A stretch of 64,000 bases of DNA from a marine gamma proteobacterium HTCC2080 (GTDB taxonomy: Bacteria; Pseudomonadota; Gammaproteobacteria; Pseudomonadales; Halieaceae). Of the stretch, positions 1 to 64,000 are shown piece after piece (position 1 is the stretch's first letter; the number at the start of each line of letters is the position of its first letter). Under the pieces are notes generated by a model. That model worked only from the letters and a program-made list of their open reading frames with translations, did not search any database and was not told the origin of the DNA. Position numbers and translations under genes: made by a program. Location of the stretch: NCBI GenBank assembly GCA_000169115.1, contig AAVV01000006.1, forward strand, positions 62,001-126,000. Reading direction: 5' to 3'.

Positions 1-833
1 TTGATCTTGAGGCCGAGCGTGAAGGCAGCGCAGCTGTTAGCGCCTCGGCGACCACAGTAAGGCCAAGCGTGCAGTCTGCAGTGCAAGGAGACGTTAAACC
101 GTATTCAGGCGTTACGACCACGACTGTGCCGATTGAAACCAGTGCCAACGACACCGCGACTTCAGTCAACCCAGGTGCACTTGTGATTCAAGTCCAGCAA
201 CTGCAGGAGGAGGTTCGTCGTCTTAATGGCCTCGTCGAAGAACAAACGTCGCAAATTAGACGCCTCAAGGAACAGAGCCTAGAGCGATATATTGATCTAG
301 ATCGAAGGCTCGCTGAGTTGGCTACTGCCAAAGCTGACGAGATGCCTGCGGGGGACACTTCCGGCCTGACTTTTGGCGGTGGTGTAGCGCCTAACCTCTC
401 CAATAATACCGATATTCCTATGAGGCCAGTGGCAGAGCCATCGGTGGCTGACCCTGCAGAGGAGGCTGCTTATCAGGCTGCCTACAGCTATGTGAAGTCG
501 CGAAACTTCACTGCCGCTGTTGATGCTTTTCAGGACTTTTTAGGCCGCCACCCTTTGGGGGCTTATGCGCCCAACGCACATTATTGGCTGGGAGAGCTTT
601 ATCTTGTCGTCGACCCGTCTGAGCCAGAGCTGGCGAGGCAAAACTTTAAGCTATTGCTCGATCAATATCCCAAAAATGCAAAAGTCCCTGACGCACTTTA
701 CAAGCTCGGTAAAGTACACTTCCTCAAGGGTAGTCGGGATCGCTCCCGCGAGTACCTCGAACAAGTCATTCGGGAATATCCTCGTCACCCAGCCGCACAG
801 CTGGCCCGCGATTTTTTGGACGAGAATTTTTAA
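1..833 (+). CDS. cpoB: Cell division coordinator CpoB/YbgF (5' end cut by window)
   Basis: Periplasmic partner of the Tol-Pal system that coordinates outer-membrane constriction with septal peptidoglycan synthesis. The frame stays open to the left edge of the window, with no signal peptide visible, so the true start lies outside; the first possible internal start is GTG at 69. After a low-complexity Ser/Thr-rich stretch there is a coiled coil (LQEEVRRLNGLVEEQ and onward), as in the YbgF trimerisation segment. The last 120 residues hold TPR-like repeats (AYQAAYSYVKSRNFTAAV; AHYWLGELYL; ALYKLGKVHFLKG) ending in LARDFLDENF. The gene sits 9 bases ahead of queE, the common gammaproteobacterial order in which pal would lie just upstream. 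Confidence 0.9.
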   Translation, partial: DLEAEREGSAAVSASATTVRPSVQSAVQGDVKPYSGVTTTTVPIETSANDTATSVNPGALVIQVQQLQEEVRRLNGLVEEQTSQIRRLKEQSLERYIDLDRRLAELATAKADEMPAGDTSGLTFGGGVAPNLSNNTDIPMRPVAEPSVADPAEEAAYQAAYSYVKSRNFTAAVDAFQDFLGRHPLGAYAPNAHYWLGELYLVVDPSEPELARQNFKLLLDQYPKNAKVPDALYKLGKVHFLKGSRDRSREYLEQVIREYPRHPAAQLARDFLDENF

Positions 834-842
834 GCTACTGGT

Positions 843-1502
843 ATGACTGCCTCGACGGATCCAGAACTTCGCATAACGGAAATATTTCATTCCTTGCAAG
901 GGGAAGCTCGCAGTGTAGGGTTGCCCACGGTCTTTGTCCGGTTGACCGGCTGCCCTCTGAGGTGCGTTTGGTGCGATACCGAATACGCATTCTCCGGTGG
1001 CAAGATTTTAGCCCTCACACAGATTTTGCAGCAGATAAAAAGTTTTTCTTGCCCGCGTGTTTGTGTGACAGGTGGCGAGCCCTTGGCGCAGCCAGAAAGT
1101 CTGCCACTGTTAAAACAGTTGTGTGATGAGGGTTATGAGGTGTCACTGGAGACCAGCGGTGCCCTGCCTATAGCTGACGTTGATAGGCGCGTTAGTCGAG
1201 TTATGGACCTTAAAGCTCCTGATTCTGGTGAATCTCACAGAAATCTTTGGGACAACATTGCCGAGTTAACCCCACATGATCAGATAAAGTTTGTGATCAG
1301 CAGTCGTCGTGACTACGATTGGGCCCGCTTTAAAGTCGATGAGCTGGCGCTGGCAGGCCGAGTGGGCGACATATTATTTTCTCCTACCCACGGGGAGTTA
1401 CAGCCCCGAGAGTTGGCAGAGTGGCTGTTGCAGGATAGGGTGCCGGGCCGATTTCAGCTGCAGCTGCACAAACTGCTTTGGAACGATGCGCCGGGTCATT
1501 AA
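843..1502 (+). CDS. queE: 7-carboxy-7-deazaguanine synthase QueE
   Basis: Radical SAM enzyme that turns 6-carboxy-tetrahydropterin into 7-carboxy-7-deazaguanine, a step in making the preQ0 precursor of queuosine. The radical SAM cluster motif CxxxCxxC is at Cys37, Cys41 and Cys44 ([16 protein letters not shown]). Next come the glycine-rich [12 protein letters not shown]-binding segment and a SLETSG motif. The length of 219 aa is normal for the family. The ATG at 843 lies 9 bases after cpoB and has no strong Shine-Dalgarno sequence, so translation may be coupled to cpoB. queC follows after 13 bases, making a two-gene deazaguanine unit. Confidence 0.95.
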
Positions 1503-1515
1503 GGAAAGCAAACTT

Positions 1516-2181
1516 ATGAAAGCGGTAGTGCTGACTTCTGGTGGACTAGATTCTGCGACTGTACTGGCTATGGCGCATGCTGCTGGCCGACAATGTTATG
1601 CCTTGAGTTTTGACTACGGTCAGCGCCATAGAGCCGAGCTGAGCGCAGCCGCACGAGTTGCAGCAAGCTTTGAGGGGATCATCCATAAGACGGTTAGCCT
1701 CGACCTGAGAGGTATTGGTGGCTCTGCACTCACTGACGATGCAATTGACGTGCCGGTGGAGCCCACGGAGGGCATACCCGTTACTTATGTCCCGGCGCGT
1801 AATACGGTTTTTCTATCGATTGCTTTGGGTTGGGCAGAGGTTATTGGCGCATCGGAAATTTATATTGGGGTCAACGCGGTTGATTATTCTGGGTACCCCG
1901 ACTGTCGCCCAGAATTTATAGACGCTTTCGGTGCTTTGGCGGCGGTTGCTACCAAGGCCGGTGTTGAGGGAGACCCCATAAAGATTTGCACTCCTATTAT
2001 TGATTTGACTAAGGCTGAAATCATCGCTCGTGGCATGGATCTGGGTGTTGATTATGAACAGACGGTTTCCTGCTATCAGGCGAGTGACGAGGGTAAAGCC
2101 TGTGGTCGCTGTGACAGCTGTAGGCTGAGAGCGCAGGGTTTTTTTGAGGCAGGTGTGAGTGATCCCACCCGTTATGTGTAA
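1516..2181 (+). CDS. queC: 7-cyano-7-deazaguanine synthase QueC
   Basis: ATP-dependent enzyme converting 7-carboxy-7-deazaguanine to preQ0 (7-cyano-7-deazaguanine). The PP-loop ATP motif SGGLDS is at residues 8-13. The C-terminal zinc site is visible as Cys residues in [19 protein letters not shown]. The frame is open further upstream inside queE, but the ATG at 1516 gives the conserved [14 protein letters not shown]-terminus, follows an AAGGAAAG purine stretch and yields the usual 221 aa. It is co-directional with queE and followed by a possible terminator. Confidence 0.95.
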
Positions 2182-2189
2182 GTGAGCTC

Positions 2190-2236
2190 ACCGGCGCCTT
2201 TAGGAGCCCTCTGAGGTTTCGAGGCCGGTTGTTTTT
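2190..2236 (+). terminator. Possible terminator after queC
   Basis: ACCGG plus CCT on the left pairs with AGGCCGGT on the right, with a 2-base bulge, and is followed by TGTTTTT. The intervening sequence contains its own small CCTC/GAGG hairpin. The fold is imperfect, so this is a tentative call. Confidence 0.4.
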
Positions 2237-2254
2237 GGTACGTCATGGGCTGAC

Positions 2255-2689
2255 TCAGTCTTCGAAAGGTTCGAAAAGAAAACGGTCATCAGTAAAGCTT
2301 TTGAATTCCAACGCATAATTATTGGGATCTCGAAAAAATAGTGTTTTCTGCTCACCCGCGGTGTTTTCAAAGCGAACACTGGGTTCTAAAATCCAATCGA
2401 CGTTGCCATTGAGACGCGCCGCGAGGGCATCAAAGCTAGGAGGTGTCACCACAATCCCGAAATGTGGTATTGGAATGGCGTGTTGATCCACAGGATTGAG
2501 CATTTCCGGGAGAGTTTCGCCACCGCAGTCATGAAAAACTAGCTGGTGACCATATAAATTGAGATCGATCCAACACTCACTCGTTCTTCCAAGGCTGCAT
2601 CCCAAAATCTCGCAATAGAAGGCTTGAGTCTTCACTAAGTCTTTGCAGGGTAGGGCAAGATGAAAGGGTCTTATTGGCTGGGACGTCAT
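2255..2689 (-). CDS. VOC-family (glyoxalase/dioxygenase fold) protein
   Basis: A 144-aa protein with one vicinal-oxygen-chelate unit: the N-terminal FHLALPCKDLVKTQAFYCEILG and the C-terminal LFFRDPNNYALEFKSF are characteristic of the fold. Candidate metal ligands are His10 in the first strand and the Glu of ALEFK near the C-terminus. Substrate and activity cannot be assigned; glyoxalase-like, dioxygenase-like or isomerase roles are all possible. It stands alone on the minus strand between queC and tRNA-Lys. The ATG at 2689 has no clear Shine-Dalgarno sequence. Confidence 0.8.
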   Translation of the reverse strand: MTSQPIRPFHLALPCKDLVKTQAFYCEILGCSLGRTSECWIDLNLYGHQLVFHDCGGETLPEMLNPVDQHAIPIPHFGIVVTPPSFDALAARLNGNVDWILEPSVRFENTAGEQKTLFFRDPNNYALEFKSFTDDRFLFEPFED

Positions 2690-2755
2690 AGTTAGCTTGC
2701 ACTTTTTTTTAGAATCCGTACGATACCCCCCTCGCAGTGATAGCGCATTCTTTTC

Positions 2756-2831
2756 GGGTCGTTAGCTCAGTCGGTAGAGCAGTTGGCTTTTAACCAATTG
2801 GTCGCTGGTTCGAACCCAGCACGACCCACCA
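2756..2831 (+). tRNA. tRNA-Lys (anticodon TTT)
   Basis: A full 76-base cloverleaf: acceptor stem GGGTCGT/ACGACCC, D-arm GCTC/GAGC, anticodon stem GTTGG/CCAAT around CTTTTAA with anticodon TTT at 2789-2791, and T-arm GCTGG TTCGAAC CCAGC. The discriminator base is A and the 3' CCA is encoded. A T-run follows directly. The position downstream of queC is also seen in other gammaproteobacteria. Confidence 0.98.
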
Positions 2832-3016
2832 TTTTTTCCGCAATTTCAAACGGTTAGTCATGAACTAATCGATCCACTTCTTTTGTGATTATAGTCTGGT
2901 AATTGCAGGAGACGCCCTTTGCTTTCTTTGGAATCTCCGATTCAAATTATCCAAGTGATCGGACTCTCTCGAGCGAGGGCCCGAGGTAATCCAATTTTTA
3001 ACCCCTAAAGGGTCGA

Positions 3017-5458
3017 TCACAGCTGTTTTATGTAAGCAGCGATTTTTTCCATAGACCCGCGGATGGCGGGTACGACTAGATCGATAGTTTGCCAATCGTC
3101 GGCTTTTGCCGCGGCTTCAATTCGTTGGCACTGATCGCCTAACGCTTCAGCGCCGATGCTGAATGCTGCAGACTTGAGTTTATGGCTTGCTTGCTGCACC
3201 GACTCGGATGACCTTGCGGCATGCCCGTCGTGTATTTCTTCTATGATTGTCCAGGATGGATTTAGGAAGTCCTGCAAGATCTCTGTGCAGGTTTCTTCGT
3301 CGTCACCAAACATATCCATCAACACTTTTGGGTTGATAGCAGAATTGGCTTCCGTCGGTGCGCTCTTTACGTCGTAGGCCTCGCCATGCGCGACCTCAGG
3401 GCTCTCATTGGCCGCGTGTGCAATGCCCCCATCACCCATCCACTGCTCAAGCTTTGATAGCAGGACCGCCATTTCGACGGGCTTAGTCATAAAGTCGTCC
3501 ATGCCTTTCTCGATACAGCGTTCGGCTTCTCCGTGAAGTGCATTTGCCGTGATGGCAATAATCGGTAGGTGGTTGGTAGTCTGGTCCTCGTGAGCGCGAA
3601 TCGCGGCGGTCAACTCAAAGCCATCCCACCGCGGCATGTGGCAATCGGTTAGCAGCAAGGCGTGAGACTTTTCTTGCCACAGTTCAAAGGCGGCTTTACC
3701 GTCATCTGCAATCTCACAGGCATAACCCAAACGGTTTAACTGTCGTCGGATCACATTTTGATTGGTGGGGTTGTCTTCAGCAAGAAGGATAAGTTTGCCC
3801 TGAGCATGCGCCTCATCTGGTGAGGGGGCGATTTTAGTAGGCAGCTCAATATCTGAGGGCCTGGATTCGACTTCTGTTGTGGCTCTCCCCGTGACAGCCG
3901 CAAGGGTGCGGAAGAAGTTCTCTTGCCGCAAAGGGTTGATGTCTAAAGTGGTAGCCACCTGACCCAGCTTTAAATCGGGTGTGGGCTGCCGCGGATCTGC
4001 ACCGATGATCAACTTAGGCAGTACTGCCAGTTGCGAAGGCACGGCGGAGGTTAACGTAGTAACACAATCGGAATGCCCCGTGAGATTCGGAATGAGCATA
4101 ATGTCAAAGGGCTGCCCTGCTGATTGGGCATCGATGCAGTGTTGCAGCGCTTCTGCTGCTGAATCGGCTGTGGTGGGCCAAGCCGCGGCAGCGGTGAGAT
4201 AACTGACACAAGTTGCGCGATAGTTTTCGCTACGGCTCAAAATGAGTACCCGCAGTCCCTCAAGGTGGTCCCGGCTTTGCGATTGCGTCTTTTCACTGAC
4301 GACACTGAACGGTATTTCACAGTAAAAGGTAGAGCCCTCTCCTGGGCAGCTTTTTACCCCAATGGTGCCACCCATCATCTCCGTAAGTCGTTTGGAGATG
4401 GCAAGGCCTAGGCCCGTACCCCCATATTTCCGCGTTGTCGATGAATCAGCCTGACTGAAGTCTTGAAAAAGGTTTTTTTGTGCCTCCGCTGATATGCCAA
4501 TACCTTGATCTACAACACTTAGGCGCAAAGATGTTTTGTCTTCATGAGTTGGATCGATACGCTCCGCTTTTACCAGCACTTCACCACCATCAGAAAATTT
4601 AATGGCGTTGCTGGCTAGATTTATGAGTATTTGGCCGGTGCGAACCGGATCTAACATTAACTGGTCAGGGGTGCCTGCTGCAGCGTGGACGATAATCTGC
4701 ACATCGTTTTTCAGGGCGCTGGGGGCTAGCGTCTGAGCTGTGCTCTCCAGAAACGTTACCAACGTGGTTTCAATTTCCTCTATTTCAAGTTTGCCAGCCT
4801 CAAACTTTGAGAAATCGAGGATATCGTTAATGATGGTGAGCAATGATTGGCCCGAATCAGAGATTGTTTGCAGCATTTCGTGCTGCTCGGCGTCTAGCTT
4901 TGTCAGGTTGAGAAGTTCAATCATCCCGACCACACCATTCATCGGTGTTCTGATTTCGTGGCTCATGTTGGCGAGAAATTCGCTTTTCGCCTGAGCGGCG
5001 ACCTCGGCCTCCTCTTTAGCCTCTTGCAACTCAGCCATGAGTTCTTCTTCACTAAGCTGACTGACAATGGTCCGTTGAGCTTCAACCAGCGCGTCGGAGA
5101 TTACGAGACTTGTATTGGGAAGGTATCTAAACGCGTAAAAACTCGGGCCGCCGTTGTTGTTTGAGTCAGATTTAACAGTGTCAAAAACCAAGGCGTAACG
5201 CTCTGTCGAGAACTCTGACGAAGCACCCTTGAACGCGAGTGCAAAGCCTAAATTGCCCTCGATGTTATCAACCATTGTCTCAACGGATAGTCGTCCATTA
5301 TCGGGTAACAGTTGCCGGCATATTTCGGATGATGCGGTTGCGAGTCGTGTGGCTTGAATATCACTGAAGCCGAACGCTACGGCTAACATACGAATTTTAT
5401 TGCGGCATTGTAAAATGCCGTCGTCGTTGCGTATCGAAATATTGCCCAGCTCAATCAT
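3017..5458 (-). CDS. Hybrid sensor histidine kinase with RsbT-like N-terminus, two receivers and HPt
   Basis: Last gene of the stressosome operon and its probable output kinase, 813 aa from ATG 5458. That start is preferred because AAGGA sits 6 bases upstream; an ATG 18 bases earlier is possible. Domains in order: an RsbT/RsbW-like ATPase-type segment (about residues 1-110) with [12 protein letters not shown] matching the N-box region of the neighbouring RsbT but lacking the catalytic Asn; a helical linker; HisKA with His167 in [12 protein letters not shown]; HATPase_c ([26 protein letters not shown]); a degenerate receiver whose phospho-Asp region reads MLIPNLTG; an intact receiver ([13 protein letters not shown], Lys in MTKPV); and a C-terminal HPt domain ([14 protein letters not shown]). 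No transmembrane segment is evident, so the input is probably protein-protein contact in the cytoplasm. Confidence 0.88.
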
Positions 5459-5527
5459 GCGGCTTCCTTGCACCATCTGGTTTTTGTCTCATTGGCACCA
5501 ATAACCGTACACAGCTTAATGTCGGGC

Positions 5528-6118
5528 TCATGCTATTCGGACGACAAGCGTTGTGGCGTCGTCATTGCTCTTGCCGAACCTATCGATAATGGTGGTTGCA
5601 ATTGTCTTGGCGTCATCCCAAGGTAAATCAGGATAGTCGTAGAGATCGAAGACTTTCGAAATTCCATCACTATGCATCACTAAAACATCACCCACATTTA
5701 AGTCGGTAGTCTGATGCTGAGGTGTCCTGATGTCATAGCCCAGTACTCCGGGGGTCAAAACAAAGCGTTTTGTTTGTGAGCCAAACATGCGCATCTCAAT
5801 ATTGCCCACGCCAACGCAGTTGATTTGTGCAGCCACAAGATCAATCTTGCAAATGATGGCCACGCCTCCTCGACTTCCCTTCAGGTGCACGTGCAGAGCT
5901 TGCATCATTGCGGTTAGCTCGAGATGCGTATTTTCTTTTAAAAACTCACACGCGATAGTGGCAATTTCGTTAGCATCTTGCCCATGGCCGGCTCCGTCAA
6001 CGATGCCGAAGAAAGCGGATTCGTCGTGTTGTTGAAAAAATGCCTGGTCGCCATTGACAGACTCAAGGGGCTTCTCTGCGATCGCATAATCCACCTTTAA
6101 CACCTGTTTTATAGCCAT
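5528..6118 (-). CDS. RsbX-like PP2C-type serine/threonine phosphatase
   Basis: Stand-alone 196-aa SpoIIE/PP2C-type phosphatase domain. Metal-binding signatures are visible: VNGDQAFF near the N-terminus, FFGIVDGAGHGQDA, the VMHSDGISK strand and a C-terminal SNDDATTLVV. There is no N-terminal kinase-binding domain as in RsbU, so it resembles RsbX, the feedback phosphatase that resets phosphorylated RsbR and RsbS. It overlaps the 3' end of rsbT by 10 bases, implying translational coupling, and precedes the hybrid kinase. The role is inferred from domain and position. Confidence 0.85.
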   Translation of the reverse strand: MAIKQVLKVDYAIAEKPLESVNGDQAFFQQHDESAFFGIVDGAGHGQDANEIATIACEFLKENTHLELTAMMQALHVHLKGSRGGVAIICKIDLVAAQINCVGVGNIEMRMFGSQTKRFVLTPGVLGYDIRTPQHQTTDLNVGDVLVMHSDGISKVFDLYDYPDLPWDDAKTIATTIIDRFGKSNDDATTLVVRIA

Positions 6119-6510
6119 TTTTTCACCACAATCTGGGTGCCTTCACCTAAAACAGTGGCGATGTGAAAGTCATCCATTAGCCGCCTGGTGCCGGGTAGGC
6201 CAACGCCCATGGTGCCTCCCGTACTGAACTTGTCCTCCATAGCGTTTGGGAGGTCTTCGATGCCCGGACCGGAATCTTTCGCTACGACCTCTATGCCAAC
6301 GTTAGAACCCTTTTCAATTGTTGTTAAAGTGACATGACCAAAGTCGGCGTATTTGACGATATTTTGCGCGAGTTCGCTGACTGCCGTTGCAATTGTGTAT
6401 TGATCAGCAATAGAAAATCCCAGGCCTTTGGCAAAGTTTTTAGCGTCTAGTGCGGCATATGCCACATCGGATGTTTCTTCGATTTGCAATTTGATTGCAT
6501 CCAGAGTCAT
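6109..6510 (-). CDS. Serine-protein kinase RsbT-like (stressosome switch kinase)
   Basis: A 133-aa GHKL-type ATPase/kinase. The N-box ELAQNIVKYA, the G1 box KDSGPGIED and the glycine-rich GGTMGVGLPGTRRLMDDF lid are all present and intact, so ATP binding is likely. In characterised stressosomes RsbT is held by RsbR-RsbS, phosphorylates their STAS domains under stress and is then released to activate a downstream partner. It is flanked by RsbS (38 bases upstream) and the RsbX-like phosphatase (10-base overlap), exactly the expected order. Confidence 0.9.
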   Translation of the reverse strand: MTLDAIKLQIEETSDVAYAALDAKNFAKGLGFSIADQYTIATAVSELAQNIVKYADFGHVTLTTIEKGSNVGIEVVAKDSGPGIEDLPNAMEDKFSTGGTMGVGLPGTRRLMDDFHIATVLGEGTQIVVKKWL

Positions 6511-6548
6511 AGTTTTAGTCGGCCTTTGCTACGTTGGGGCGAAAACCT

Positions 6549-7016
6549 TTACTGCGCGTCGTTTGACGCGTCTATTGCTGTATTTGTGGTTGGGTCAGCC
6601 TCGGCAGGCGTAGCCTCAGGCGCTGGTGCTAATTCAGATGGATTTGGACACCCTCGAGTTAGCATCGTTAGGGCGTCTTCAAGTTGCATGGCGGTCTCGA
6701 TTTCGTCGCAGTCCAACTGCAAGTCAATGATCGATGCGACCGCGCCTGGGTTTAGTCCTGTCAATACTGAGGGCACCCCCATGACTTTGATCATTCGACT
6801 CGTATTGATAAAAGTAGTCCATAGCGCGCTGTCAATAATCTGTACTCCGGCCAAATCGATCACTACGCCGATTAGGGGTCGTGCATGTACTCGCTCGAGG
6901 ATTTGTTGCTGGATGATAACGGCGGCTGTTTGAGAAAGCTCTTCCTGAATTGGAACGACCAGGCACCTCTGGGTTTCGTGCATGGTAATGCTGTGCGACT
7001 GCGACGATATGGTCAT
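6549..7016 (-). CDS. RsbS-like single STAS-domain protein
   Basis: STAS-domain protein of 155 aa, the scaffold and RsbT substrate in stressosomes. The core reads CLVVPIQEELSQTAAV then GVVIDLAGVQIIDSALW, in which the Ser of IIDS occupies the position phosphorylated in Bacillus RsbS. A second segment, GVPSVLTGLNPGAVASI, matches the later STAS helix. The last 30 residues are Pro/Ala/Thr-rich (LAPAPEATPAEADPTTN), look disordered and are longer than in typical RsbS. It lies 28 bases after rsbR and before rsbT. The ATG at 7016 is the longest option; an internal ATG (MHETQRCLVV) cannot be excluded. Confidence 0.88.
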   Translation of the reverse strand: MTISSQSHSITMHETQRCLVVPIQEELSQTAAVIIQQQILERVHARPLIGVVIDLAGVQIIDSALWTTFINTSRMIKVMGVPSVLTGLNPGAVASIIDLQLDCDEIETAMQLEDALTMLTRGCPNPSELAPAPEATPAEADPTTNTAIDASNDAQ

Positions 7017-7044
7017 TAAAGAAACTCTAGTTTACGGTAACTTC

Positions 7045-8217
7045 TTAATTGGTATTAATTGTTTGAAGCTTCATGCCCAAATTAGCTAGAGAAAAACTCA
7101 CGCCATCTTTTAATGTTGCTTGGGTCTGGATGTCGCCTAATTCAATCCCCAAATTAACCAACGCCTGTGAAATTTCTGGAGAAATACCTGTGACTATCGA
7201 AGTGCACCCCATTAATCGGGTGGCTTTCGTTATTTGAATCAGGTGATTTGCGACGGCGCTATCCACAGCAGGCACGCCTTGGATATCTAATATGAGCAGC
7301 TTCGCTTGATAGTCCAGAATTTTTTGCAGTGCTGTTTCCATGATCAACTGTACGCGTTTGGAGTCGACTAGACCTACCACCGGCAACAATAAAATGTTGT
7401 CCCACAGTTGCATTACGGGGGTCGACATTTCCATTATCAGCGCCTGCTGTTTGTCTCTTTCCGCTTCCATGCGTCTTTGCTTTGAAATGTCGTCAGCAAT
7501 TTTGAGAACTTTTACGGGTTCATTTTTTAAATTAAAAATAGGGTTATAGGTGGCGCGGATGCAGAGCTGCCGTCCATTTTTACCCCTGCGGTTAAACTCC
7601 CCTCGATGGTGGGTTCCGGAACGTAACGTTTCCCAAAACTTGGCATAGTCCTCACTCGCTGCGTAGGCATCGTCGCAGAACATGCTGTGGTGCTTGCCCT
7701 GTATTTCATCGAGTGAATAGCCGAGCGTGCTTAAGAACGACTCATTTGCGGTAATGATTGTGCCGTCCATAGCAAACTCAATGGTGCCTTGAGACAAATC
7801 AATAGCGGCGACTTTGCTCTGTGCCTCTGCATTTTCCAGCTTAAGAGTCGTGACATCTGATGCGATTTTAATGACTTTGTAAGGCTGACCATTTTCGTCA
7901 ATGATTGGGTTGTACGAGGCTCGAATGTAAACAGCTTCTCCATCTTTCCCGAACCGTACGTATTCACCAGTGTCGAATTCCCCTTGATTCAGTCGCTCCC
8001 AAAATGCTGCGTACTCTTGGCTATTCGCGTAGGTCTCTGAGCAAAATATTTTATGGTGCTTACCCTCAATGTCCGCAAAGGAGTACCCCATAAGATCAAG
8101 AAAACTTTGGTTTGCGCTGATAATAGTGCCGTCTAAATTGAATTCGATGACGCCCTGTGAAAGTTGGATGGCGGCAACCAAAGCTTCATTTTGATCTATG
8201 TTTTCTTTGCTGCTCAT
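7045..8217 (-). CDS. RsbR-like stressosome sensor, PAS-PAS-STAS
   Basis: A 390-aa sensor. Two near-duplicate PAS domains (about residues 12-130 and 135-255) share the GTII.AN.SFL..GYS..EI.GKHH..FC pattern; both keep NPI and KVIKIA/KVLKIA strands typical of aerotaxis-type PAS/PAC units. The C-terminal part (about 262-390) is RsbR-like: MSTPVMQLWDNILLLPVVG then LILDIQGVPAVDSAVANHL. The first phospho-site of RsbR is represented by Ser (VDS), while the position of the second Thr appears to be Ala (SPEISQALVNLG). Known RsbR sensors carry globin-like or other N-termini, so twin PAS suggests redox, oxygen or small-ligand sensing. The ligand is unknown. Confidence 0.9.
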   Translation of the reverse strand: MSSKENIDQNEALVAAIQLSQGVIEFNLDGTIISANQSFLDLMGYSFADIEGKHHKIFCSETYANSQEYAAFWERLNQGEFDTGEYVRFGKDGEAVYIRASYNPIIDENGQPYKVIKIASDVTTLKLENAEAQSKVAAIDLSQGTIEFAMDGTIITANESFLSTLGYSLDEIQGKHHSMFCDDAYAASEDYAKFWETLRSGTHHRGEFNRRGKNGRQLCIRATYNPIFNLKNEPVKVLKIADDISKQRRMEAERDKQQALIMEMSTPVMQLWDNILLLPVVGLVDSKRVQLIMETALQKILDYQAKLLILDIQGVPAVDSAVANHLIQITKATRLMGCTSIVTGISPEISQALVNLGIELGDIQTQATLKDGVSFSLANLGMKLQTINTN

Positions 8218-8284
8218 AGTGCAATTCCTTGCGCTGGGTTTTGTTGGTGTTGAAATTTTTTTTTGAGAAGGTTTGGGGTCTTGT

Positions 8285-9493
8285 TCAATGCGGTCCTGTC
8301 CAGTCTTCTAAAAAGCTCATGAGATCTGCGTTGTTCATGGGTTTAGCGCAATAAAAACCTTGAACTGTGTCCACGCCTAACGATGCTAAAAGATCCCAGT
8401 CTTCTCTGCCTTCTGCGCCTTCGGCGACAATATCCATTTTTAGGCTCTTCGCCAGAGTGACACTGGATTCAAGTATTGCTCGTGCTCCTGCATTTTCTGC
8501 GGCACCAAAGACAAAGGCGCGGTCAATTTTTAGTTCGCTAAATGGAATGCGCTTAAGCTGTTCCATAGAAGCATTGCCGGTACCAAAGTCATCGATTGAA
8601 AGCGCGAAACGTTTCATGCGAAGGCGCATTAGTGTCTCCAGTATGCCCAGGGCGTTGTCCATGACCTGAGTTTCGGTGACTTCCAACACTACATTGGATA
8701 AATCCATGCCTTCGTTCTGGGCGGTTTCAATGAGAAAGTCAGTGAAGCCCGGAGCCGTGAAAGAGTTGACCGATATGTTGACCGATATTTTCATCGTAAT
8801 GCCCTGAGCTAACCAATCTCCCGCCTGATGCATGGCTTTTCGATAGATAGCGCAGGTGAGCTGGTCAATATGCCCCGTCTCCTCGGCAAGGGGAATAAAT
8901 GCTCCGGGTCCCAGCAGCCCTTTCTCTGGGTGCATCCATCTCGCTAAGGTTTCAACGCCGGTGACTTCCCCCGTGCTTATATTCACTTTGGGCTGGTACA
9001 CCAGATGCAGTTGGTCTGAGTTCATGCCATCTAGCAGTTCAGTTTCTGAAATTCCTTCTTGATGCCAGCCTTGTTTCTCAACCACTGCCGTTGGTTGAAA
9101 TGTATTAAGAAGGTTGCTCAGTGCGTCTGGTTTGAGAGGTTTAGGAATCACACCCAATATGTGCAGTTTGTGAGCGGCGGCGAGATCTCTCGCGGTTTCG
9201 AGCATTCGCTCATCTTCGCCGCTGAGCAGGATCATGCCAGCGCTTACGTTCCTGTCGGCTGCGTGCCGCATGAAGGCTATGCCATCCATCTCAGGCATAT
9301 TCAGGTCGCAAATAATGACATCAAAAGGCGTCGTCACATTGTCTATCTCACCTAGCGCTACCACTCCGTTGTCTGCTGTAACAACGTTGTCATAGCCTAG
9401 TTTTGATAAAATTCTGACTGTGAGTTTGAGCACGAAGGCTTCGTCATCAACCACTAGCACTTTCAGTGAGGAAGTATCCATTTCCTTTTGCAT
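8285..9493 (-). CDS. Response regulator with EAL domain (c-di-GMP phosphodiesterase)
   Basis: Receiver plus EAL protein. The receiver has the acidic pair in VLVVDDEAF, the phospho-acceptor in VIICDLNMPEMDG and Lys in GVIPKPL. The EAL domain retains the catalytic set: ETLARW in place of EALLRW, SVNIS, LEVTET, IDDFGTG, LKIDRAF, VAEGAEG and QGFYCAKPM, so hydrolysis of c-di-GMP is likely. The start at ATG 9493 has GGA 6 bases upstream; a GTG 27 bases earlier is possible. It is the first gene of the minus-strand series, 67 bases before rsbR. The hybrid kinase at the end of the operon could phosphorylate its receiver (inference). Confidence 0.88.
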   Translation of the reverse strand: MQKEMDTSSLKVLVVDDEAFVLKLTVRILSKLGYDNVVTADNGVVALGEIDNVTTPFDVIICDLNMPEMDGIAFMRHAADRNVSAGMILLSGEDERMLETARDLAAAHKLHILGVIPKPLKPDALSNLLNTFQPTAVVEKQGWHQEGISETELLDGMNSDQLHLVYQPKVNISTGEVTGVETLARWMHPEKGLLGPGAFIPLAEETGHIDQLTCAIYRKAMHQAGDWLAQGITMKISVNISVNSFTAPGFTDFLIETAQNEGMDLSNVVLEVTETQVMDNALGILETLMRLRMKRFALSIDDFGTGNASMEQLKRIPFSELKIDRAFVFGAAENAGARAILESSVTLAKSLKMDIVAEGAEGREDWDLLASLGVDTVQGFYCAKPMNNADLMSFLEDWTGPH

Positions 9494-9561
9494 CCTGTTT
9501 CCAGTCGTCAGGCGCGCCACATTACGGCGCGACTGCGAAATATTATTAGTTGAGGTCTTTC

Positions 9562-9577
9562 CGTGACCTTTGTCACA
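9562..9577. promoter_or_regulatory. CRP/Vfr-like binding site upstream of the stressosome operon
   Basis: CGTGA-CCTTTG-TCACA matches the CRP consensus TGTGA-N6-TCACA at 9 of 10 defined positions. It lies 69-84 bases upstream of the REC-EAL start, a plausible activator position. Binding is not demonstrated and the crp gene is outside the window. Confidence 0.4.
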
Positions 9578-9749
9578 GTATAGGCGTTTGATTTAGCGTT
9601 TAGCCATAGTCCTGGTGTGAAAAAGTCTTTATGCACCACGGCACAAACTTTGCACCGGCATTGGTCCTGTGTGGAGGTCGAAATTTTGTTTGCAAGGATT
9701 AAATTAGACAAAGTCGACTGGCAAAATATTGCCGAGACGCCGCGCGCTG

Positions 9750-10175
9750 CTAGTCCTCAGGGTGTAACTGTTGCGCAGAGAATGACAAGGCTTCTAAGCA
9801 TTCAATGGCTTCAAATCTACGCTCGTAAGGTACGAAGACATGATCGTGTAATGCTGCGGCGACAACATTGGCACACATATCAATGTTAGTTAGGGCCTGA
9901 GCTACCGCCGCGGTTAGGCCTACGGCCTCAAGATCTGAGCAAACTTGTAAGGTGATTTTCGCAAATGTAGGCCGAAGTGCGGGCGGGGATTGGGTCACTG
10001 CCGATGCCCGCCGTATCAGCGTATTGCCCTCAGCTTCTTGAACTAGCGCAAATAATGTTGCCATGTCTAAATCTAACGGGGCGCCCTTAGCGATATGGTC
10101 AAAAACCCACGGGTCTGAGCACAATACCGGGTTGAGATTAGCGAGTAAGTACGAGCAGGTTTGCTGGCTGGACAT
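9750..10175 (-). CDS. ACT-domain protein (small conserved family)
   Basis: A 141-aa cytoplasmic protein of the two-part ACT family whose members carry a C-terminal FxxITLxVxSxLEAVGLTAAV segment; here it reads FAKITLQVCSDLEAVGLTA and then CANVVAAALHDHVFVPYERR. Such proteins may sense amino acids, but no reaction is known. ATG 10175 is chosen (AGGAG 10 bases upstream; the conserved domain begins at once). A longer in-frame extension to 10340 has poorly structured sequence and is not supported. Confidence 0.8.
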   Translation of the reverse strand: MSSQQTCSYLLANLNPVLCSDPWVFDHIAKGAPLDLDMATLFALVQEAEGNTLIRRASAVTQSPPALRPTFAKITLQVCSDLEAVGLTAAVAQALTNIDMCANVVAAALHDHVFVPYERRFEAIECLEALSFSAQQLHPED

Positions 10176-10455
10176 GGCAATTACGCTCCTGTGTGATGGG
10201 GACAAACGCGTATCAGAATAGGCGGCTCCGTCATAGAAAACACCCCTAGGCTGCGGTAGCCTGTCACAGGATACTATGTGACTGAAGGGCAGAGGCGATT
10301 TGGTCGCGGCGTCTCCATGCACACCCACAGTACGGGTCATCCCTATTGCAGTGGCACCTGGCCCCGGAAGTTCGCATCTAGCTAACCCGTATCGGCGGCA
10401 TTTGGCGTCCTGTCAGGAGCTGGAGTAGTGTTGGAGCAGGAGTTTTGGAGTAAAC

Positions 10456-10944
10456 ATGAAGTCAGTATTCGAGATTTTGCAAGCCAAGCCTGAGGATGTT
10501 CCCATCATCATGCGTTTTATTCGTGAGTTGGCCGAGTACGAGCATGCCATCGATTTAGTCCAAGCCACTGAAGATGATTTAAACAAGGCGCTTTTTGGTG
10601 ATTCCCCTAAAGTTTGGGCGGCTATTTGCTGGGGAAACGATGTGGCCATCGGCTTTGTGCTCTACTTTTTTAATTTTTCCACCTGGACTGGCCGCCACGG
10701 GCTTTTTCTTGAGGATCTTTACGTTTCGCCCCAGCATCGGGGTTCTGGTGCAGGGAAGGCGTTGCTTAGGCACCTCGCTCAAGTTGCCCTAAAACATGAC
10801 TGCGCTAGGTTTGAGTGGAATGTGCTGGACTGGAATAAGCCCGCTATCGAATTTTATGAGTCTTTGGGTGCGCTGCCACAGTCTGAGTGGTTGGGCTATC
10901 GGCTGACGGGTGCTGCATTGACGGCGCTTGCTGAATCAAAGTGA
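10456..10944 (+). CDS. GNAT-family N-acetyltransferase (SSAT-like)
   Basis: A 162-aa GNAT enzyme transferring acetyl from acetyl-CoA to an amine. The acetyl-CoA loop is LYVSPQHRGSGAGKALL, preceded by GLFLEDLYV and followed by the C-terminal FEWNVLDWNKPAIEFYESLGA signature shared with diamine/spermidine and thialysine acetyltransferases. A polyamine-type substrate is therefore the best guess, not proven. A good GGAG lies 5 bases before the ATG. Confidence 0.85.
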   Translation: MKSVFEILQAKPEDVPIIMRFIRELAEYEHAIDLVQATEDDLNKALFGDSPKVWAAICWGNDVAIGFVLYFFNFSTWTGRHGLFLEDLYVSPQHRGSGAGKALLRHLAQVALKHDCARFEWNVLDWNKPAIEFYESLGALPQSEWLGYRLTGAALTALAESK

Positions 10945-11043
10945 GTGTTTTTAACTGCGCAACTCTGGACCAGCCTAAGCCAGCTTGTGCACCGACAGAT
11001 TACGGTGTCTTTTGTGCAAGTTTGTAGAAGCGCGGCCGCCGCA

Positions 11044-12555
11044 ATGTATCGGTTTTTTGTAGGAGGGTTACTGGCTTCGCTATTAGTCGGTTGCGCTACG
11101 GCACCCTCATTACCTGATAAACCCAAAAGCTATTTTGATGATTTAGAGCTCACAGCATCTCCTTTGATAACGCTGGCGCAATCCCGGGCGGGTTCAGGGG
11201 TGGCGTTACTAGCAGATCCAGAGGAGGCCTTGCAGGCGAGACTGCACTTGGCAGAGCTCGCCCAGACAACGCTCGATTTACAATATTATCTGTGGCAAGG
11301 CGACGATAGCGGTCTGAGTTTAAGTCATGAGGTTTTAACCGCCGCTGATCGTGGAGTACGCGTCCGTATTTTGCTTGATGATATTTATCACTCAGGAAGG
11401 GATTCAGCCTATCAGACGCTTAATTCACACCCCAATGTGCAGGTTCGTTTGTTTAATCCTATCGGCAATCGGGGTGCCGCCAAAATGCCTAACTACGCCT
11501 TTCAAAAATCGACTTTTAACTATCGTATGCACAATAAAATCTTTCTTGTCGATGGTGTGGCTGCGGTGTTGGGGGGCCGTAATATTGGCGATGAATATTT
11601 TGGTCGAAACACCAGCTTTAATTTTCAAGATATTGATGCCATCACAGTGGGTGCAGTGGTGAACCATGTGGGGGAGGCTTTTGATCTTTTTTGGAACTCA
11701 GAGTTTGCCATTCCCGTGGAGGTTTTGCGTCAAAAGGGTTTGAAATTAATCGACGCGACGCAACGAAGCAGGTTGTCGGCAGCCAGAGAGCAAGTACGTT
11801 CTGGTGATGGCGAGCATGCTGCCGGAGCCTCTCATCTTACTTGGCTGGATACGCTTTCAAATGGCCTACTGTGGACGAACGCGCGAATCATTGTTGATCG
11901 CCCTGACCGCGGTGGTGAGTATCCTGATTCGGCTTTTACAGCGTTTACGGAAGACCCTGAATTAACGCCTTCCAGCACAGTTCAGATTCAAACGGCCTAC
12001 TTGATTCCCAATGGCCCTATGTTGGGGAATCTCACAGCTCTCAGCACGAAAGGTGTTGATGTTCGCATACTGACAAATTCAGCCGCATCTACGAACCATG
12101 GGGTTGTTCACGCCTACTACTCGAAGTACCGAAAGCAGCTCTTGTCAGAAAACATTGAGCTGTATGAAGTACAGGGCACAGGTGCTCTTGCAACTTACCT
12201 CGATCGAGTGGGTGAGGATGCCCATGCAGGATTGCACACTAAGGCGATGGTGGTGGATGAGCGCCTCAGCGTTATTGGTTCATACAATATGGATCCACGT
12301 TCACGGGTATGGAATTCAGAGATTGCGTTAGTAGTAGACGACGCCAATTTTGCAGCTGAGGTGCTGCAAGAAATGGAACGGGATTTTTCTCCGGAGGCAG
12401 CCTGGCGATTGTCTCTTGATGAGAAGGAATCGGTGGTTTGGACCGGAGAGTCCGAGGGCGCTGAAACGCAGTTTCATCGTGACCCGGGCAGTACTTGGTG
12501 GGACCGACTAGTTTGGGGCATATTTAGAATTTTGCCGCTGGAAAACGAGCTCTAA
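11044..12555 (+). CDS. Phospholipase D-family lipoprotein (ClsC-like)
   Basis: A 503-aa enzyme of the PLD superfamily, closest in layout to cardiolipin synthase C. It starts with a lipoprotein signal peptide (MYRFFVGGLLASLLVGC, lipobox LVGC), which places the start at ATG 11044 rather than further upstream, so the protein should be membrane-anchored outside the cytoplasm. Two HKD motifs are intact: His163/Lys165/Asp170 in HNKIFLVDGVAAVLGGRN and His398/Lys400/Asp405 in HTKAMVVDERLSVIGSYNMD. The likely role is phosphatidyl transfer or phospholipid remodelling; a phospholipase is the alternative. It follows the GNAT gene by 99 bases. Confidence 0.88.
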   Translation: MYRFFVGGLLASLLVGCATAPSLPDKPKSYFDDLELTASPLITLAQSRAGSGVALLADPEEALQARLHLAELAQTTLDLQYYLWQGDDSGLSLSHEVLTAADRGVRVRILLDDIYHSGRDSAYQTLNSHPNVQVRLFNPIGNRGAAKMPNYAFQKSTFNYRMHNKIFLVDGVAAVLGGRNIGDEYFGRNTSFNFQDIDAITVGAVVNHVGEAFDLFWNSEFAIPVEVLRQKGLKLIDATQRSRLSAAREQVRSGDGEHAAGASHLTWLDTLSNGLLWTNARIIVDRPDRGGEYPDSAFTAFTEDPELTPSSTVQIQTAYLIPNGPMLGNLTALSTKGVDVRILTNSAASTNHGVVHAYYSKYRKQLLSENIELYEVQGTGALATYLDRVGEDAHAGLHTKAMVVDERLSVIGSYNMDPRSRVWNSEIALVVDDANFAAEVLQEMERDFSPEAAWRLSLDEKESVVWTGESEGAETQFHRDPGSTWWDRLVWGIFRILPLENEL

Positions 12556-12676
12556 ATCTGGACAATGTGCCTAGAGACGCCACCGAGGTCCGGCATGCAT
12601 CAATTTGGCCGAGTTTGCGCGTATTGCTTCCCACCCGCACTAACCTTTAAACCCTACATTTTGAGTATTCAGTGAC

Positions 12677-15166
12677 ATGTTTGAAAAATTTTCGGTTGCC
12701 AGTTTAATGAGTCATCGCTGCCTAATGTTACTTTTTTGTCTTGGCTTTGCCGGACTTGCTTGTGCTGATGATGATGTTGACGAAATTGGAAGTGGTCGTG
12801 TGGCATTTGCACAGCTGGGGCAGGAGCTACCAGATGCCAACAGCTACCGCACCGCATCGGGTGCGCCCGGGCACGCTTACTGGCAGCAACAGGCAGACTA
12901 TGACATCAGCGCGGTGCTTGATGCACAGACTCGGCAAATAACAGCGACGGCAGTAATCGTCTACACCAACAATAGCCCCGATATTTTGACGTACCTTTGG
13001 CTCCAATTGGATCAAAACCGATTCCGCAGCGACTCGCTTGATCAGCGGTCTAGGACAGTGACAGAAGATCGGGTGAGTTTCGGAACCCTGCGGGAGCAGC
13101 AATCCTATGCTGATAATCAGTATGGCTACGAAGGGTTGCTTTTTCGTAACAGCAAAGGCGACCCAATGCAGGCTGCTTTGGTGGGCACCATGGCGCGCCT
13201 AGACCTGAGTGAGCCACTGCGGCCGGGGGAGAGTATTGAGTTTACTGTGGCGTGGCGATTCAATATTCTCGAAGAGGTCGCCGTTGGCAGTAGAGGCGGC
13301 TTCGAATATTTTGAAAAGACCGACACACAACTCTTTTTTTTGGCGCAATGGTTTCCGCGTCTGGCGGCTTACACCGACTATGCCGGCTGGCAAAATAAGG
13401 CCTTTTTAGGCCGTGGGGAATTTACCCTCGAGTTTGGTAACTACCAAGTGGCTCTCACGGTTCCCGACAATCACATAGTGTCTGCAACCGGTGTTCTTAC
13501 TAATCCCAAAGTTGTGCTGTCGCCTGAGCAACGGACTAGGCTTGAGGCTGTAGACAATAAAAAGCCGCAGTTCATAGTGACGCCAGAAGAAGCCTTGGCG
13601 AATGAGAAGATGCCATCTTCCGGGGCAAAAACCTGGATCTTCAAGGCTGAAAACGTTCGAGATTTTGCCTGGGCCAGTTCGGCCAAATTTGTTTGGGACG
13701 CTATGCTTCATGAGCAACCCGGGGCGCAATATGACTCGGTCTTGGCCATGTCTTTTTACCCGAACGAAGCTGAACCGGTGTGGTCAAAATATTCAACTCA
13801 AGCGGTTGTTCACACTCTGGATGTTTACAGCCGATTCTCGTTTGATTACCCCTATCCCACCGCTCAGTCCGTGAATACCTGGGAAAGTGGTGGGATGGAA
13901 TATCCCATGATTACCTTTAATGGTTATCGACCCGATCCACCTCGAGCGAAACCTGAAAAACCCGAGTCAGCAGAAAGCCTGGCCAACGAGGCCCGCGCGT
14001 ATTCACGTCGCATTAAGTACGGCCTCATTGGTGTGATCATCCACGAAATAGGACACATTTATTTTCCCATGATCGTGAACTCTGATGAGCGCCAGTGGAC
14101 CTGGATGGATGAGGGGCTCAATACATTTTTAGAATACATGGCCGAGCTGGAGTGGGAAGAGGACTATCCGGCTTTTAGGGATGACACCAATATCTTGGAT
14201 TACATACCGGGTTACATGACATCGAAAAATCAAGTGCCGGTGATGACACAGTCAGATTCCATTCTACAGTTTGGTCCTAATGCCTATGTGAAGCCTGCGG
14301 CTGCGCTGACGGTGTTGCGAGAGACGGTGATGGGGCGTGAGCTATTTGATTTTGCCTTTCGGGAGTACTCGCAACGTTGGCAATTCAAGCGGCCGACGCC
14401 TGCAGATTTTTTTCGCACGATGGAAGATGCATCCGGTGTTGACCTTGACTGGTTCTGGCGGGCTTGGTTTTACGGGATAGAACACGTCGACGTCGCACTA
14501 AATGATATTCGCGTCTACCGCCTGAAGTCCGGCGACCCAGACGCCGATGCACCGTTAGATCGGCTCGAGGCTGCTCAAGATAAGCCCGTGCCTGTGACGG
14601 TGCTGCGCAATCAAGATGAGGGACGTGTCCCTCGCGAGAGTCGGATTCAGGATTTAGAAGATCTCTACAGCAGTAACGATCGGTTTACCGTTACCAATAA
14701 GGATCGCAACGAAGCGACAAAAGCGTATAAAAAATTAGAGCCCTGGGAGCAGGCTGTACTTGCGCGAGCCCTCGAGGAGGATCCCATATTTTATTTTTTA
14801 GACTTTGAGAATGTTGGTGGTGTGCCCTCGCCGATACCCCTTGAAATCAACTATGAAGACGGTTCCAGCCGTAGAGTGATGATCCCCGCTGAGATCTGGC
14901 GCCGAAATGCTAAGAATGTGACTCATCGTCTGGTAGAAGCGAAGCCCATAGCTTATGTGCAAATTGACGGTATGCACCAAACTGCAGATGCGGATTACGC
15001 CAACAATCGCTTTCCCCCAGAGATTCGAGCGTCGCGGTTGAAGACCTACAAGCGCGATAGAAAAACTCGGAACCTCATGGCGGATCTTTTGGTAGAACTT
15101 AAGAAAAAGTCGGGTGAAGGCGCCGAGCAGGGTGAAAGTGTTGAGCTTGAGGCTGTTCAGGATTGA
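12677..15166 (+). CDS. M1-family zinc metallopeptidase, exported
   Basis: An 829-aa gluzincin with a signal peptide (hydrophobic CLMLLFCLGFAGLACA). The zinc site is HEIGH at residues 456-460 plus Glu479 in WMDEGLN, the exact HExxH-x18-E spacing of M1 peptidases. The exopeptidase GAMEN loop is represented by SGGMEYPMITF. Parts of the N-terminal beta domain (YWLQLD-like TYLWLQLDQNRF) and a C-terminal domain follow. It is probably periplasmic or surface-located and hydrolyses peptides. The next gene, DUF6702-like, is co-directional and starts within 50 bases, a pairing seen elsewhere. Confidence 0.9.
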   Translation: MFEKFSVASLMSHRCLMLLFCLGFAGLACADDDVDEIGSGRVAFAQLGQELPDANSYRTASGAPGHAYWQQQADYDISAVLDAQTRQITATAVIVYTNNSPDILTYLWLQLDQNRFRSDSLDQRSRTVTEDRVSFGTLREQQSYADNQYGYEGLLFRNSKGDPMQAALVGTMARLDLSEPLRPGESIEFTVAWRFNILEEVAVGSRGGFEYFEKTDTQLFFLAQWFPRLAAYTDYAGWQNKAFLGRGEFTLEFGNYQVALTVPDNHIVSATGVLTNPKVVLSPEQRTRLEAVDNKKPQFIVTPEEALANEKMPSSGAKTWIFKAENVRDFAWASSAKFVWDAMLHEQPGAQYDSVLAMSFYPNEAEPVWSKYSTQAVVHTLDVYSRFSFDYPYPTAQSVNTWESGGMEYPMITFNGYRPDPPRAKPEKPESAESLANEARAYSRRIKYGLIGVIIHEIGHIYFPMIVNSDERQWTWMDEGLNTFLEYMAELEWEEDYPAFRDDTNILDYIPGYMTSKNQVPVMTQSDSILQFGPNAYVKPAAALTVLRETVMGRELFDFAFREYSQRWQFKRPTPADFFRTMEDASGVDLDWFWRAWFYGIEHVDVALNDIRVYRLKSGDPDADAPLDRLEAAQDKPVPVTVLRNQDEGRVPRESRIQDLEDLYSSNDRFTVTNKDRNEATKAYKKLEPWEQAVLARALEEDPIFYFLDFENVGGVPSPIPLEINYEDGSSRRVMIPAEIWRRNAKNVTHRLVEAKPIAYVQIDGMHQTADADYANNRFPPEIRASRLKTYKRDRKTRNLMADLLVELKKKSGEGAEQGESVELEAVQD

Positions 15167-15213
15167 AGCTTTCGGCTTTAAGGGATATCAACACAGGAAA
15201 ACCTAAGACAAAC

Positions 15214-15771
15214 ATGTCTCACAATTGGATTACTGCAGGAAGTAGCGCCCCACGACAGCAGCCCGCAAGCCTCTGCAAGCGTGTGGCTTTGAACGCGGCC
15301 CAGTTATTGGGCGGGGTTGCGGTTGTTCTGTTATTGCTCAGTGGTCAGGCTGCTGACGCTCACCGGGAGCACGGTGTTTGGACCGAGCTGGTCTGGTCAG
15401 AGGACCGTTTTGAGATTACTCATCACATGCACCTACAGGATGCTCAACAGGTTTTGAAGACATTGGGCTTTGATATCAACCTTGATAGCCCCGAGGGATT
15501 GGCGCGGCTCGCACTGTATGTTGAGGAGCGATTTTTGCTATTTGAACGGGGAAAAGTAGCACGCCTTGATTTGATTGGCGCCGAGACCGAGGGCGATTTT
15601 CTGTATGTCTTTCAAGAATGGCATGGTTCACAGACGATCGAGATACCTCAAATTAAAAGCACGTTGCTTGAAGATGTGCATCCCGATGCGGTCACATGGA
15701 TTCGCATAGAGGCGCCAGAGCTAAACCAGACTTGGTCAGTAGGCGGCAACGATTCAAGCAGCAACTCTTAA
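15214..15771 (+). CDS. DUF6702-like exported protein
   Basis: A 185-aa protein with an N-terminal hydrophobic segment (LLGGVAVVLLLLSGQAADAH) that looks like a signal peptide, placing most of the chain in the periplasm. The following HREHGVWTELVWSEDRFEITHHMHLQDA, read in parts, resembles DUF6702 proteins, which often accompany M1-type peptidases. Function unknown. ATG 15214 is chosen; a TTG at 15163 overlapping the peptidase stop codon would add 17 unlikely residues but could couple translation. Confidence 0.7.
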   Translation: MSHNWITAGSSAPRQQPASLCKRVALNAAQLLGGVAVVLLLLSGQAADAHREHGVWTELVWSEDRFEITHHMHLQDAQQVLKTLGFDINLDSPEGLARLALYVEERFLLFERGKVARLDLIGAETEGDFLYVFQEWHGSQTIEIPQIKSTLLEDVHPDAVTWIRIEAPELNQTWSVGGNDSSSNS

Positions 15772-15834
15772 ACTTTTCATTGACTGAATGCCTCATGATC
15801 TTAGCAAGCCTTGCTTGGGCTTCTAACTTAAGGC

Positions 15835-17046
15835 TCAGGTCACGGTGCCGCGTTTTGAAAACCGCTCTTCACGATAGATACCCGACCTCAGGATATCTGC
15901 GAGAGTGGCGACGGCGACGTCTATATCAGAGCGTTGGTTATACAACGGTGCGATGCCGAAGCGAATAATGTCAGGCTCGCGAAAGTCGACAATGACCCCC
16001 CGGTCTATCAATGCCTGGCTAATGGGGAATCCATCTTCAAGACGTAAGCTGACCTGCGAGCCCCGCTCGTGGGCTTGGTAGGGAGTTAAGCAGTGAATAT
16101 CGCGTGTCACAGGATGGTTGGCTAATTGATCCATCAGGTATTGGGTCAGCATTAGGCTATGTTGGCGAAGTGTTGTTATGGCTGTCGACTCAAAGATCGA
16201 CAAGGCAGCCTCAGCTGCTGCCATAGCAATGACGCTCTGGGTTCCCGTAAGGAACCTAGAAATGCCAGGCGCAGGCCGATAGCTCGGTTCAAAGGCGAAG
16301 CGATCGGCATGCCCCATCCATCCAGGCAAGGGGTTGCTTGCGCCTTGATGCCTCTTGGCAATATAGAGAAATCCTGGTGAGCCAGGACCGCCGTTAAGGA
16401 ACTTATAGGTGCAGCCGACAGCCATGTCGGCGTTGTGGCGATTTAATGCGGTCTCTACAACTCCGGCACTGTGGGCAAGGTCCCAGATCACCAGAGCCCC
16501 GGCAGCTTGAGCTCGTGCCGTAATGCCTGGCAAATCGCGCAGCGTGCCTGTACGAAAATTGACGTGAGAAAGCGACACAGCGGCGACGTCGCTAAAGTCC
16601 AGTGTGCTCAGCGCCTCCACAGGGACAGCGTCCACTTGGCAGCGTCTGTTGCCTAACAACTGCGCCACGCCTTCTGCCATATAGTTGTCTGTGGGGAAAT
16701 GTCCCGCTTCGGTAACAATCCTAGTGCGGGGTGCATTGACTTCAAGAGCGGCGGTAAGACATTTAAAGAGGTTGATCGATAGGTTGTCGCAACACAAAAC
16801 TTCACCCGGGCCAGCACCAATAAGTTGGGCGATGCGGTCGCCAACGGCACTGGGCTGGCCAATCCAGTTATGGTCATTCCACCCTGCGATCAGGTCCTTA
16901 CCCCATTGATCATTTACAACGGTGGCGACGCGACGTCTGACCGTATCGTGGAGGGCCCCCAACGAGTTGCCATCCAGATATATGCGCTCTGGAGATAGAT
17001 GAAACCCGGCGCGAATTGAGGCCAGTGCCTCATTAGCGTCAGCCAC
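15835..17046 (-). CDS. kynU: Kynureninase
   Basis: PLP enzyme cleaving kynurenine to anthranilate and alanine in tryptophan breakdown. At 403 aa it has the normal length. Conserved features are RIYLDGNSLGALH at the N-terminus, a DLAHSAG segment (Asp189, His192) that contacts the cofactor, and the PLP lysine Lys215 in GCTYKFLNGGPGSPGF. It overlaps the 3' end of the arylformamidase-like gene by 8 bases, so the two are translationally coupled. No tryptophan dioxygenase is in the window. Confidence 0.95.
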   Translation of the reverse strand: MADANEALASIRAGFHLSPERIYLDGNSLGALHDTVRRRVATVVNDQWGKDLIAGWNDHNWIGQPSAVGDRIAQLIGAGPGEVLCCDNLSINLFKCLTAALEVNAPRTRIVTEAGHFPTDNYMAEGVAQLLGNRRCQVDAVPVEALSTLDFSDVAAVSLSHVNFRTGTLRDLPGITARAQAAGALVIWDLAHSAGVVETALNRHNADMAVGCTYKFLNGGPGSPGFLYIAKRHQGASNPLPGWMGHADRFAFEPSYRPAPGISRFLTGTQSVIAMAAAEAALSIFESTAITTLRQHSLMLTQYLMDQLANHPVTRDIHCLTPYQAHERGSQVSLRLEDGFPISQALIDRGVIVDFREPDIIRFGIAPLYNQRSDIDVAVATLADILRSGIYREERFSKRGTVT

Positions 17047-17941
17047 CGCTCGTACTACCTGTTTGCATTAAATATTCCAGAGCTTTTAAAACCTGCTCAA
17101 AGGCAGCTGTGGCCGGATGGATGAGATCGAAGTGTCCTGATTCCGCAATCATCTGAGTGCTCGTGTCTGAAAGACCAGTGAGTTGATCGGGCCCCACAAT
17201 GGCGTCGGCCTCGCCCAGAATCAAATGTGTGGGCTTGGGGAAGACTTTGTTATGTACCGAAGCTGAGGTATAGCGATCAGGATGGGATTCAGGTGGCCCT
17301 TCCATAAATTCTGTGACCATGCTTTGACACGAGCCCTCCTGTCGCGCATAGGTCGCTAAATTGGTAATGGCTGCGAGAGCCAGCGTTCCTTTTATGGGTA
17401 AAGTAGGATCAGTTGCGCTCAAGAGAGCGAGGTGGCCCCCTGCCGAGTGGCCGATTAGCCAGGGATGGTCCCCACTGAGCGCGGCAACTTGTTGCGTGGC
17501 CAGTACGATATCGGTTATTGAACCTGGCCAGCCACCGCCGGGGTCGCCCACCCGGCGATATTCAGCAAGCCAAACGTCATACCCCACCTGTGCCAGTGCT
17601 CTGGCCATGGGGGTGGCGTGCTGGCGATCATAAGCGTTGGACCAGCAGCCGCCATGAATAATAAGTAGGGTCCCGCGAGTTGAGGCGGGGGAGTGAAACC
17701 GAAGCAGGCTTTGCTGTGCCGCTTGGCCGTAGGAGAAGGTTTGGGGTGCTGTGCCGTCATTGGCTAGAGCCAGAAGGTCGTCGAAGCTGACAGGCATCGA
17801 TACCGCGAGATCGTCTTTTGGAATTGATTGATGCCTGTCAGAAGGCAGGGCGTTGCTAAATGCCTTGCCCCCCAATAGTGCGATGGCGCCCAAAAACAAT
17901 AGTGTCGCGAATCGGCCCCGCTGGAGGGTGTCTCGACTCAT
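17039..17941 (-). CDS. Exported alpha/beta hydrolase, arylformamidase-like
   Basis: A 300-aa alpha/beta hydrolase with oxyanion motif IHGGCW, nucleophile elbow GHSAGGH (Ser) and a later acid/His pair (GEADAI, SGHFDLI). HGGxW and the link to kynU suggest N-formylkynurenine formamidase. The odd point is a signal peptide (ATLLFLGAIALLGGKAFSNA) after ATG 17941, which has AAGG 9 bases upstream. This would place the enzyme outside the cytoplasm, whereas kynureninase is cytoplasmic. It may act on another ester or amide, or the hydrophobic segment may be an anchor. Confidence 0.75.
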   Translation of the reverse strand: MSRDTLQRGRFATLLFLGAIALLGGKAFSNALPSDRHQSIPKDDLAVSMPVSFDDLLALANDGTAPQTFSYGQAAQQSLLRFHSPASTRGTLLIIHGGCWSNAYDRQHATPMARALAQVGYDVWLAEYRRVGDPGGGWPGSITDIVLATQQVAALSGDHPWLIGHSAGGHLALLSATDPTLPIKGTLALAAITNLATYARQEGSCQSMVTEFMEGPPESHPDRYTSASVHNKVFPKPTHLILGEADAIVGPDQLTGLSDTSTQMIAESGHFDLIHPATAAFEQVLKALEYLMQTGSTSGG

Positions 17942-17960
17942 CGCTTGTCGCCTTGTTAAT

Positions 17961-18572
17961 TCAGGCTTCAGCGACCTCATACATGCCTTCGTTGTCGCCC
18001 ATGTACATCGATTTTTTTGGCTTTGCAAAGACCCGTTCCATCATGGGCTCAAAGAAAGCGAGGGGAAAGGTCTCAGCCTCAGGATCGAACGCCGGGGCAT
18101 CGTATTTGTCGATAAACTCTAGGGTGTAGTCATACAGGGGATGATCCCGGTGCTGGTCGCGCATGTTGCGATCAAGTCCCAGATGGTGGAGGAAGTAGTA
18201 GCCCTGAAATTCTGCATGATGCCGTACCATCCAGGCATTATCTTCGCTGACGAAAGGCTCAAGGATCGTTGCAGCAATATCGGCATGGTTCGCGGGCCCC
18301 AACGTATCGCCGATGTCATGAAGCAGCGCGCAAACGACATACTCTTCATTTTTTCCGTCTTTGTGAGCTAATGTTGCGGTCTGTAAGCAGTGGGTCAAAC
18401 GATCAATCGGGAAGCCGCCACAATCGCCCTCGAGCAGCTTGAGATGCGCTACGAGGCGTCCACATAAGCCTTTAGCGTGTTGCGCGGCCTCACCACCAAT
18501 GATGGCCCAATCTTCTACCGTACCGTCCTTCATGTGGTGAAATTTGGCGCGCTGCTCTGTCGCTGCTTGCAT
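17961..18572 (-). CDS. HD-domain protein (PhnZ/inositol-oxygenase-like)
   Basis: A 203-aa HD-superfamily protein with the metal-binding core VVCALLHDIGDTLG, followed by HADIAATIL and VRHHAEFQGYYF. The closely spaced His/Asp set and length resemble the HD oxygenase/hydrolase group that includes PhnZ rather than signalling HD-GYP domains. Substrate unknown. It is first in an apparent operon with the arylformamidase-like hydrolase (19 bases downstream) and kynU, and divergent from the aminotransferase gene at 18754. Confidence 0.75.
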   Translation of the reverse strand: MQAATEQRAKFHHMKDGTVEDWAIIGGEAAQHAKGLCGRLVAHLKLLEGDCGGFPIDRLTHCLQTATLAHKDGKNEEYVVCALLHDIGDTLGPANHADIAATILEPFVSEDNAWMVRHHAEFQGYYFLHHLGLDRNMRDQHRDHPLYDYTLEFIDKYDAPAFDPEAETFPLAFFEPMMERVFAKPKKSMYMGDNEGMYEVAEA

Positions 18573-18753
18573 GGCGGTATTCTCCTGTCGTTAGTAATGA
18601 CCGATGTCGTCAATGATGATCCGGGATGGAGGTCAAAGCAAGCAAACCCTGCTGCTGGAGTTTTTTGTATTTTCGATTCTGGGGTTTAACCTTCTAACCC
18701 ACTTTACGGTAGGGTAAGGCCTTCCCTCATGGGTATGGAATAAGGCAATCATA

Positions 18754-19689
18754 ATGAGCAACAGCACCCACACTTTTGCAATCGACCCTCGTAATGCCGA
18801 CATACAGATCAACATAAACGGTGATCTGTTCCCACGGGAAAAGGCGGTGGTGTCGGTCTTCGACAGTGGTTTCATTCTTGGTGACGGCATTTGGGAAGGT
18901 CTGCGAGTTCACGACGGTGTGATTCCGTTTTTAGACCAACACCTGAAGCGTCTCTGGGAGGGCGCCAAAGCCCTCGATCTGGATATGGGGCTCGACAAGG
19001 CCGAGTTGACGGCGCGCCTTTATGACACGCTTACTGCGAACCGCATGAAGGATCATGTCCATATTCGCCTCATGGTCAGTCGGGGCATAAAATCGACGCC
19101 TTATCAGGATCCTGCGGTGACTATTAGCCCACCGACCATCGTCATTATTCCCGAATACAAGAGCGCCGATCCGTCCCTCAACGACCGAGGTGTTCGCTTG
19201 TACACGGTCTATGTGCGGCGAGGCTATGCCGATGTGCAGGACCCCCGCATCAACAGCCACTCCAAATTGAATTGTATCTTTGGCTGCATTCAGGCCGCTA
19301 AGGCGGGTTACGACGAGGCTTTGATGCTCGATCCTCATGGCCATGTCGCGACCTGCAATTCAACCCACTTTTTTATTGTCCGAGATGGCGAGGTGTGGAC
19401 GTCGAGCGGGGATTATTGTCTCGATGGTATTACCCGTCGCAATGTCGTTAACCTGTGTAAAGCCAATGGCATACCGGTATTCGAAAAAAACTTTTCGGTG
19501 ATGCAGGCTTACGGCGCCGACGAGGCCTTTGTTACCGGAACCTTTGCGGGCCTGACTCCGGTGTTTGACATTGATGGTCGGCAGATCGGCGACGCTCGAC
19601 GCGGGCCCATGGTTGATCGACTGCAGGGTTTGTATCGCGATCTACTCAGCAATGAGGTTAGGCAGCACCAACAACAAGGTACGGCCTAG
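18754..19689 (+). CDS. Class IV aminotransferase (BCAT-like)
   Basis: A 311-aa PLP aminotransferase of fold type IV. Typical motifs are VSVFDSGFILGDGIWEGLR, the PLP lysine Lys171 in NSHSKLNCI, ATCNSTHFFIV and the phosphate-binding TGTFAGLTPV. It could act as a branched-chain or D-amino-acid aminotransferase; the sequence alone does not decide. The stop codon overlaps the start of the sulfotransferase-like gene by one base, so both proteins are made together. Confidence 0.88.
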   Translation: MSNSTHTFAIDPRNADIQININGDLFPREKAVVSVFDSGFILGDGIWEGLRVHDGVIPFLDQHLKRLWEGAKALDLDMGLDKAELTARLYDTLTANRMKDHVHIRLMVSRGIKSTPYQDPAVTISPPTIVIIPEYKSADPSLNDRGVRLYTVYVRRGYADVQDPRINSHSKLNCIFGCIQAAKAGYDEALMLDPHGHVATCNSTHFFIVRDGEVWTSSGDYCLDGITRRNVVNLCKANGIPVFEKNFSVMQAYGADEAFVTGTFAGLTPVFDIDGRQIGDARRGPMVDRLQGLYRDLLSNEVRQHQQQGTA

Positions 19690-20429
19690 TGACCCTTCGC
19701 CTTGCTATGTGGTCGGGTCCACGGAATATTTCTACGGCCATGATGCGTGCCTGGGAGAACCGTGCCGACTGTGCCGTGATCGACGAACCATTTTATGCGT
19801 GCTATTTGGCGGAGAGCGGCGCAAATCATCCTTGTCGTGAGGCCGTAATGCAGTCCCAGCCTATTCACCGCAGTGAGGTGATTAGCGGCCTAGTATCTGA
19901 CGAACCGGCGCCCATCTATTACCAAAAACACATGACCCACCATATGCCTGCGGACTGTGATTTGTCTTGGGCGGTGGCAATGCATCACGTATTTTTGATC
20001 CGAGATCCCGCGGCGGTCATTGCGTCTTACCTAAACAAAATGCCCACGGTTACTGCGGATGACATCGGTATTGTTCGGCAGTGGGAGTTGTACCACACCA
20101 TTACCGAATTGACGGGTAAGTCCCCTACGGTGATCGATAGTGCCGATGTTCTGAGTGCACCAGCGGCTGTGCTCTCGAAATTGTGTGCCGCGCTGGATGT
20201 GCCCTGGCAAGAGCGTGAGATGATTACATGGCCTGCGGGACCCCGCATCAGCGATGGCGTATGGGCCCAGCACTGGTATCAGTCGGTCTGGGCATCCACA
20301 GGGTTTTCTGCCCCAACGGCGCAGGCCAAAAATTTATCAGGAGCGGCGCAATCCCTTGCTCAGAATATGCGGCCCTATTATCAGGCGCTCGCTATAAACC
20401 GGCTAACGGCCAACGAATCGCTTGTTTAG
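19689..20429 (+). CDS. Sulfotransferase-like protein
   Basis: A 246-aa protein with a P-loop-like start (LAMWSGPRNISTAMMRAW) matching the PAPS-binding loop of sulfotransferase-family proteins, and a later HHVFLIRDPAAVIASYL segment equivalent to the 3'-phosphate motif. The start is GTG 19689, sharing its G with the TAG stop of the class IV aminotransferase. Tight linkage to this aminotransferase is a recurring arrangement, but the shared substrate is unknown and true sulfotransferase activity is not shown. Confidence 0.78.
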   Translation: MTLRLAMWSGPRNISTAMMRAWENRADCAVIDEPFYACYLAESGANHPCREAVMQSQPIHRSEVISGLVSDEPAPIYYQKHMTHHMPADCDLSWAVAMHHVFLIRDPAAVIASYLNKMPTVTADDIGIVRQWELYHTITELTGKSPTVIDSADVLSAPAAVLSKLCAALDVPWQEREMITWPAGPRISDGVWAQHWYQSVWASTGFSAPTAQAKNLSGAAQSLAQNMRPYYQALAINRLTANESLV

Positions 20430-20629
20430 TCTGTGCTCTACCACGAGACAGCGTCGGCTTGGATCGGATCCTAAGGACAGTGTGGCTGTTGTAACGGTTT
20501 GGTCAGGGCTGCCAACAAGTACTGCATGATGACTTGGCGCTGAATGGGGTGAACCGGTAACCGCTCGGTGGTAACGTGCTCCTACACATCACATCCCATT
20601 GCCAGCCGCGAGGCTTTCCCGGAGATTCC

Positions 20630-21436
20630 ATGACGACCATTGTTGACAATTCTGTGCGCATTAACGAGGAGGGTGCCCTGATGACTCTCACCCTTAACCG
20701 TCCCGAAGTCGGTAACGCTTTTAGTGGGGCCATGGTCGATGCGCTTTATCAAACCTTCAGTGAGCTGGCGGGCCGGGATGATATTCGTGTGGTGGTGTTG
20801 GAAGGTGCAGGCAAGCATTTTTGCTCAGGGCTTGATTTGGTGGATGGTGGTTGGGGCTTTAACGAACGCTCAGTGGGTATGTTGCTGGGGGTGCAGCGTC
20901 GCATTGCACGGCTTTACCTGGCCATGCGCCGGTGTCCCCAGGCGATTATTGCCACTGTTCAGGGGGCGGCCTATGGCGGTGGTTTAAGTCTTGCGGCAGC
21001 GGCCGATCTTCGCGTCGCCGACAGCACTGCAAAATTTTGTGCGGCTTACATTCGTATTGGGCTTACCGGCGCTGATATGGCCAGCAGCTACCTCTTGCCC
21101 CGATTGGTCGGTGGTTCCTTTGCCGCTGAAATGATGATGACCGGCCGTGCCTATGCTGCCGACGCTATGGATAAGCGTGGCTTTCTCTCCCACCTGACCG
21201 ATCCCGGGGAGAGGGAGCCGGCGGTGGCGGCCTTAGTCACCGATCTATTGGCGACGGCTCCTCTGGGTCTTCGCTTGACTAAGGAGGCTGTCCATCTTGG
21301 TATCGATTCCTCGTCTATGGAAGCGACTATGGCACTGGAAGATCGGCATCAGACATTGCTGTCGATGACCGATGATGCTGCCGAGGCCATGCACGCCTTT
21401 CAGGAGCGAAGAGCGCCAAAGTACAGGGGCTCCTGA
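20630..21436 (+). CDS. Enoyl-CoA hydratase/isomerase family protein
   Basis: A 268-aa crotonase-fold protein. It contains LTLNRPEVGNAFSG, the oxyanion segment GKHFCSGLDL and QGAAYGGGLSLAAAADLRVA. At the two positions where hydratases carry Glu, Ser (GGGLSL) and a non-acidic IRIGLTGADMASS stretch are seen, so it may be an isomerase or hydrolase of the superfamily rather than a classical hydratase. GGAG 5 bases before ATG 20630 fixes the start. Confidence 0.82.
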   Translation: MTTIVDNSVRINEEGALMTLTLNRPEVGNAFSGAMVDALYQTFSELAGRDDIRVVVLEGAGKHFCSGLDLVDGGWGFNERSVGMLLGVQRRIARLYLAMRRCPQAIIATVQGAAYGGGLSLAAAADLRVADSTAKFCAAYIRIGLTGADMASSYLLPRLVGGSFAAEMMMTGRAYAADAMDKRGFLSHLTDPGEREPAVAALVTDLLATAPLGLRLTKEAVHLGIDSSSMEATMALEDRHQTLLSMTDDAAEAMHAFQERRAPKYRGS

Positions 21437-21478
21437 GTACGGTACTAAACCACTCCCACAGTTTTTTGGGAAAAACAC

Positions 21479-22321
21479 ATGGAACGCGAAAAAGCTTCAA
21501 TCTGTGATGGCTTCGCTTTTATCGAGGGCCCGCGATGGTACGACAAGGCGCTGTGGTTTTCTGACATGCACGGCCAGGCGGTTCATCGTGTAGTACCGGG
21601 TAGCGCCCCTGAGCGTGTTGTGGCAGTGCCTCAGCGGCCATCGGGTTTGGGCTGGCTCCCCAATGGTGATTTGCTGATTGCCTCAATGCTAGACCGTCAG
21701 GTGCTGCGATTTACCGGGTCAGAAGCTTTACTGCCCTATGCCGATCTGTCCACAATTGCAGAGCGTCGTATCAATGACATGTTGGTTGATTCACAGGGCA
21801 GAGCCTGGGTGGGGAATTTTGGTTTTGATCTTTCCAGCGGGGAGCCTGTGATGCCTGGGACCTTGGCGCGTGTAGATTCCGATGGGTCAGTACATGCTGC
21901 TGCAGATGATTTGCTTTTTGCCAATGGTATGACGTTGCTCAAGCAAGAATCGGTTTTGGTGGTTGCGGAAACCTTCAAGGGCTGTCTGACAGCTTTTGAC
22001 ATATCTGCTGAATCTGAGCTTATTAATCGGCGTGTTTGGGCAGCATTACCCGAGGGGGCGGCACCCGACGGTATTTGTGCCGACGCAGAAGGGGCTATCT
22101 GGGTGGCATCACCGACGACGGGGTCAGTGCTCCGCCTAGGTGAAGGTGGGGCAGTTTTGGACAGCATAGACACCGGCCGTCAGGCCATTGCCTGTGCTCT
22201 CGGTGGGCCAGAGGGCGACACGCTGTTTGTGAGTTCTGCGGTGGCGACCGAGCGACAGGCATGTCGGGAGGCGCTAACGGCCCGTATTGACGCTTACCGG
22301 GTGTTGGTGCCGGTGGCCTAG
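21479..22321 (+). CDS. SMP-30/gluconolactonase family protein
   Basis: A 280-aa six-bladed propeller lactonase. The metal-binding Glu lies in FIEGPRWYDKALWFSDMHG; other family segments are GLGWLPNGDLLIASM, RINDMLVDSQGRAWVGNFGF and GAAPDGICADAEGAIWVA. It probably opens a lactone of a sugar or a degradation intermediate. It follows the crotonase gene by 42 bases on the same strand and converges with the acyl-CoA ligase. Confidence 0.88.
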   Translation: MEREKASICDGFAFIEGPRWYDKALWFSDMHGQAVHRVVPGSAPERVVAVPQRPSGLGWLPNGDLLIASMLDRQVLRFTGSEALLPYADLSTIAERRINDMLVDSQGRAWVGNFGFDLSSGEPVMPGTLARVDSDGSVHAAADDLLFANGMTLLKQESVLVVAETFKGCLTAFDISAESELINRRVWAALPEGAAPDGICADAEGAIWVASPTTGSVLRLGEGGAVLDSIDTGRQAIACALGGPEGDTLFVSSAVATERQACREALTARIDAYRVLVPVA

Positions 22322-22327
22322 CCAGAG

Positions 22328-24046
22328 TTAGTTGTCGCTGGGCCCACACGACGCAACAGCGCCACCCAGACAGGCCTCCCGAATACCCCGTTTATCAATT
22401 TTCTCGGTGGCACCTCTAGGTAGCGGTTCAGGGTAAAACCAAATTTTCTCGGGGATTTTGAAGCGGGCTAGTGTTTGTTCGAGGGCAGCCTGCAGCTCAA
22501 ATAAACTTGGGGTGGCGCTGGCGTAAACCGCAGCTCCCACCGCTTCTCCAAGCCGTTCATGGGGAATCGAAAAGACGCTCGCTTCCAATATGCCTTCGAT
22601 CTGATGCAGCGCGCCTTCCACCTCGGGGCAGGCGATATTTTCGCCGCCTCGAATAATCATGTCCTTTTTGCGACCCACAATGTAAACCAGCCCCTCTGCG
22701 TCTTGGTAGGCCAGATCGCCGGTAAACATCCAGCCCTCACGCAGCGCGTCTCGAGTTTGCTCGGGTTTGTTGAGGTAGCCGCGCATATTGGCGGCACTTT
22801 TCAGTGCGAGCTCTCCCACGGCACCGGTCTTGGCATCGGAGCCGTCATCGGCAACGATTTTCAGGGTTTGAACCGGCGGTATCAGCAGACCCGCCGCACC
22901 AGGATGATCTATGTACTCTTTTCCTGACAAGCGCAGGCCTAAGGCATTGGTCTCGGTCATGCCGAAGCCTGTCGCGGGAGAGGCCTGCTTAAACTGTTGG
23001 GCAATTTTTCCCACCTGGCTAGGTGGACGCTTCGCACCACCAGCATCAATAGAGTTCAGTGATGACAGGCTCGCACCACTTGCGGCAGCCGCCTCAAGAA
23101 TATCAGCGGACATGGTAGGCACACCCCAAAATCGGGTGATTTGTTCAGATTCAATGAGGTCTACGGCAAGCGCTGGATCCCATCGTGGCATGAGCACGAC
23201 TTTTCCGCCCGCAGCTAAGGTCAGTAAAAAACAACTGTTAGTGCCTGAAATATGGAAGAAAGGAACCGTAACCAAGTTCGACTGGCCCAGAGGCTGGCCG
23301 GTATTATCGGTAGGCGCAGGGATTGGATAACCCATTGCTTCATAGGTGGGAAGTATCATGAGCCAAGACCACAACGCCGTGATCACACTGCGGTGCGTTA
23401 GAATGACCCCTTTGGGGTGTCCAGTAGACCCCGAGGTATACATAATCGAAAAATCATCGTCGGGGTCGGTCATGTCGGGGTGAAAAACCGCATCGGGGTA
23501 TTGTGTGATCAGCGTATCGAAGTCATGAGGCACCGCGTCTTGAGGCCGCACGCGAATCACTGTAACGCCCAACTTGGACGCTGTATCTTGCAGTCGCTCA
23601 GCTCGAGCATCATCGACTACCGCCAACCTCGCTCCCGAGTCTTCAAATCCGTAAGCCAGTTCGTGGGCTGTCCACCACGCATTCATATGAACCGCTACCG
23701 CCCCCAGTGAAGCCGCCGCGAGTAGAGTGATGACATACTCAGGGTAATTGCGCATGGCGATGGCAACACGGTCGCCCTTGCTCACACCAAAGTCTTTGCT
23801 GAGCACTTGGGCGAAACGCGATACGCGCCTAGCAAATTCGCCGTAGCTCAATCGTTCCGTCTCAAAGACTAATAGTTCTCTGTCAGAAAATTCCTCTGCG
23901 CTTTGTTGCAGCAATGCGGCAAGGGATTTTGGCGCATTGGCGAACACTGGGAGAGACAAGCCATTGACCACCGCTTCTGTCACCGCAAAAGGGGAGCTCT
24001 CTTGAGTTAAGAGGTTTATGGCTTCTTCTAAGGAAGATGATGTCAT
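22328..24046 (-). CDS. AMP-forming acyl-CoA synthetase
   Basis: A 572-aa adenylate-forming ligase activating a carboxylic acid to its CoA thioester with ATP. Motifs: P-loop IMYTSGSTGHPKGVILTHRS, A5 GFGMTETNALG, A7 FTGDLAYQDAEG, A8 GRKKDMIIRGGENIACPEVE, and the catalytic Lys in the C-terminal ATEKIDKRGIR. The substrate (medium/long fatty acid or an aromatic acid) cannot be told. It ends 6 bases from the convergent SMP-30 gene. Confidence 0.92.
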   Translation of the reverse strand: MTSSSLEEAINLLTQESSPFAVTEAVVNGLSLPVFANAPKSLAALLQQSAEEFSDRELLVFETERLSYGEFARRVSRFAQVLSKDFGVSKGDRVAIAMRNYPEYVITLLAAASLGAVAVHMNAWWTAHELAYGFEDSGARLAVVDDARAERLQDTASKLGVTVIRVRPQDAVPHDFDTLITQYPDAVFHPDMTDPDDDFSIMYTSGSTGHPKGVILTHRSVITALWSWLMILPTYEAMGYPIPAPTDNTGQPLGQSNLVTVPFFHISGTNSCFLLTLAAGGKVVLMPRWDPALAVDLIESEQITRFWGVPTMSADILEAAAASGASLSSLNSIDAGGAKRPPSQVGKIAQQFKQASPATGFGMTETNALGLRLSGKEYIDHPGAAGLLIPPVQTLKIVADDGSDAKTGAVGELALKSAANMRGYLNKPEQTRDALREGWMFTGDLAYQDAEGLVYIVGRKKDMIIRGGENIACPEVEGALHQIEGILEASVFSIPHERLGEAVGAAVYASATPSLFELQAALEQTLARFKIPEKIWFYPEPLPRGATEKIDKRGIREACLGGAVASCGPSDN

Positions 24047-24469
24047 GATCGTTGTTCACCTTGTTGTATTGGGGCTACGTGGTAGGACAGATTGGAGCGG
24101 CAAACTATACGCACTTGAGTTAATCAGTACAGGGGCTTGTAGGCGTGCCCTATTGCGTACACCCGTTGTGACCACTAAATATCGGACCCCTATTTTTAAG
24201 AGGTCAAGGTCGCAAAGCTATCTACGCGTACAGCCTCTAAGGTATCGCTGCGCTAAAATAATGTCAGCAAAAAGGGTGCTTTTCGCGGGGCGTGTTGAGT
24301 GGGGCCAGCAGGCTGAAGCGCCCGAGGAGACAGCGCAAAGCCGTCGAATTACCGCTGTAACAGGTAAGGCTAATTATTAAATGGCGCGACTGCCGGTTTA
24401 TAAATACCTTGGGGCAGCGGAGGGCCCCAGTAAAAAGCGACGCCGGTTTAATCGTTTTTGTTCAAGGCG
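24047..24469. other. Intergenic region, nothing identified
   Basis: This stretch separates two minus-strand genes. A plus-strand reading frame partly covers it but overlaps the ligase start, has no family motifs and looks like chance. No tRNA, strong hairpin or repeat was recognised. It probably holds the ligase promoter. Confidence 0.5.
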
Positions 24470-25231
24470 TTAACATCGGTAAGTAGAGCCTTCCTCATCC
24501 AGCATCAATTTAATGTCTCTCAAATAGCAATCTGCCGAATCTGAATATGCAGCTAGCTGCTCGGCGGTCTTTCTGGCGATATCGTCATCAAGTATTCGCA
24601 GTTGCTGTCCGGTCTGCAGGGCGCTGATATAAGTTTGTGCTGCGCGCTCAAAATAGTAGAGCTGAAAAAAGGTGTCGGCAACGGTTTGGCCCAACGCCAA
24701 AACACCATGGTTGCCCATGACCATAATGCGGATTTTTGGGTTGGTCAGTAGACCTGCGCAGCGAATGCCCTCTTCTTCAAACGCTAAGCCGCCATAGTCG
24801 GAGTCCACGATATGACGCTCAAAGAACATAGCGCTGTTTTGATCGATAGGCGGCAGGCTGCTATCAGCCAGTGTTGCCAGTACGGTCGCCGCTTTGGAAT
24901 GTACATGCATTAGGCATCGCGCATGAGGGCAGAGTCTGTGGATCGAACCATGTAAACCCCAAGCGGTCGGGTCGGGGGCATCAGGTCCCTCCATGACCGC
25001 AGGGTCATTGGCGTCTAGTAAAATGAGATCGGAGGCTTTTATTCGTCCAAAATGAACTTGATTGGGGTTCATTAGAAACTGAGTTCCCGAAGTATTCACG
25101 GCGAGACTGAAATGATTGGCCACGGCTTCGTTCATATGAAGTCGTTCCGCCCAGCGAAATGCTGCGGCCATATCAAGACGCTGGTTCCCAAGATCGCGAT
25201 TAGTCTCTAGCGTTTCAACCGTACTTTGCAT
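24470..25231 (-). CDS. Class II aldolase/adducin family protein
   Basis: A 253-aa zinc-dependent fold. Metal-ligand histidines are visible as HGSIHRLCPHARCLMHVHS and a later MGNHGVLALG; NHFSLAV and MNPNQVHFG form the phosphate/substrate region. In this family members act as aldolases, epimerases or decarboxylases; with no sugar genes nearby the substrate is open. ATG 25231 is preferred (AGGAG 8 bases upstream) over one 27 bases earlier. Confidence 0.87.
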   Translation of the reverse strand: MQSTVETLETNRDLGNQRLDMAAAFRWAERLHMNEAVANHFSLAVNTSGTQFLMNPNQVHFGRIKASDLILLDANDPAVMEGPDAPDPTAWGLHGSIHRLCPHARCLMHVHSKAATVLATLADSSLPPIDQNSAMFFERHIVDSDYGGLAFEEEGIRCAGLLTNPKIRIMVMGNHGVLALGQTVADTFFQLYYFERAAQTYISALQTGQQLRILDDDIARKTAEQLAAYSDSADCYLRDIKLMLDEEGSTYRC

Positions 25232-25300
25232 TTTCCATTCTCCTGTTTTGCACGGCATTGGGCATTAGCCCACTGGACGGCTACGTAGTGATTTATAGTT

Positions 25301-25774
25301 CTAGTTTGCAGACTTGTCCAGCTCAATAAGACGGCTGTTGACGGGGGCGTATAGTGGATGTCGAGGATGGCCTCGTTGCGTTTGACCGAAACAGTAAAGC
25401 TCAGCAACCGTTGCAAGGACGAACTGGTTTCTCGCGCGAAATCCTCCTCCGTTTCCCCAAGCGGCAACCACAGGCTCGGTGCCCTGAGAGAATTTTTTTA
25501 GCCAATAATTATTTCGGGGACCCACGGGATCCTCCACCTTTCGTAATTCCCTGGGGTCTTGGCTTCGCCATGCAAAAAGGTTGATCACTGTTACTCCGGA
25601 AAACCCCCACTTATGACTAAACCCCATAATTCTGCGTAAAGTGGGATCGTCGGACTTGCTGTCAGCGGTGGATGGATTCAGCCCAATAAAAATCACCTCT
25701 GGCCCCTCGCCCCAACGACGGCGCAGCCAATATCTATAGGCTTTACAGCGTGATATCCCTGCGCTACGTAGCAC
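25301..25774 (-). CDS. DUF1643-domain protein
   Basis: A 157-aa conserved protein of unknown function. The family hallmarks are FIGLNPSTADSKSDDPTLRR, VTVINLFAWRSQDPRELR and VVAAWGNGG. The core is well kept, so it is probably functional. DUF1643 proteins occur widely in mobile and chromosomal contexts; no mobile genes are seen here. Its start is not well supported by a Shine-Dalgarno sequence. Confidence 0.82.
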   Translation of the reverse strand: MLRSAGISRCKAYRYWLRRRWGEGPEVIFIGLNPSTADSKSDDPTLRRIMGFSHKWGFSGVTVINLFAWRSQDPRELRKVEDPVGPRNNYWLKKFSQGTEPVVAAWGNGGGFRARNQFVLATVAELYCFGQTQRGHPRHPLYAPVNSRLIELDKSAN

Positions 25775-25892
25775 GGATTAAAGATCCTAAAAGGGCGACT
25801 CTTTTATAGGGCACAGGAACCTCCGTTAGGTAGATATCTTGCTGGTGAGCAAGTACGGTCATGCCGAGCATTAAAAATTTTTGAGGAGAATA

Positions 25893-26354
25893 ATGAAACA
25901 GATTGTTGATAGCTTTTACAACGCCATCAAATCTGGCGACAACGAAATGTTGTGGTCTTTGATTCACGATGATTTTACGCTTCTGTGCCCAACACGAGAC
26001 CATATTCTTTCAGGGATGTATCAGGGGAAATCGCGTTTTTTTGAGGAGGTACTACCGCAAGTCTTTAGCTGCGTTGACCCCGAGAAAATTGTTTTCTGCA
26101 ATGACTACCGCATTCTTTGTGAAGGTAAGGACACTGTTGTAGCGTTGGCGGTGAACAAGGGTAGGGCGCGCTCGGGTGAATTCTATGACCAGGCTTATCT
26201 CCATGTCTTTAAGTGCACTGAGGGACAGGTTTTAACCTTAATCGAGGGCTTCGACACGGCGCTTGCCAATCGGGCGTTGTGGGGGGGCTCTGAGGCATTA
26301 CCCGCAGATGAAGATTTCAGCATTGCGTGCTTGGATGCTTTGGGGTTTGTCTAG
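25893..26354 (+). CDS. SnoaL/NTF2-like protein
   Basis: A 153-aa protein with the cone-shaped NTF2-like fold expected from MKQIVDSFYNAIKSGD..LWSLIHDDFTL at the N-terminus and a strand-rich C-terminus (VVALAVNKGRA, QAYLHVFKC). Such domains serve as isomerases, dehydratases or ligand binders. No catalytic residue set can be assigned. ATG 25893 follows TGAGGAGAATA, an excellent ribosome-binding site; an ATG 12 bases earlier lies before this site. Confidence 0.72.
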   Translation: MKQIVDSFYNAIKSGDNEMLWSLIHDDFTLLCPTRDHILSGMYQGKSRFFEEVLPQVFSCVDPEKIVFCNDYRILCEGKDTVVALAVNKGRARSGEFYDQAYLHVFKCTEGQVLTLIEGFDTALANRALWGGSEALPADEDFSIACLDALGFV

Positions 26355-26451
26355 CGTTCATTTTGGGAGCTTATAAAACTTCAGTCGCTTCGCTTTATTT
26401 CCTGTAGAGCGGTGTGTAGTGTTGAGTGATTGGGACGAAAAAAGATGAGCA

Positions 26452-26577
26452 GTGATAGCGACTGATATTAAAAATATCGAAGATTTTCATGAAGTGATGG
26501 ACTGCCAATATGCTTGTCCGCTTAATGCGGCGGTTTCAGAGCATATTCGGCTGACCGCCGCCGGCTTAATCCCATAA
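26452..26577 (+). pseudogene. Decayed N-terminal fragment of a GltD-like FAD/NAD(P) oxidoreductase
   Basis: A 41-codon frame (GTG at 26452, TAA at 26575) encodes a peptide containing EDFHEVMDCQYACPLNAAV and EHIRLTAAGL. This resembles the N-terminal iron-sulfur segment of glutamate-synthase-small-subunit-like oxidoreductases, where a CxxxxCP motif is followed by PEYIRLIAAG. Those proteins are hundreds of residues longer, and nothing similar follows the stop, so this is probably a gene remnant. The match is from memory of the family and is moderate in strength. Confidence 0.42.
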
Positions 26578-26659
26578 ATGAGCAACAGTTACCTCCAACG
26601 CTTCGCGTTTGCACGCGATTTACGCGGGTTTTCCTTGAACTGTAAGGTGCAGAAATACG

Positions 26660-27046
26660 ATGGGTCCTAATGCGTTAAAGAAGCGTATCAGCGACGTGCT
26701 CGCTTGGACGGGGTTTGTTGCGCTTGCCTTTTGTCTTCTATCTTTTGTCATGCCTTTAGTGGAAATCTCGGGTGTCATACATCAAGTTCTTGATACCTAT
26801 GATGAAGTAAGTAACTGCGGTTCACAGCGCTGTGAAGCCCAACTGAGTATTGACGGATTGCCCGACCGCCAAGGCTGGTTGGCGAAGGCTCAGGTTTATC
26901 TCGCCACTTGGCGTTATGAAGCGTTCTTGGTTTGGTTGGGTATTGGTTTTTTCCAGAGCTTTTTTATTCGATCATTTCGGCTATTGCCTTGGCGCCCGGT
27001 GATCGTTCGTATCGTGACCCGAGTTCCGCTGGAAGATATCGATTAA
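26660..27046 (+). CDS. Small membrane protein, unknown function
   Basis: A 128-aa protein with two predicted transmembrane segments: WTGFVALAFCLLSFVMPLV near the N-terminus and a second around FLVWLGIGFFQSFFI. Between them is a loop with two Cys (NCGSQRCE) that could form a disulfide if it faces the periplasm. No family is recognised. AAGGTG lies about 10 bases before the ATG and a terminator follows, so it looks like a real single-gene unit. Confidence 0.65.
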   Translation: MGPNALKKRISDVLAWTGFVALAFCLLSFVMPLVEISGVIHQVLDTYDEVSNCGSQRCEAQLSIDGLPDRQGWLAKAQVYLATWRYEAFLVWLGIGFFQSFFIRSFRLLPWRPVIVRIVTRVPLEDID

Positions 27047-27057
27047 AGCTTTGGCTG

Positions 27058-27079
27058 AGCCCCTTCTATGGGCTTTTTT
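27058..27079 (+). terminator. Intrinsic terminator
   Basis: AGCCC (27058-27062) pairs with GGGCT (27070-27074) across a 7-base loop, followed by a run of six T. It sits 12 bases after the small membrane protein gene. The stem is short but the U-tract is clear. Confidence 0.65.
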
Positions 27080-27246
27080 GCCCGCTGTGAGCGGCCCTTT
27101 ACCCCGTCACTTAATCTGACCTGCCATTGAGGCAAACGCCTTCAGGCTTGCCTATTTAAGCCGACCTCTCACGTTAGTCAGATTATCCTACCGCTTCAGG
27201 ACTTGGTGGAGTCAATAATCAACTGAGGTCATACCGCGCTTAAACT

Positions 27247-27708
27247 TTACCGATCTGTAGTTCTCGGGGCGGGTTTGAACTGATGCTTCATGCGCATTAG
27301 ATCTGAGTGGGAGACGTACAGTAGGTCTGCGACTTTTCGAATTAAATGCTCTTCATACTTGTCGAGATGGTCATCACTAAAGGCCACCTGCCACATTTGG
27401 CCAATTAACTGGCATCTTTCCTCGGGCTCACACCCTTCTACGATAACTCGAGTAAATTCATGCAGGGATACAGCGTCACTCGATCGTTCAGCAGCCAAGT
27501 CCTCAAGGGCCGTGAGGCCCTCGTCATCAAGATCAAACGTGCTGCGCAGAAGTTGTAGGAGTGCCGCGCGTTCGTCGCTACTAAAGTCGGCGTCAGCTTT
27601 CGCTACCTCAATTAAGAGGGCCGCAGAAGCAAGCTGCCTAGCATCGCTTGTTGCGGTCTCGGGCTGTGCCCGGTTTGCGGAAAATAGCTCAATTATTTTA
27701 CCTATCAT
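27247..27708 (-). CDS. TerB-family protein
   Basis: A 153-aa acidic, all-helical protein with the TerB pattern: LASAALLIEVAKADADFSSDERAAL then a second repeat-like MWQVAFSDDHLDKYEEHLIRKVADLL, the acidic clusters being possible metal sites. Proteins of this type are not proven to confer tellurite resistance on their own. It lies 15 bases downstream of cysK on the same strand, so the two are probably co-transcribed; a functional link is not evident. Confidence 0.82.
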   Translation of the reverse strand: MIGKIIELFSANRAQPETATSDARQLASAALLIEVAKADADFSSDERAALLQLLRSTFDLDDEGLTALEDLAAERSSDAVSLHEFTRVIVEGCEPEERCQLIGQMWQVAFSDDHLDKYEEHLIRKVADLLYVSHSDLMRMKHQFKPAPRTTDR

Positions 27709-27723
27709 GTGTGAGTCCTAGCA

Positions 27724-28776
27724 TTAGCTGTCGGCTAGCGCCTGCTCCTCTGGCGTCATTTCAGCGGGGATAGCTTCAAACAGTGGTGTTGAGAGATAGC
27801 GTTCCCCCGTATCGGGCAACATAACCAACATGACTGAGCCGGCTTCGGCACCAGCAGCAACCTCCATGGCGGTTGCTAAAGTGGAGCCCCCCGAGACACC
27901 GGTGAGTATGCCTTCTTCAGTGGCCAGCCTTTTGGCCCAAGTCATCCCGTCTTCGGCATCGACCGGAAGAATCTCATCGAAGCCGTTGTGATCAATGCTT
28001 TCCTGTAGGACCAGTGGAATAAAGTCGGGTGTCCAGCCCTGAATGAGGTGGGGAGACCAAGCGGGGTGACTGCCGTTGGGTGATCCGTCATCGTTGCGCA
28101 CCTGAGCCTCTCCTGATCCTATCAAGGTCGCGGTATGGGGCTCGGAAAGAATGATTTTGCATTCGGGCCGCTCTTTGCGAAGTACCCGCGCGACGCCTGA
28201 AACCGTCCCGCCAGTGCCATAACCCGAGACCCAGTAATCAAGTCGTGAATCGGCAAAATCAGCCACGATCTCGGGGCCCGTTGTCGCCTCATGAATATCC
28301 GCATTGGCGTTCGATTCAAACTGGGCCGCAAAGAACCAGCCATTGTCGGCTGCAAGCTGGCGCGCTTTGCGATACATGCCAATGCCTTTTTCGGCCTTTG
28401 GGGTGAGAACAACTTTGGCACCTAGGAACCGCATAAGCCGACGGCGCTCAATGGAAAAGCTGTCTGCCATGGTGATCACCAGGGGGTAACCTCGCGCGGC
28501 ACAAACCATCGCCAGTCCGATGCCGGTATTCCCCGAGGTGGCCTCGACAACAGTTTGCCCCGGCTTGAGTTGGCCGCTGCGCTCTGCCGCCTCAATTATA
28601 TTCAGCGCAAGCCGGTCCTTCACTGAGCCCAACGGGTTGAAGGATTCGACCTTGACGTAAACCTCGACGTGATCGGGTGCTATGCGATTGAGCTTGACGC
28701 AGGGTGTGTCGCCTACCGTACGTGTTATATCTCCGTAAAGTTGCCCTCGGCCTTGCGTTTGATAAATGTCAGACAC
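27724..28776 (-). CDS. cysK: Cysteine synthase A
   Basis: PLP enzyme forming cysteine from O-acetylserine and sulfide. The PLP lysine is Lys53 in NPLGSVKDRLAL, the substrate loop is EATSGNTGIGLA, and the phosphate-binding segment is GYGTGGTVSGVARVL. The 350-aa length includes a C-terminal tail slightly longer than usual (EMTPEEQALADS). The start is GTG 28776 with GGAG 7 bases upstream. Cystathionine-beta-synthase-like specificity is a less likely alternative. Confidence 0.92.
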   Translation of the reverse strand: MSDIYQTQGRGQLYGDITRTVGDTPCVKLNRIAPDHVEVYVKVESFNPLGSVKDRLALNIIEAAERSGQLKPGQTVVEATSGNTGIGLAMVCAARGYPLVITMADSFSIERRRLMRFLGAKVVLTPKAEKGIGMYRKARQLAADNGWFFAAQFESNANADIHEATTGPEIVADFADSRLDYWVSGYGTGGTVSGVARVLRKERPECKIILSEPHTATLIGSGEAQVRNDDGSPNGSHPAWSPHLIQGWTPDFIPLVLQESIDHNGFDEILPVDAEDGMTWAKRLATEEGILTGVSGGSTLATAMEVAAGAEAGSVMLVMLPDTGERYLSTPLFEAIPAEMTPEEQALADS

Positions 28777-28979
28777 GGTTTCTCTCCATAGACTTCATGT
28801 TGTTAGTGTCGCCCGAGCAGCGCGGCTCGTCCAGTTGTGCAGCCGCACCGTTCTGGGGTGCTGAATACGAGTCTTTCGTCGCCCCAAAGGTGCGTCTTCT
28901 CAAGACCCGTGACAAGCGCAGTGTTTACTGCTGATTGCCGGTAATAAACGACCTAGAGTCGCATGTCTTTGAAGTGGCC

Positions 28980-29348
28980 TTAAAAAAAAGATAATGCCAT
29001 TTTAATCAAAATGACGACCGAGCCGCCCCACACGAGAGAGCGAATGATAGGCGTACCCAAAACATAGAGCGCCAGATACGCTCCTCGCAAGGAAAGCCAA
29101 TAGAGTGCGAGGCTGCCCGTATCGATGCCCTCAATTTTGAGTAATAGGGCAATCGCTAAAAATGCCGGTAACGATTCCATGTAGTTGGCGGCGGCACGCT
29201 TGGCACGCTGAGCAAACACCGAAAGTTCTACCACGTCATCACGCGCACCCAGCAGCCATTTTGCGTGGGCTAAGCTAAAGACCATGGGAACTAGCCAGAC
29301 GTGCACCATTAGTAGTACCAGGGCAAAGATGATTTCGACATTGAGCAT
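28980..29348 (-). CDS. MAPEG-family membrane protein
   Basis: A 122-aa integral membrane protein with about four transmembrane helices. The family signature is seen as RAKRAAANYMESLPAFLAIA (Arg, Asn and Glu of the glutathione-binding region of MAPEG enzymes). Bacterial members include glutathione transferases and peroxidases, but many have no assigned activity. It stands alone between cysK and the monooxygenase gene. Confidence 0.8.
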   Translation of the reverse strand: MLNVEIIFALVLLMVHVWLVPMVFSLAHAKWLLGARDDVVELSVFAQRAKRAAANYMESLPAFLAIALLLKIEGIDTGSLALYWLSLRGAYLALYVLGTPIIRSLVWGGSVVILIKMALSFF

Positions 29349-29528
29349 AAAAATAACCCCTGTTATTGTTTTATTCGTTGGGATAAACCTATCAGGTAAC
29401 CATTACTTCTTACAGTCCAGAGTTTTGATGGTAAACCAATTCACAGTGATACCCCGATCTCCTAATTTTAGGCCCGTGAATTAACTCGGCCACAGTGTTT
29501 TGAGGGTGTATTTGGAAGTAAGCCGTTA

Positions 29529-31148
29529 ATGGTGGAGGGGTGTGTGAGTCACAATCAGTTAGATGCGCTAGTGGTGGGTGCTGGAGTCTCGGGCCTTTAT
29601 CAACTTTATAAGCTCCGCGAAGCTGGCTTAAGCGTTGTTGCGCTTGAGTCTGCTCCTGATGTTGGTGGCACTTGGTATTGGAATGCCTATCCTGGATGTC
29701 GCGTTGATTCCCCCGCCAATATTTACCAGTACTGGTTTTCTCAGGAGTTGCTCGACGATTGGGCCTGGTCTGAACGCTTTCCCGCCCAGCCTGAGATTAA
29801 GCGCTACTTAAAACATGTTGCGAATCGATTTGATCTTTATTCCAGTATTGAGTTGGCTACCCGGGTGGTGTCTGCTCACTGGATTGAGCAAGAGGGTCGT
29901 TGGCATGTGACTACTGACGCGGGTGTTGTTTATGCCGTGAGATATCTCGTGAGTTGCGTGGGATTACTGTCAACACCCAAGGTACTCTCTTTTCCTAATC
30001 AGGAAGCGTTTAAGGGGCAGGTTTATCACACGGCGCAGTGGCCGCAGGAGCCGATTGACCTGAAGGGTTTGCGTGTTGGTGTTATCGGCAACGGTGCGAC
30101 CGGTATACAAGTGATTCAAACGCTTGCGCCCGAGGTTGAAGCGTTGACGGTCTTTCAGCGCACGCCTCAATACGCAGTTCGTATGAAGAACTACCCGATC
30201 GATGAAAAAATCATGGCTGAGTGGCGTGCCGACTATCCGCGTTTGAGTCAGTTAGTGCATAGCACTTTTGGGGGGTTTCCTTGGGATCCTGCGGAAGAGG
30301 GTCATGCTGCAACATTAACGCTAGAGCAGCGTCGCGAAGTACTAGAGGAGTGCTGGGCGGACGGATCTTTGCGTATGTTTGTAGGAACCTTTCCTGAGGT
30401 CTTGGTAGACCCGGTGATGAATGAAGAGGTTACCGAGTTCGTTCGTGAAAAAATTCGAGTTCAAATTAACGATCCTGAGTTGGCGCAGAAACTCATCCCG
30501 CGTGATCAGGGTTACGGGCTGAGGCGTGTGCCTTTAGAGAATGGCTACTACGAGGCTTTTAACCGATCGAATGTGCATCTTGTCGATATTAAGGCAGCGC
30601 CGATTGAGAGGTTCACTGAGCATGGCCTAGTCGTTGGTGACAAAGAATACCCCCTTGATGCCCTGATTATGGCGACGGGATTTGATGCAGGTACCGGCAC
30701 TTTGTCAAACATGGGCGTTGAGGGCCGCGGCGGAAAGTCACTGACAGCGCTTTGGAGTCAAGATATTCGCACGACCTTGGGCCTGCAGGTCCATGGCTTT
30801 CCAAATCTTTTCTTAGTGGGTGGTCCACTGTCGCCCATTGCGGCTTTTTGCAATGTTCAAACCTGCGCTCAGCAGCAGGTAGATTGGGTCACTAACGCGA
30901 TTTTGAACGTAGTCAATTCTGGCAGATCGACCATGGAGCCCACCGCAGAACGCGAGGAGGAATGGATTCAACACCATGATGAAGTGGCCAATGAGACACT
31001 CATGATGACGATTGACTCGTGGTATACGGGGTCCAATATTGAGGGTAAGCAGCGGCGTTTGCTGTCCTATATTGGAGGCGCACACGTTTACCGTGAGCTT
31101 TGCGATGAAATTCAAGCGCAGGGTTATCCGGGTTTTAATATCTCGTAA
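29529..31148 (+). CDS. Flavin-containing Baeyer-Villiger monooxygenase
   Basis: A 539-aa FAD/NADPH enzyme that inserts oxygen next to a ketone to give an ester or lactone. Two Rossmann motifs are present, GAGVSG at 17-22 and GNGATG at 187-192, and between them the type I fingerprint FKGQVYHTAQWP at 161-172. GGTWYWNAYPGCRVD is the usual FAD-side motif of cyclohexanone-type enzymes. The ATG at 29529 is used; a GTG at 29544 has a strong GGAGG 5 bases upstream and may be the real start. An esterase gene follows after 46 bases. Confidence 0.92.
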   Translation: MVEGCVSHNQLDALVVGAGVSGLYQLYKLREAGLSVVALESAPDVGGTWYWNAYPGCRVDSPANIYQYWFSQELLDDWAWSERFPAQPEIKRYLKHVANRFDLYSSIELATRVVSAHWIEQEGRWHVTTDAGVVYAVRYLVSCVGLLSTPKVLSFPNQEAFKGQVYHTAQWPQEPIDLKGLRVGVIGNGATGIQVIQTLAPEVEALTVFQRTPQYAVRMKNYPIDEKIMAEWRADYPRLSQLVHSTFGGFPWDPAEEGHAATLTLEQRREVLEECWADGSLRMFVGTFPEVLVDPVMNEEVTEFVREKIRVQINDPELAQKLIPRDQGYGLRRVPLENGYYEAFNRSNVHLVDIKAAPIERFTEHGLVVGDKEYPLDALIMATGFDAGTGTLSNMGVEGRGGKSLTALWSQDIRTTLGLQVHGFPNLFLVGGPLSPIAAFCNVQTCAQQQVDWVTNAILNVVNSGRSTMEPTAEREEEWIQHHDEVANETLMMTIDSWYTGSNIEGKQRRLLSYIGGAHVYRELCDEIQAQGYPGFNIS

Positions 31149-31194
31149 TTTTTTCGACAGCCCAAGAAATATACCCCCTTTGGAGATGCAAAGT

Positions 31195-32250
31195 ATGACT
31201 TACGACCCTATGCAAGACGATCGGCTGGACATGCGCAATCGAGGCCTTCTGGCCGGGTTTGAATCGCCGCTTTTGTCTCAAAGCGGTGATGTTGCAACTC
31301 GGGACGAAGCCTTGGCGGTTGCGAACACGCCCGAAGCATTGGCGGTCGAAGAGGCCATGTCGGAGCTGTTAGGCGTGTTGGACAATGAGGACATCACGCC
31401 CTCAAAGGGCCTGAGAATAACGTCTGAATCCGTGGTGTCTCAGCCAGACGGTAACACCATTAATCTACAAATTATTCGCCCGGATACCGATGAGGTTCTA
31501 CCCTGCGTTTATTACATCCATGGCGGAGGTATGGCCATTCTTTCGGCGCTTGATGCTAACTATAGGGCTTGGGGTAAAACGATTGCTCATCAAAACCTCT
31601 GCGTTGTGATGGTCGATTTCCGTAATTCTCTTCGCCCGTCATCGGTACCCGAGGTGGCCCCATACCCCGCCGGTTTAAACGACTGTGTATCAGGATATCA
31701 GTGGGTCACTCAGCATCTGGATGAGTTGGGCATTCAAGGCGATCAGATCATGATTGCGGGTGAAAGTGGTGGGGGTAACCTTGCGATTGCCACCACTATG
31801 CGCCTAATTGCAGACAGTGAGGCTACAAAGCCAGTAGGTCTTTATGCGCTATGCCCCTTTATTCTTGGCGCATGGCCCTCTGATGCCGCGCCATCTTCAA
31901 GTGAGAACGAAGGTATTTTGATTAGCGTGGCGCATAATCACACTACTATGGCTTACGGCATTGAGGCCCTGGAAGCTCAGGACCCAATGGCCTGGCCGGG
32001 CTTTGCTTCTGAGGCCGACGTCGCGGATTTTCCGCCGACAATGGTCAGCGTTAACGAGTGTGATCCACTGCGCGATGAGGGCATCGCCTTTTATCGATTG
32101 CTTCAGCGAGCGGGTGTTTTAGCGCAGTGCCGACAAGCCATGGGGACTATCCACGCCAACGAGATTTTCGGCGCCTTCATGCCAGATATTTCCCGTGTAA
32201 CTGCCCGAGACATGGCGGGCTGGTTAGCCGAATGCATATTGGCTAAATAA
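31195..32250 (+). CDS. HSL-type alpha/beta hydrolase (carboxylesterase)
   Basis: A 351-aa hydrolase of the hormone-sensitive-lipase group with oxyanion motif YYIHGGGMAIL and nucleophile elbow AGESGGGNLAIAT. A later NECDPLRDEG contains the catalytic Asp and GTIHANEIF the His. ATG 31195 has GGAG 9 bases upstream; an ATG 9 bases earlier abuts that site. Placed directly behind the Baeyer-Villiger enzyme, it is well suited to hydrolyse the ester or lactone product. Confidence 0.88.
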   Translation: MTYDPMQDDRLDMRNRGLLAGFESPLLSQSGDVATRDEALAVANTPEALAVEEAMSELLGVLDNEDITPSKGLRITSESVVSQPDGNTINLQIIRPDTDEVLPCVYYIHGGGMAILSALDANYRAWGKTIAHQNLCVVMVDFRNSLRPSSVPEVAPYPAGLNDCVSGYQWVTQHLDELGIQGDQIMIAGESGGGNLAIATTMRLIADSEATKPVGLYALCPFILGAWPSDAAPSSSENEGILISVAHNHTTMAYGIEALEAQDPMAWPGFASEADVADFPPTMVSVNECDPLRDEGIAFYRLLQRAGVLAQCRQAMGTIHANEIFGAFMPDISRVTARDMAGWLAECILAK

Positions 32251-32388
32251 CGGGTCCCAGTGTTACATCAGCGTCCGTGCGCTGGGTATTTAGTCTAGTA
32301 CTGCTAACTACGTTCACCCTCTATTGGCGGGGTACTAGGGGTTGCTATCGACCCCTGAGTGGGCCGGTTTTGGCTCTGTTACTTGGTT

Positions 32389-33156
32389 TCAACGCGCGGT
32401 GTAGCCGCCGTCGACAACCATTTCGCTACCCGTCATATAACGCGATTCATCAGAGGCCAAAAAGAGTACCGCATTGGCAATATCGATGGCTTGTCCGAGA
32501 TGTCCCATAGGAATGGCCGCAATGATATTTTGGTGAAATTCCTCGGCTGCGTCGCCCATCGCGGCTATGCCTGCGGCGACCATGGGTGTTTCAATAAAAC
32601 CTGGGTGAATTGAGTTGACACGGACACCGTAGCCCGCCTGAGTGCAGTGCAGTGCAGCAGATTTGGTCATGAGTCGAACTGCACCCTTGCTGGCGTTGTA
32701 CGCGATTAAGTTGGGGTCGCCAATGATGCCTTCGATCGATGAAATGTTGATGATCGAACCCCCGGGCTTCGACATCAGGTCTAGACAGCTTTTCATTCCT
32801 AAAAATACCCCTTCACTGTTCACACTGTTGACAGCGCGCCAGTCAGAGAGAGAGGTTTCCTCAATATTTCCTGAGAAAACCACGCCCGCGTTGTTGACGA
32901 GTATATCTAGAGAAACGCATGCGCCTGCAATCGTATCGTGCACCCGTTGCCAGTCAGATTCCTGCGTAACATCATGAGGGAGCGCTGTAGCGCTTCCCCC
33001 AGATTTTCGAATAGTTTGTACGACGCGTTCTGCCGAGTCGCCAGATATATCAGTTACAAAAACATGTGCGCCTTCTTCTGCAAGTCGCAGGCTGCTCGCT
33101 TCTCCTAGACCTGAACCACCTCCGGTTACCAAGGCTGTTTTATTGTTGGTGCGCAT
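32389..33156 (-). CDS. Short-chain dehydrogenase/reductase
   Basis: A 255-aa classical SDR. The cofactor motif is TGGGSGLG, followed by the DIS acidic turn (NAD preference likely), NNAG, ISS and the YNASK catalytic pair, then HPGFIETPM. The C-terminal YMTGSEMVVDGGYTAR is standard. It is convergent with the esterase gene; with the monooxygenase this could form an alcohol-ketone-ester route, as in cyclohexanol breakdown, where SDR enzymes make the ketone. Confidence 0.9.
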   Translation of the reverse strand: MRTNNKTALVTGGGSGLGEASSLRLAEEGAHVFVTDISGDSAERVVQTIRKSGGSATALPHDVTQESDWQRVHDTIAGACVSLDILVNNAGVVFSGNIEETSLSDWRAVNSVNSEGVFLGMKSCLDLMSKPGGSIINISSIEGIIGDPNLIAYNASKGAVRLMTKSAALHCTQAGYGVRVNSIHPGFIETPMVAAGIAAMGDAAEEFHQNIIAAIPMGHLGQAIDIANAVLFLASDESRYMTGSEMVVDGGYTAR

Positions 33157-33436
33157 TGGTCATGGTCCTCGCTGAATCAATTGCTCAAGAGATCCCATGC
33201 TGAGGGATGACGGTTATGATGTCATCACTACGTGCCATATTTTTTAATATGATGTGACTTTCAGCTTTGGACCTGTTGTGCTGTTCGATGGTGTGAGTGG
33301 GTTTTTGCGTTTAACTTTGAGCATTCCGCCAAACTGGGGTCTTCGTGGTGACGTGGCGGCGGCCAAGGCGGATGTTTATTTACCACAGCTACGGAACGTT
33401 AATTATCGGTAGGCCAGTATTAGGAGTGGTCTGAGT

Positions 33437-33868
33437 ATGCCGCAGTCTGCTGACCAGCAGCCTATGAGGGTTCATCCTTACTGGATTTTATTTTTGGGTG
33501 GACTGACCTTGGCCCTGCTTTTTGCGGGACTGTACGACAAATCAAGTTCAGAAGTTTGTGTGGGCGGGGGCTATGAGCTATGCCCAGACCTTCTCAACGC
33601 CACGGTAAAAATAAAGAAGCATGACCTTCCCTCGATGGTGGCGCAAATTTGCGGTGACGCGCGCAGTAACGCCTGTGCGATCCGAAGGGCTCGTTGGCAG
33701 CGAGTAGTCTGTGAGGTGCATGTGTTGACGCCAGAAGTTCCAGGCGTGCTAATACATGAGCTGAACCACTGTCGTGGATGGGAGCACCAGGGAGATTCTC
33801 AGGAAGCCTATGGTCGGCCTTGGGTGCCAAATTGGAGGCTGGTTCATGCTCGTGGTCATATCGACTAA
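33437..33868 (+). CDS. Small membrane-anchored protein with metzincin-type zinc motif
   Basis: A 143-aa protein with a single N-terminal transmembrane segment (YWILFLGGLTLALLFAGLY) and a short exposed domain with several Cys (Cys41, 49, 72, 80, 92, 112). Residues 107-117 read HELNHCRGWEH, a perfect HExxHxxGxxH zinc-binding pattern as in metzincin peptidases. The domain is far smaller than any classical metzincin and no Met-turn is clear, so catalysis is uncertain. AGGAG lies 10 bases before the ATG. No known family was recognised beyond this motif. Confidence 0.7.
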   Translation: MPQSADQQPMRVHPYWILFLGGLTLALLFAGLYDKSSSEVCVGGGYELCPDLLNATVKIKKHDLPSMVAQICGDARSNACAIRRARWQRVVCEVHVLTPEVPGVLIHELNHCRGWEHQGDSQEAYGRPWVPNWRLVHARGHID

Positions 33869-33898
33869 GGTCTCAACATTAAATCGTTGAGTTAGGGG

Positions 33899-34474
33899 TC
33901 AGCGAGGGCCCTGAGCAATGAGTTGACCGACCTCAGGAGTAAGTGGGATTTCAAATGAAACGGCCGAGAGTACTAGGGCGTCATTTGATCGAATCAATCT
34001 TGCGTTGGCATACACGGTATTTCGGCCGACTGTGTAGGTACCAACCACCACCGCAGTGGCCTCATGGTCTTGTGCGAGAACTTCTAAGTTGCGCGAAAGC
34101 ATGAGCTCACCTTGAGATGGGTCGATGTAGAGCGCGTCGGCAAATAAAGGCTCGGTTACTTGATAGCCATCGTTAACAAACTCAGTACTGCAGTCTTGTC
34201 CCATAAGCCGTCCCAGCTGCGAGGACTGACTAAGTGCGCTGAGATCTGCAAAGCTGACAACTAGAAAAGTGTCCTTGCGCTTATTGGTGTGCTTTGCGCG
34301 TCTAATAAGTTGTGCACAGGCTGTTTCGACCTCTGCACGAAGGTCAATCGACTTCTGCTGTGTTGAGTAAATGGCTTGACTCGCCGCATTGCCACCATAG
34401 TAGTTACTGCAGGCCGCTAGGCTAATTAGAACTGACGCAAGTGCAAAAAGCCTTTGTGGGTGCTTGGTATTCAT
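33899..34474 (-). CDS. FlgO-family outer-membrane lipoprotein
   Basis: A 191-aa lipoprotein (signal FALASVLISLAAC, lipidated Cys22). The mature part matches the FlgO fold: KDTFLVVSFADLSALSQSSQLGRLMGQDC then LMLSRNLEVLAQDHEATAVVVGTY and ANARLIRSNDALVLSA. FlgO proteins support flagella in Vibrio, but no flagellar gene is near, so another outer-membrane role is possible. Its start codon overlaps the upstream lipoprotein gene as ATGA. Confidence 0.8.
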   Translation of the reverse strand: MNTKHPQRLFALASVLISLAACSNYYGGNAASQAIYSTQQKSIDLRAEVETACAQLIRRAKHTNKRKDTFLVVSFADLSALSQSSQLGRLMGQDCSTEFVNDGYQVTEPLFADALYIDPSQGELMLSRNLEVLAQDHEATAVVVGTYTVGRNTVYANARLIRSNDALVLSAVSFEIPLTPEVGQLIAQGPR

Positions 34475-35169
34475 AATGTGACAGGCCCTCGGACTTTTAT
34501 TGCCCCGGCTTCTTGATAAAGCCCAGTATCTTCAGTGCGGAGGTAGTAGATGGATGAATGACTGTAGACCAAACGCGTGTCCTGTCGAACCCGCGTTGTT
34601 AAAATGATTTCTGTATCTGGTGTCAGTGAGTCAGCATTCATATACTGATAAAAATCAGCGCCAACCGCGGCAGGTATAAGTAAGGCGGCCGGGTTTGACC
34701 AGGCTTCAACCGCATGGCCGATGATGTATGCAGATAAGGCCGTCGCGGAAAAAAAGCCCGGAGGGAGGTTAAGCTGGCTGCGCGCTGTAAATTCAATGAC
34801 TTCAATATTGAACTCAACCCTTGCGTCTTCCCCAGCCTCATATAAAATCGCGCCTTCGTTCAGCAGGCCCTCGGCAAGGAAGTCATGGTAGACGCGCTGA
34901 AACGGTGACTCACTGCCGCTGCTTGTAGGGCTGAGTTGCAGTGAGGGCGCTTCGTCAAACCGTGTCACCAACAGTTGGGCTTCGTTTTGGGCGATCAATT
35001 GCCAGTGCGCACTTGCTTGAAGTTTCTGTTGGTAGACCTGTGGAAATTGCTCACTGATTGGATAGTCAGCAGTGCGATTACCCTGCGCTGCGTGCTGGCA
35101 GCCTGCCACGGCAATCACCCCGATCAGTACTAGCGTTTTCCGGCAAATTCCATTGAAGATGCAAGGCAT
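34471..35169 (-). CDS. Lipoprotein of unknown function, coupled to FlgO-like gene
   Basis: A 232-aa predicted lipoprotein: TLVLIGVIAVAGC is a signal peptide with lipobox VAGC. The remainder has a mixed strand/helix pattern with a hydrophobic stretch around ATALSAYIIGHAVEAWSN. No family is recognised. ATG 35169 has GGAG 6 bases upstream. Its TGA overlaps the ATG of the FlgO-like gene, so the two lipoproteins probably act together at the outer membrane, comparable in arrangement to paired FlgO/FlgP genes (analogy only). Confidence 0.72.
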   Translation of the reverse strand: MPCIFNGICRKTLVLIGVIAVAGCQHAAQGNRTADYPISEQFPQVYQQKLQASAHWQLIAQNEAQLLVTRFDEAPSLQLSPTSSGSESPFQRVYHDFLAEGLLNEGAILYEAGEDARVEFNIEVIEFTARSQLNLPPGFFSATALSAYIIGHAVEAWSNPAALLIPAAVGADFYQYMNADSLTPDTEIILTTRVRQDTRLVYSHSSIYYLRTEDTGLYQEAGAIKVRGPVTL

Positions 35170-35391
35170 GTCCTGCTCCACATTACATTTCGGGTAAAAA
35201 CTGAATCTAATGTGAGTAGCGGCTTTATTTCAAAGAACTTGAGGTCATTATAGAAAATAAAATGGCCAGATCGCCTGTTTTCGGGGTTTTCAGGCCTTAG
35301 CTAGTGCGAATTTGTGCAGACTGCCCAGTGACAGGGGTCGTGTTAACACCTTCTGCAACAAAAACGCTGCTAGCAATATTCATATTATTTA

Positions 35392-35475
35392 TTAAATAGT
35401 TGATATTAATAATGGTAGGGCAATAAAAGTTGCGCCAATAGCTATGGTGAGTAAGTCGGAAGCTGAGCTGCTCAT
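35392..35475 (-). CDS. Putative 27-aa membrane peptide
   Basis: The minus strand has AGGAG 8 bases before an ATG that opens a 27-codon frame; the peptide starts MSSSASDLLTI and continues as an almost fully hydrophobic helix ending LLISTI. Size, hydrophobicity and ribosome-binding site fit a small membrane protein. There is no homology known to me. A second short frame (MNIASSVFVAEG) follows in another phase, so a frameshifted longer gene is an alternative. Confidence 0.4.
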   Translation of the reverse strand: MSSSASDLLTIAIGATFIALPLLISTI

Positions 35476-35570
35476 AAAAATTTCTCCTAAAGATCACGTT
35501 GATGGTTAATTGTGAACTGTTACGAGGTGTTGTGCAGCCTGGATTATAAGTGAGAGGTGTTAATATTACA

Positions 35571-35590
35571 TAATATAATATATTATATTA
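35571..35590. repeat. 20-bp perfect AT palindrome
   Basis: TAATATAATA followed by TATTATATTA is perfectly self-complementary over 20 bases and contains only A and T, in a region otherwise of mixed composition. It lies about 190 bases upstream of the HiPIP gene and 96 bases before the small peptide start. It may be a regulator site or a melting-prone element; no consensus was identified. Confidence 0.6.
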
Positions 35591-35780
35591 ATATACATAA
35601 CCTTTAAGACTATTTAAGGGGGCACTGATGCAGTCTTTAAATAGCCAAGGCTGGTGGGTAACGGTTTGCCCAGGCTAGTGCTTCGGGGTAGCACAGTAGG
35701 ACAAAATCTAGACGGCGAAGGGCTGTGTATAATGGCCTTGCGTAAAGTAGGGAAATATCAAACCAACCCCGGAGTTTAAT

Positions 35781-36104
35781 ATGTCGCACAACACCTCTCG
35801 AAGAACCTTCATCAAGGGCGCTGCGGTTGCCTCATCGGCAATGCTGATCGCTAGATTTTCCCATGCTCAGGGGCCAGTGGTTGCAGCAGATGATCCTACC
35901 GCGACGGCGCTGGGTTATGTTGCCGACCATACCGCGGTCGATACCGCAAAGTGGGCAAAGAAAGCGGGTCCTGGTGGTGCCGGACAGCAGTGCACCAGCT
36001 GTGCGATTTATCAGGCGAGTGACGGTGAGTACGGTGCCTGCCCAATATTTGCTGGCAAGCGAGTGCATGCCAACGGCTGGTGCAACAGTTGGCTCCAGAA
36101 GTAA
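35781..36104 (+). CDS. High-potential iron-sulfur protein (HiPIP)
   Basis: A 107-aa precursor of a periplasmic [4Fe-4S] electron carrier. A Tat signal (SRRTFIKG then a hydrophobic AAVASSAMLIA) implies export of the folded, cofactor-loaded protein. The four cluster ligands are Cys71, Cys74, Cys87 and Cys101, in the HiPIP order CxxC..GACPIF..GWC. HiPIPs carry electrons to photosynthetic reaction centres or to terminal oxidases; neither is in this window. Confidence 0.93.
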   Translation: MSHNTSRRTFIKGAAVASSAMLIARFSHAQGPVVAADDPTATALGYVADHTAVDTAKWAKKAGPGGAGQQCTSCAIYQASDGEYGACPIFAGKRVHANGWCNSWLQK

Positions 36105-36117
36105 AAGCCTTCGGTTG

Positions 36118-37038
36118 CTAGGCTGCGGCAGGTAAGCCAGAAAGCTGCCGACCCTTTCCGATGATTCCCTGGGCCAGCGCTTCAATATGGGCTGGGCCCA
36201 CTTCACAGCAACCCCCAAGGATAGAAGCACCGAGCTCGAGCCACTGCAACGACATGTCAGTGTATGCAGCAGGGGTCAGGTCTTCTCTTGCCGTAAGAAC
36301 ATCAACGGTTCCCCCAGGTTTCAAGGCGGTGACAGAGTGAAAGCCATTGGCGTAGGCACCGAATATTTCGGTAGCCTGTGCCACCAGCGGTAAACCCTGG
36401 TCGATGGCTTCAGGGATTGAGCAATTGAGTATCACTGATAGTGGTTTCAGCGGCACGCAAGCCCGCAGCGCGTCCTCCAGCAACTCCCCCGAGCGTAGCA
36501 ATGTGCCGTCTTCATCTTGCACTGTGAACGCCAGGTGTACGCCGGTTCCTGCTTCCTGAGCGGCGCGCAACACTGCTTCGCCCTCGGCAACCGAGCTTAG
36601 CGTTTCCGCAAGAAATCCATCTACATGATGACGCTGCAGTTCCATAAGCTCCTTATATTCGTCTTTCATCTGAGTTGGGCTCAGGGGACTTTGTTTTAAA
36701 TAAGATGCTGTCAGAGGTGGGAGTGATGCTACGACATCGATTCCATGAAGTCCTGAGGCCTGTATACCTGCCCGCGCGAGGTCTCCAGCATGTTTTAGCA
36801 ACTCGGGTAGGTCTGGCAGTTCATTTCCCATTTGCAGTCGGTGTCGGGTAACTGAATAAGTATTTAGGCAGATAACCCGCGCACCGGCGAGGCAGAAGTC
36901 GCGGTGCACGTTAGCTACAAGCTCAGGCTCGTCCATCATGACCTGAAGCGACCACAACGGATGCGGTTTCGCGGCGCTGCTACGACGGATCAATTCTTGT
37001 CCCATTCCCCCGTCGAGGAGCGTGATGGCAGTTGTCAT
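36118..37038 (-). CDS. Homocysteine S-methyltransferase family protein
   Basis: A 306-aa zinc-dependent methyltransferase barrel. The N-terminus TLLDGGMGQEL and the ligand cysteines in VILNCSIPEA and ILGGCCEVGPAHIEAL are the family's zinc-site motifs. It probably transfers a methyl group from S-methylmethionine, a betaine or another donor to homocysteine. It lies 35 bases downstream of the dehalogenase-like gene on the same strand. Specificity cannot be assigned. Confidence 0.87.
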   Translation of the reverse strand: MTTAITLLDGGMGQELIRRSSAAKPHPLWSLQVMMDEPELVANVHRDFCLAGARVICLNTYSVTRHRLQMGNELPDLPELLKHAGDLARAGIQASGLHGIDVVASLPPLTASYLKQSPLSPTQMKDEYKELMELQRHHVDGFLAETLSSVAEGEAVLRAAQEAGTGVHLAFTVQDEDGTLLRSGELLEDALRACVPLKPLSVILNCSIPEAIDQGLPLVAQATEIFGAYANGFHSVTALKPGGTVDVLTAREDLTPAAYTDMSLQWLELGASILGGCCEVGPAHIEALAQGIIGKGRQLSGLPAAA

Positions 37039-37073
37039 AGTAAGGATCTCTTTTGTTCAGTTAAAAGAAAGCG

Positions 37074-37988
37074 TCAAGGATTCGATTGGATGAAGCTATC
37101 AATCAAGGCCACCAGTGTATCTGGAATATCCTCTTGGCAAAAATGCCCGACACCTTCAACATCAACAATAGGTGATGACGGAAATAAACCTTTGAAGTCA
37201 CTGATCGCATGATCCTTGGCAATGCCAAAGTCCTTGTCGCCTGAAATTAGCATGGCGGGTTTGGCCCGCAGTGCATCTAGATCCCCATGTTCTAGCGTTT
37301 CACGCACGAAGGGGAGGAATCGTCCCTCGTGAACGTCAAGAGGGAAGCTGATGGCGCCGATGCAGCTCGCTCTGTCCGGAAAGGGAGCTGAGTAGGCATC
37401 AATCCAGGTGTCAGAGACGTCACGAGAGTTTTGAAAGCCAATAATTTTCATCACTGAGAGTACGGTACTCCCCATTTCCCCCAAAATACCCTCGAGCGTG
37501 CCAGCATTAGCGTGCTTTTCTATCCATTGAAACCAGGGGGTTTTGCCGCCGCTCGCTTTGCCGCCCCCAAAACCTAATACGGTGTTCATGAGGAATAACC
37601 TTTGAACCTTCTTAGGATTTCTCGCGGTAAAAGCGCCCGTGATAGGCCCACCCCAATCTTGCCCCACGAAAGTAATGTCAGTGAGCCTGAGCTCTTCGAT
37701 AAGGGCCTCTAAATTCTCTACATGAGTTCTAAGTGTGTACTCTTTGTCTTGTGGCGTTTCTGATTTTCCAAACCCCATGTGATCGGGAACGATGACACGG
37801 TACTTTGCGGTGAGGCCTGGAATCATGTTCCGGTATAAATAGCCCCAGGTCGGTTCGCCATGTAGCAAGACGACAACCTCGCCGTCTCGTGGCCCCTCGT
37901 CAATGTAATGTTGCTTAAAGCCCGCAGCTGTTGAAAAGCAGGGCGGAAACGGCCAGGTGCCGTCAAACGTTTCGTTAGCAGAAATCAA
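37074..37988 (-). CDS. Haloalkane dehalogenase-like hydrolase (HLD-I type)
   Basis: A 304-aa alpha/beta hydrolase. LLHGEPTWGYLYRNMIPGL is the HLD-I oxyanion region; the nucleophile is Asp111 in VGQDWGGPI with the neighbouring halide-binding Trp112. Asp253 (SGDKDFGI) and His282 (GVGHFCQED) complete the triad. These residues fit hydrolytic removal of halide from alkyl halides; epoxide hydrolase is a less likely alternative. The activity would be cytoplasmic, since no signal peptide is present. Confidence 0.85.
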   Translation of the reverse strand: MISANETFDGTWPFPPCFSTAAGFKQHYIDEGPRDGEVVVLLHGEPTWGYLYRNMIPGLTAKYRVIVPDHMGFGKSETPQDKEYTLRTHVENLEALIEELRLTDITFVGQDWGGPITGAFTARNPKKVQRLFLMNTVLGFGGGKASGGKTPWFQWIEKHANAGTLEGILGEMGSTVLSVMKIIGFQNSRDVSDTWIDAYSAPFPDRASCIGAISFPLDVHEGRFLPFVRETLEHGDLDALRAKPAMLISGDKDFGIAKDHAISDFKGLFPSSPIVDVEGVGHFCQEDIPDTLVALIDSFIQSNP

Positions 37989-38147
37989 TGTTTTTAGACC
38001 CTTTTTCTAAATTGTTAAGTTGCATGGGATTGGCGCGAAGGTTATCAATTCTGTCGCTACTTACAAGCTGATGTTGTGGTGCGCAGCGCTTGTACCTTAC
38101 GTTGTCTTAGCCTAGTGTAACCTCAAAATTTAGGTGAGATTAGTAGC

Positions 38148-38978
38148 ATGTCAGAGAGGTATTTCACGGGAAAAAAGGCAGTTGTTACCGGCGCGGGTGA
38201 TGGCATCGGTCGGGCTCTTGCTCAGCAGCTAAATTCTGCAGGTTGCGAGTTATGGTTATGTGATATCGATCCGGGTCGATTGGAAGAGACCCTAGCTAGC
38301 CTTGATGGGCAAAAGGCCGCTGTGCATACCCATATTGTGGATTGTGGTGACCAGGGGGCTATCGTGAATTGGGGGCGACTTGTTGCTGGGGAAACTGACC
38401 GTCTTGACGCCGTCTTCAACAATGCAGGCGTCGCTTACGGTGCTCCTTTTGCCGACGCCAGTGAAGAGACCTTTCAGTGGTTGATGGCCATCAACTTTTG
38501 GGGTGTGGTGTGGTCAACCCGGGCTTTTTTACCATTGCTACAGGCAGCTCCCGTGGGGCATCTAGTAAATGTATCTTCCATCTTCGGCATGATCGGTGTT
38601 GCCGGGCAAAGCGCTTATAACTCTGCGAAATTTGCTGTACGAGGCTTTACCGAAGCGTTGCAAGCAGAGTACCGAAACAGCACTATTAAAGTGAGTTGTG
38701 TCCACCCGGGTGGAGTGGCTACAAACATAGCCCGGCGTGCTCGTGCCGACGGCGAGTGGGCACTTAGCAATGCCGATGAGCGCGATGCCCAGTTTCGGCA
38801 AGTCGCTAAAACAACACCCGATAAAGCTGCCGAAATCATTCTTAGGCATGCGGCCGCTGGAACACCTAGAATATTTGTGGGGTGGGATGCCCGCATTATG
38901 CATTGGCTGACTAAGGTGTTCCCTACAAGCTATCATTTTTTTATCGAACGTCTCGGACAAAATAATGAGCCAAAATAA
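38148..38978 (+). CDS. Short-chain dehydrogenase/reductase
   Basis: A 276-aa SDR with cofactor motif TGAGDGIG, acidic residue in LWLCDIDPGR (NAD preference), FNNAGVAYG, VSSIFG and the YNSAKFAVRGF catalytic segment. The C-terminal part (IFVGWDARIMHWLTKVFP) is typical of the SDR group acting on bulky or lipid-like substrates. Its 3' end overlaps the EamA transporter gene by 14 bases, implying coupled translation. Substrate unknown. Confidence 0.88.
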   Translation: MSERYFTGKKAVVTGAGDGIGRALAQQLNSAGCELWLCDIDPGRLEETLASLDGQKAAVHTHIVDCGDQGAIVNWGRLVAGETDRLDAVFNNAGVAYGAPFADASEETFQWLMAINFWGVVWSTRAFLPLLQAAPVGHLVNVSSIFGMIGVAGQSAYNSAKFAVRGFTEALQAEYRNSTIKVSCVHPGGVATNIARRARADGEWALSNADERDAQFRQVAKTTPDKAAEIILRHAAAGTPRIFVGWDARIMHWLTKVFPTSYHFFIERLGQNNEPK

Positions 38979-39858
38979 AATGATCCTCAGGAGCTATTAC
39001 TGGCTGCTGCTGGCTTCAACTTTATTGATGGCTTCGGCCTTTGTCGTTTCTAAGCTCTTTATTGTCGACGGTATACACCCTCTTGTTCTTGTGGCCAGTC
39101 GGTTCACCTTGGCGGGCGCCTTGGCGATTATTTGGTTGTCTTTACGTAGGCAGCTTGAGACCCCAAAGACACTGTCTGATGTCGGTGGTGTATTCCTGGT
39201 AGGAACACTGCAGACCGCGGTGCTATTCGGTACCGGCTTCATTGCCATGGAGCACTTGAGTGCCGCAACAATTTCACTTTTGACCCTGACGATGCCTATT
39301 TGGGTTACGGGTATGTTGGCGCTTATGAATCGTAAGTTTCCCCCGCTTCTGCAACTGATCGCGCTAGGGGTTGGAATGGCCGGTGTTGCGTTGATCATTG
39401 GGTCGGGAGTGAGTGAGGCGGGTATGGGCGAGTTGCAGTGGTTTGCACTCGCGTTAGTTGGTGCTGCCTGTTGGGCATCGGCGACAGTTTTTACCAAGAC
39501 CTCTGGACTTTCGATAACGGGTTGGAGTCTCAATGCATGGCAAATGCTAGTGGGGGGGGGTGAGGTGCTCATTCTCGCGTTGGCTATGGATCTACCCGGT
39601 ATTAAATTGGTCTTAGTGAGCGACATTTTGCTGTTTATTTGGCTTGTCGTTCCGGCTTCTATTTTGTCGTTTGGATTTTGGTTTTCTGCGCTTAAACTAG
39701 GCGGTGCTGCGGTTACAAGTGGCTATCTTTTTTTGATTCCACTATTTACAGCGCTAATTTCTGTGCCTGTTTTAAACGCTTCGTTTGCGCCCATGCAATT
39801 GTTAGGCGGTGTCGCCGTGGCTGCTGCAGTGTGGTTGATGTCGCGTTCTTCAACTTGA
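38965..39858 (+). CDS. EamA/DMT-family exporter
   Basis: A 297-aa inner-membrane protein with about ten hydrophobic helices, in two EamA repeats (first: LLMASAFVVSKLFIVDGIHPL; second around ALVGAACWASATVFTK). Family members export amino acids, metabolites or drugs. The start overlaps the SDR gene, so the substrate may be linked to that enzyme (inference). Confidence 0.88.
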   Translation: MSQNKMILRSYYWLLLASTLLMASAFVVSKLFIVDGIHPLVLVASRFTLAGALAIIWLSLRRQLETPKTLSDVGGVFLVGTLQTAVLFGTGFIAMEHLSAATISLLTLTMPIWVTGMLALMNRKFPPLLQLIALGVGMAGVALIIGSGVSEAGMGELQWFALALVGAACWASATVFTKTSGLSITGWSLNAWQMLVGGGEVLILALAMDLPGIKLVLVSDILLFIWLVVPASILSFGFWFSALKLGGAAVTSGYLFLIPLFTALISVPVLNASFAPMQLLGGVAVAAAVWLMSRSST

Positions 39859-39936
39859 GATTAAAGACCCAGAAGTGCTCGATGGCGCAGTTTTCGCGGT
39901 AAACTAATGCCTTAGCCTATCCTCTAGGAGTCCTGA

Positions 39937-40650
39937 ATGGGTCGCGCGTACCAGAATCGCAAGCTGTCGATGGCAAAAACTGCAGCTGTAAAGACGGCGG
40001 TTTATTCTCGCTATAGTCGAGAAATTTATGTCAGTGCTAAGGCAGGTGGAACTGACCCAGCGGCGAACCTATCTTTGCGCTCACTGATTGATCGAGCCAA
40101 GAAGGATCAAGTGCCATCCCACGTCATTGACAAGGCGCTAGCCAAGGCTGAGTCCGGCGTGGGTGAGGACTATCATGTTGCACGCTATGAAGGGTTTGGT
40201 CCTGGCGGGACTATGCTGTTGGTCGAGTGCTTGACCGACAATGCCAATCGGACTATCGGTGATGTGAGGCCTGCTTTCACTAAGGGTAAGGGTAAAATGG
40301 GTACCCCGGGCACCGTTGCGCATATGTTTGATCATGCGGCGGTATTTGTTTTCCCCGGTGATGAGGATGAGGTACTCGAAGCCTTATTGCTGGCAGATGT
40401 AGACGTTACTGACGTCGAGAATGAAGATGGCATGTTAACGGTATTGTCGCCTAATACTGAGTACGCCAAGACGCGTAATACCCTTACAGAAGCATTCCCC
40501 GATGTTGATTTCGAAGTCGACGAAATTCAGTTTGTACCCAAAGGAGAAACCGCAATTAGTGGCGATGAGCTCGAGCAGTTTGAAAAGCTTCTGAGCCTTC
40601 TGAACGCCTGCGAAGACGTTCAAAATATCTTCCACGATGCGAAGCTCTGA
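39937..40650 (+). CDS. YebC/PmpR-family regulator (YeeN-like)
   Basis: A 237-aa protein of the YebC/TACO1 family: MGRAYQNRKLSMAKTAAVK at the N-terminus, RAKKDQVPSHVIDKALAKA and YEGFGPGGTMLLVECLTDNANRT in the core. Its N-terminus resembles the YeeN paralogue group more than ruvC-linked YebC. Members have been described as transcription regulators and more recently as translation factors. It stands alone, with no ruvABC nearby. Confidence 0.92.
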   Translation: MGRAYQNRKLSMAKTAAVKTAVYSRYSREIYVSAKAGGTDPAANLSLRSLIDRAKKDQVPSHVIDKALAKAESGVGEDYHVARYEGFGPGGTMLLVECLTDNANRTIGDVRPAFTKGKGKMGTPGTVAHMFDHAAVFVFPGDEDEVLEALLLADVDVTDVENEDGMLTVLSPNTEYAKTRNTLTEAFPDVDFEVDEIQFVPKGETAISGDELEQFEKLLSLLNACEDVQNIFHDAKL

Positions 40651-40655
40651 GGTTT

Positions 40656-40671
40656 GTCGGCGCCCGCCGAC
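40656..40671 (+). terminator. GC-rich hairpin after yebC-like gene
   Basis: GTCGGC and GCCGAC pair across a 4-base GCCC loop, 6 bases after the stop codon. No T-run follows, so it may be a weak or Rho-assisted end or an mRNA-stabilising hairpin. Confidence 0.3.
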
Positions 40672-40863
40672 GCTTAGATCTGCATTGTGGCTGCAGAATA
40701 AGAGGTGGTAGCTGTACTCCACGGCACCAGAACCAATCTATGTCGAGGGATGTGATTCATTCACTGACCTAAAGCGCTGCCTGGTTAGGTCGCGTTGCCC
40801 CAAAGATATCGTGAAATTTGCGCCCTTAAATCAGACCTAGAGCCTAATACGCTCTAAAGGCAT

Positions 40864-42000
40864 TTAATCACTGACGCTTTGCCAATCTGCGGAGCCGTCG
40901 AGCATGTCAGCGACCCACTGATAAACGAATACACCTCCTACCTCTCGATTGAACTGAGCCTGAATAAAGGTGTGGCTATTACCATCTGCAATTAGGCTTC
41001 GAAAGCGCTCAGGATGGGCCTCCTCGAGCGCAGCCATTTCAGGGATCAGGGCGGCTTCAAAGGCTTCACCGCCGATGCCAACGAAAACATCTGCAATGAC
41101 AAAATCTTGCTTGGTACTCATGAAACCCATTCGAAGATTGGGATCCTCATTAAGTTGAAAAATGTGGTAACCCGTGGTGTGCCCCTCCTCACTGACGCAG
41201 CTGTCACAATCTTCCGGGATAAATCGAGTGGCATTCCACTCTTCGCTAAGAAAGTCTACGTAACCGGGCTTCGAAACCCCCACGCCGGAATCGTTGACTA
41301 AGTCAATCGGCGTATCCGGGTAGAGTTTTCTGACCAGTGGCAGCATGTAGTCAGTGCCGAAACCACCCGCACTATTGCCGGTGAGAAGGATTCGCGCGGG
41401 TGCGGGAAATGTCGACACAATAACGTCGATAGAAGCGGAGAGATTCTTCAGGCCCCGGTGGTGGCGATCAATAACTCCGTCGTCGTCATCGTCGTACTCT
41501 GCATCACCAGAAAAGACGGAACCATCGCAATAGGGCAGGTAGGCTACATTGAAGTCACTAGCGGGATTATTTGGAAATTCTGGATCGAGTATTCCTCTGC
41601 GCGGCATGCCCGGCGCTGCATTTTCTGTGGCTGAGCAGAATTCGCTATTGCATGCGCCCCCACCCTCTAGAAAAATCATCAAATCTTCGCCCGTGGCTTC
41701 GCGAGTTGCCATGGTGTATTCACCTCCTCGCAGACACAGGGGGCCATCTCCAGCGCCGAAGGTGTGCTGAACAATGTCATCAACGGTTTCCGATGCCATG
41801 GGGGTGTACTCGCCTAAGTATTGATCGACACCTTGGTCATAGAGAGCCTGAAAAGGAATGGGTTCGGGCTCGGGCTCAGGTTCCGGTGCAGGACTCGGTG
41901 TTGGAGGCGGTGCTGGGTTTCCTGAGTCGGCACATGCAGTGAGAAAAACCAGAAAAACTGCAAGAAAGATTTGGGCGATACCGGAGGGCATATTATTCAT
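40864..42000 (-). CDS. Pectinacetylesterase-family lipoprotein
   Basis: A 378-aa secreted lipoprotein: the signal IFLAVFLVFLTAC ends in a lipobox, followed by a Pro/Glu repeat linker (PEPEPEPEP). The catalytic domain is of the pectinacetylesterase/Notum type: MIFLEGGGACNSEFC oxyanion loop, LLTGNSAGGFG nucleophile, and a final NSHTFIQ His. A DDDDDG acidic stretch may bind calcium. Real substrates could be other acyl esters. No Shine-Dalgarno sequence is strong; ATG 41991 is an alternative start. Confidence 0.85.
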   Translation of the reverse strand: MNNMPSGIAQIFLAVFLVFLTACADSGNPAPPPTPSPAPEPEPEPEPIPFQALYDQGVDQYLGEYTPMASETVDDIVQHTFGAGDGPLCLRGGEYTMATREATGEDLMIFLEGGGACNSEFCSATENAAPGMPRRGILDPEFPNNPASDFNVAYLPYCDGSVFSGDAEYDDDDDGVIDRHHRGLKNLSASIDVIVSTFPAPARILLTGNSAGGFGTDYMLPLVRKLYPDTPIDLVNDSGVGVSKPGYVDFLSEEWNATRFIPEDCDSCVSEEGHTTGYHIFQLNEDPNLRMGFMSTKQDFVIADVFVGIGGEAFEAALIPEMAALEEAHPERFRSLIADGNSHTFIQAQFNREVGGVFVYQWVADMLDGSADWQSVSD

Positions 42001-42313
42001 CCGAGTCTGAAAAATTTAGAGATCAACAGTATCAAAATAAAAGCAATATGGGTCTTTTTTTTGTCGCACTAGGGTCGGCTCTTGATGTTTATGCTTATCA
42101 CTTCCCGACTGCTTGTCGAGATCAGCGCAGATGCCAATGGCGGCCAAACCATACGCAGGATTTTAATGCTTTCCTGTGTTGATTCTTTTTTAGTTTGGCT
42201 TGCTGTTGATGCAATGCCGGACTTTAAAAAATAATTCCATGCATTGAGAACTCATCACGGTAGCGCCTCGTATAGTTAAAAAAATATACGCTGTACACGT
42301 ATCGAGAATAATT
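42001..42313. other. Intergenic region, nothing identified
   Basis: A divergent region between the pectinacetylesterase-like gene and the TIGR03643 gene. It is AT-rich near 42040-42060 and 42270-42315, so promoters for both genes are likely here. No RNA gene, repeat or clear operator was found. Confidence 0.5.
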
Positions 42314-42577
42314 TTGAGCAACGTTACAAATCGACTTTCCAGTGATGACATTGGCCGGGTGATCGAAATGGCCTGGGAGGACCGAACCCCTTTCGAGGTC
42401 ATTGAGACCGAATATGGGCTCGATGAGTCTAGGGTTATTAATCTTATGCGCAGGGAGTTGAAGCCTCGCTCATTCAATGTTTGGCGCAAGCGCGTTACAG
42501 GCAGAAAAACCAAGCATCGAGCACTGCGAGGCTTTGCCGTAGGGCGACACCGCTGCCCCAGTCAGCGCACCCGCTAG
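42314..42577 (+). CDS. TIGR03643-family protein
   Basis: An 87-aa protein of a small conserved family of unknown function, recognised by DIGRVIEMAWEDRTPFEVIE, then INLMRRELKPRSFNVWRKRV and GRKTKH. Charged and helical; it has the look of a nucleic-acid binder, but that is inference. No ATG precedes the conserved part, so the start is taken as TTG 42314, with GAGAAT about 7 bases upstream. The family is often found in marine bacteria. Confidence 0.82.
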   Translation: MSNVTNRLSSDDIGRVIEMAWEDRTPFEVIETEYGLDESRVINLMRRELKPRSFNVWRKRVTGRKTKHRALRGFAVGRHRCPSQRTR

Positions 42578-42693
42578 GGCGATGCTACCGATGGCTATTC
42601 TAGGAACGACGGCTTTCGGTAATTTAACTAAACACGTTGTCTTGCTGTGATGTAGCATTGCCCCAGACCCCAGTGCAAACCGTGGAGAAGCCG

Positions 42694-43251
42694 ATGCAAG
42701 AAGGCCACCCTGTTTCTTACTCTCAACGCACCATTATTGAATTAATGGTTCCCGCCTTCGCAAATTTCGGCGGCAAGGTGCATGGCGGCACTCTTATGTC
42801 GACGATGGACAAGGTCGCCTATGTTTGCGCGAGCAAGCACGCCGGTAATTATTGTGTGACGGTGAGTGTCGATGCGGTGGAATTTCTCGAGCCGGTCGAG
42901 GTTGGGGAGGTGGTATCGCTGATGGGTTCCGTTAACTATGTGGGTACCAAGTCATTGGTTGTGGGAATTAAGGTCGTTGCTGAAAATATTCAGACAGGCG
43001 CGCGCCGACACACGAATACCTGCTACTTCACTATGGTTGCTAAAAATAGCAAAGGCGAAACGGTCACTGTGCCCCCACTCATACTCGAAACGGTAGAGGA
43101 TGTACGTCGCTACTGCGCTGCCCTGCAACGCAAGCGCCTACGAGATCATGCCCGTGGCTACATGGCAGATTATCGTAAAAACTTTGAGTACGACGAGGAT
43201 GTCGAGCAGTTTCTCGGCGAGCAGCGCTGTGTGGTGCAGTTAAGCGAGTAG
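42694..43251 (+). CDS. Acyl-CoA thioesterase (hotdog fold, YciA-like)
   Basis: A 185-aa hotdog-fold thioesterase hydrolysing acyl-CoA. Family motifs: FANFGGKVHGGTLMSTMDKVAY (with the catalytic acidic residue in MDK), VTVSVDAVEFLEPVEVGEVV and ARRHTNTCYFTMVA. ATG 42694 has GGAG 6 bases upstream, making the earlier TTG at 42637 unlikely. It is convergent with the mcr-pcs operon. Confidence 0.88.
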   Translation: MQEGHPVSYSQRTIIELMVPAFANFGGKVHGGTLMSTMDKVAYVCASKHAGNYCVTVSVDAVEFLEPVEVGEVVSLMGSVNYVGTKSLVVGIKVVAENIQTGARRHTNTCYFTMVAKNSKGETVTVPPLILETVEDVRRYCAALQRKRLRDHARGYMADYRKNFEYDEDVEQFLGEQRCVVQLSE

Positions 43252-43462
43252 CGGCCTGTGTCCGCCATCTCAAATCGCCTTAATCTCAGCGGGTTGTGCT
43301 AAATACAAAAAGCTTTGAAGCAATGAGGTTTTTTCGTTCTACCAACCCCACAATCTCAACGCTTGTAATTTGGCGACGCGTATTGCGCGAGGGGACAGCG
43401 CTTGTCTTAGCTTGAGTGTGAAAGCCTCAGTTTTATCCCAACTGTGGCACACATTGTGTCGC

Positions 43463-43489
43463 AAAAAAAAGGAGCCCTATTGGACTCCT
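43463..43489 (-). terminator. Intrinsic terminator of the pcs-mcr operon
   Basis: On the minus strand AGGAGTCC and GGGCTCCT form an 8-bp stem (one G-U pair) with loop AATA, followed by eight T. It begins 24 bases after the mcr stop codon. Strong and correctly oriented. Confidence 0.88.
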
Positions 43490-43512
43490 GTTTCGCTTTC
43501 CATACGCCGTAT

Positions 43513-46500
43513 TTACACCGTCACAGCATTTCCTCGGAAGATCTTTGACAGATAACGACTTTCTTTTGGCGACGGAGCAGGGACAGAGCATTGCATGACC
43601 GCTGCAACCAGTCGTTCCATTTCCTCAGAAAGCTCCTGATCGTTTGAAGGTTCTTCGGTGTGGGCCCTGCGAGTTAACTGCACCTGATTGACTGCAGGAA
43701 CGGTCGGTAAACGTTCACCTTCCACACCTAGCGTCACCGTAAATGCATGCAGTGAGTTTTTGACGAACAGCGCTAACGCAAACTCTTCACGGGTTGACGC
43801 TAAAGAGGTCTCGGGTGTAAGCAATACGATTTGGCAGCTGGGTATCAAAGCTGCAATCCGTGCACTGCGGAAATGATGGGTAAGCTGCTGGTGAACGAGT
43901 TGCCGGAACTGTTCATCGGATAGCACGCGATCCCAGTCACCACCGCGGTCTCCCGCCAGCGCATTTAGGGGTAAGCGCTCAAAGGGGCTGCTGACAACAA
44001 CGTCGAATCCGCCGTCATGGCGCAGCAAGTTATCTAGGGCACCCTCGATATCGTCACCGATGCAGCGCACGTCGATATTTTCCACACTGTCACACTCGAG
44101 TGCGTGATATAGCGTGGTTTTGGTTTCTTCAGAGCGCGTTAAGATCCAGAGCTTTTCAACACCATTCGATTTAAACCCCTTCGCAATTTCTGTGATCTCA
44201 TTACGCATGCAGTCGCCTAATATCACAACGCGCTTGCCACTAAGCCGAGCCAAATCTTTTTCACTTGGTGAAAGGAGTAATTCGCCTTCGGTTACCGAGC
44301 GGTCAAATTTCAGGCCGCCGGAAGGGTGGAAAGTCTCACCACTGACGATTTCATCGGCGAGGTGAAATACGGTCGACAAGCCGACTTGCTCATCTGTTGG
44401 CATTTTATGAAGGTGCAGTCGATTTAAAATTCCCGACTCGATCTGGGTCGCCGATCTTTTGCAGGCTTCCTTGTCAAAGAAGGGAGAGGGCGCGTCGACG
44501 AAAGAGCCCAAGAACTCGTCTTTGTCTTCAGTCGTAAAAATACCTGCGTTGACCAATCGCTCGACGAGCTTGACTGCCATGCCCATGTGCAGCAGGCATT
44601 TACTCGAGCTTCCTGTTCCCCCTGAGTCTTTTACTTGTGAGTAAAGACGGCTTAGTACTGAAGGTAGGTTGTGGGTGGGAAGAACCTCAACGGCATTAGC
44701 GGAGAGTTTCCTGATCTCTTCAATCGGATAGCCATCGGCGACAGCAGATATGATGGCGGCATGGACCTGATTAAGGCGTTTGTTTTCGAGAACTAATCTC
44801 CCGCGACGATCAAATAAACCCGGGGCATCGCCCAATCCTCGAAGTCGTGCTCCATCAACAGGGCCAGGTGCCAGGGCATTGATCTGAATTTCTGGTCCAA
44901 GATGGCGAGACAGGATCTCGGCGAGCACACGTTGTCCCGCCTTGGACACGGCGTAGTCAGCGCGGTTGGGGTAGGCCACGGCCACGTATTTCTCACCACC
45001 AAAATAACTTGAAACGTTAAGTATCGAGCCCCGCCCTTTATCTTTCATTAGCGGGCCAAACTTACGTATTAGAGAATAGTTGGAGATTAGGTTCGCTTCC
45101 ATGGTGCGATCCCAGTCTTTTAGGGTCATATCAACAACCATTTCCTCGGCACCGGAAATGCCCGCGTTGTTAATTAAAAAATCGACTTGACCGAAGAGGT
45201 CTACGGCATGCTGATGCAATGTTTCTAGCGCCGCCGGATCTCCAACGTCGATATTGGCAAGCACATGAATTCGATTGTCAGCATTGGGGTAGCCAATGCC
45301 ACTAAGCTCCGCAACAATTTCAGCCTTTGCCTCTATAAGTTTGGCTTCACTGCGAGCACTTAATAGCACCCGGGCTCCGGCGATAGCGAGGTAGCGTCCC
45401 AATTGTAGGCCTATGCCAAGGCTGCCACCTGTGATGACGGCGGTTTTTCCTTTGTGCAAGCCGGGTAAAACACGCATCAGCGATGTGGGCATGGCGCCTT
45501 TACCTGTGGCGCGTTTAATATCCTTTGGAATCCAGAGGTTAATCGGATCCATCTGCCGCACGCGGTTAGTGAGGGTTGCAGCCCAATCTGCCGCAAAGGG
45601 GAGGGCATCTCTATCCTCAGTGTCGTAGCGCACCAACTGGTTGGGTTGCACTGACCAAGAAAGTTCTCCCGCTGCTTTTAGTGTTTCATCTTCATGGCGC
45701 CAACCGCGAATTAGGGCTTCATTAGAGGCGCGAATGACTTCATTCAGTAAATTACCATGTCCATCACTGGCGTTGGTGACATAGGTAATGGCGGGGGGAT
45801 CACATTTTCCAAACCAGCGGCTTAAGTTGGTGGCGAGGGTGGAGGCAAAAGCTACGGGTGCCACGACCTCGTCCTTGACGAAATTCTCTACATCGTCGTC
45901 GGTTGCTGAACAGATTGAGTAACCATATTGACCATTTTTCTTCTGCGGAAGAACAATAACGCCATCAAGTCGGCCGAAGTGGTCGTCTATGAATTGCATG
46001 GTTCTGTCTACAGATTCCCGGCGCAAGGGGTCAAGGTGCGAAAGTTGAACGGATTCAAGCTCTCGTGCTTGGATAATCGACCGTGCGTGGCCTACTGACT
46101 CAAGATTTCTAAATGCTAGCAGCACTCGTGCGCCACTCTCAGTGTGTCGCTCAGCGAAGGTCACGGCTTCCTCGTAGTCGGAGCCGCCCAATATCAGCAC
46201 AATATGATCTGATAAATCTTCTAGCCGCTTATCGGGCCAGGACACAAGCTGAGATCGACTCTGAGCAGGCACCTGCATACCGTTAGTGACCTCAACCGCA
46301 TGACCCGAAACCGCAGCAGATTCCCCTGAGGCGAGCCAAGTAATTGAAGAGGCCACATCGGTGGGTGTTGGGTAGCGGTATTCAAGCCCTTCTTCACCTT
46401 CGCGAGTCGTAATCATGAGGTCGCGGAATTCGCGGCCCGTGCTGCCCGGCTCCAGGTTCTGAAGCTCGTCCATGCGGGCAAACACCGTGTCGATACGCTC

Positions 46501-47163
46501 AGACTCAATCGGTCCGGGAAATACAGTATTGACACGAATGCCTTGCTCTTCCCCAAGCTCAAGCGCGAGTCCCTTGGATAGGGCGTTTAGGCCAGACTTG
46601 GGAACCACGTAGGGTATGCGACCAAAATAGTGCGTTCGCGAAAAGATTGTCGATACGTTGATGATGGATGCACCCACTGACATATGTGGAGCGGCCGCAC
46701 GCGCCATGTTCCACGGTGCGCCCAATAGGTTCATGGCGGAATCGAACATCGTTTGATCGGATCCGGCGGTCTTCATTTCTACATCTGAAAAGGGAATATC
46801 TCTTAGCGTGTATTTGGGGCCTGCTGCACCGGCATTATTGACCAGCACGTCAATGGTGCCGAAGGCCTCCACGGTGTCCGCAACGATTCGTCGACAAACT
46901 TCAGGGTCGGCGCAATCGCCCACAGTAACCACCATGTTTTCCCTGTCAAAACCGTCATCGCAGAGTGAATCTACAAACTCCTCAAGCTTGCTGATATCAC
47001 GCCCTGTCATCATCACTCTGGCACCCTCGCAGAGCAATTGTCGGGTAATAAACCGGCCAATCGATCCGGCAGCGCCCGTTAAGATAATCGATTTATTGTC
47101 CAGTCTTTTTCCTGACTTGGACTGACTGGTCATGTCATCGGTGAATTGCACGAAATCATTCAT
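43513..47163 (-). CDS. mcr: Malonyl-CoA reductase, bifunctional (3-hydroxypropionate-forming)
   Basis: A 1216-aa NADPH enzyme, nearly the same length as Chloroflexus Mcr (about 1220 aa). The C-terminal half would reduce malonyl-CoA to malonate semialdehyde and the N-terminal half would reduce that to 3-hydroxypropionate. Each half is a pair of SDR folds. N-half: TGAAGSIG 29-36, NNAG 109-112, Ser171, Tyr185 and Lys189 (YVVPK), then a degenerate SDR from about 315 (IVLILGGSDYEEAV). C-half: TGGSLGIG 578-585, NNAG 665-668, Ser718, Tyr737 and Lys741 (YAVSK), then another degenerate SDR (VVILGDCMRNEI). Both active sites look complete. The start ATG overlaps the pcs stop (ATGA). Assignment rests on length, domain order and pairing with pcs. 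Confidence 0.95.
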   Translation of the reverse strand: MNDFVQFTDDMTSQSKSGKRLDNKSIILTGAAGSIGRFITRQLLCEGARVMMTGRDISKLEEFVDSLCDDGFDRENMVVTVGDCADPEVCRRIVADTVEAFGTIDVLVNNAGAAGPKYTLRDIPFSDVEMKTAGSDQTMFDSAMNLLGAPWNMARAAAPHMSVGASIINVSTIFSRTHYFGRIPYVVPKSGLNALSKGLALELGEEQGIRVNTVFPGPIESERIDTVFARMDELQNLEPGSTGREFRDLMITTREGEEGLEYRYPTPTDVASSITWLASGESAAVSGHAVEVTNGMQVPAQSRSQLVSWPDKRLEDLSDHIVLILGGSDYEEAVTFAERHTESGARVLLAFRNLESVGHARSIIQARELESVQLSHLDPLRRESVDRTMQFIDDHFGRLDGVIVLPQKKNGQYGYSICSATDDDVENFVKDEVVAPVAFASTLATNLSRWFGKCDPPAITYVTNASDGHGNLLNEVIRASNEALIRGWRHEDETLKAAGELSWSVQPNQLVRYDTEDRDALPFAADWAATLTNRVRQMDPINLWIPKDIKRATGKGAMPTSLMRVLPGLHKGKTAVITGGSLGIGLQLGRYLAIAGARVLLSARSEAKLIEAKAEIVAELSGIGYPNADNRIHVLANIDVGDPAALETLHQHAVDLFGQVDFLINNAGISGAEEMVVDMTLKDWDRTMEANLISNYSLIRKFGPLMKDKGRGSILNVSSYFGGEKYVAVAYPNRADYAVSKAGQRVLAEILSRHLGPEIQINALAPGPVDGARLRGLGDAPGLFDRRGRLVLENKRLNQVHAAIISAVADGYPIEEIRKLSANAVEVLPTHNLPSVLSRLYSQVKDSGGTGSSSKCLLHMGMAVKLVERLVNAGIFTTEDKDEFLGSFVDAPSPFFDKEACKRSATQIESGILNRLHLHKMPTDEQVGLSTVFHLADEIVSGETFHPSGGLKFDRSVTEGELLLSPSEKDLARLSGKRVVILGDCMRNEITEIAKGFKSNGVEKLWILTRSEETKTTLYHALECDSVENIDVRCIGDDIEGALDNLLRHDGGFDVVVSSPFERLPLNALAGDRGGDWDRVLSDEQFRQLVHQQLTHHFRSARIAALIPSCQIVLLTPETSLASTREEFALALFVKNSLHAFTVTLGVEGERLPTVPAVNQVQLTRRAHTEEPSNDQELSEEMERLVAAVMQCSVPAPSPKESRYLSKIFRGNAVTV

Positions 47164-50100
47164 CGGAGCGCTCCTGCTGAGCCGGTTTCTACTTGAGTTA
47201 TTTGCTCACCGCGCTCTGCCGCATCTCGCAATGCCCAGGCTCGATAAAGCTCGTCTTTGGTTTTCAGGCCTTCCCGCGGCAAGGCGTGCACTGCAACGTA
47301 ATTAGCGCCCTGATGGCGGTTCTCCCACATGGCTTGGTGAGCTTCGGGAAGCTCATCCATGGTGACGGGTGTAGGCGGAAGTACAGCGAGCAGACCTGAG
47401 GCGATCTGCTCCTGCATTTCGGCGAACTCTCTTGAGGTGTTGAGGTGTGTGCCTCGAATCTCCGCTGTAGGCATGAGTATGCGTCGCTGACGCGTCCAGA
47501 CCTGAGGTGCATAAAAGCTAAAGCACTGTCCCTCAAGGTCTTCGGCATAGACCACCCGACCGGTGTTGGGTTTTACCAGTGCGGAAGCAAGGGCAAGGCC
47601 GTCCCGTCCGCGCCGTTCAAAGACAATGTCAGGTAGTCCACGTTTGTCTAATGTGTTTCTAAGCGCTGGGGCAATAGCGGAGCCGATAGGCTTGAGTGTT
47701 TTGTCGGAGAACTCTCTCACGGCCTCGCGAAAAGCCAGTGACTCGGTAAACGGATCTGGCATGCCTGGAAAAGGTCCCGGAGGCATAAAGTCGTTACCCA
47801 AGCGTTTCGCAATTTCTTCGATGCTAACGACGCCCCGAACCCTTGGGCCAAACCCCAGAGAACTGACGAACTCCCGCTGGGCGATAGTGTCGACCAAAAC
47901 GGCAACTTGCCCGCCGTTTTGGCAAGCGACTTCTATGGCTTCAATCGCAACATTATCAACGATGCCATCATCCGCTCCGGGTCCATATACAATCAAGATG
48001 GTTTGCCCTGGTCTTAAACCAGCCCTACGAAACATGGTTGCAGGGGAAGAGGCGCCGGGTTTGCCTAAAAAGGTAAAGCGATAACCCGAAGATGCGCCGT
48101 AAAATGCCAGCACGCCGTTATTACCCAGCAGCTGGAACGTTCTAGGAAACGCATTTTCGCCTGCATGTGATACCGCATAGTCGATATTACCGCCGACAGC
48201 GTCCTCTGCAGCGGCGACGAAAGGTAAGCCCGCTTCATGCCAAGCTTGCCATTCTTTTGGATCGTCTGGTACGGCAGTGAAAATATCCTGCCAGCGGCTG
48301 TCTTTACGGTTGATGGGTGAGCCGCCAGCCGCCGTGACCCGGGTTGCCCGCTGGTCACTGGATACCATGCCTAAGCAAGAAAGACCGCTAGCTGTTGCGC
48401 TTCTAAGACAGTCGTAGCCCGTACCTGTGGAGGCACCTTCAACGAAAAGGCGTCGCCCCGTTTCAATATTCAACGTGGTAAATAGGGCTCTTTGAATGGT
48501 GCCCATGGTTAGGCCATAAGAACCTGCTTCTTCAAAGGTTAGTGAGCTCAGTTTAGGGTGTAGCTGTGGTCCTTGAACGGCTAGGAACTGACCGTGACAG
48601 CCGTCGTTACGCTCGTATCCCTGAATGCGGAAATCTGCCGCCATGGGGTCTAATCCCTGGTCAGGCGACATCAACTCGCTTTGTCCCGAATAAACGGTTA
48701 CTAAGTCCCCTACCGACAGTCGTCCTTCCGAAACCAGCTCGGCACCGAGTGATACCACTATACCAACGCCTCCTGAGCCGGTTACCTGAACATCAGATTC
48801 TCGGGCATCAAAAGGCGAAACCGGTATGCCTGTGATCGCCCAGATATCGTTGAAGTTAACTTCCGATGCGAGAATGTATATCAGCGCTTCGGCGGCTTTC
48901 GGTTCGGGGGTTGGGAATACCAGTTTGCGCTCAGCTACTTTGGGGTCGCCATGCTCCGGTGCACCATCGAGGCTAGACCTGGCGACTCCCCAGCCATACT
49001 GATGACTGGGTATGGGCGTTACACCCGGGAAAAAACTCGCGCCCACGGGCAGGAGATTGCCCGACGATTCGAGCTCGTCGAGTTGCTCCTCGCCGGGGTA
49101 GGGTGGCACCGTCTTTGGTTGGCAGGGTAATGGCGAACTGCGCTTTTCAAGGAACGCAGTGATTCCTGTGGGTCCCGAAGCGGGGTCACACACTGACTCA
49201 GCGAATAAACGTGCTTCGGCGTCGAGGCCTGCGGTGACGCCTTGCTCTAAACCGGTGAAGGTGGCCTCAAGGATACGTTGGGCAACATGTTCACGCCCGC
49301 CAGCTGCAAGCTGCTCAAGGGCGGCTGTTACCTCTGGGTGTTCCTTGATGTTGTTACTGGGTAACAATGCGTCCTCGCGTTGAGCGAGCAGTGCCTTGTG
49401 GCGGTCCAAAACGCCAGAAATCTGGCTGTTACCGGCAAAATGCTCGCGTAATCGGGACATCGCACGATTGAGGGCAGATTCACTGCCAACCGGTACGACC
49501 TCATCCACTAACCCTATGCGTTGCGCCCATTCAGAGTCGATGGGGCGGCCCCTGAGCATAATGCCCAGTGCGTTAGCGACGCCCTCATCACCTTGGCGGT
49601 CCTGCAATTTACGCGTTAAGCGTTGAGTGCCGCCATAACCCGGGAGTAAGTTGAGGTTGACCTCGGGCTGGCCGAAGGTGGCTTGATCCGCGGCAATCAC
49701 ATAGGCGCAGGACAGCAGTAGCTCGTTACCCCCACCCAATGCCGGACCGTTTATGGCGGCGATAACGGGCATATCGAGACTTTCTATCGCGGCGAAGGCG
49801 GCCTGCGCTGCGTGGGGGGGCGTTAATGCTGAAGCGGTATCGCCAACTTCCCCAATTTTTAATAACTCTTTAACGTCTGCACCTGCAACAAAAGTGCCCC
49901 GTGCCCCAGTCACAACTAAGGCGTCGATATCGCTTTGATGTTTGATTTGGTGAATAACCGTGTGCAGCTCGTCCAGCGCCCGCTCATTTAAGGCATTAAC
50001 TGGCGGATTGGTGATAGCCAGCAGGGCGACAGTATGGCTGTCCGTCAGGCGGTGTATTTCAAGTCTGATATAGCGCCAGGTTTGCACAATCTGTCGGGCT

Positions 50101-52580
50101 TGCGCGAGCGCGCCGTGATCGCGCCACTGGCTGATGGCGTCCCGAATAACGTCGACAACCTCGGGATTCTTTAAAGTTGAGATGTCGCCCAAGGGGGCAT
50201 CAAGAAGCAGTCCTCGTAGGGTGCGACGCATATACTTACCCGAACGGGTTTCGGGAAATGCGGGTACCACAAGAAAGTCTGATGGAACTGCAGTGGCGCC
50301 TTTTTCACTGCGCACAAGTCCTTGCAAGCGGCTGAAATCATCATCATTTAATTTACGGCCAGGAGCGGCGACTAAGAAAGCGACTGGGGTTTCGCCTTTT
50401 TCATCGTGAGGTGCGCCCACAACTACGACGTTGCCCAATGGTGAGTCTTCCCGCAGTGTTTTGTCCCGCAGAATGGCGCCTTCAATCTCCTCAGTGCCAA
50501 TACGATGACCTGAGACATTGATAACGTCATCCGAGCGGCCGTGAAGTGTGAATCCGCCGTCTTCATGACGCCGTGCGTAATCACCCTGAGTGTAGCTGTA
50601 GCCCTCGCTCCAGCGATCGAAATAAACCGCCTTGAAGCGCTCGACGTCACCGCACCAGTTTTCGCTCCCAAAGTGCTCTTTATCACCCCACAACGTATGC
50701 GCTAAATATGGATAGGGGCTAGTGATTACTAACTCACCTTTCTCGCCCACCTCCGCCTCGCGCCACTGGGATACGCCATCGGCCCCGGTTGATTCTGCAA
50801 CTCTAACTTGAGCTTGTATCCAGGGAAGGGCCCAAGTTTTGGCATCAGGCTGAAGATCTTTATAACCGCCGGAGTGACACGAAAACACAATGCCGCCGTG
50901 CTCGGTTGCCCAGTAAGAGTTGATGTAATGGGAGCAAATGTTTTCCATGGCAAATTGCTGCACCGCCGGCGACACCGGCTCCGCGCAAAAGGTGCCGGCA
51001 CGCAGTGAGCTCATGTCAAAGGCAGCCATGTCTCGAGTGCTTGCGGGGTCAGTCATCACCGCCTTTAAGAAAGTAGAGCCCGCTTTAAACAAAGTAATGC
51101 CATATCTCTCAATGGTTGCCGCGAAACGTCCTGCATGAGGGAACAGTGGTGAGCCCTCGCAAACTACCGTGGTCATACCCATCGAGAGTGGTGCTGCAAT
51201 GAGGTATGACTGGCCCGTAATCCAGCCAGGATCGCCAACGACATACATGACATCGTCAGGTGTGCCTTCAAATACTGCATGCATTGAATGCGTAACTCCG
51301 GCTAACCAGGCTCCGTGGGTGTGAACCACGCCTTTGGGCTTTCCGGTAGAGCCAGAGGTGTAGATTATGAACAGAGGCCAGTTGGCTTCCACGGGAACCA
51401 CAGCTTCCAATCGATACAGAGTTGCTTGGAAATCGGTGTCGCTCAGGGTGTCAAAATAAGCCATATCCTTTGCTTTGAGCTCAGCCAAAAATTCCTGCTT
51501 GGCGGTTGCTACTAAATCGTCTGAATAGGCATCTCGATCATATTCAATGACCTCCTGGCCTGTGTATCGAGCCACCACAACTTTGCTAATATCGTGACCA
51601 ACTTGTGATAAAGCTATCGCAACCTCGGTACGCAGTTTGGCGCTGACTTCTGGAGTTATATTGGGCATTTCGGCCAAAATACCGCCAAGTTCTCGCATTA
51701 TATCGGCACGTTCGAGGGTGATCTCTCCGGCTAACGCATGGGTAACGGCGTCTAAAAGCCCTTGGCTATCTGCCATATCGGGATAGTCGTTGAGGGTGTC
51801 CGATAGCGCCTTAAGTGCGGCTTCTCTAGGAACATAATTATCGAGTGCTGGGTCGGTGTACTGGCTCTTAAAAGGAACGGCTTCAGCGTTGCGGTAGCCG
51901 CCATCAGCGGTGATAACGACCTTAGCTCCGGCGTCATGCAGACGATCAGACAGGGTCTTGGCTGAAAACCCGCCAAATACCGGCGTGTAGATAATGCCCA
52001 ACCGCTGCGCCGCGAGAATATAAAAAATCTGCTCGGGGATGTTCGGCATGTTCAGCGCGATGCGATCACCCGTCTTCAACCCTAAATTGGTGAGCACGCG
52101 AGCGCGAACGACTACCTCTAGCAACAACCCGCGGTAGCTAAACTGCTGTTCGGTTACGGGGCCACCTCGGCCGCCATTTTTTGAAGGGTCCCAGCGATCA
52201 CCCTCAAAAATTAGAGCTTTATTGGCACCGCGACCTTGCAACACATGACGGTCGATTTCATTGAAGGAAGCGTTAGTCTGCGCCCCAACAAACCAACGGA
52301 GATAGGGCGCCTGGCTTTCGTCAAGTACAGAACTCCAAGGGCTTTCGTCCTGCGCGAGCGCGCCGGAAGTGACGAACTCGCCTGTATTTGCAGCAAACCC
52401 CGCCCAGCACTGAGCGGCAAGGTCAAAGTTTACCCACTGTTTGGCCTGAGCATCGAACCAATGAATGTTACGCCGAGCAACATCTCCAAAGAAATCTTGT
52501 GGTGATTCATTGATCAAACGGCGGAGGGCATCCTCCCCCGCCTGTGAGCCTATTTGCTCCCAAGCGACCCCTACAGTCAT
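47160..52580 (-). CDS. pcs: Propionyl-CoA synthase, trifunctional
   Basis: An 1806-aa fusion matching Chloroflexus Pcs (1822 aa) in size and order; it converts 3-hydroxypropionate to propionyl-CoA with ATP, CoA and NADPH. Ligase domain (about 1-840): P-loop IIYTSGSTGKPKG at 405-417, YWATEHGG and catalytic Lys782 in ETRSGKYMRR; about 150 residues before the P-loop are extra compared with ordinary acetyl-CoA synthetase. Hydratase domain (about 845-1140): FVAGADVKE, with both catalytic glutamates, Glu953 (GGGNELLL) and Glu973 (GQPEVNL), 20 apart as in true hydratases. Reductase domain (about 1215-1806): zinc-free MDR with FVEGASTGTGYDCLRSA. ATG 52580 has GGGAG 8 bases upstream; a GTG 51 bases earlier is unlikely. 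Confidence 0.95.
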   Translation of the reverse strand: MTVGVAWEQIGSQAGEDALRRLINESPQDFFGDVARRNIHWFDAQAKQWVNFDLAAQCWAGFAANTGEFVTSGALAQDESPWSSVLDESQAPYLRWFVGAQTNASFNEIDRHVLQGRGANKALIFEGDRWDPSKNGGRGGPVTEQQFSYRGLLLEVVVRARVLTNLGLKTGDRIALNMPNIPEQIFYILAAQRLGIIYTPVFGGFSAKTLSDRLHDAGAKVVITADGGYRNAEAVPFKSQYTDPALDNYVPREAALKALSDTLNDYPDMADSQGLLDAVTHALAGEITLERADIMRELGGILAEMPNITPEVSAKLRTEVAIALSQVGHDISKVVVARYTGQEVIEYDRDAYSDDLVATAKQEFLAELKAKDMAYFDTLSDTDFQATLYRLEAVVPVEANWPLFIIYTSGSTGKPKGVVHTHGAWLAGVTHSMHAVFEGTPDDVMYVVGDPGWITGQSYLIAAPLSMGMTTVVCEGSPLFPHAGRFAATIERYGITLFKAGSTFLKAVMTDPASTRDMAAFDMSSLRAGTFCAEPVSPAVQQFAMENICSHYINSYWATEHGGIVFSCHSGGYKDLQPDAKTWALPWIQAQVRVAESTGADGVSQWREAEVGEKGELVITSPYPYLAHTLWGDKEHFGSENWCGDVERFKAVYFDRWSEGYSYTQGDYARRHEDGGFTLHGRSDDVINVSGHRIGTEEIEGAILRDKTLREDSPLGNVVVVGAPHDEKGETPVAFLVAAPGRKLNDDDFSRLQGLVRSEKGATAVPSDFLVVPAFPETRSGKYMRRTLRGLLLDAPLGDISTLKNPEVVDVIRDAISQWRDHGALAQARQIVQTWRYIRLEIHRLTDSHTVALLAITNPPVNALNERALDELHTVIHQIKHQSDIDALVVTGARGTFVAGADVKELLKIGEVGDTASALTPPHAAQAAFAAIESLDMPVIAAINGPALGGGNELLLSCAYVIAADQATFGQPEVNLNLLPGYGGTQRLTRKLQDRQGDEGVANALGIMLRGRPIDSEWAQRIGLVDEVVPVGSESALNRAMSRLREHFAGNSQISGVLDRHKALLAQREDALLPSNNIKEHPEVTAALEQLAAGGREHVAQRILEATFTGLEQGVTAGLDAEARLFAESVCDPASGPTGITAFLEKRSSPLPCQPKTVPPYPGEEQLDELESSGNLLPVGASFFPGVTPIPSHQYGWGVARSSLDGAPEHGDPKVAERKLVFPTPEPKAAEALIYILASEVNFNDIWAITGIPVSPFDARESDVQVTGSGGVGIVVSLGAELVSEGRLSVGDLVTVYSGQSELMSPDQGLDPMAADFRIQGYERNDGCHGQFLAVQGPQLHPKLSSLTFEEAGSYGLTMGTIQRALFTTLNIETGRRLFVEGASTGTGYDCLRSATASGLSCLGMVSSDQRATRVTAAGGSPINRKDSRWQDIFTAVPDDPKEWQAWHEAGLPFVAAAEDAVGGNIDYAVSHAGENAFPRTFQLLGNNGVLAFYGASSGYRFTFLGKPGASSPATMFRRAGLRPGQTILIVYGPGADDGIVDNVAIEAIEVACQNGGQVAVLVDTIAQREFVSSLGFGPRVRGVVSIEEIAKRLGNDFMPPGPFPGMPDPFTESLAFREAVREFSDKTLKPIGSAIAPALRNTLDKRGLPDIVFERRGRDGLALASALVKPNTGRVVYAEDLEGQCFSFYAPQVWTRQRRILMPTAEIRGTHLNTSREFAEMQEQIASGLLAVLPPTPVTMDELPEAHQAMWENRHQGANYVAVHALPREGLKTKDELYRAWALRDAAERGEQITQVETGSAGALR

Positions 52581-52693
52581 ATGAAGTTCTCCCTGTGAGC
52601 GCTTTAGGCTCCGTTCAAAAGAGGGTGCCACCGTGATTCAGCGGTACCGATTTCAGAGTAGTGCTACAGCCAACGTTTCTAATTTTTATGGGT

Positions 52694-52713
52694 AAGAGAG
52701 CGTCGTCTCTCTT
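52694..52713. promoter_or_regulatory. Inverted repeat in pcs leader region
   Basis: AAGAGAG and CTCTCTT are separated by CGTCGT (7-6-7). It sits about 115 bases upstream of the pcs ATG. It has no T-run on either side, so it is more likely a leader hairpin or operator than a terminator. Confidence 0.4.
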
Positions 52714-52787
52714 CAATTGACCCGAACATGAGGACAGTTACGCCATCAGAATGTCGGCGGATTAGAAATAATGGCATTTTTACACTT

Positions 52788-52804
52788 GGAATTTAGACAA
52801 TTCC
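52788..52804. promoter_or_regulatory. Candidate operator dyad upstream of pcs
   Basis: GGAATT-TAGAC-AATTCC is a perfect 6-5-6 dyad in AT-rich DNA, about 210 bases upstream of the pcs start. Size and symmetry suit a dimeric regulator such as a LysR- or TetR-type protein, but no regulator gene is adjacent. Confidence 0.35.
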
Positions 52805-53158
52805 TGAAAAACCCGAGGATTTCGGTCATCTCAGCAGAATTTGTAGGCTTGAGGCCAATTTAGGGGTCTGGCTTGTTTTCTGTGCCTAAAGTGGTTTGTA
52901 GTAGACAAGTCGTAGTAGAAACAATGAGCAGTAGTAAGACTTGGGTGTTTGTTGTGCTTTTGGAATATCAGTGGCGGTTCATTCTTTATGTCGGGATCAA
53001 AAAAAACCGTTGCTGCTAGTGTAAGCCGCCATTATTTTTTCAGCGGTCATCCGTTCTCATAATTTGAGGCTAAATTACAGGCCCTTAAATTTTTGCCTAC
53101 GTTATGCCTTCTTATGATTCACTTAGAGATTGCTGGAGTTTTTTTCAGGAGATAGCAC

Positions 53159-54106
53159 ATGATGCTCATTAAAAGTTTGTTAGCTGTAGTTTTTGCTGTC
53201 GTTGCAACCGGAACCTGGGCCGAGGAGTGCGAGACTTCGCCCTGGGGTGCTGATGATCAGATTGGGGCGGCTAATCGCTTGTCGTCAGCTAATGTTTTGG
53301 CGGCAGCGAACTTAATCAAAAAGGGCGAAACCCACCCGCTCGGTATTGTGATCGAGCCAGGGATGCCCGCGTTTCCGCCCCGATACACCCAGTTACAAGT
53401 TGTCCAGCCCAGCCAGCAATTTGGTAAGAACGGTGCTTCAGTTGTCGGCTGGGATGCCAGTTGGAACGACGATATTGTGCAAATGTGGTTGGGTACGGGT
53501 CCGCAGCTTGATGGGCTCGGTCACATGGGCGAGGCAGGCATGTTTTATAACTGTAATCGAGGCGAGGATTTTGCCGAGATAACTGGACTAACGCGCCTCG
53601 ATACCAGTCAGGTGCCGCCTATTGTAGCTCGAGGTGTGCTTATCGATATGGCGAAGCATTTAAAAGTCGCTTCCCTAGAGGCGGGTCAACCGATCACCAG
53701 TGAACAGTTGAAAGCTGCGATGGCAGACCAAAACATTACGGTGGGCAGTGGCGACGTGATTTTGATCCATACTGGCTATACCGATGCAACGTTAAAGTCC
53801 AATCCAGAGCTTTGGGGTAGCACTATCCCTGGTATTACCAACGAGGCTGCGGTTTTCTTGGCAGCTTTTGAGCCGGTCGCTGTGGGTGCTGACACCTGGG
53901 GCTTGGGAGCTGTGCCGCCCATCGAGGGTGATCGTGTTTTTTATGATCACATCGTGCTGCTCAAACACAATGGTGTTTATATCCTTGAAACAATGAACAC
54001 TGGTCGCCTTGCCCAGGAGTCTGTCAGCGAATTCATGTTTGTTTTAGGGCAGGCTCGATTAAAAGGGGCCGTACAAATGATTATTAATCCAGTGGCAATG
54101 TGGTAA
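53159..54106 (+). CDS. Exported cyclase-family (kynurenine formamidase-like) hydrolase
   Basis: A 315-aa member of the metal-dependent cyclase family (the fold of KynB). A signal peptide (LLAVVFAVVATGTWA) places it in the periplasm. The metal-site region is WLGTGPQLDGLGHMGEAG, with Asp and His kept but the first His-containing part of HxGTHxD altered; SGDVILIHTGYT and ETMNTGRL are other family segments. Substrate unknown; formamidase is possible. AGGAG lies 7 bases before the first of two adjacent ATGs. Confidence 0.82.
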   Translation: MMLIKSLLAVVFAVVATGTWAEECETSPWGADDQIGAANRLSSANVLAAANLIKKGETHPLGIVIEPGMPAFPPRYTQLQVVQPSQQFGKNGASVVGWDASWNDDIVQMWLGTGPQLDGLGHMGEAGMFYNCNRGEDFAEITGLTRLDTSQVPPIVARGVLIDMAKHLKVASLEAGQPITSEQLKAAMADQNITVGSGDVILIHTGYTDATLKSNPELWGSTIPGITNEAAVFLAAFEPVAVGADTWGLGAVPPIEGDRVFYDHIVLLKHNGVYILETMNTGRLAQESVSEFMFVLGQARLKGAVQMIINPVAMW

Positions 54107-54329
54107 CGCCAGCCCGGTGACCCCCTAGTGGCACGACATGGATAGCGCATTGGCTGCTCTTTGTCTGAAATTCCCATAGTCGCGTTTGAGTACGCAGAGT
54201 CAAAACGTTCGGTGTTAATATCACCTTCACGCGCGGCACTTGAGTTTGCCTTTACCTTGCTATTTTAAGCAGCCGGGCCATATGACATAGGACTGCCGAA
54301 TATAGAAAAGAGGCGAAGAGGGCGAGGGC

Positions 54330-55151
54330 ATGCAAGTTAAACGTATCGCTGGTGCATTGGGAGCAGAGATTAAGGGCGTTGATCTAGGACAAATATTGAC
54401 GCCAGAAATCTCGATAGTTATTCGTGATTTACTCAATGAGCATGAGGTGCTTTTTTTTCGCCAGCAGGCCATCGAGCCAGCTCAGCAACGCGACTTAGCA
54501 GCCATTTTTGGGCCTTTGCAAACGCACCCAGCATACGGAACGGTTGCGGGTATACCCGAGGTCATGATTTTAGAGAGTACTGTCGATAAGCCTTCTAAAA
54601 TCGAAGTCTGGCACTCTGATATGACCTTCCGCCAGCACCCCCCTTCGGTCACTGTACTGCGGGGTATGGTCATTCCGAATGTTGGCGGTGATACGCTGTT
54701 TGCGAGTATGACCAGCGCTTATGACGCGCTATCTGAAGGTATGAAAGTCTATCTCGAAGGTTTAGTGGCAGTTCACGACTTCGCTCAGGGATTTCGAGAA
54801 AGTCTGGCTGAGCCTGGGGGGCGTGAGCGCTTGGGTGCGGCCCTTGAAGAAAATCCGCCGGTACGTCATCCGGTGGTTCAGGTGCATCCTGAGACCGGGA
54901 AAAAAGTGCTCTTTGTTAATGCGTTATTCACGACGCATATAGAGGGATTACCCCCATTGGAGTCTTCGGCTTTGTTAGATTTTCTTTGTCAGCACGCGGC
55001 GCTGCCTGAACACACCTGCCGCTTTCAATGGACCCCTGACAGTGTGGTGCTCTGGGATAACCGTAGCACGCAGCACAAGCCTGTTAATGACTTTTTGCCC
55101 GCTCCCCGTTGCTTGCATCGTGTGGTCAGCGAAGGCGACCAGCCCTACTGA
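54330..55151 (+). CDS. TauD/TfdA-family Fe(II)/2-oxoglutarate dioxygenase
   Basis: A 273-aa dioxygenase. Iron ligands are His95 and Asp97 in VWHSDMTF and distal His249 in STQHKPV; Arg264 is the likely 2-oxoglutarate-binding residue. These enzymes hydroxylate a carbon next to a sulfonate, aryloxy or other group. No sulfonate transport or reductase gene is near, so the substrate is open. It ends only 4 bases from the convergent symporter gene. Confidence 0.9.
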   Translation: MQVKRIAGALGAEIKGVDLGQILTPEISIVIRDLLNEHEVLFFRQQAIEPAQQRDLAAIFGPLQTHPAYGTVAGIPEVMILESTVDKPSKIEVWHSDMTFRQHPPSVTVLRGMVIPNVGGDTLFASMTSAYDALSEGMKVYLEGLVAVHDFAQGFRESLAEPGGRERLGAALEENPPVRHPVVQVHPETGKKVLFVNALFTTHIEGLPPLESSALLDFLCQHAALPEHTCRFQWTPDSVVLWDNRSTQHKPVNDFLPAPRCLHRVVSEGDQPY

Positions 55152-55155
55152 TATT

Positions 55156-56607
55156 CTAGTACCGAGCGTCGGATCTGAGTTTTTGAATGTACTGGGTGAC
55201 GTCGGCTTTCACCTCTGGGGCAAAAAGGTACAGGGCGATCAGGTTAGGTATAGCAATCACGAAAATCATGGCATCCGAGAAATCGAGCACGGCTTTTAGC
55301 TGTAACATACAGCCAATAACAATGAAGCTGCAGAATAAGAGTTGAAAGCACAGTTGGCCCGCGCGACTTTCGCCAAATAAATAGGTCCAACCTTTTAATC
55401 CGTAGTAAGACCAAGCCAACAGGCTAGAGAAAGCAAATAACAAGGCTGCGACGGCGATAACATAGGGTGCGAAATCGAAATGGACCGCAAAAGCTGCGGA
55501 TGTGAGTTCTATGCCAGCGACCTCGGTGCCCATAAGGCCGTTTGGAATCGCACTGGTGAGAATTACCAGCGAACTTAAGCTAAGAATTATCACCGTATCG
55601 ATGAAGGGTTCTAACAATGCGGTAATACCCTCAGATGCAGGTTCATCGGTTTGCACGGCTGAGTGGGCAATTGACGCCGACCCTAAGCCCGCCTCATTAG
55701 AAAATAAAGCCCGCTGAAACCCGATCACCATGGCACCGAGCGCACCGCCGGTTGCTCCCTCGCGTGTAAATGCACCTTGCATAACCGCTTGCAGAGCGCC
55801 TGGGATATGTTCAGCACTTAATCCAATGACGATCAGAGCACTAACAATATAAATGCTGGCCATAAATGGCACGAGAACTACGGTGACTTTGGCGATGGAG
55901 CGAATGCCGCCAATGACCACCAGTGCAACAACAATGGCGAGTGCCATACCGAAAAACCAACCACGATCACTAAGCCAGCTAGCGTCTCCTCCGGTGATCA
56001 CCAAAAATTGTGTATAGGCTTGATTGGCTTGGAACATGTTGCCAATACCAAAGCCCGCGATAACCAGAGCAAGGGCATAAAAACAGCCCATAAAACGACC
56101 GAGCCCAGGCCACTGCCGGTGCTTAAACCAGTGCTCAAGATAGTACATAGGGCCGCCTGATACGCTGCCATCTGGATTGTGTCGTCGGTATTTCACGCCT
56201 AATGTGCATTCCACGAGTTTGGTCGACATCGATAAAACGCCCGCAATTAGCAGCCAAAACGCGGCACCGGGGCCGCCTAAGCTGATCGCAACGGCCACCC
56301 CACCAATGTTACCTACACCGACCGTGCCTGATACCGCTGTGGCAACAGCTTTGAAGTGGCTGATCTCTCCCTTTGCTTTTGGGTCACTGAAGTCGCCGCG
56401 CACGTGACGGAGTGCGAGCCAAAGTGCCCTAAAGTTGATAAAGCGCAAGTACACGGTGAAATACAAGGCGGCGGCTGCAAGCCATAAGACAATGAGAGGC
56501 AATTCGCCGTCGCCCAGTGGGACGGCATAAAAAACAAAGCCGGATACTGCCGAAGCAAGGGGAGCAAGAAGTGCTTCTACCGTTGCGTCAATTCCTACAT
56601 CAGCCAT
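55156..56607 (-). CDS. Sodium:alanine symporter (AGCS family)
   Basis: A 483-aa inner-membrane sodium-coupled amino-acid importer with about ten or eleven hydrophobic helices. Family segments: VSGTVGVGNIGGVAVAISLG near the N-terminus, GGPMYYLEHW, and FQRALFSNEAGLGSASIAHS in the middle, followed by LLEPFIDTVII. Alanine or glycine with sodium is the usual substrate, in keeping with a marine host. A single-gene unit; no neighbour suggests a more specific role. Confidence 0.93.
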   Translation of the reverse strand: MADVGIDATVEALLAPLASAVSGFVFYAVPLGDGELPLIVLWLAAAALYFTVYLRFINFRALWLALRHVRGDFSDPKAKGEISHFKAVATAVSGTVGVGNIGGVAVAISLGGPGAAFWLLIAGVLSMSTKLVECTLGVKYRRHNPDGSVSGGPMYYLEHWFKHRQWPGLGRFMGCFYALALVIAGFGIGNMFQANQAYTQFLVITGGDASWLSDRGWFFGMALAIVVALVVIGGIRSIAKVTVVLVPFMASIYIVSALIVIGLSAEHIPGALQAVMQGAFTREGATGGALGAMVIGFQRALFSNEAGLGSASIAHSAVQTDEPASEGITALLEPFIDTVIILSLSSLVILTSAIPNGLMGTEVAGIELTSAAFAVHFDFAPYVIAVAALLFAFSSLLAWSYYGLKGWTYLFGESRAGQLCFQLLFCSFIVIGCMLQLKAVLDFSDAMIFVIAIPNLIALYLFAPEVKADVTQYIQKLRSDARY

Positions 56608-56841
56608 TGAAATCCCCCTAATCTGTGGGGTCGAGGGTCGCCCTTACCGTAGGATTTTGCAAGGGTATAAACGAGAGTGTCGCGTTAACAACTGCAAACG
56701 GATTAACGTTGGGATAGCGAGACGACGAAGTCGCCGGGGAATAAGCGTTATAGGGTTATGGAAAAACTCAAACTACCCAGAAAATTCAGCCCAAAGCTCC
56801 CACTAGCTAAGGCTGAAAAAGTACAAGGCCAAATTTAGGGC

Positions 56842-56867
56842 AAAAAAAAGCCCGCTCAAAAGCGGGC
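56842..56867 (-). terminator. Intrinsic terminator of the TorF porin gene
   Basis: On the minus strand GCCCGCT and AGCGGGC make a 7-bp GC-rich stem with a TTTG loop, followed by eight T. It starts 16 bases past the porin stop codon. Confidence 0.9.
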
Positions 56868-56883
56868 ACTGGTGCTGCGAGTA

Positions 56884-57624
56884 TTACATAGAAATGTCGA
56901 CGGCGTAGCTAATGACAAACTTGATCTGATCGTTGTCGTAGCCCCCATCAGCTGCCGGGCCCTCAACATCGGTCGAGCTCATCATAAAGGCGAAACCATC
57001 CTTAGCCACGCTGATATTGTAGTCATAGTAGCCTCCTGTGGTGCCATTGAAAGCTTCCGCGAAGTCACCATCGTGATATCCCACGTGAAGCCCAATGCCT
57101 ACGCCATTGCTGATTTCAAAGCCGTAATCTGCGGAGACGTAGTAAGTGCTCCCCGCGTCAAAGTCCTGCCCTGGGCCCTCATCGGCCTCTGTATTGGTGA
57201 GTACCCAGACGCCACCACTAAACCCACCGAATCCAACTTTGGCGTAGACTTCGCCGAAGTCAAATTCTGCTTCTTTGTCGTAGTTGTAGTACAGGTAACC
57301 GACATCCCAGCTGACCCCCCCTGTCTCAAACGCGAAACCTGCATAGAGGTCGTGTTCGTAGGAGTAAACATCTGACGGGCCATAATTGACGTTGGAAACC
57401 CAGGTTCCGGCGTAGAACCCACCGTCGGACGCGTAGTCGATGCCGCCTTGTACCGCCGAATTGTTTTCTGTTTGAGTCAGGCCTCGCCAGATGTAGTTGT
57501 TGGTCACGGCAGCGTTTGCACTCCACTCACCAGCCTGGGTGGGTAGCGCGAGTGCACTTAATGATAGAGCGGAAATCGCGGTCAGGGTTTTTAGGGATGA
57601 GCTTGGGGAAAACTTGAATTTCAT
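56884..57624 (-). CDS. TorF-family putative porin
   Basis: A 246-aa outer-membrane beta-barrel. After a signal peptide (TLTAISALSLSALALPTQAG) the mature start GEWSANAAVTNNYIWRGLTQTE is the family hallmark, followed by alternating aromatic strands (DYASDGGFYAGTWVSNVNY; VSWDVGYLYYNYD). The C-terminal strand QIKFVISYAVDISM lacks the usual final aromatic residue. ATG 57624 with GAGG 8 bases upstream is chosen over an upstream extension that has no export signal. Function in transport is not proven. Confidence 0.88.
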   Translation of the reverse strand: MKFKFSPSSSLKTLTAISALSLSALALPTQAGEWSANAAVTNNYIWRGLTQTENNSAVQGGIDYASDGGFYAGTWVSNVNYGPSDVYSYEHDLYAGFAFETGGVSWDVGYLYYNYDKEAEFDFGEVYAKVGFGGFSGGVWVLTNTEADEGPGQDFDAGSTYYVSADYGFEISNGVGIGLHVGYHDGDFAEAFNGTTGGYYDYNISVAKDGFAFMMSSTDVEGPAADGGYDNDQIKFVISYAVDISM

Positions 57625-58010
57625 AGTGGGTCCTCGTAAACAGCATGAAAGAGTGAAACTCTGTGTTCGTGGAAGGCTACCTACCTCCCGTCGCGGCACG
57701 TAGAGGGTTTAGCATGGACCTTGCCAACTTTTTCAAATCGTTGATAAATATAAATAAATATAGATTTTTTGGGTTATTTGGCCCAGAACAAATGGTGCTT
57801 TATGGCGCCCTTTTAGGGCGGGGCTGCACCAAAATTGAGCATCAATACCACCCCGAGGGTAGGTCTCGCTCTGTCGTTTTGAGGAGTGGGCTCGTAGCTG
57901 TGGTAGAGGTAAGGGAAAAGGGGGCGCAATTGCGACAAAAGAGAAGACTAAACCGGGAGTCTGTGCGTAACAGCCAAAAATATACATCGTTCTCATTAGG
58001 GAGAAGTCAA
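57625..58010. other. Divergent intergenic region
   Basis: Separates the TorF porin and the small exported protein gene. The stretch 57730-57780 is strongly AT-rich and a likely promoter zone. A plus-strand frame is open through it but lacks a ribosome-binding site and family features, so it is read as non-coding. Confidence 0.5.
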
Positions 58011-58397
58011 TTGAAACGCGTTGTTTTGGGTTTAACGTTTATTTGTTCAGCTAATGCGGCGACCGCAGAGATAGATTGCCAAGCCGTTGTGGCAGCAACC
58101 CTGGATGAGCTCGCTCTGGGCGCTACCGCTGAGTGGACACAGTCCGGTGCTGACTTGGCGAGGTCTGCGGCGGGATCGGCATGCTTGAAAGCCGCGTCGG
58201 GACGCTACGGTGATGACCTTACGCTGGAATCTGTTGGGGTGTCATCTGAAAGCCAGCGAACAGCAACCGCCAGTGACAAGGCAGAAGATAGTCAGGGCGA
58301 GCCAGAAGGTGAAGAGACAGGTGGATTGAAGTTCAAGCCGATGACAGGTTCGCCGACCCAAAAGCCTTATGAGCGTGCGAGATCAGTCGATAACTGA
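58011..58397 (+). CDS. Small exported protein of unknown function
   Basis: A 128-aa protein starting at TTG 58011, which has AGGGAG 7 bases upstream, the best ribosome-binding site in the region. A short signal peptide (VVLGLTFICSANAATA) is followed by two Cys (IDCQAVV; SACLKAA) that may form a disulfide. The C-terminal third is rich in Ser, Glu, Gly and Thr (DSQGEPEGEETGG) and likely disordered. No family recognised. Confidence 0.62.
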   Translation: MKRVVLGLTFICSANAATAEIDCQAVVAATLDELALGATAEWTQSGADLARSAAGSACLKAASGRYGDDLTLESVGVSSESQRTATASDKAEDSQGEPEGEETGGLKFKPMTGSPTQKPYERARSVDN

Positions 58398-58398
58398 G

Positions 58399-58491
58399 CG
58401 ACCAATGGCCAAATAACCCAACGCCCCGGCGGCTCTTGATATACCACGTACGTGGCGTTAACCACCGCAGGCCGTTCATTGGTCGGGCGTT
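58399..58491. repeat. Structured intergenic element with nested inverted repeats
   Basis: CGACCAATG (58399-58407) pairs with CATTGGTCG (58477-58485); AACGCCC near 58420 can pair with GGGCGTT ending at 58491; and a 12-bp perfect palindrome CCACGTACGTGG lies at 58444-58455. Together these would fold a long RNA or DNA structure directly after the small exported protein gene. No T-run, so not a simple terminator. Confidence 0.55.
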
Positions 58492-58588
58492 AGCTGTGTG
58501 AGTCTAGCGATAGTATTAGGGCGTACAAGAGCGCAGGGCCCGTTCTGTTGGTACAGAAATACATTCATTTTTGAACGAAACGTGGCGC

Positions 58589-58618
58589 AAAAAAAACCGG
58601 CAGTGTCACTGCCGGTTT
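58589..58618 (-). terminator. Intrinsic terminator of katG
   Basis: On the minus strand CCGGCAGTG and CACTGCCGG form a long stem, extended by AAA/TTT pairs, followed by eight T. It lies 21 bases after the katG stop. The symmetry would also allow weak termination from the other side. Confidence 0.9.
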
Positions 58619-58639
58619 CCTTTTAGGGAGGTTGAGCGC

Positions 58640-61518
<2,879 letters not shown>

Positions 61519-61590
61519 ATGTGGACTAAGCCTGAGTTTGTAGATCTGCGTGTTGGCTTTGAAGTGACCATGTATTTCAGCGTTCGCTGA
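61519..61590 (+). CDS. pqqA: PQQ precursor peptide PqqA
   Basis: A 23-aa peptide, [20 protein letters not shown] plus three residues, that provides the carbon skeleton of pyrroloquinoline quinone. The substrate residues Glu15 and Tyr19 are in the conserved ExxxY spacing, where PqqE forms the crosslink. GAGGAG lies about 8 bases before the ATG. First gene of the pqqABCDE cluster. Confidence 0.97.
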
Positions 61591-61599
61591 TACATGCTG

Positions 61600-61620
61600 G
61601 GCCGCTGATACTTGGCGGCC
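61600..61620 (+). promoter_or_regulatory. Hairpin between pqqA and pqqB
   Basis: GGCCGC and GCGGCC pair across a 9-base loop in the pqqA-pqqB gap. A structure here could stabilise pqqA mRNA or partly terminate transcription, giving more precursor peptide than enzyme, as reported for some pqq clusters. The downstream TCATCTTTTC is only a weak tail. Confidence 0.5.
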
Positions 61621-61656
61621 TCATCTTTTCGAACCCGTATTCCGAGGTGTAGCACG

Positions 61657-62625
61657 TTGATAGTCAGAATACTGGGATCAGCCGCTGGGGGCGGATTTCC
61701 CCAATGGAATTGCAATTGCCGCAACTGCTCTGGCGTTCGTTCAGGCAGCATTTTAGCAACCCCGAGAACACAATCTTCCATAGCAATATCTACGGACGGG
61801 ATCGGCTGGATATTGTTTAACGCCTCGCCCGACTTGCGAAGTCAGCTTGAAGCAGCTCCACCTTTGCAACCCCGTACTGGCCTTCGGGATACGGGTATTC
61901 GCGGGATTGTATTGGCGGACAGTCAAATAGATCACACGACGGGCATATTGATGCTTCGAGAGGGGTGCCCCCTACAAATCTACTGTACAGACATGGTCGC
62001 TGAAGATTTGTCGACCGGCTTTCCTATTTTTCGCATGCTGGAGAGCTGGGATGGAGGTGTAGAGCACCACGAGGTACCCACTGACGGCTCCGCCTTTTCA
62101 GTCGACGGCGTCGAGGGCTTGCAGCTGACTGCGGTTGCTCTAGACGGTAAAGCTCCGCCTTACTCACCCCACCGCAACGATCCACACCGAGGCGATAACG
62201 TGGGTTACTTGGTCACCGACACTAACGCGGGAACGTCATTACTGTATGCGCCGGGTTTGGGACAGATGACACCAGAGCTGGTGGCGCTTATGAAAACGAC
62301 TGACCTAGTGATGGTTGACGGCACCTTCTGGTGTGAAGATGAAATGGCTCGTGCTGGGGTTGGCACCAAGCTGGCGAGTCAAATGGGGCATCTGCCTCAA
62401 AGTGGACATGACGGAATGCTAGCTTGGCTGAAAACGGTGGAGCGGCCCAGGAAAGTGCTGATTCACATTAACAACACCAATCCTATTCTGATTGAGGACT
62501 CCCCTGAGCGTGCTGAAGTGGAAGCGCAGGGTGTTGAAGTTGCGATCGATGGGCTTGAATTCGAAGTTCAAATGATGGGTAGCCCTTTGGAAGCGGAGGA
62601 CATTTCTCGCGATGTCGCTCCTTGA
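61657..62625 (+). CDS. pqqB: PQQ biosynthesis protein PqqB
   Basis: A 322-aa metallo-beta-lactamase-fold protein of PQQ synthesis, proposed to hydroxylate a tyrosine-derived intermediate. The conserved N-terminus [20 protein letters not shown] includes the structural zinc Cys cluster; [14 protein letters not shown] and DGTFW are further family motifs. No ATG fits the conserved N-terminus, so the start is TTG 61657, with GAGG 9 bases upstream. It overlaps pqqC by 14 bases. Confidence 0.94.
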
Positions 62626-63391
62626 TACCGCTTCATCGCGAGACGCATCTAATCAGGCCCCTCTGACCCGAGCAGATTTTGAGGCGCGTCTGCGCGCCAA
62701 GGGCTCGCGCTATCACATCCACCATCCTTTTCATCAAGCGATGTACGCGGGTGAGCTAACGCCTCGACAAATTCGGGGCTGGGTAGCCAACAGGTATTAC
62801 TACCAAATAATGATTCCTCAAAAGGATGCAGCGATTCTGGCCAATTGCTCTGACCGGGAAATCCGCGTGAAATGGATCCAGCGTATCCTTGATCATGATG
62901 GTGCCGACGGTGATGAAGGCGGTATTGAAGCCTGGTTGGAATTGGCTGAAGCGGTGGGACTTAAGCGTGATGAAGTGACCGATCTTCGCTACGTGCTACC
63001 CGGTGTGCGCTTTGCGGTCGATGCTTATGTCAACTTCGCACGTAACGCCACTTGGCAGGAAGCCGCTTGCTCATCGCTAACAGAGATGTTCGCGCCTGAA
63101 ATTCATCGGTCCCGGCTCAATACTTGGCCGCAACATTACAGCTGGATTGACCAAAGCGGATTGAAGTACTTTCAAAAGCGTCTAGGAGAGGCCCGGCGTG
63201 ATGTTGAGCATGGCCTGGACGTAACTCTCGATTATTTCAAATATCGCGAACAGCAGGAAAAGGCGCTGGGTATTTTACAGTTTAAACTCGATATTCTGTG
63301 GACAATGCTGGACGCAATGACCATGGCCTACGTGCACACCACGCCCCCATATCACAGCTGTGATGACGGTATTCATTCGGTACCTGGGTAA
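62612..63391 (+). CDS. pqqC: Pyrroloquinoline-quinone synthase PqqC
   Basis: A 259-aa cofactor-free oxidase for the final ring closure and oxidation in PQQ synthesis. Conserved segments: [36 protein letters not shown] and [13 protein letters not shown], with active-site His, Arg and Tyr residues. All-helical TENA/THI-4 fold. Translation is coupled to pqqB by a 14-base overlap. Confidence 0.96.
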
Positions 63392-63419
63392 TGCAATATT
63401 TCGGAGCTGGCTTCTAGAA

Positions 63420-63692
63420 ATGATCGATCCTGCGTCAATCCCTCAACTTAACAAACACTTTCGTCTTCAATGGGAAGAGGCGCAGGATTGCTACGTGTTG
63501 CTCTATCCAGAGGGCATGGTAAAGCTTAATGAAAGTGCCGGATTGATTTTAAATTGCGTTGACGGTAGCAAGAGCGTTGAGGTTATTATCGCCGAGCTTG
63601 CCGAGCGGTTTCCCCAAGTCGAGGACATCGCCTCAGATATTGAGGCGTTTATGACTACAGCCAGCGCTCAGCGTTGGGTTGCGTTTTCCTGA
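63420..63692 (+). CDS. pqqD: PqqA-binding chaperone PqqD
   Basis: A 90-aa RRE-type protein that binds PqqA and delivers it to PqqE. Family features: HFRLQWEEAQDCYVLLYPEG, VKLNESAGLIL and a final helix. ATG 63420 follows pqqC by 28 bases; the frame is open further upstream but the conserved region begins here. It precedes pqqE by 9 bases. Confidence 0.94.
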   Translation: MIDPASIPQLNKHFRLQWEEAQDCYVLLYPEGMVKLNESAGLILNCVDGSKSVEVIIAELAERFPQVEDIASDIEAFMTTASAQRWVAFS

Positions 63693-63701
63693 ATTTTTGA
63701 A

Positions 63702-64000
63702 ATGTCTGCTGCCCCGGAAATTTCACCTCCCTTATGGCTGTTGGCTGAGCTAACTTACCGCTGTCCCTTGCAGTGTCCCTACTGCTCCAATCCCGTCGAG
63801 TTGGCCTCTGCGGGAACCGAGTTATCTACCGAAGACTGGTTTCGCGTGTTGCAACAAGCCCGGAAGATGGGCGCAGCCCAATTAGGTTTCTCTGGTGGTG
63901 AGCCCTTGGTGCGGCAGGATCTTGAGCTGCTGGTGGCGGAGGCGCGTCGCTTGGGCTTCTACAGTAATTTAATTACTTCAGGGGTAGGTCTCACTAGCGA
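63702..64000 (+). CDS. pqqE: PqqA peptide cyclase PqqE (3' end outside window)
   Basis: Radical SAM enzyme that joins the Glu and Tyr side chains of PqqA. The first 99 codons are in the window. The SAM cluster motif CxxxCxxC is Cys21, Cys25 and Cys28 ([12 protein letters not shown]), preceded by [11 protein letters not shown], and [16 protein letters not shown] is the SAM-binding GGE segment. The gene runs off the right edge. Confidence 0.96.

What the first reader, a model, noticed from the sequence alone, without database searches (positions are those of the whole stretch)
43513..52580. pcs-mcr operon: a compact malonyl-CoA to propionyl-CoA module of the 3-hydroxypropionate pathway
Two giant fusion enzymes in one operon carry out five reactions: two reductions of malonyl-CoA to 3-hydroxypropionate (Mcr), then activation, dehydration and reduction to propionyl-CoA (Pcs). 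All catalytic motifs I could check are intact in the four active domains and the tail reductase. The pair is known from Chloroflexus (autotrophic bi-cycle) and from a few marine proteobacteria. No other signature enzyme of the bi-cycle is visible in this window. The module may serve as an electron sink, a route to odd-chain or methyl-branched units, or for assimilating 3-hydroxypropionate or acrylate from DMSP breakdown (inference).
Basis: partly seen in the sequence, partly recalled or inferred. Interest (0 to 1): 0.9.

Follow-up and report, generated by a model that had tools for sequence, protein, structure and literature searches.

The report
Light-linked malonyl-CoA to propionyl-CoA operon
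A marine light-using bacterium carries two giant fused enzymes that together turn acetyl-CoA plus CO2-derived carbon into propionyl-CoA, and in our surveys this gene pair sits nearly always in bacteria that also have a photosynthetic reaction centre, so it probably lets them use light to add CO2 to the food they eat.

Summary
43513-52580(-) holds intact genes for bifunctional malonyl-CoA reductase (Mcr) and three-domain propionyl-CoA synthase (Pcs), overlapping by 4 nt, both matching solved structures over full length. Such genes are known in aerobic anoxygenic phototrophs. Genome tests sharpen the role. The genome has a carboxylase-epimerase-mutase-MeaB gene row, so propionyl-CoA can reach succinyl-CoA; it has isocitrate lyase and pufLM. 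It lacks the bi-cycle marker Mct (89 bits, cut-off 725), and its only HpaB/AbfD-type protein lacks two of four [4Fe-4S] ligands. So neither the bi-cycle nor the HP/HB cycle claimed in print for Luminiphilus closes here with its known key enzyme. Mcr nests in phototrophy: 35 of 35 Mcr-bearing Sphingomonadales genomes have a reaction centre, against 45 of 361 without Mcr; 33 of 36 Mcr genomes outside Halieaceae, partly Sphingomonadales; 39 of 47 in Halieaceae, the 8 misses at most 87% complete. pcs precedes mcr in 67 of 67 testable loci; accA follows in 10. Best reading: light-driven CO2 co-assimilation. Light dependence is inferred.

The parts
47160..52580 (-). pcs, propionyl-CoA synthase (CoA ligase, enoyl-CoA hydratase and enoyl-CoA reductase in one chain), about 1806 aa from ATG 52580; the open frame reaches GTG 52631
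50097..52580 (-). acyl-CoA (3-hydroxypropionyl-CoA) synthetase domain, approximate limits
   Evidence: Pfam AMP-binding and AMP-binding_C; 6eqo alignment; K799 invariant in 9 rows
49152..50054 (-). enoyl-CoA hydratase domain (3-hydroxypropionyl-CoA dehydratase), approximate limits
   Evidence: Pfam ECH_1; E970 and E990 invariant in 9 rows; 6eqo alignment
47163..49066 (-). acrylyl-CoA reductase domain (Ccr-like MDR), approximate limits
   Evidence: 6eqo alignment; 173.7 bits to TIGR01751, below its cut-off
43513..47163 (-). mcr, bifunctional malonyl-CoA reductase, 1216 aa, two SDR-type halves (about residues 19-550 and 555-1216)
47160..47163 (-). 4-nt overlap of the pcs stop and mcr start (translational coupling, inference)
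   Evidence: pcs directly upstream of mcr in 67 of 67 testable relative loci of 79
52588..52594 (-). Shine-Dalgarno-like AGGGAGA before ATG 52580
   Evidence: read directly

Best explanation
pcs-mcr is the reductive arm of a partial 3-hydroxypropionate route that adds CO2 to acetyl-CoA in a photoheterotroph. House-keeping acetyl-CoA carboxylase makes malonyl-CoA. The two halves of Mcr reduce it with NADPH through malonate semialdehyde to 3-hydroxypropionate. Pcs then activates, dehydrates and reduces it to propionyl-CoA, and a separate carboxylase-epimerase-mutase-MeaB gene row carries this to succinyl-CoA. Net: acetyl-CoA + 2 bicarbonate + 3 NADPH + ATP gives succinyl-CoA. Because this costs much ATP and NADPH while the same genome has isocitrate lyase, the route is expected to pay when light supplies energy and carbon is scarce. 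It would then act as light-driven anaplerosis (CO2 co-assimilation) and as a sink for reductant, not as an autotrophic cycle. Shown here: the genes, their constant order, the downstream genes, the missing key enzymes of two autotrophic cycles, and the co-occurrence with reaction centres. Inferred: enzyme activities, direction of flux, light dependence.
For: Full-length matches to solved Mcr and Pcs. pcs directly before mcr, gap at most 191 nt, in 67 of 67 testable loci of 79; the other 12 begin within 700 nt of a contig edge or lack the mcr start. accA directly downstream of mcr in 10 alphaproteobacterial loci, which points the direction as acetyl-CoA to malonyl-CoA to 3HP. Own genome: carboxyltransferase, biotin-carboxylase protein, epimerase (141 bits, cut-off 115), mutase (1262, cut-off 876) and MeaB (479, cut-off 329) in a row; isocitrate lyase 1029 bits, cut-off 446. 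Co-occurrence with Photo_RC: Sphingomonadales 35 of 35 Mcr genomes against 45 of 361 others (Fisher 3e-28, or 4e-26 without the 3 genomes that entered as earlier Mcr hits); Halieaceae genomes at least 90% complete 19 of 19 against 6 of 59, and outside the window's genus 4 of 4 against 4 of 57 (p=1.3e-4); 33 of 36 Mcr genomes outside Halieaceae, with at least one positive in each of 11 orders. Where both lie on one contig in the listings they are 34 kb or more apart (read by eye), so tight linkage is not the cause. In print: Porphyrobacter ULC335 has key 3HP bi-cycle enzymes, and its 3HP bi-cycle genes are up by day (PMC10674011, passages).
Against: Eight of 47 Mcr-bearing Halieaceae genomes and 3 of 36 others gave no reaction centre. 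The 8 are at most 87% complete, but six of them form three close pairs on the Mcr tree, so real loss of phototrophy with Mcr kept is possible. Many phototrophs lack Mcr (45 of 80 in Sphingomonadales), and one phototrophic relative (G024, 96% complete) keeps only a 150-nt mcr scar, so the module is dispensable. No PpsR-type TGT-N12-ACA enrichment lies upstream of pcs (3 sites in 67 regions, 57 of them distinct; 5.0 expected). The counts are not corrected for shared ancestry. RuBisCO was not searched here; one paper lists Luminiphilus among genera with pufLM and Calvin-cycle genes (PMC11758582, passage), another says the genus lacks them (PMC9802188). No expression or flux data for this strain.
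Confidence: 0.62

Rival explanations
1. The operon is the first half of a complete 3-hydroxypropionate/4-hydroxybutyrate cycle, making the cell a photoautotroph, as published for eight Luminiphilus MAGs (PMC9802188).
For: The published claim. A protein close to solved dehydratases (722 bits to 6vjr, 556 to 1u8v) occurs in 13 of 57 genomes of this genus by score, and all 13 also have Mcr; the four cluster ligands are kept in the 4 of them aligned.
Against: The window's genome has one PF03241 protein, of another type (308 bits to 1u8v, 31-33% identical to four genus members of the dehydratase type). Ligands C103 and C299 are Y and A in 7 of 7 such proteins aligned. 21 of 57 genus genomes carry this type only, by score. 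The dehydratase type also occurs in six genera in which no Mcr was found. In the one neighbourhood examined (L064) it sits beside a protein like a Baeyer-Villiger monooxygenase (709 bits, cut-off 1100) and an amidase, which looks catabolic.
Confidence: 0.06
2. The operon belongs to a complete autotrophic 3-hydroxypropionate bi-cycle as in Chloroflexus.
For: Mcr and Pcs are two of its signature enzymes; the methylmalonyl-CoA branch is present.
Against: Mesaconyl-CoA C1-C4 transferase (TIGR04253): best 89 bits in this genome, cut-off 725; 0 of 140 Halieaceae genomes pass. Ten genomes have 508-594-bit homologues, two of them in this genus, and eight of the ten have no Mcr match.
Confidence: 0.04
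3. The module is a light-independent source of propionyl-CoA, or a sink for NADPH and acetyl-CoA (odd-chain or methyl-branched lipids, cobalamin-dependent anaplerosis), and its link to phototrophy is ecological.
For: Propionyl-CoA has several fates; 11 Mcr genomes gave no reaction centre (8 of 47 and 3 of 36); no PpsR site enrichment.
Against: It does not explain complete nesting in 396 Sphingomonadales genomes or recurrence in phototrophs of 11 orders. By-day expression in Porphyrobacter.
Confidence: 0.22
4. The operon assimilates 3-hydroxypropionate or acrylate from DMSP breakdown.
For: Pcs alone would do this; these are marine bacteria. DMSP genes were not searched.
Against: Mcr makes 3-hydroxypropionate and has Pcs beside it wherever this could be tested (67 of 67); accA follows in 10 loci; relatives include records labelled bog and pond (titles).
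Confidence: 0.06

Closest known systems
pcs and mcr of Erythrobacter/Porphyrobacter-type aerobic anoxygenic phototrophs (Pcs structure 6eqo, organism NAP1 recalled; ULC335 in PMC10674011)
   Same: Fused three-domain Pcs and two-half Mcr (recalled for NAP1), phototrophic host, no complete autotrophic cycle
   Different: Gammaproteobacterial clade; Mcr 40-43% identical to the alphaproteobacterial ones found; no accA beside mcr here
Chloroflexus 3-hydroxypropionate bi-cycle
   Same: Same two fusion enzymes and the route to succinyl-CoA
   Different: Mct absent, so no second cycle by the known enzyme
HP/HB cycle proposed for Luminiphilus (PMC9802188)
   Same: Same genus, same half to succinyl-CoA
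   Different: No dehydratase with an intact cluster site found in this genome
Ethylmalonyl-CoA pathway CO2 fixation in Dinoroseobacter (cited in PMC10674011, passage)
   Same: CO2 co-assimilation in an aerobic phototroph
   Different: Different enzymes; works like it, not a member

Membership tests
Bifunctional malonyl-CoA reductase (Mcr) | Two SDR-type halves in one chain of about 1220 aa, full-length similarity to solved Mcr | tested here: met
   (residues 19-1216, 998 bits to 8hi4)
Bifunctional malonyl-CoA reductase (Mcr) | YxxxK and nucleotide-binding glycine motif in both halves | tested here: met
   Y185/K189, Y737/K741, TGAAGSIG, TGGSLGIG (motif roles recalled)
Bifunctional malonyl-CoA reductase (Mcr) | NADPH-dependent reduction of malonyl-CoA to 3-hydroxypropionate | not testable with these tools
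   needs an assay
Propionyl-CoA synthase (Pcs) | Ligase, hydratase and reductase domains in one chain, full-length match to 6eqo | tested here: met
Propionyl-CoA synthase (Pcs) | Catalytic lysine of the ligase and two crotonase glutamates | tested here: met
   (K799, E970, E990 invariant in 9 rows); roles recalled
[quoted passage not shown]
   best 89 bits, cut-off 725
HP/HB cycle | 4-hydroxybutyryl-CoA dehydratase with four [4Fe-4S] ligands | tested here: not met
   single homologue, two ligands replaced (ligand numbers recalled)
HP/HB cycle | Succinyl-CoA reductase and 4-hydroxybutyrate-CoA ligase | not tested
Propionyl-CoA to succinyl-CoA (methylmalonyl-CoA) route | Carboxylase, epimerase, mutase, MeaB | tested here: met
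   epimerase, mutase and MeaB over cut-off; the two carboxylase subunits by similarity and context only, below every NCBIfam cut-off they hit
Aerobic anoxygenic phototroph | PufL and PufM in the same genome | tested here: met
   two Photo_RC matches at G000:C21, 355 and 316 bits; L versus M not told apart

The most novel reading that the evidence does not exclude
The pcs-mcr operon is a portable, RuBisCO-independent 'light carbon' module that is carried, and kept almost only, by bacteria with a type-II reaction centre in Pseudomonadota, Gemmatimonadota and Myxococcota. Its presence predicts phototrophy, and it is a main route of the long-puzzling light-driven CO2 incorporation by aerobic anoxygenic phototrophs.
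Probability: 0.4. Interest if true: 0.75.

Novelty: new member of a known kind. Interest (0 to 1): 0.5.

Why it matters
[quoted passage not shown] which enzymes do it is an old question. Nesting of this operon inside phototrophs turns a loose suggestion into a test: delete two genes in a cultured strain and measure light-dependent bicarbonate uptake. The result also cautions against calling every Luminiphilus photoautotrophic from dehydratase hits: in this strain, and by score in 20 further genus genomes, the nearest homologue is another protein type, whose cluster site is changed in all 7 examples aligned.

Tried and rejected
PpsR/CrtJ control: TGT-N12-ACA in about 400 nt upstream of pcs gave 3 sites in 67 regions, 5.0 expected; ten of the 67 were second copies of the same place, leaving 57; motif recalled; rejected. 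Plasmid carriage: no match in 72,556 plasmid records at E<=1e-60. Structured RNA: at gathering thresholds Rfam found only one tRNA in the window. Replacement of the glyoxylate shunt: rejected for this genome, isocitrate lyase is present and PF00463 matches in 50 of 57 genus genomes. A shared conserved neighbourhood: among the 37 loci treated as non-Halieaceae only mcr, pcs and accA recur in 10 or more; of 17 relative loci compared with the window, flanking genes recur in three (L018, L019; one gene in L025) apart from weak paralogue matches. The thioesterase-like gene at 42637-43251(+) is convergent with mcr, so not in the operon. Tree: 75 rows, the window and 74 of the 79 loci (five short partial ones left out); two broken rows (L098, L132) were dropped and it was rebuilt with 73. 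The count of label changes printed treated unmapped rows as positive and is not used. Of 15 HpaB-type ORFs picked, one (L075) was read in a wrong frame and is not counted.

Selection effects: one search finds only Mcr genes holding one of two peptide patterns; 108 stretches passed, the best 80 (79 loci) were kept. 37 of the 79 I treated as non-Halieaceae by title; one (L127) was not held, so 36 genomes were searched; many of them are Sphingomonadales. The Sphingomonadales set is 396 genomes drawn evenly from a larger order; 3 of its 35 Mcr genomes had entered through.

Not done: DMSP, RuBisCO, rhodopsin, succinyl-CoA reductase and 4-hydroxybutyrate ligase searches (all 12 genome searches used); fold predictions (solved full-length homologues exist).

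Full report
WHAT IS THERE. The window lies in a 3,576,081-base genome of 25 contigs, 99.44% complete. The nearest named relatives are Luminiphilus MAGs of the Halieaceae. Contigs of G077, G088, G090 and G158 have the lengths of contigs titled Luminiphilus syltensis NOR5-1B, Chromatocurvus halotolerans, gamma proteobacterium NOR5-3 and Pseudohaliea rubra; G077 is in the window's genus. Size and contig number fit my memory of marine gammaproteobacterium HTCC2080; that is recalled, not tested. On the minus strand, pcs (ATG 52580) and mcr overlap by 4 nt. Both proteins match solved full-length homologues (6eqo for Pcs, 8hi4 and 8hjw for Mcr) from end to end, and the motif residues I know of are invariant among the 8 Mcr and 9 Pcs proteins aligned.

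THE OPERON IS FIXED. Of 79 loci with Mcr, 67 could be tested for the gene before mcr, and all 67 have pcs there within 191 nt; 12 begin too near a contig edge or lack the mcr start. In 10 alphaproteobacterial loci the next gene is accA, acetyl-CoA carboxylase alpha (Pfam ACCA, 415-431 bits). In two Gemmatimonadaceae loci it is an acyl-CoA thioesterase. The order pcs-mcr-accA points from acetyl-CoA through malonyl-CoA and 3-hydroxypropionate to propionyl-CoA.

WHERE THE PRODUCT GOES. In the same genome, one row of genes encodes a carboxyltransferase, a 943-aa biotin-carboxylase protein, methylmalonyl-CoA epimerase, methylmalonyl-CoA mutase and MeaB. The last three pass curated cut-offs; the two carboxylase subunits match several models, all below cut-off, so 'propionyl-CoA carboxylase' rests partly on context. 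Succinyl-CoA is therefore reachable. Isocitrate lyase is present too (1029 bits, cut-off 446; PF00463 in 50 of 57 genus genomes), so the route is not a stand-in for the glyoxylate shunt.

NOT A KNOWN AUTOTROPHIC CYCLE HERE. The bi-cycle marker TIGR04253 reaches 89 bits in this genome against a cut-off of 725. None of 140 Halieaceae genomes passes; ten have 508-594 bits, and eight of those ten have no Mcr match. A 2022 paper (PMC9802188; passages, section 10) reports the full HP/HB cycle in eight Luminiphilus MAGs, with 4-hydroxybutyryl-CoA dehydratase as key enzyme, and concludes that autotrophic growth is likely. PF03241 finds one homologue in this genome. The genus holds two protein types, 31-35% identical among the 11 compared. 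One, in 13 of 57 genomes by score, is close to solved dehydratases (722 and 556 bits) and keeps all four cluster ligands in the 4 genus members aligned; all 13 also have Mcr, so for them the published claim is not excluded. The other, in 21 of 57 by score including this genome, has 308 bits to 1u8v and carries Y and A in place of two ligand cysteines in 7 of 7 aligned. One genus genome is ambiguous, one is below the cut-off, and 21 have no match. So in this strain the cycle lacks its key enzyme. I did not test the other HP/HB enzymes, and the paper's eight MAGs may belong to the 13.

NESTING IN PHOTOTROPHY. This genome has two reaction-centre (PufL/M-type) genes. In its genus, Pcs is in 47 of 57 genomes (16 of 17 of those at least 90% complete and at most 5% contaminated) and the reaction centre in 44 of 57 (17 of 17). 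In the family, 47 of 140 genomes have Mcr and 53 of 140 the reaction centre. They overlap in 39 of 47 Mcr genomes; the 8 without are all at most 87% complete. Among the 78 more complete genomes, all 19 with Mcr have it, against 6 of 59 without. Outside the window's genus this is 4 of 4 against 4 of 57. By genus, 5 of 28 have Mcr and all 5 are among the 6 with a reaction centre, though in one of them (g34) the two were found in different genomes. In Sphingomonadales, another class, 35 of 396 genomes have Mcr and 80 of 396 a reaction centre; all 35 are in the 80. Of 36 Mcr genomes treated as non-Halieaceae, 33 have a reaction centre, with at least one positive in each of 11 orders (Chromatiales, Pseudomonadales, Longimicrobiales, Woeseiales, Gemmatimonadales, Sphingomonadales, Rhodospirillales, Burkholderiales, Parvularculales, Acetobacterales, Caulobacterales; orders by record title) and in one of two Myxococcota. 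The misses are a Myxococcales, a Burkholderiaceae and a Novosphingobium bin. These 36 include many Sphingomonadales, so the sets overlap. For comparison, HpaB/AbfD and Mct-like proteins are not confined to phototrophic genera of the family. The link is one-way: many phototrophs lack Mcr, and G024 keeps only the last 150 nt of mcr.

CAVEATS. Fisher values ignore shared ancestry. Many genomes are metagenome bins. Six of the 8 Halieaceae exceptions form three pairs on the Mcr tree (matched to genomes by contig place), so some lineages may have lost phototrophy and kept Mcr. I found no PpsR-type control. RuBisCO was not searched; the papers disagree on Luminiphilus (PMC9802188 section 10, says absent; PMC11758582, passage, lists it among genera with Calvin-cycle genes).

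MECHANISM. From established biochemistry (recalled), the route costs 3 NADPH and about 4 ATP equivalents per succinyl-CoA and adds two carbons from bicarbonate. That makes sense when light supplies energy and carbon is short. A study of Porphyrobacter ULC335 reports key bi-cycle enzymes as in Erythrobacter NAP1, proposes CO2 co-assimilation, and finds the 3HP bi-cycle genes up by day (PMC10674011, passages). A paper on Congregibacter cites work in which HTCC2080 grew better in light only at very low substrate (PMC2654016, passage). So the interpretation exists in print for one alphaproteobacterium. I found no paper stating the general nesting; the searches were made, over open-licence papers only, and of most hits I saw only the listing. 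The Myxococcota phototroph paper checked the 3HP bi-cycle but in the passages seen reports the Calvin cycle (PMC10576062).

VERDICT. The added value is the genome-scale evidence that it belongs mainly to phototrophs and that two known cycles are not closed in this strain.

Noticed in passing
G000:C10, locus L062:8764-10338(+): A second HpaB/AbfD-like protein type: two cluster ligands replaced, a Cys-rich C-terminal tail (QCCATGC), next to MmgE/PrpD, CitE-like lyase and GntR genes, with MaoC-type hydratase and acyl-CoA dehydrogenase genes divergent. Function unknown; by score in 21 of 57 genus genomes.
   Followed up: partly
L015:7366-7515 (G024:C41:103365-103514): A 50-codon remnant of the mcr 3' end (86% identical) in a phototrophic relative with no pcs match, away from contig edges and gaps: looks like a deletion scar.
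   Followed up: partly
G011:C18:6977-16027: mcr read in three pieces (one with two in-frame TGA) and pcs in two: decay or sequencing error.
   Followed up: no
G065:C342, G011:C4 and eight other Halieaceae genomes: Mct-like CoA transferases at 508-594 bits, below the 725 cut-off, eight of the ten in genomes without an Mcr match; possibly another mesaconate or itaconate route.
   Followed up: no
L064:6874-10438: A dehydratase-type AbfD gene divergent from a gene for a Baeyer-Villiger monooxygenase-like protein (709 bits to PtlE model, cut-off 1100), suggesting cyclic ketone or lactone breakdown.
   Followed up: partly
L156:6033-8864 (G000:C24): The biotin-carboxylase protein of the methylmalonyl-CoA gene row is 943 aa, with its best-matching stretch offset (residues 270-591): unusual architecture.
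   Followed up: no
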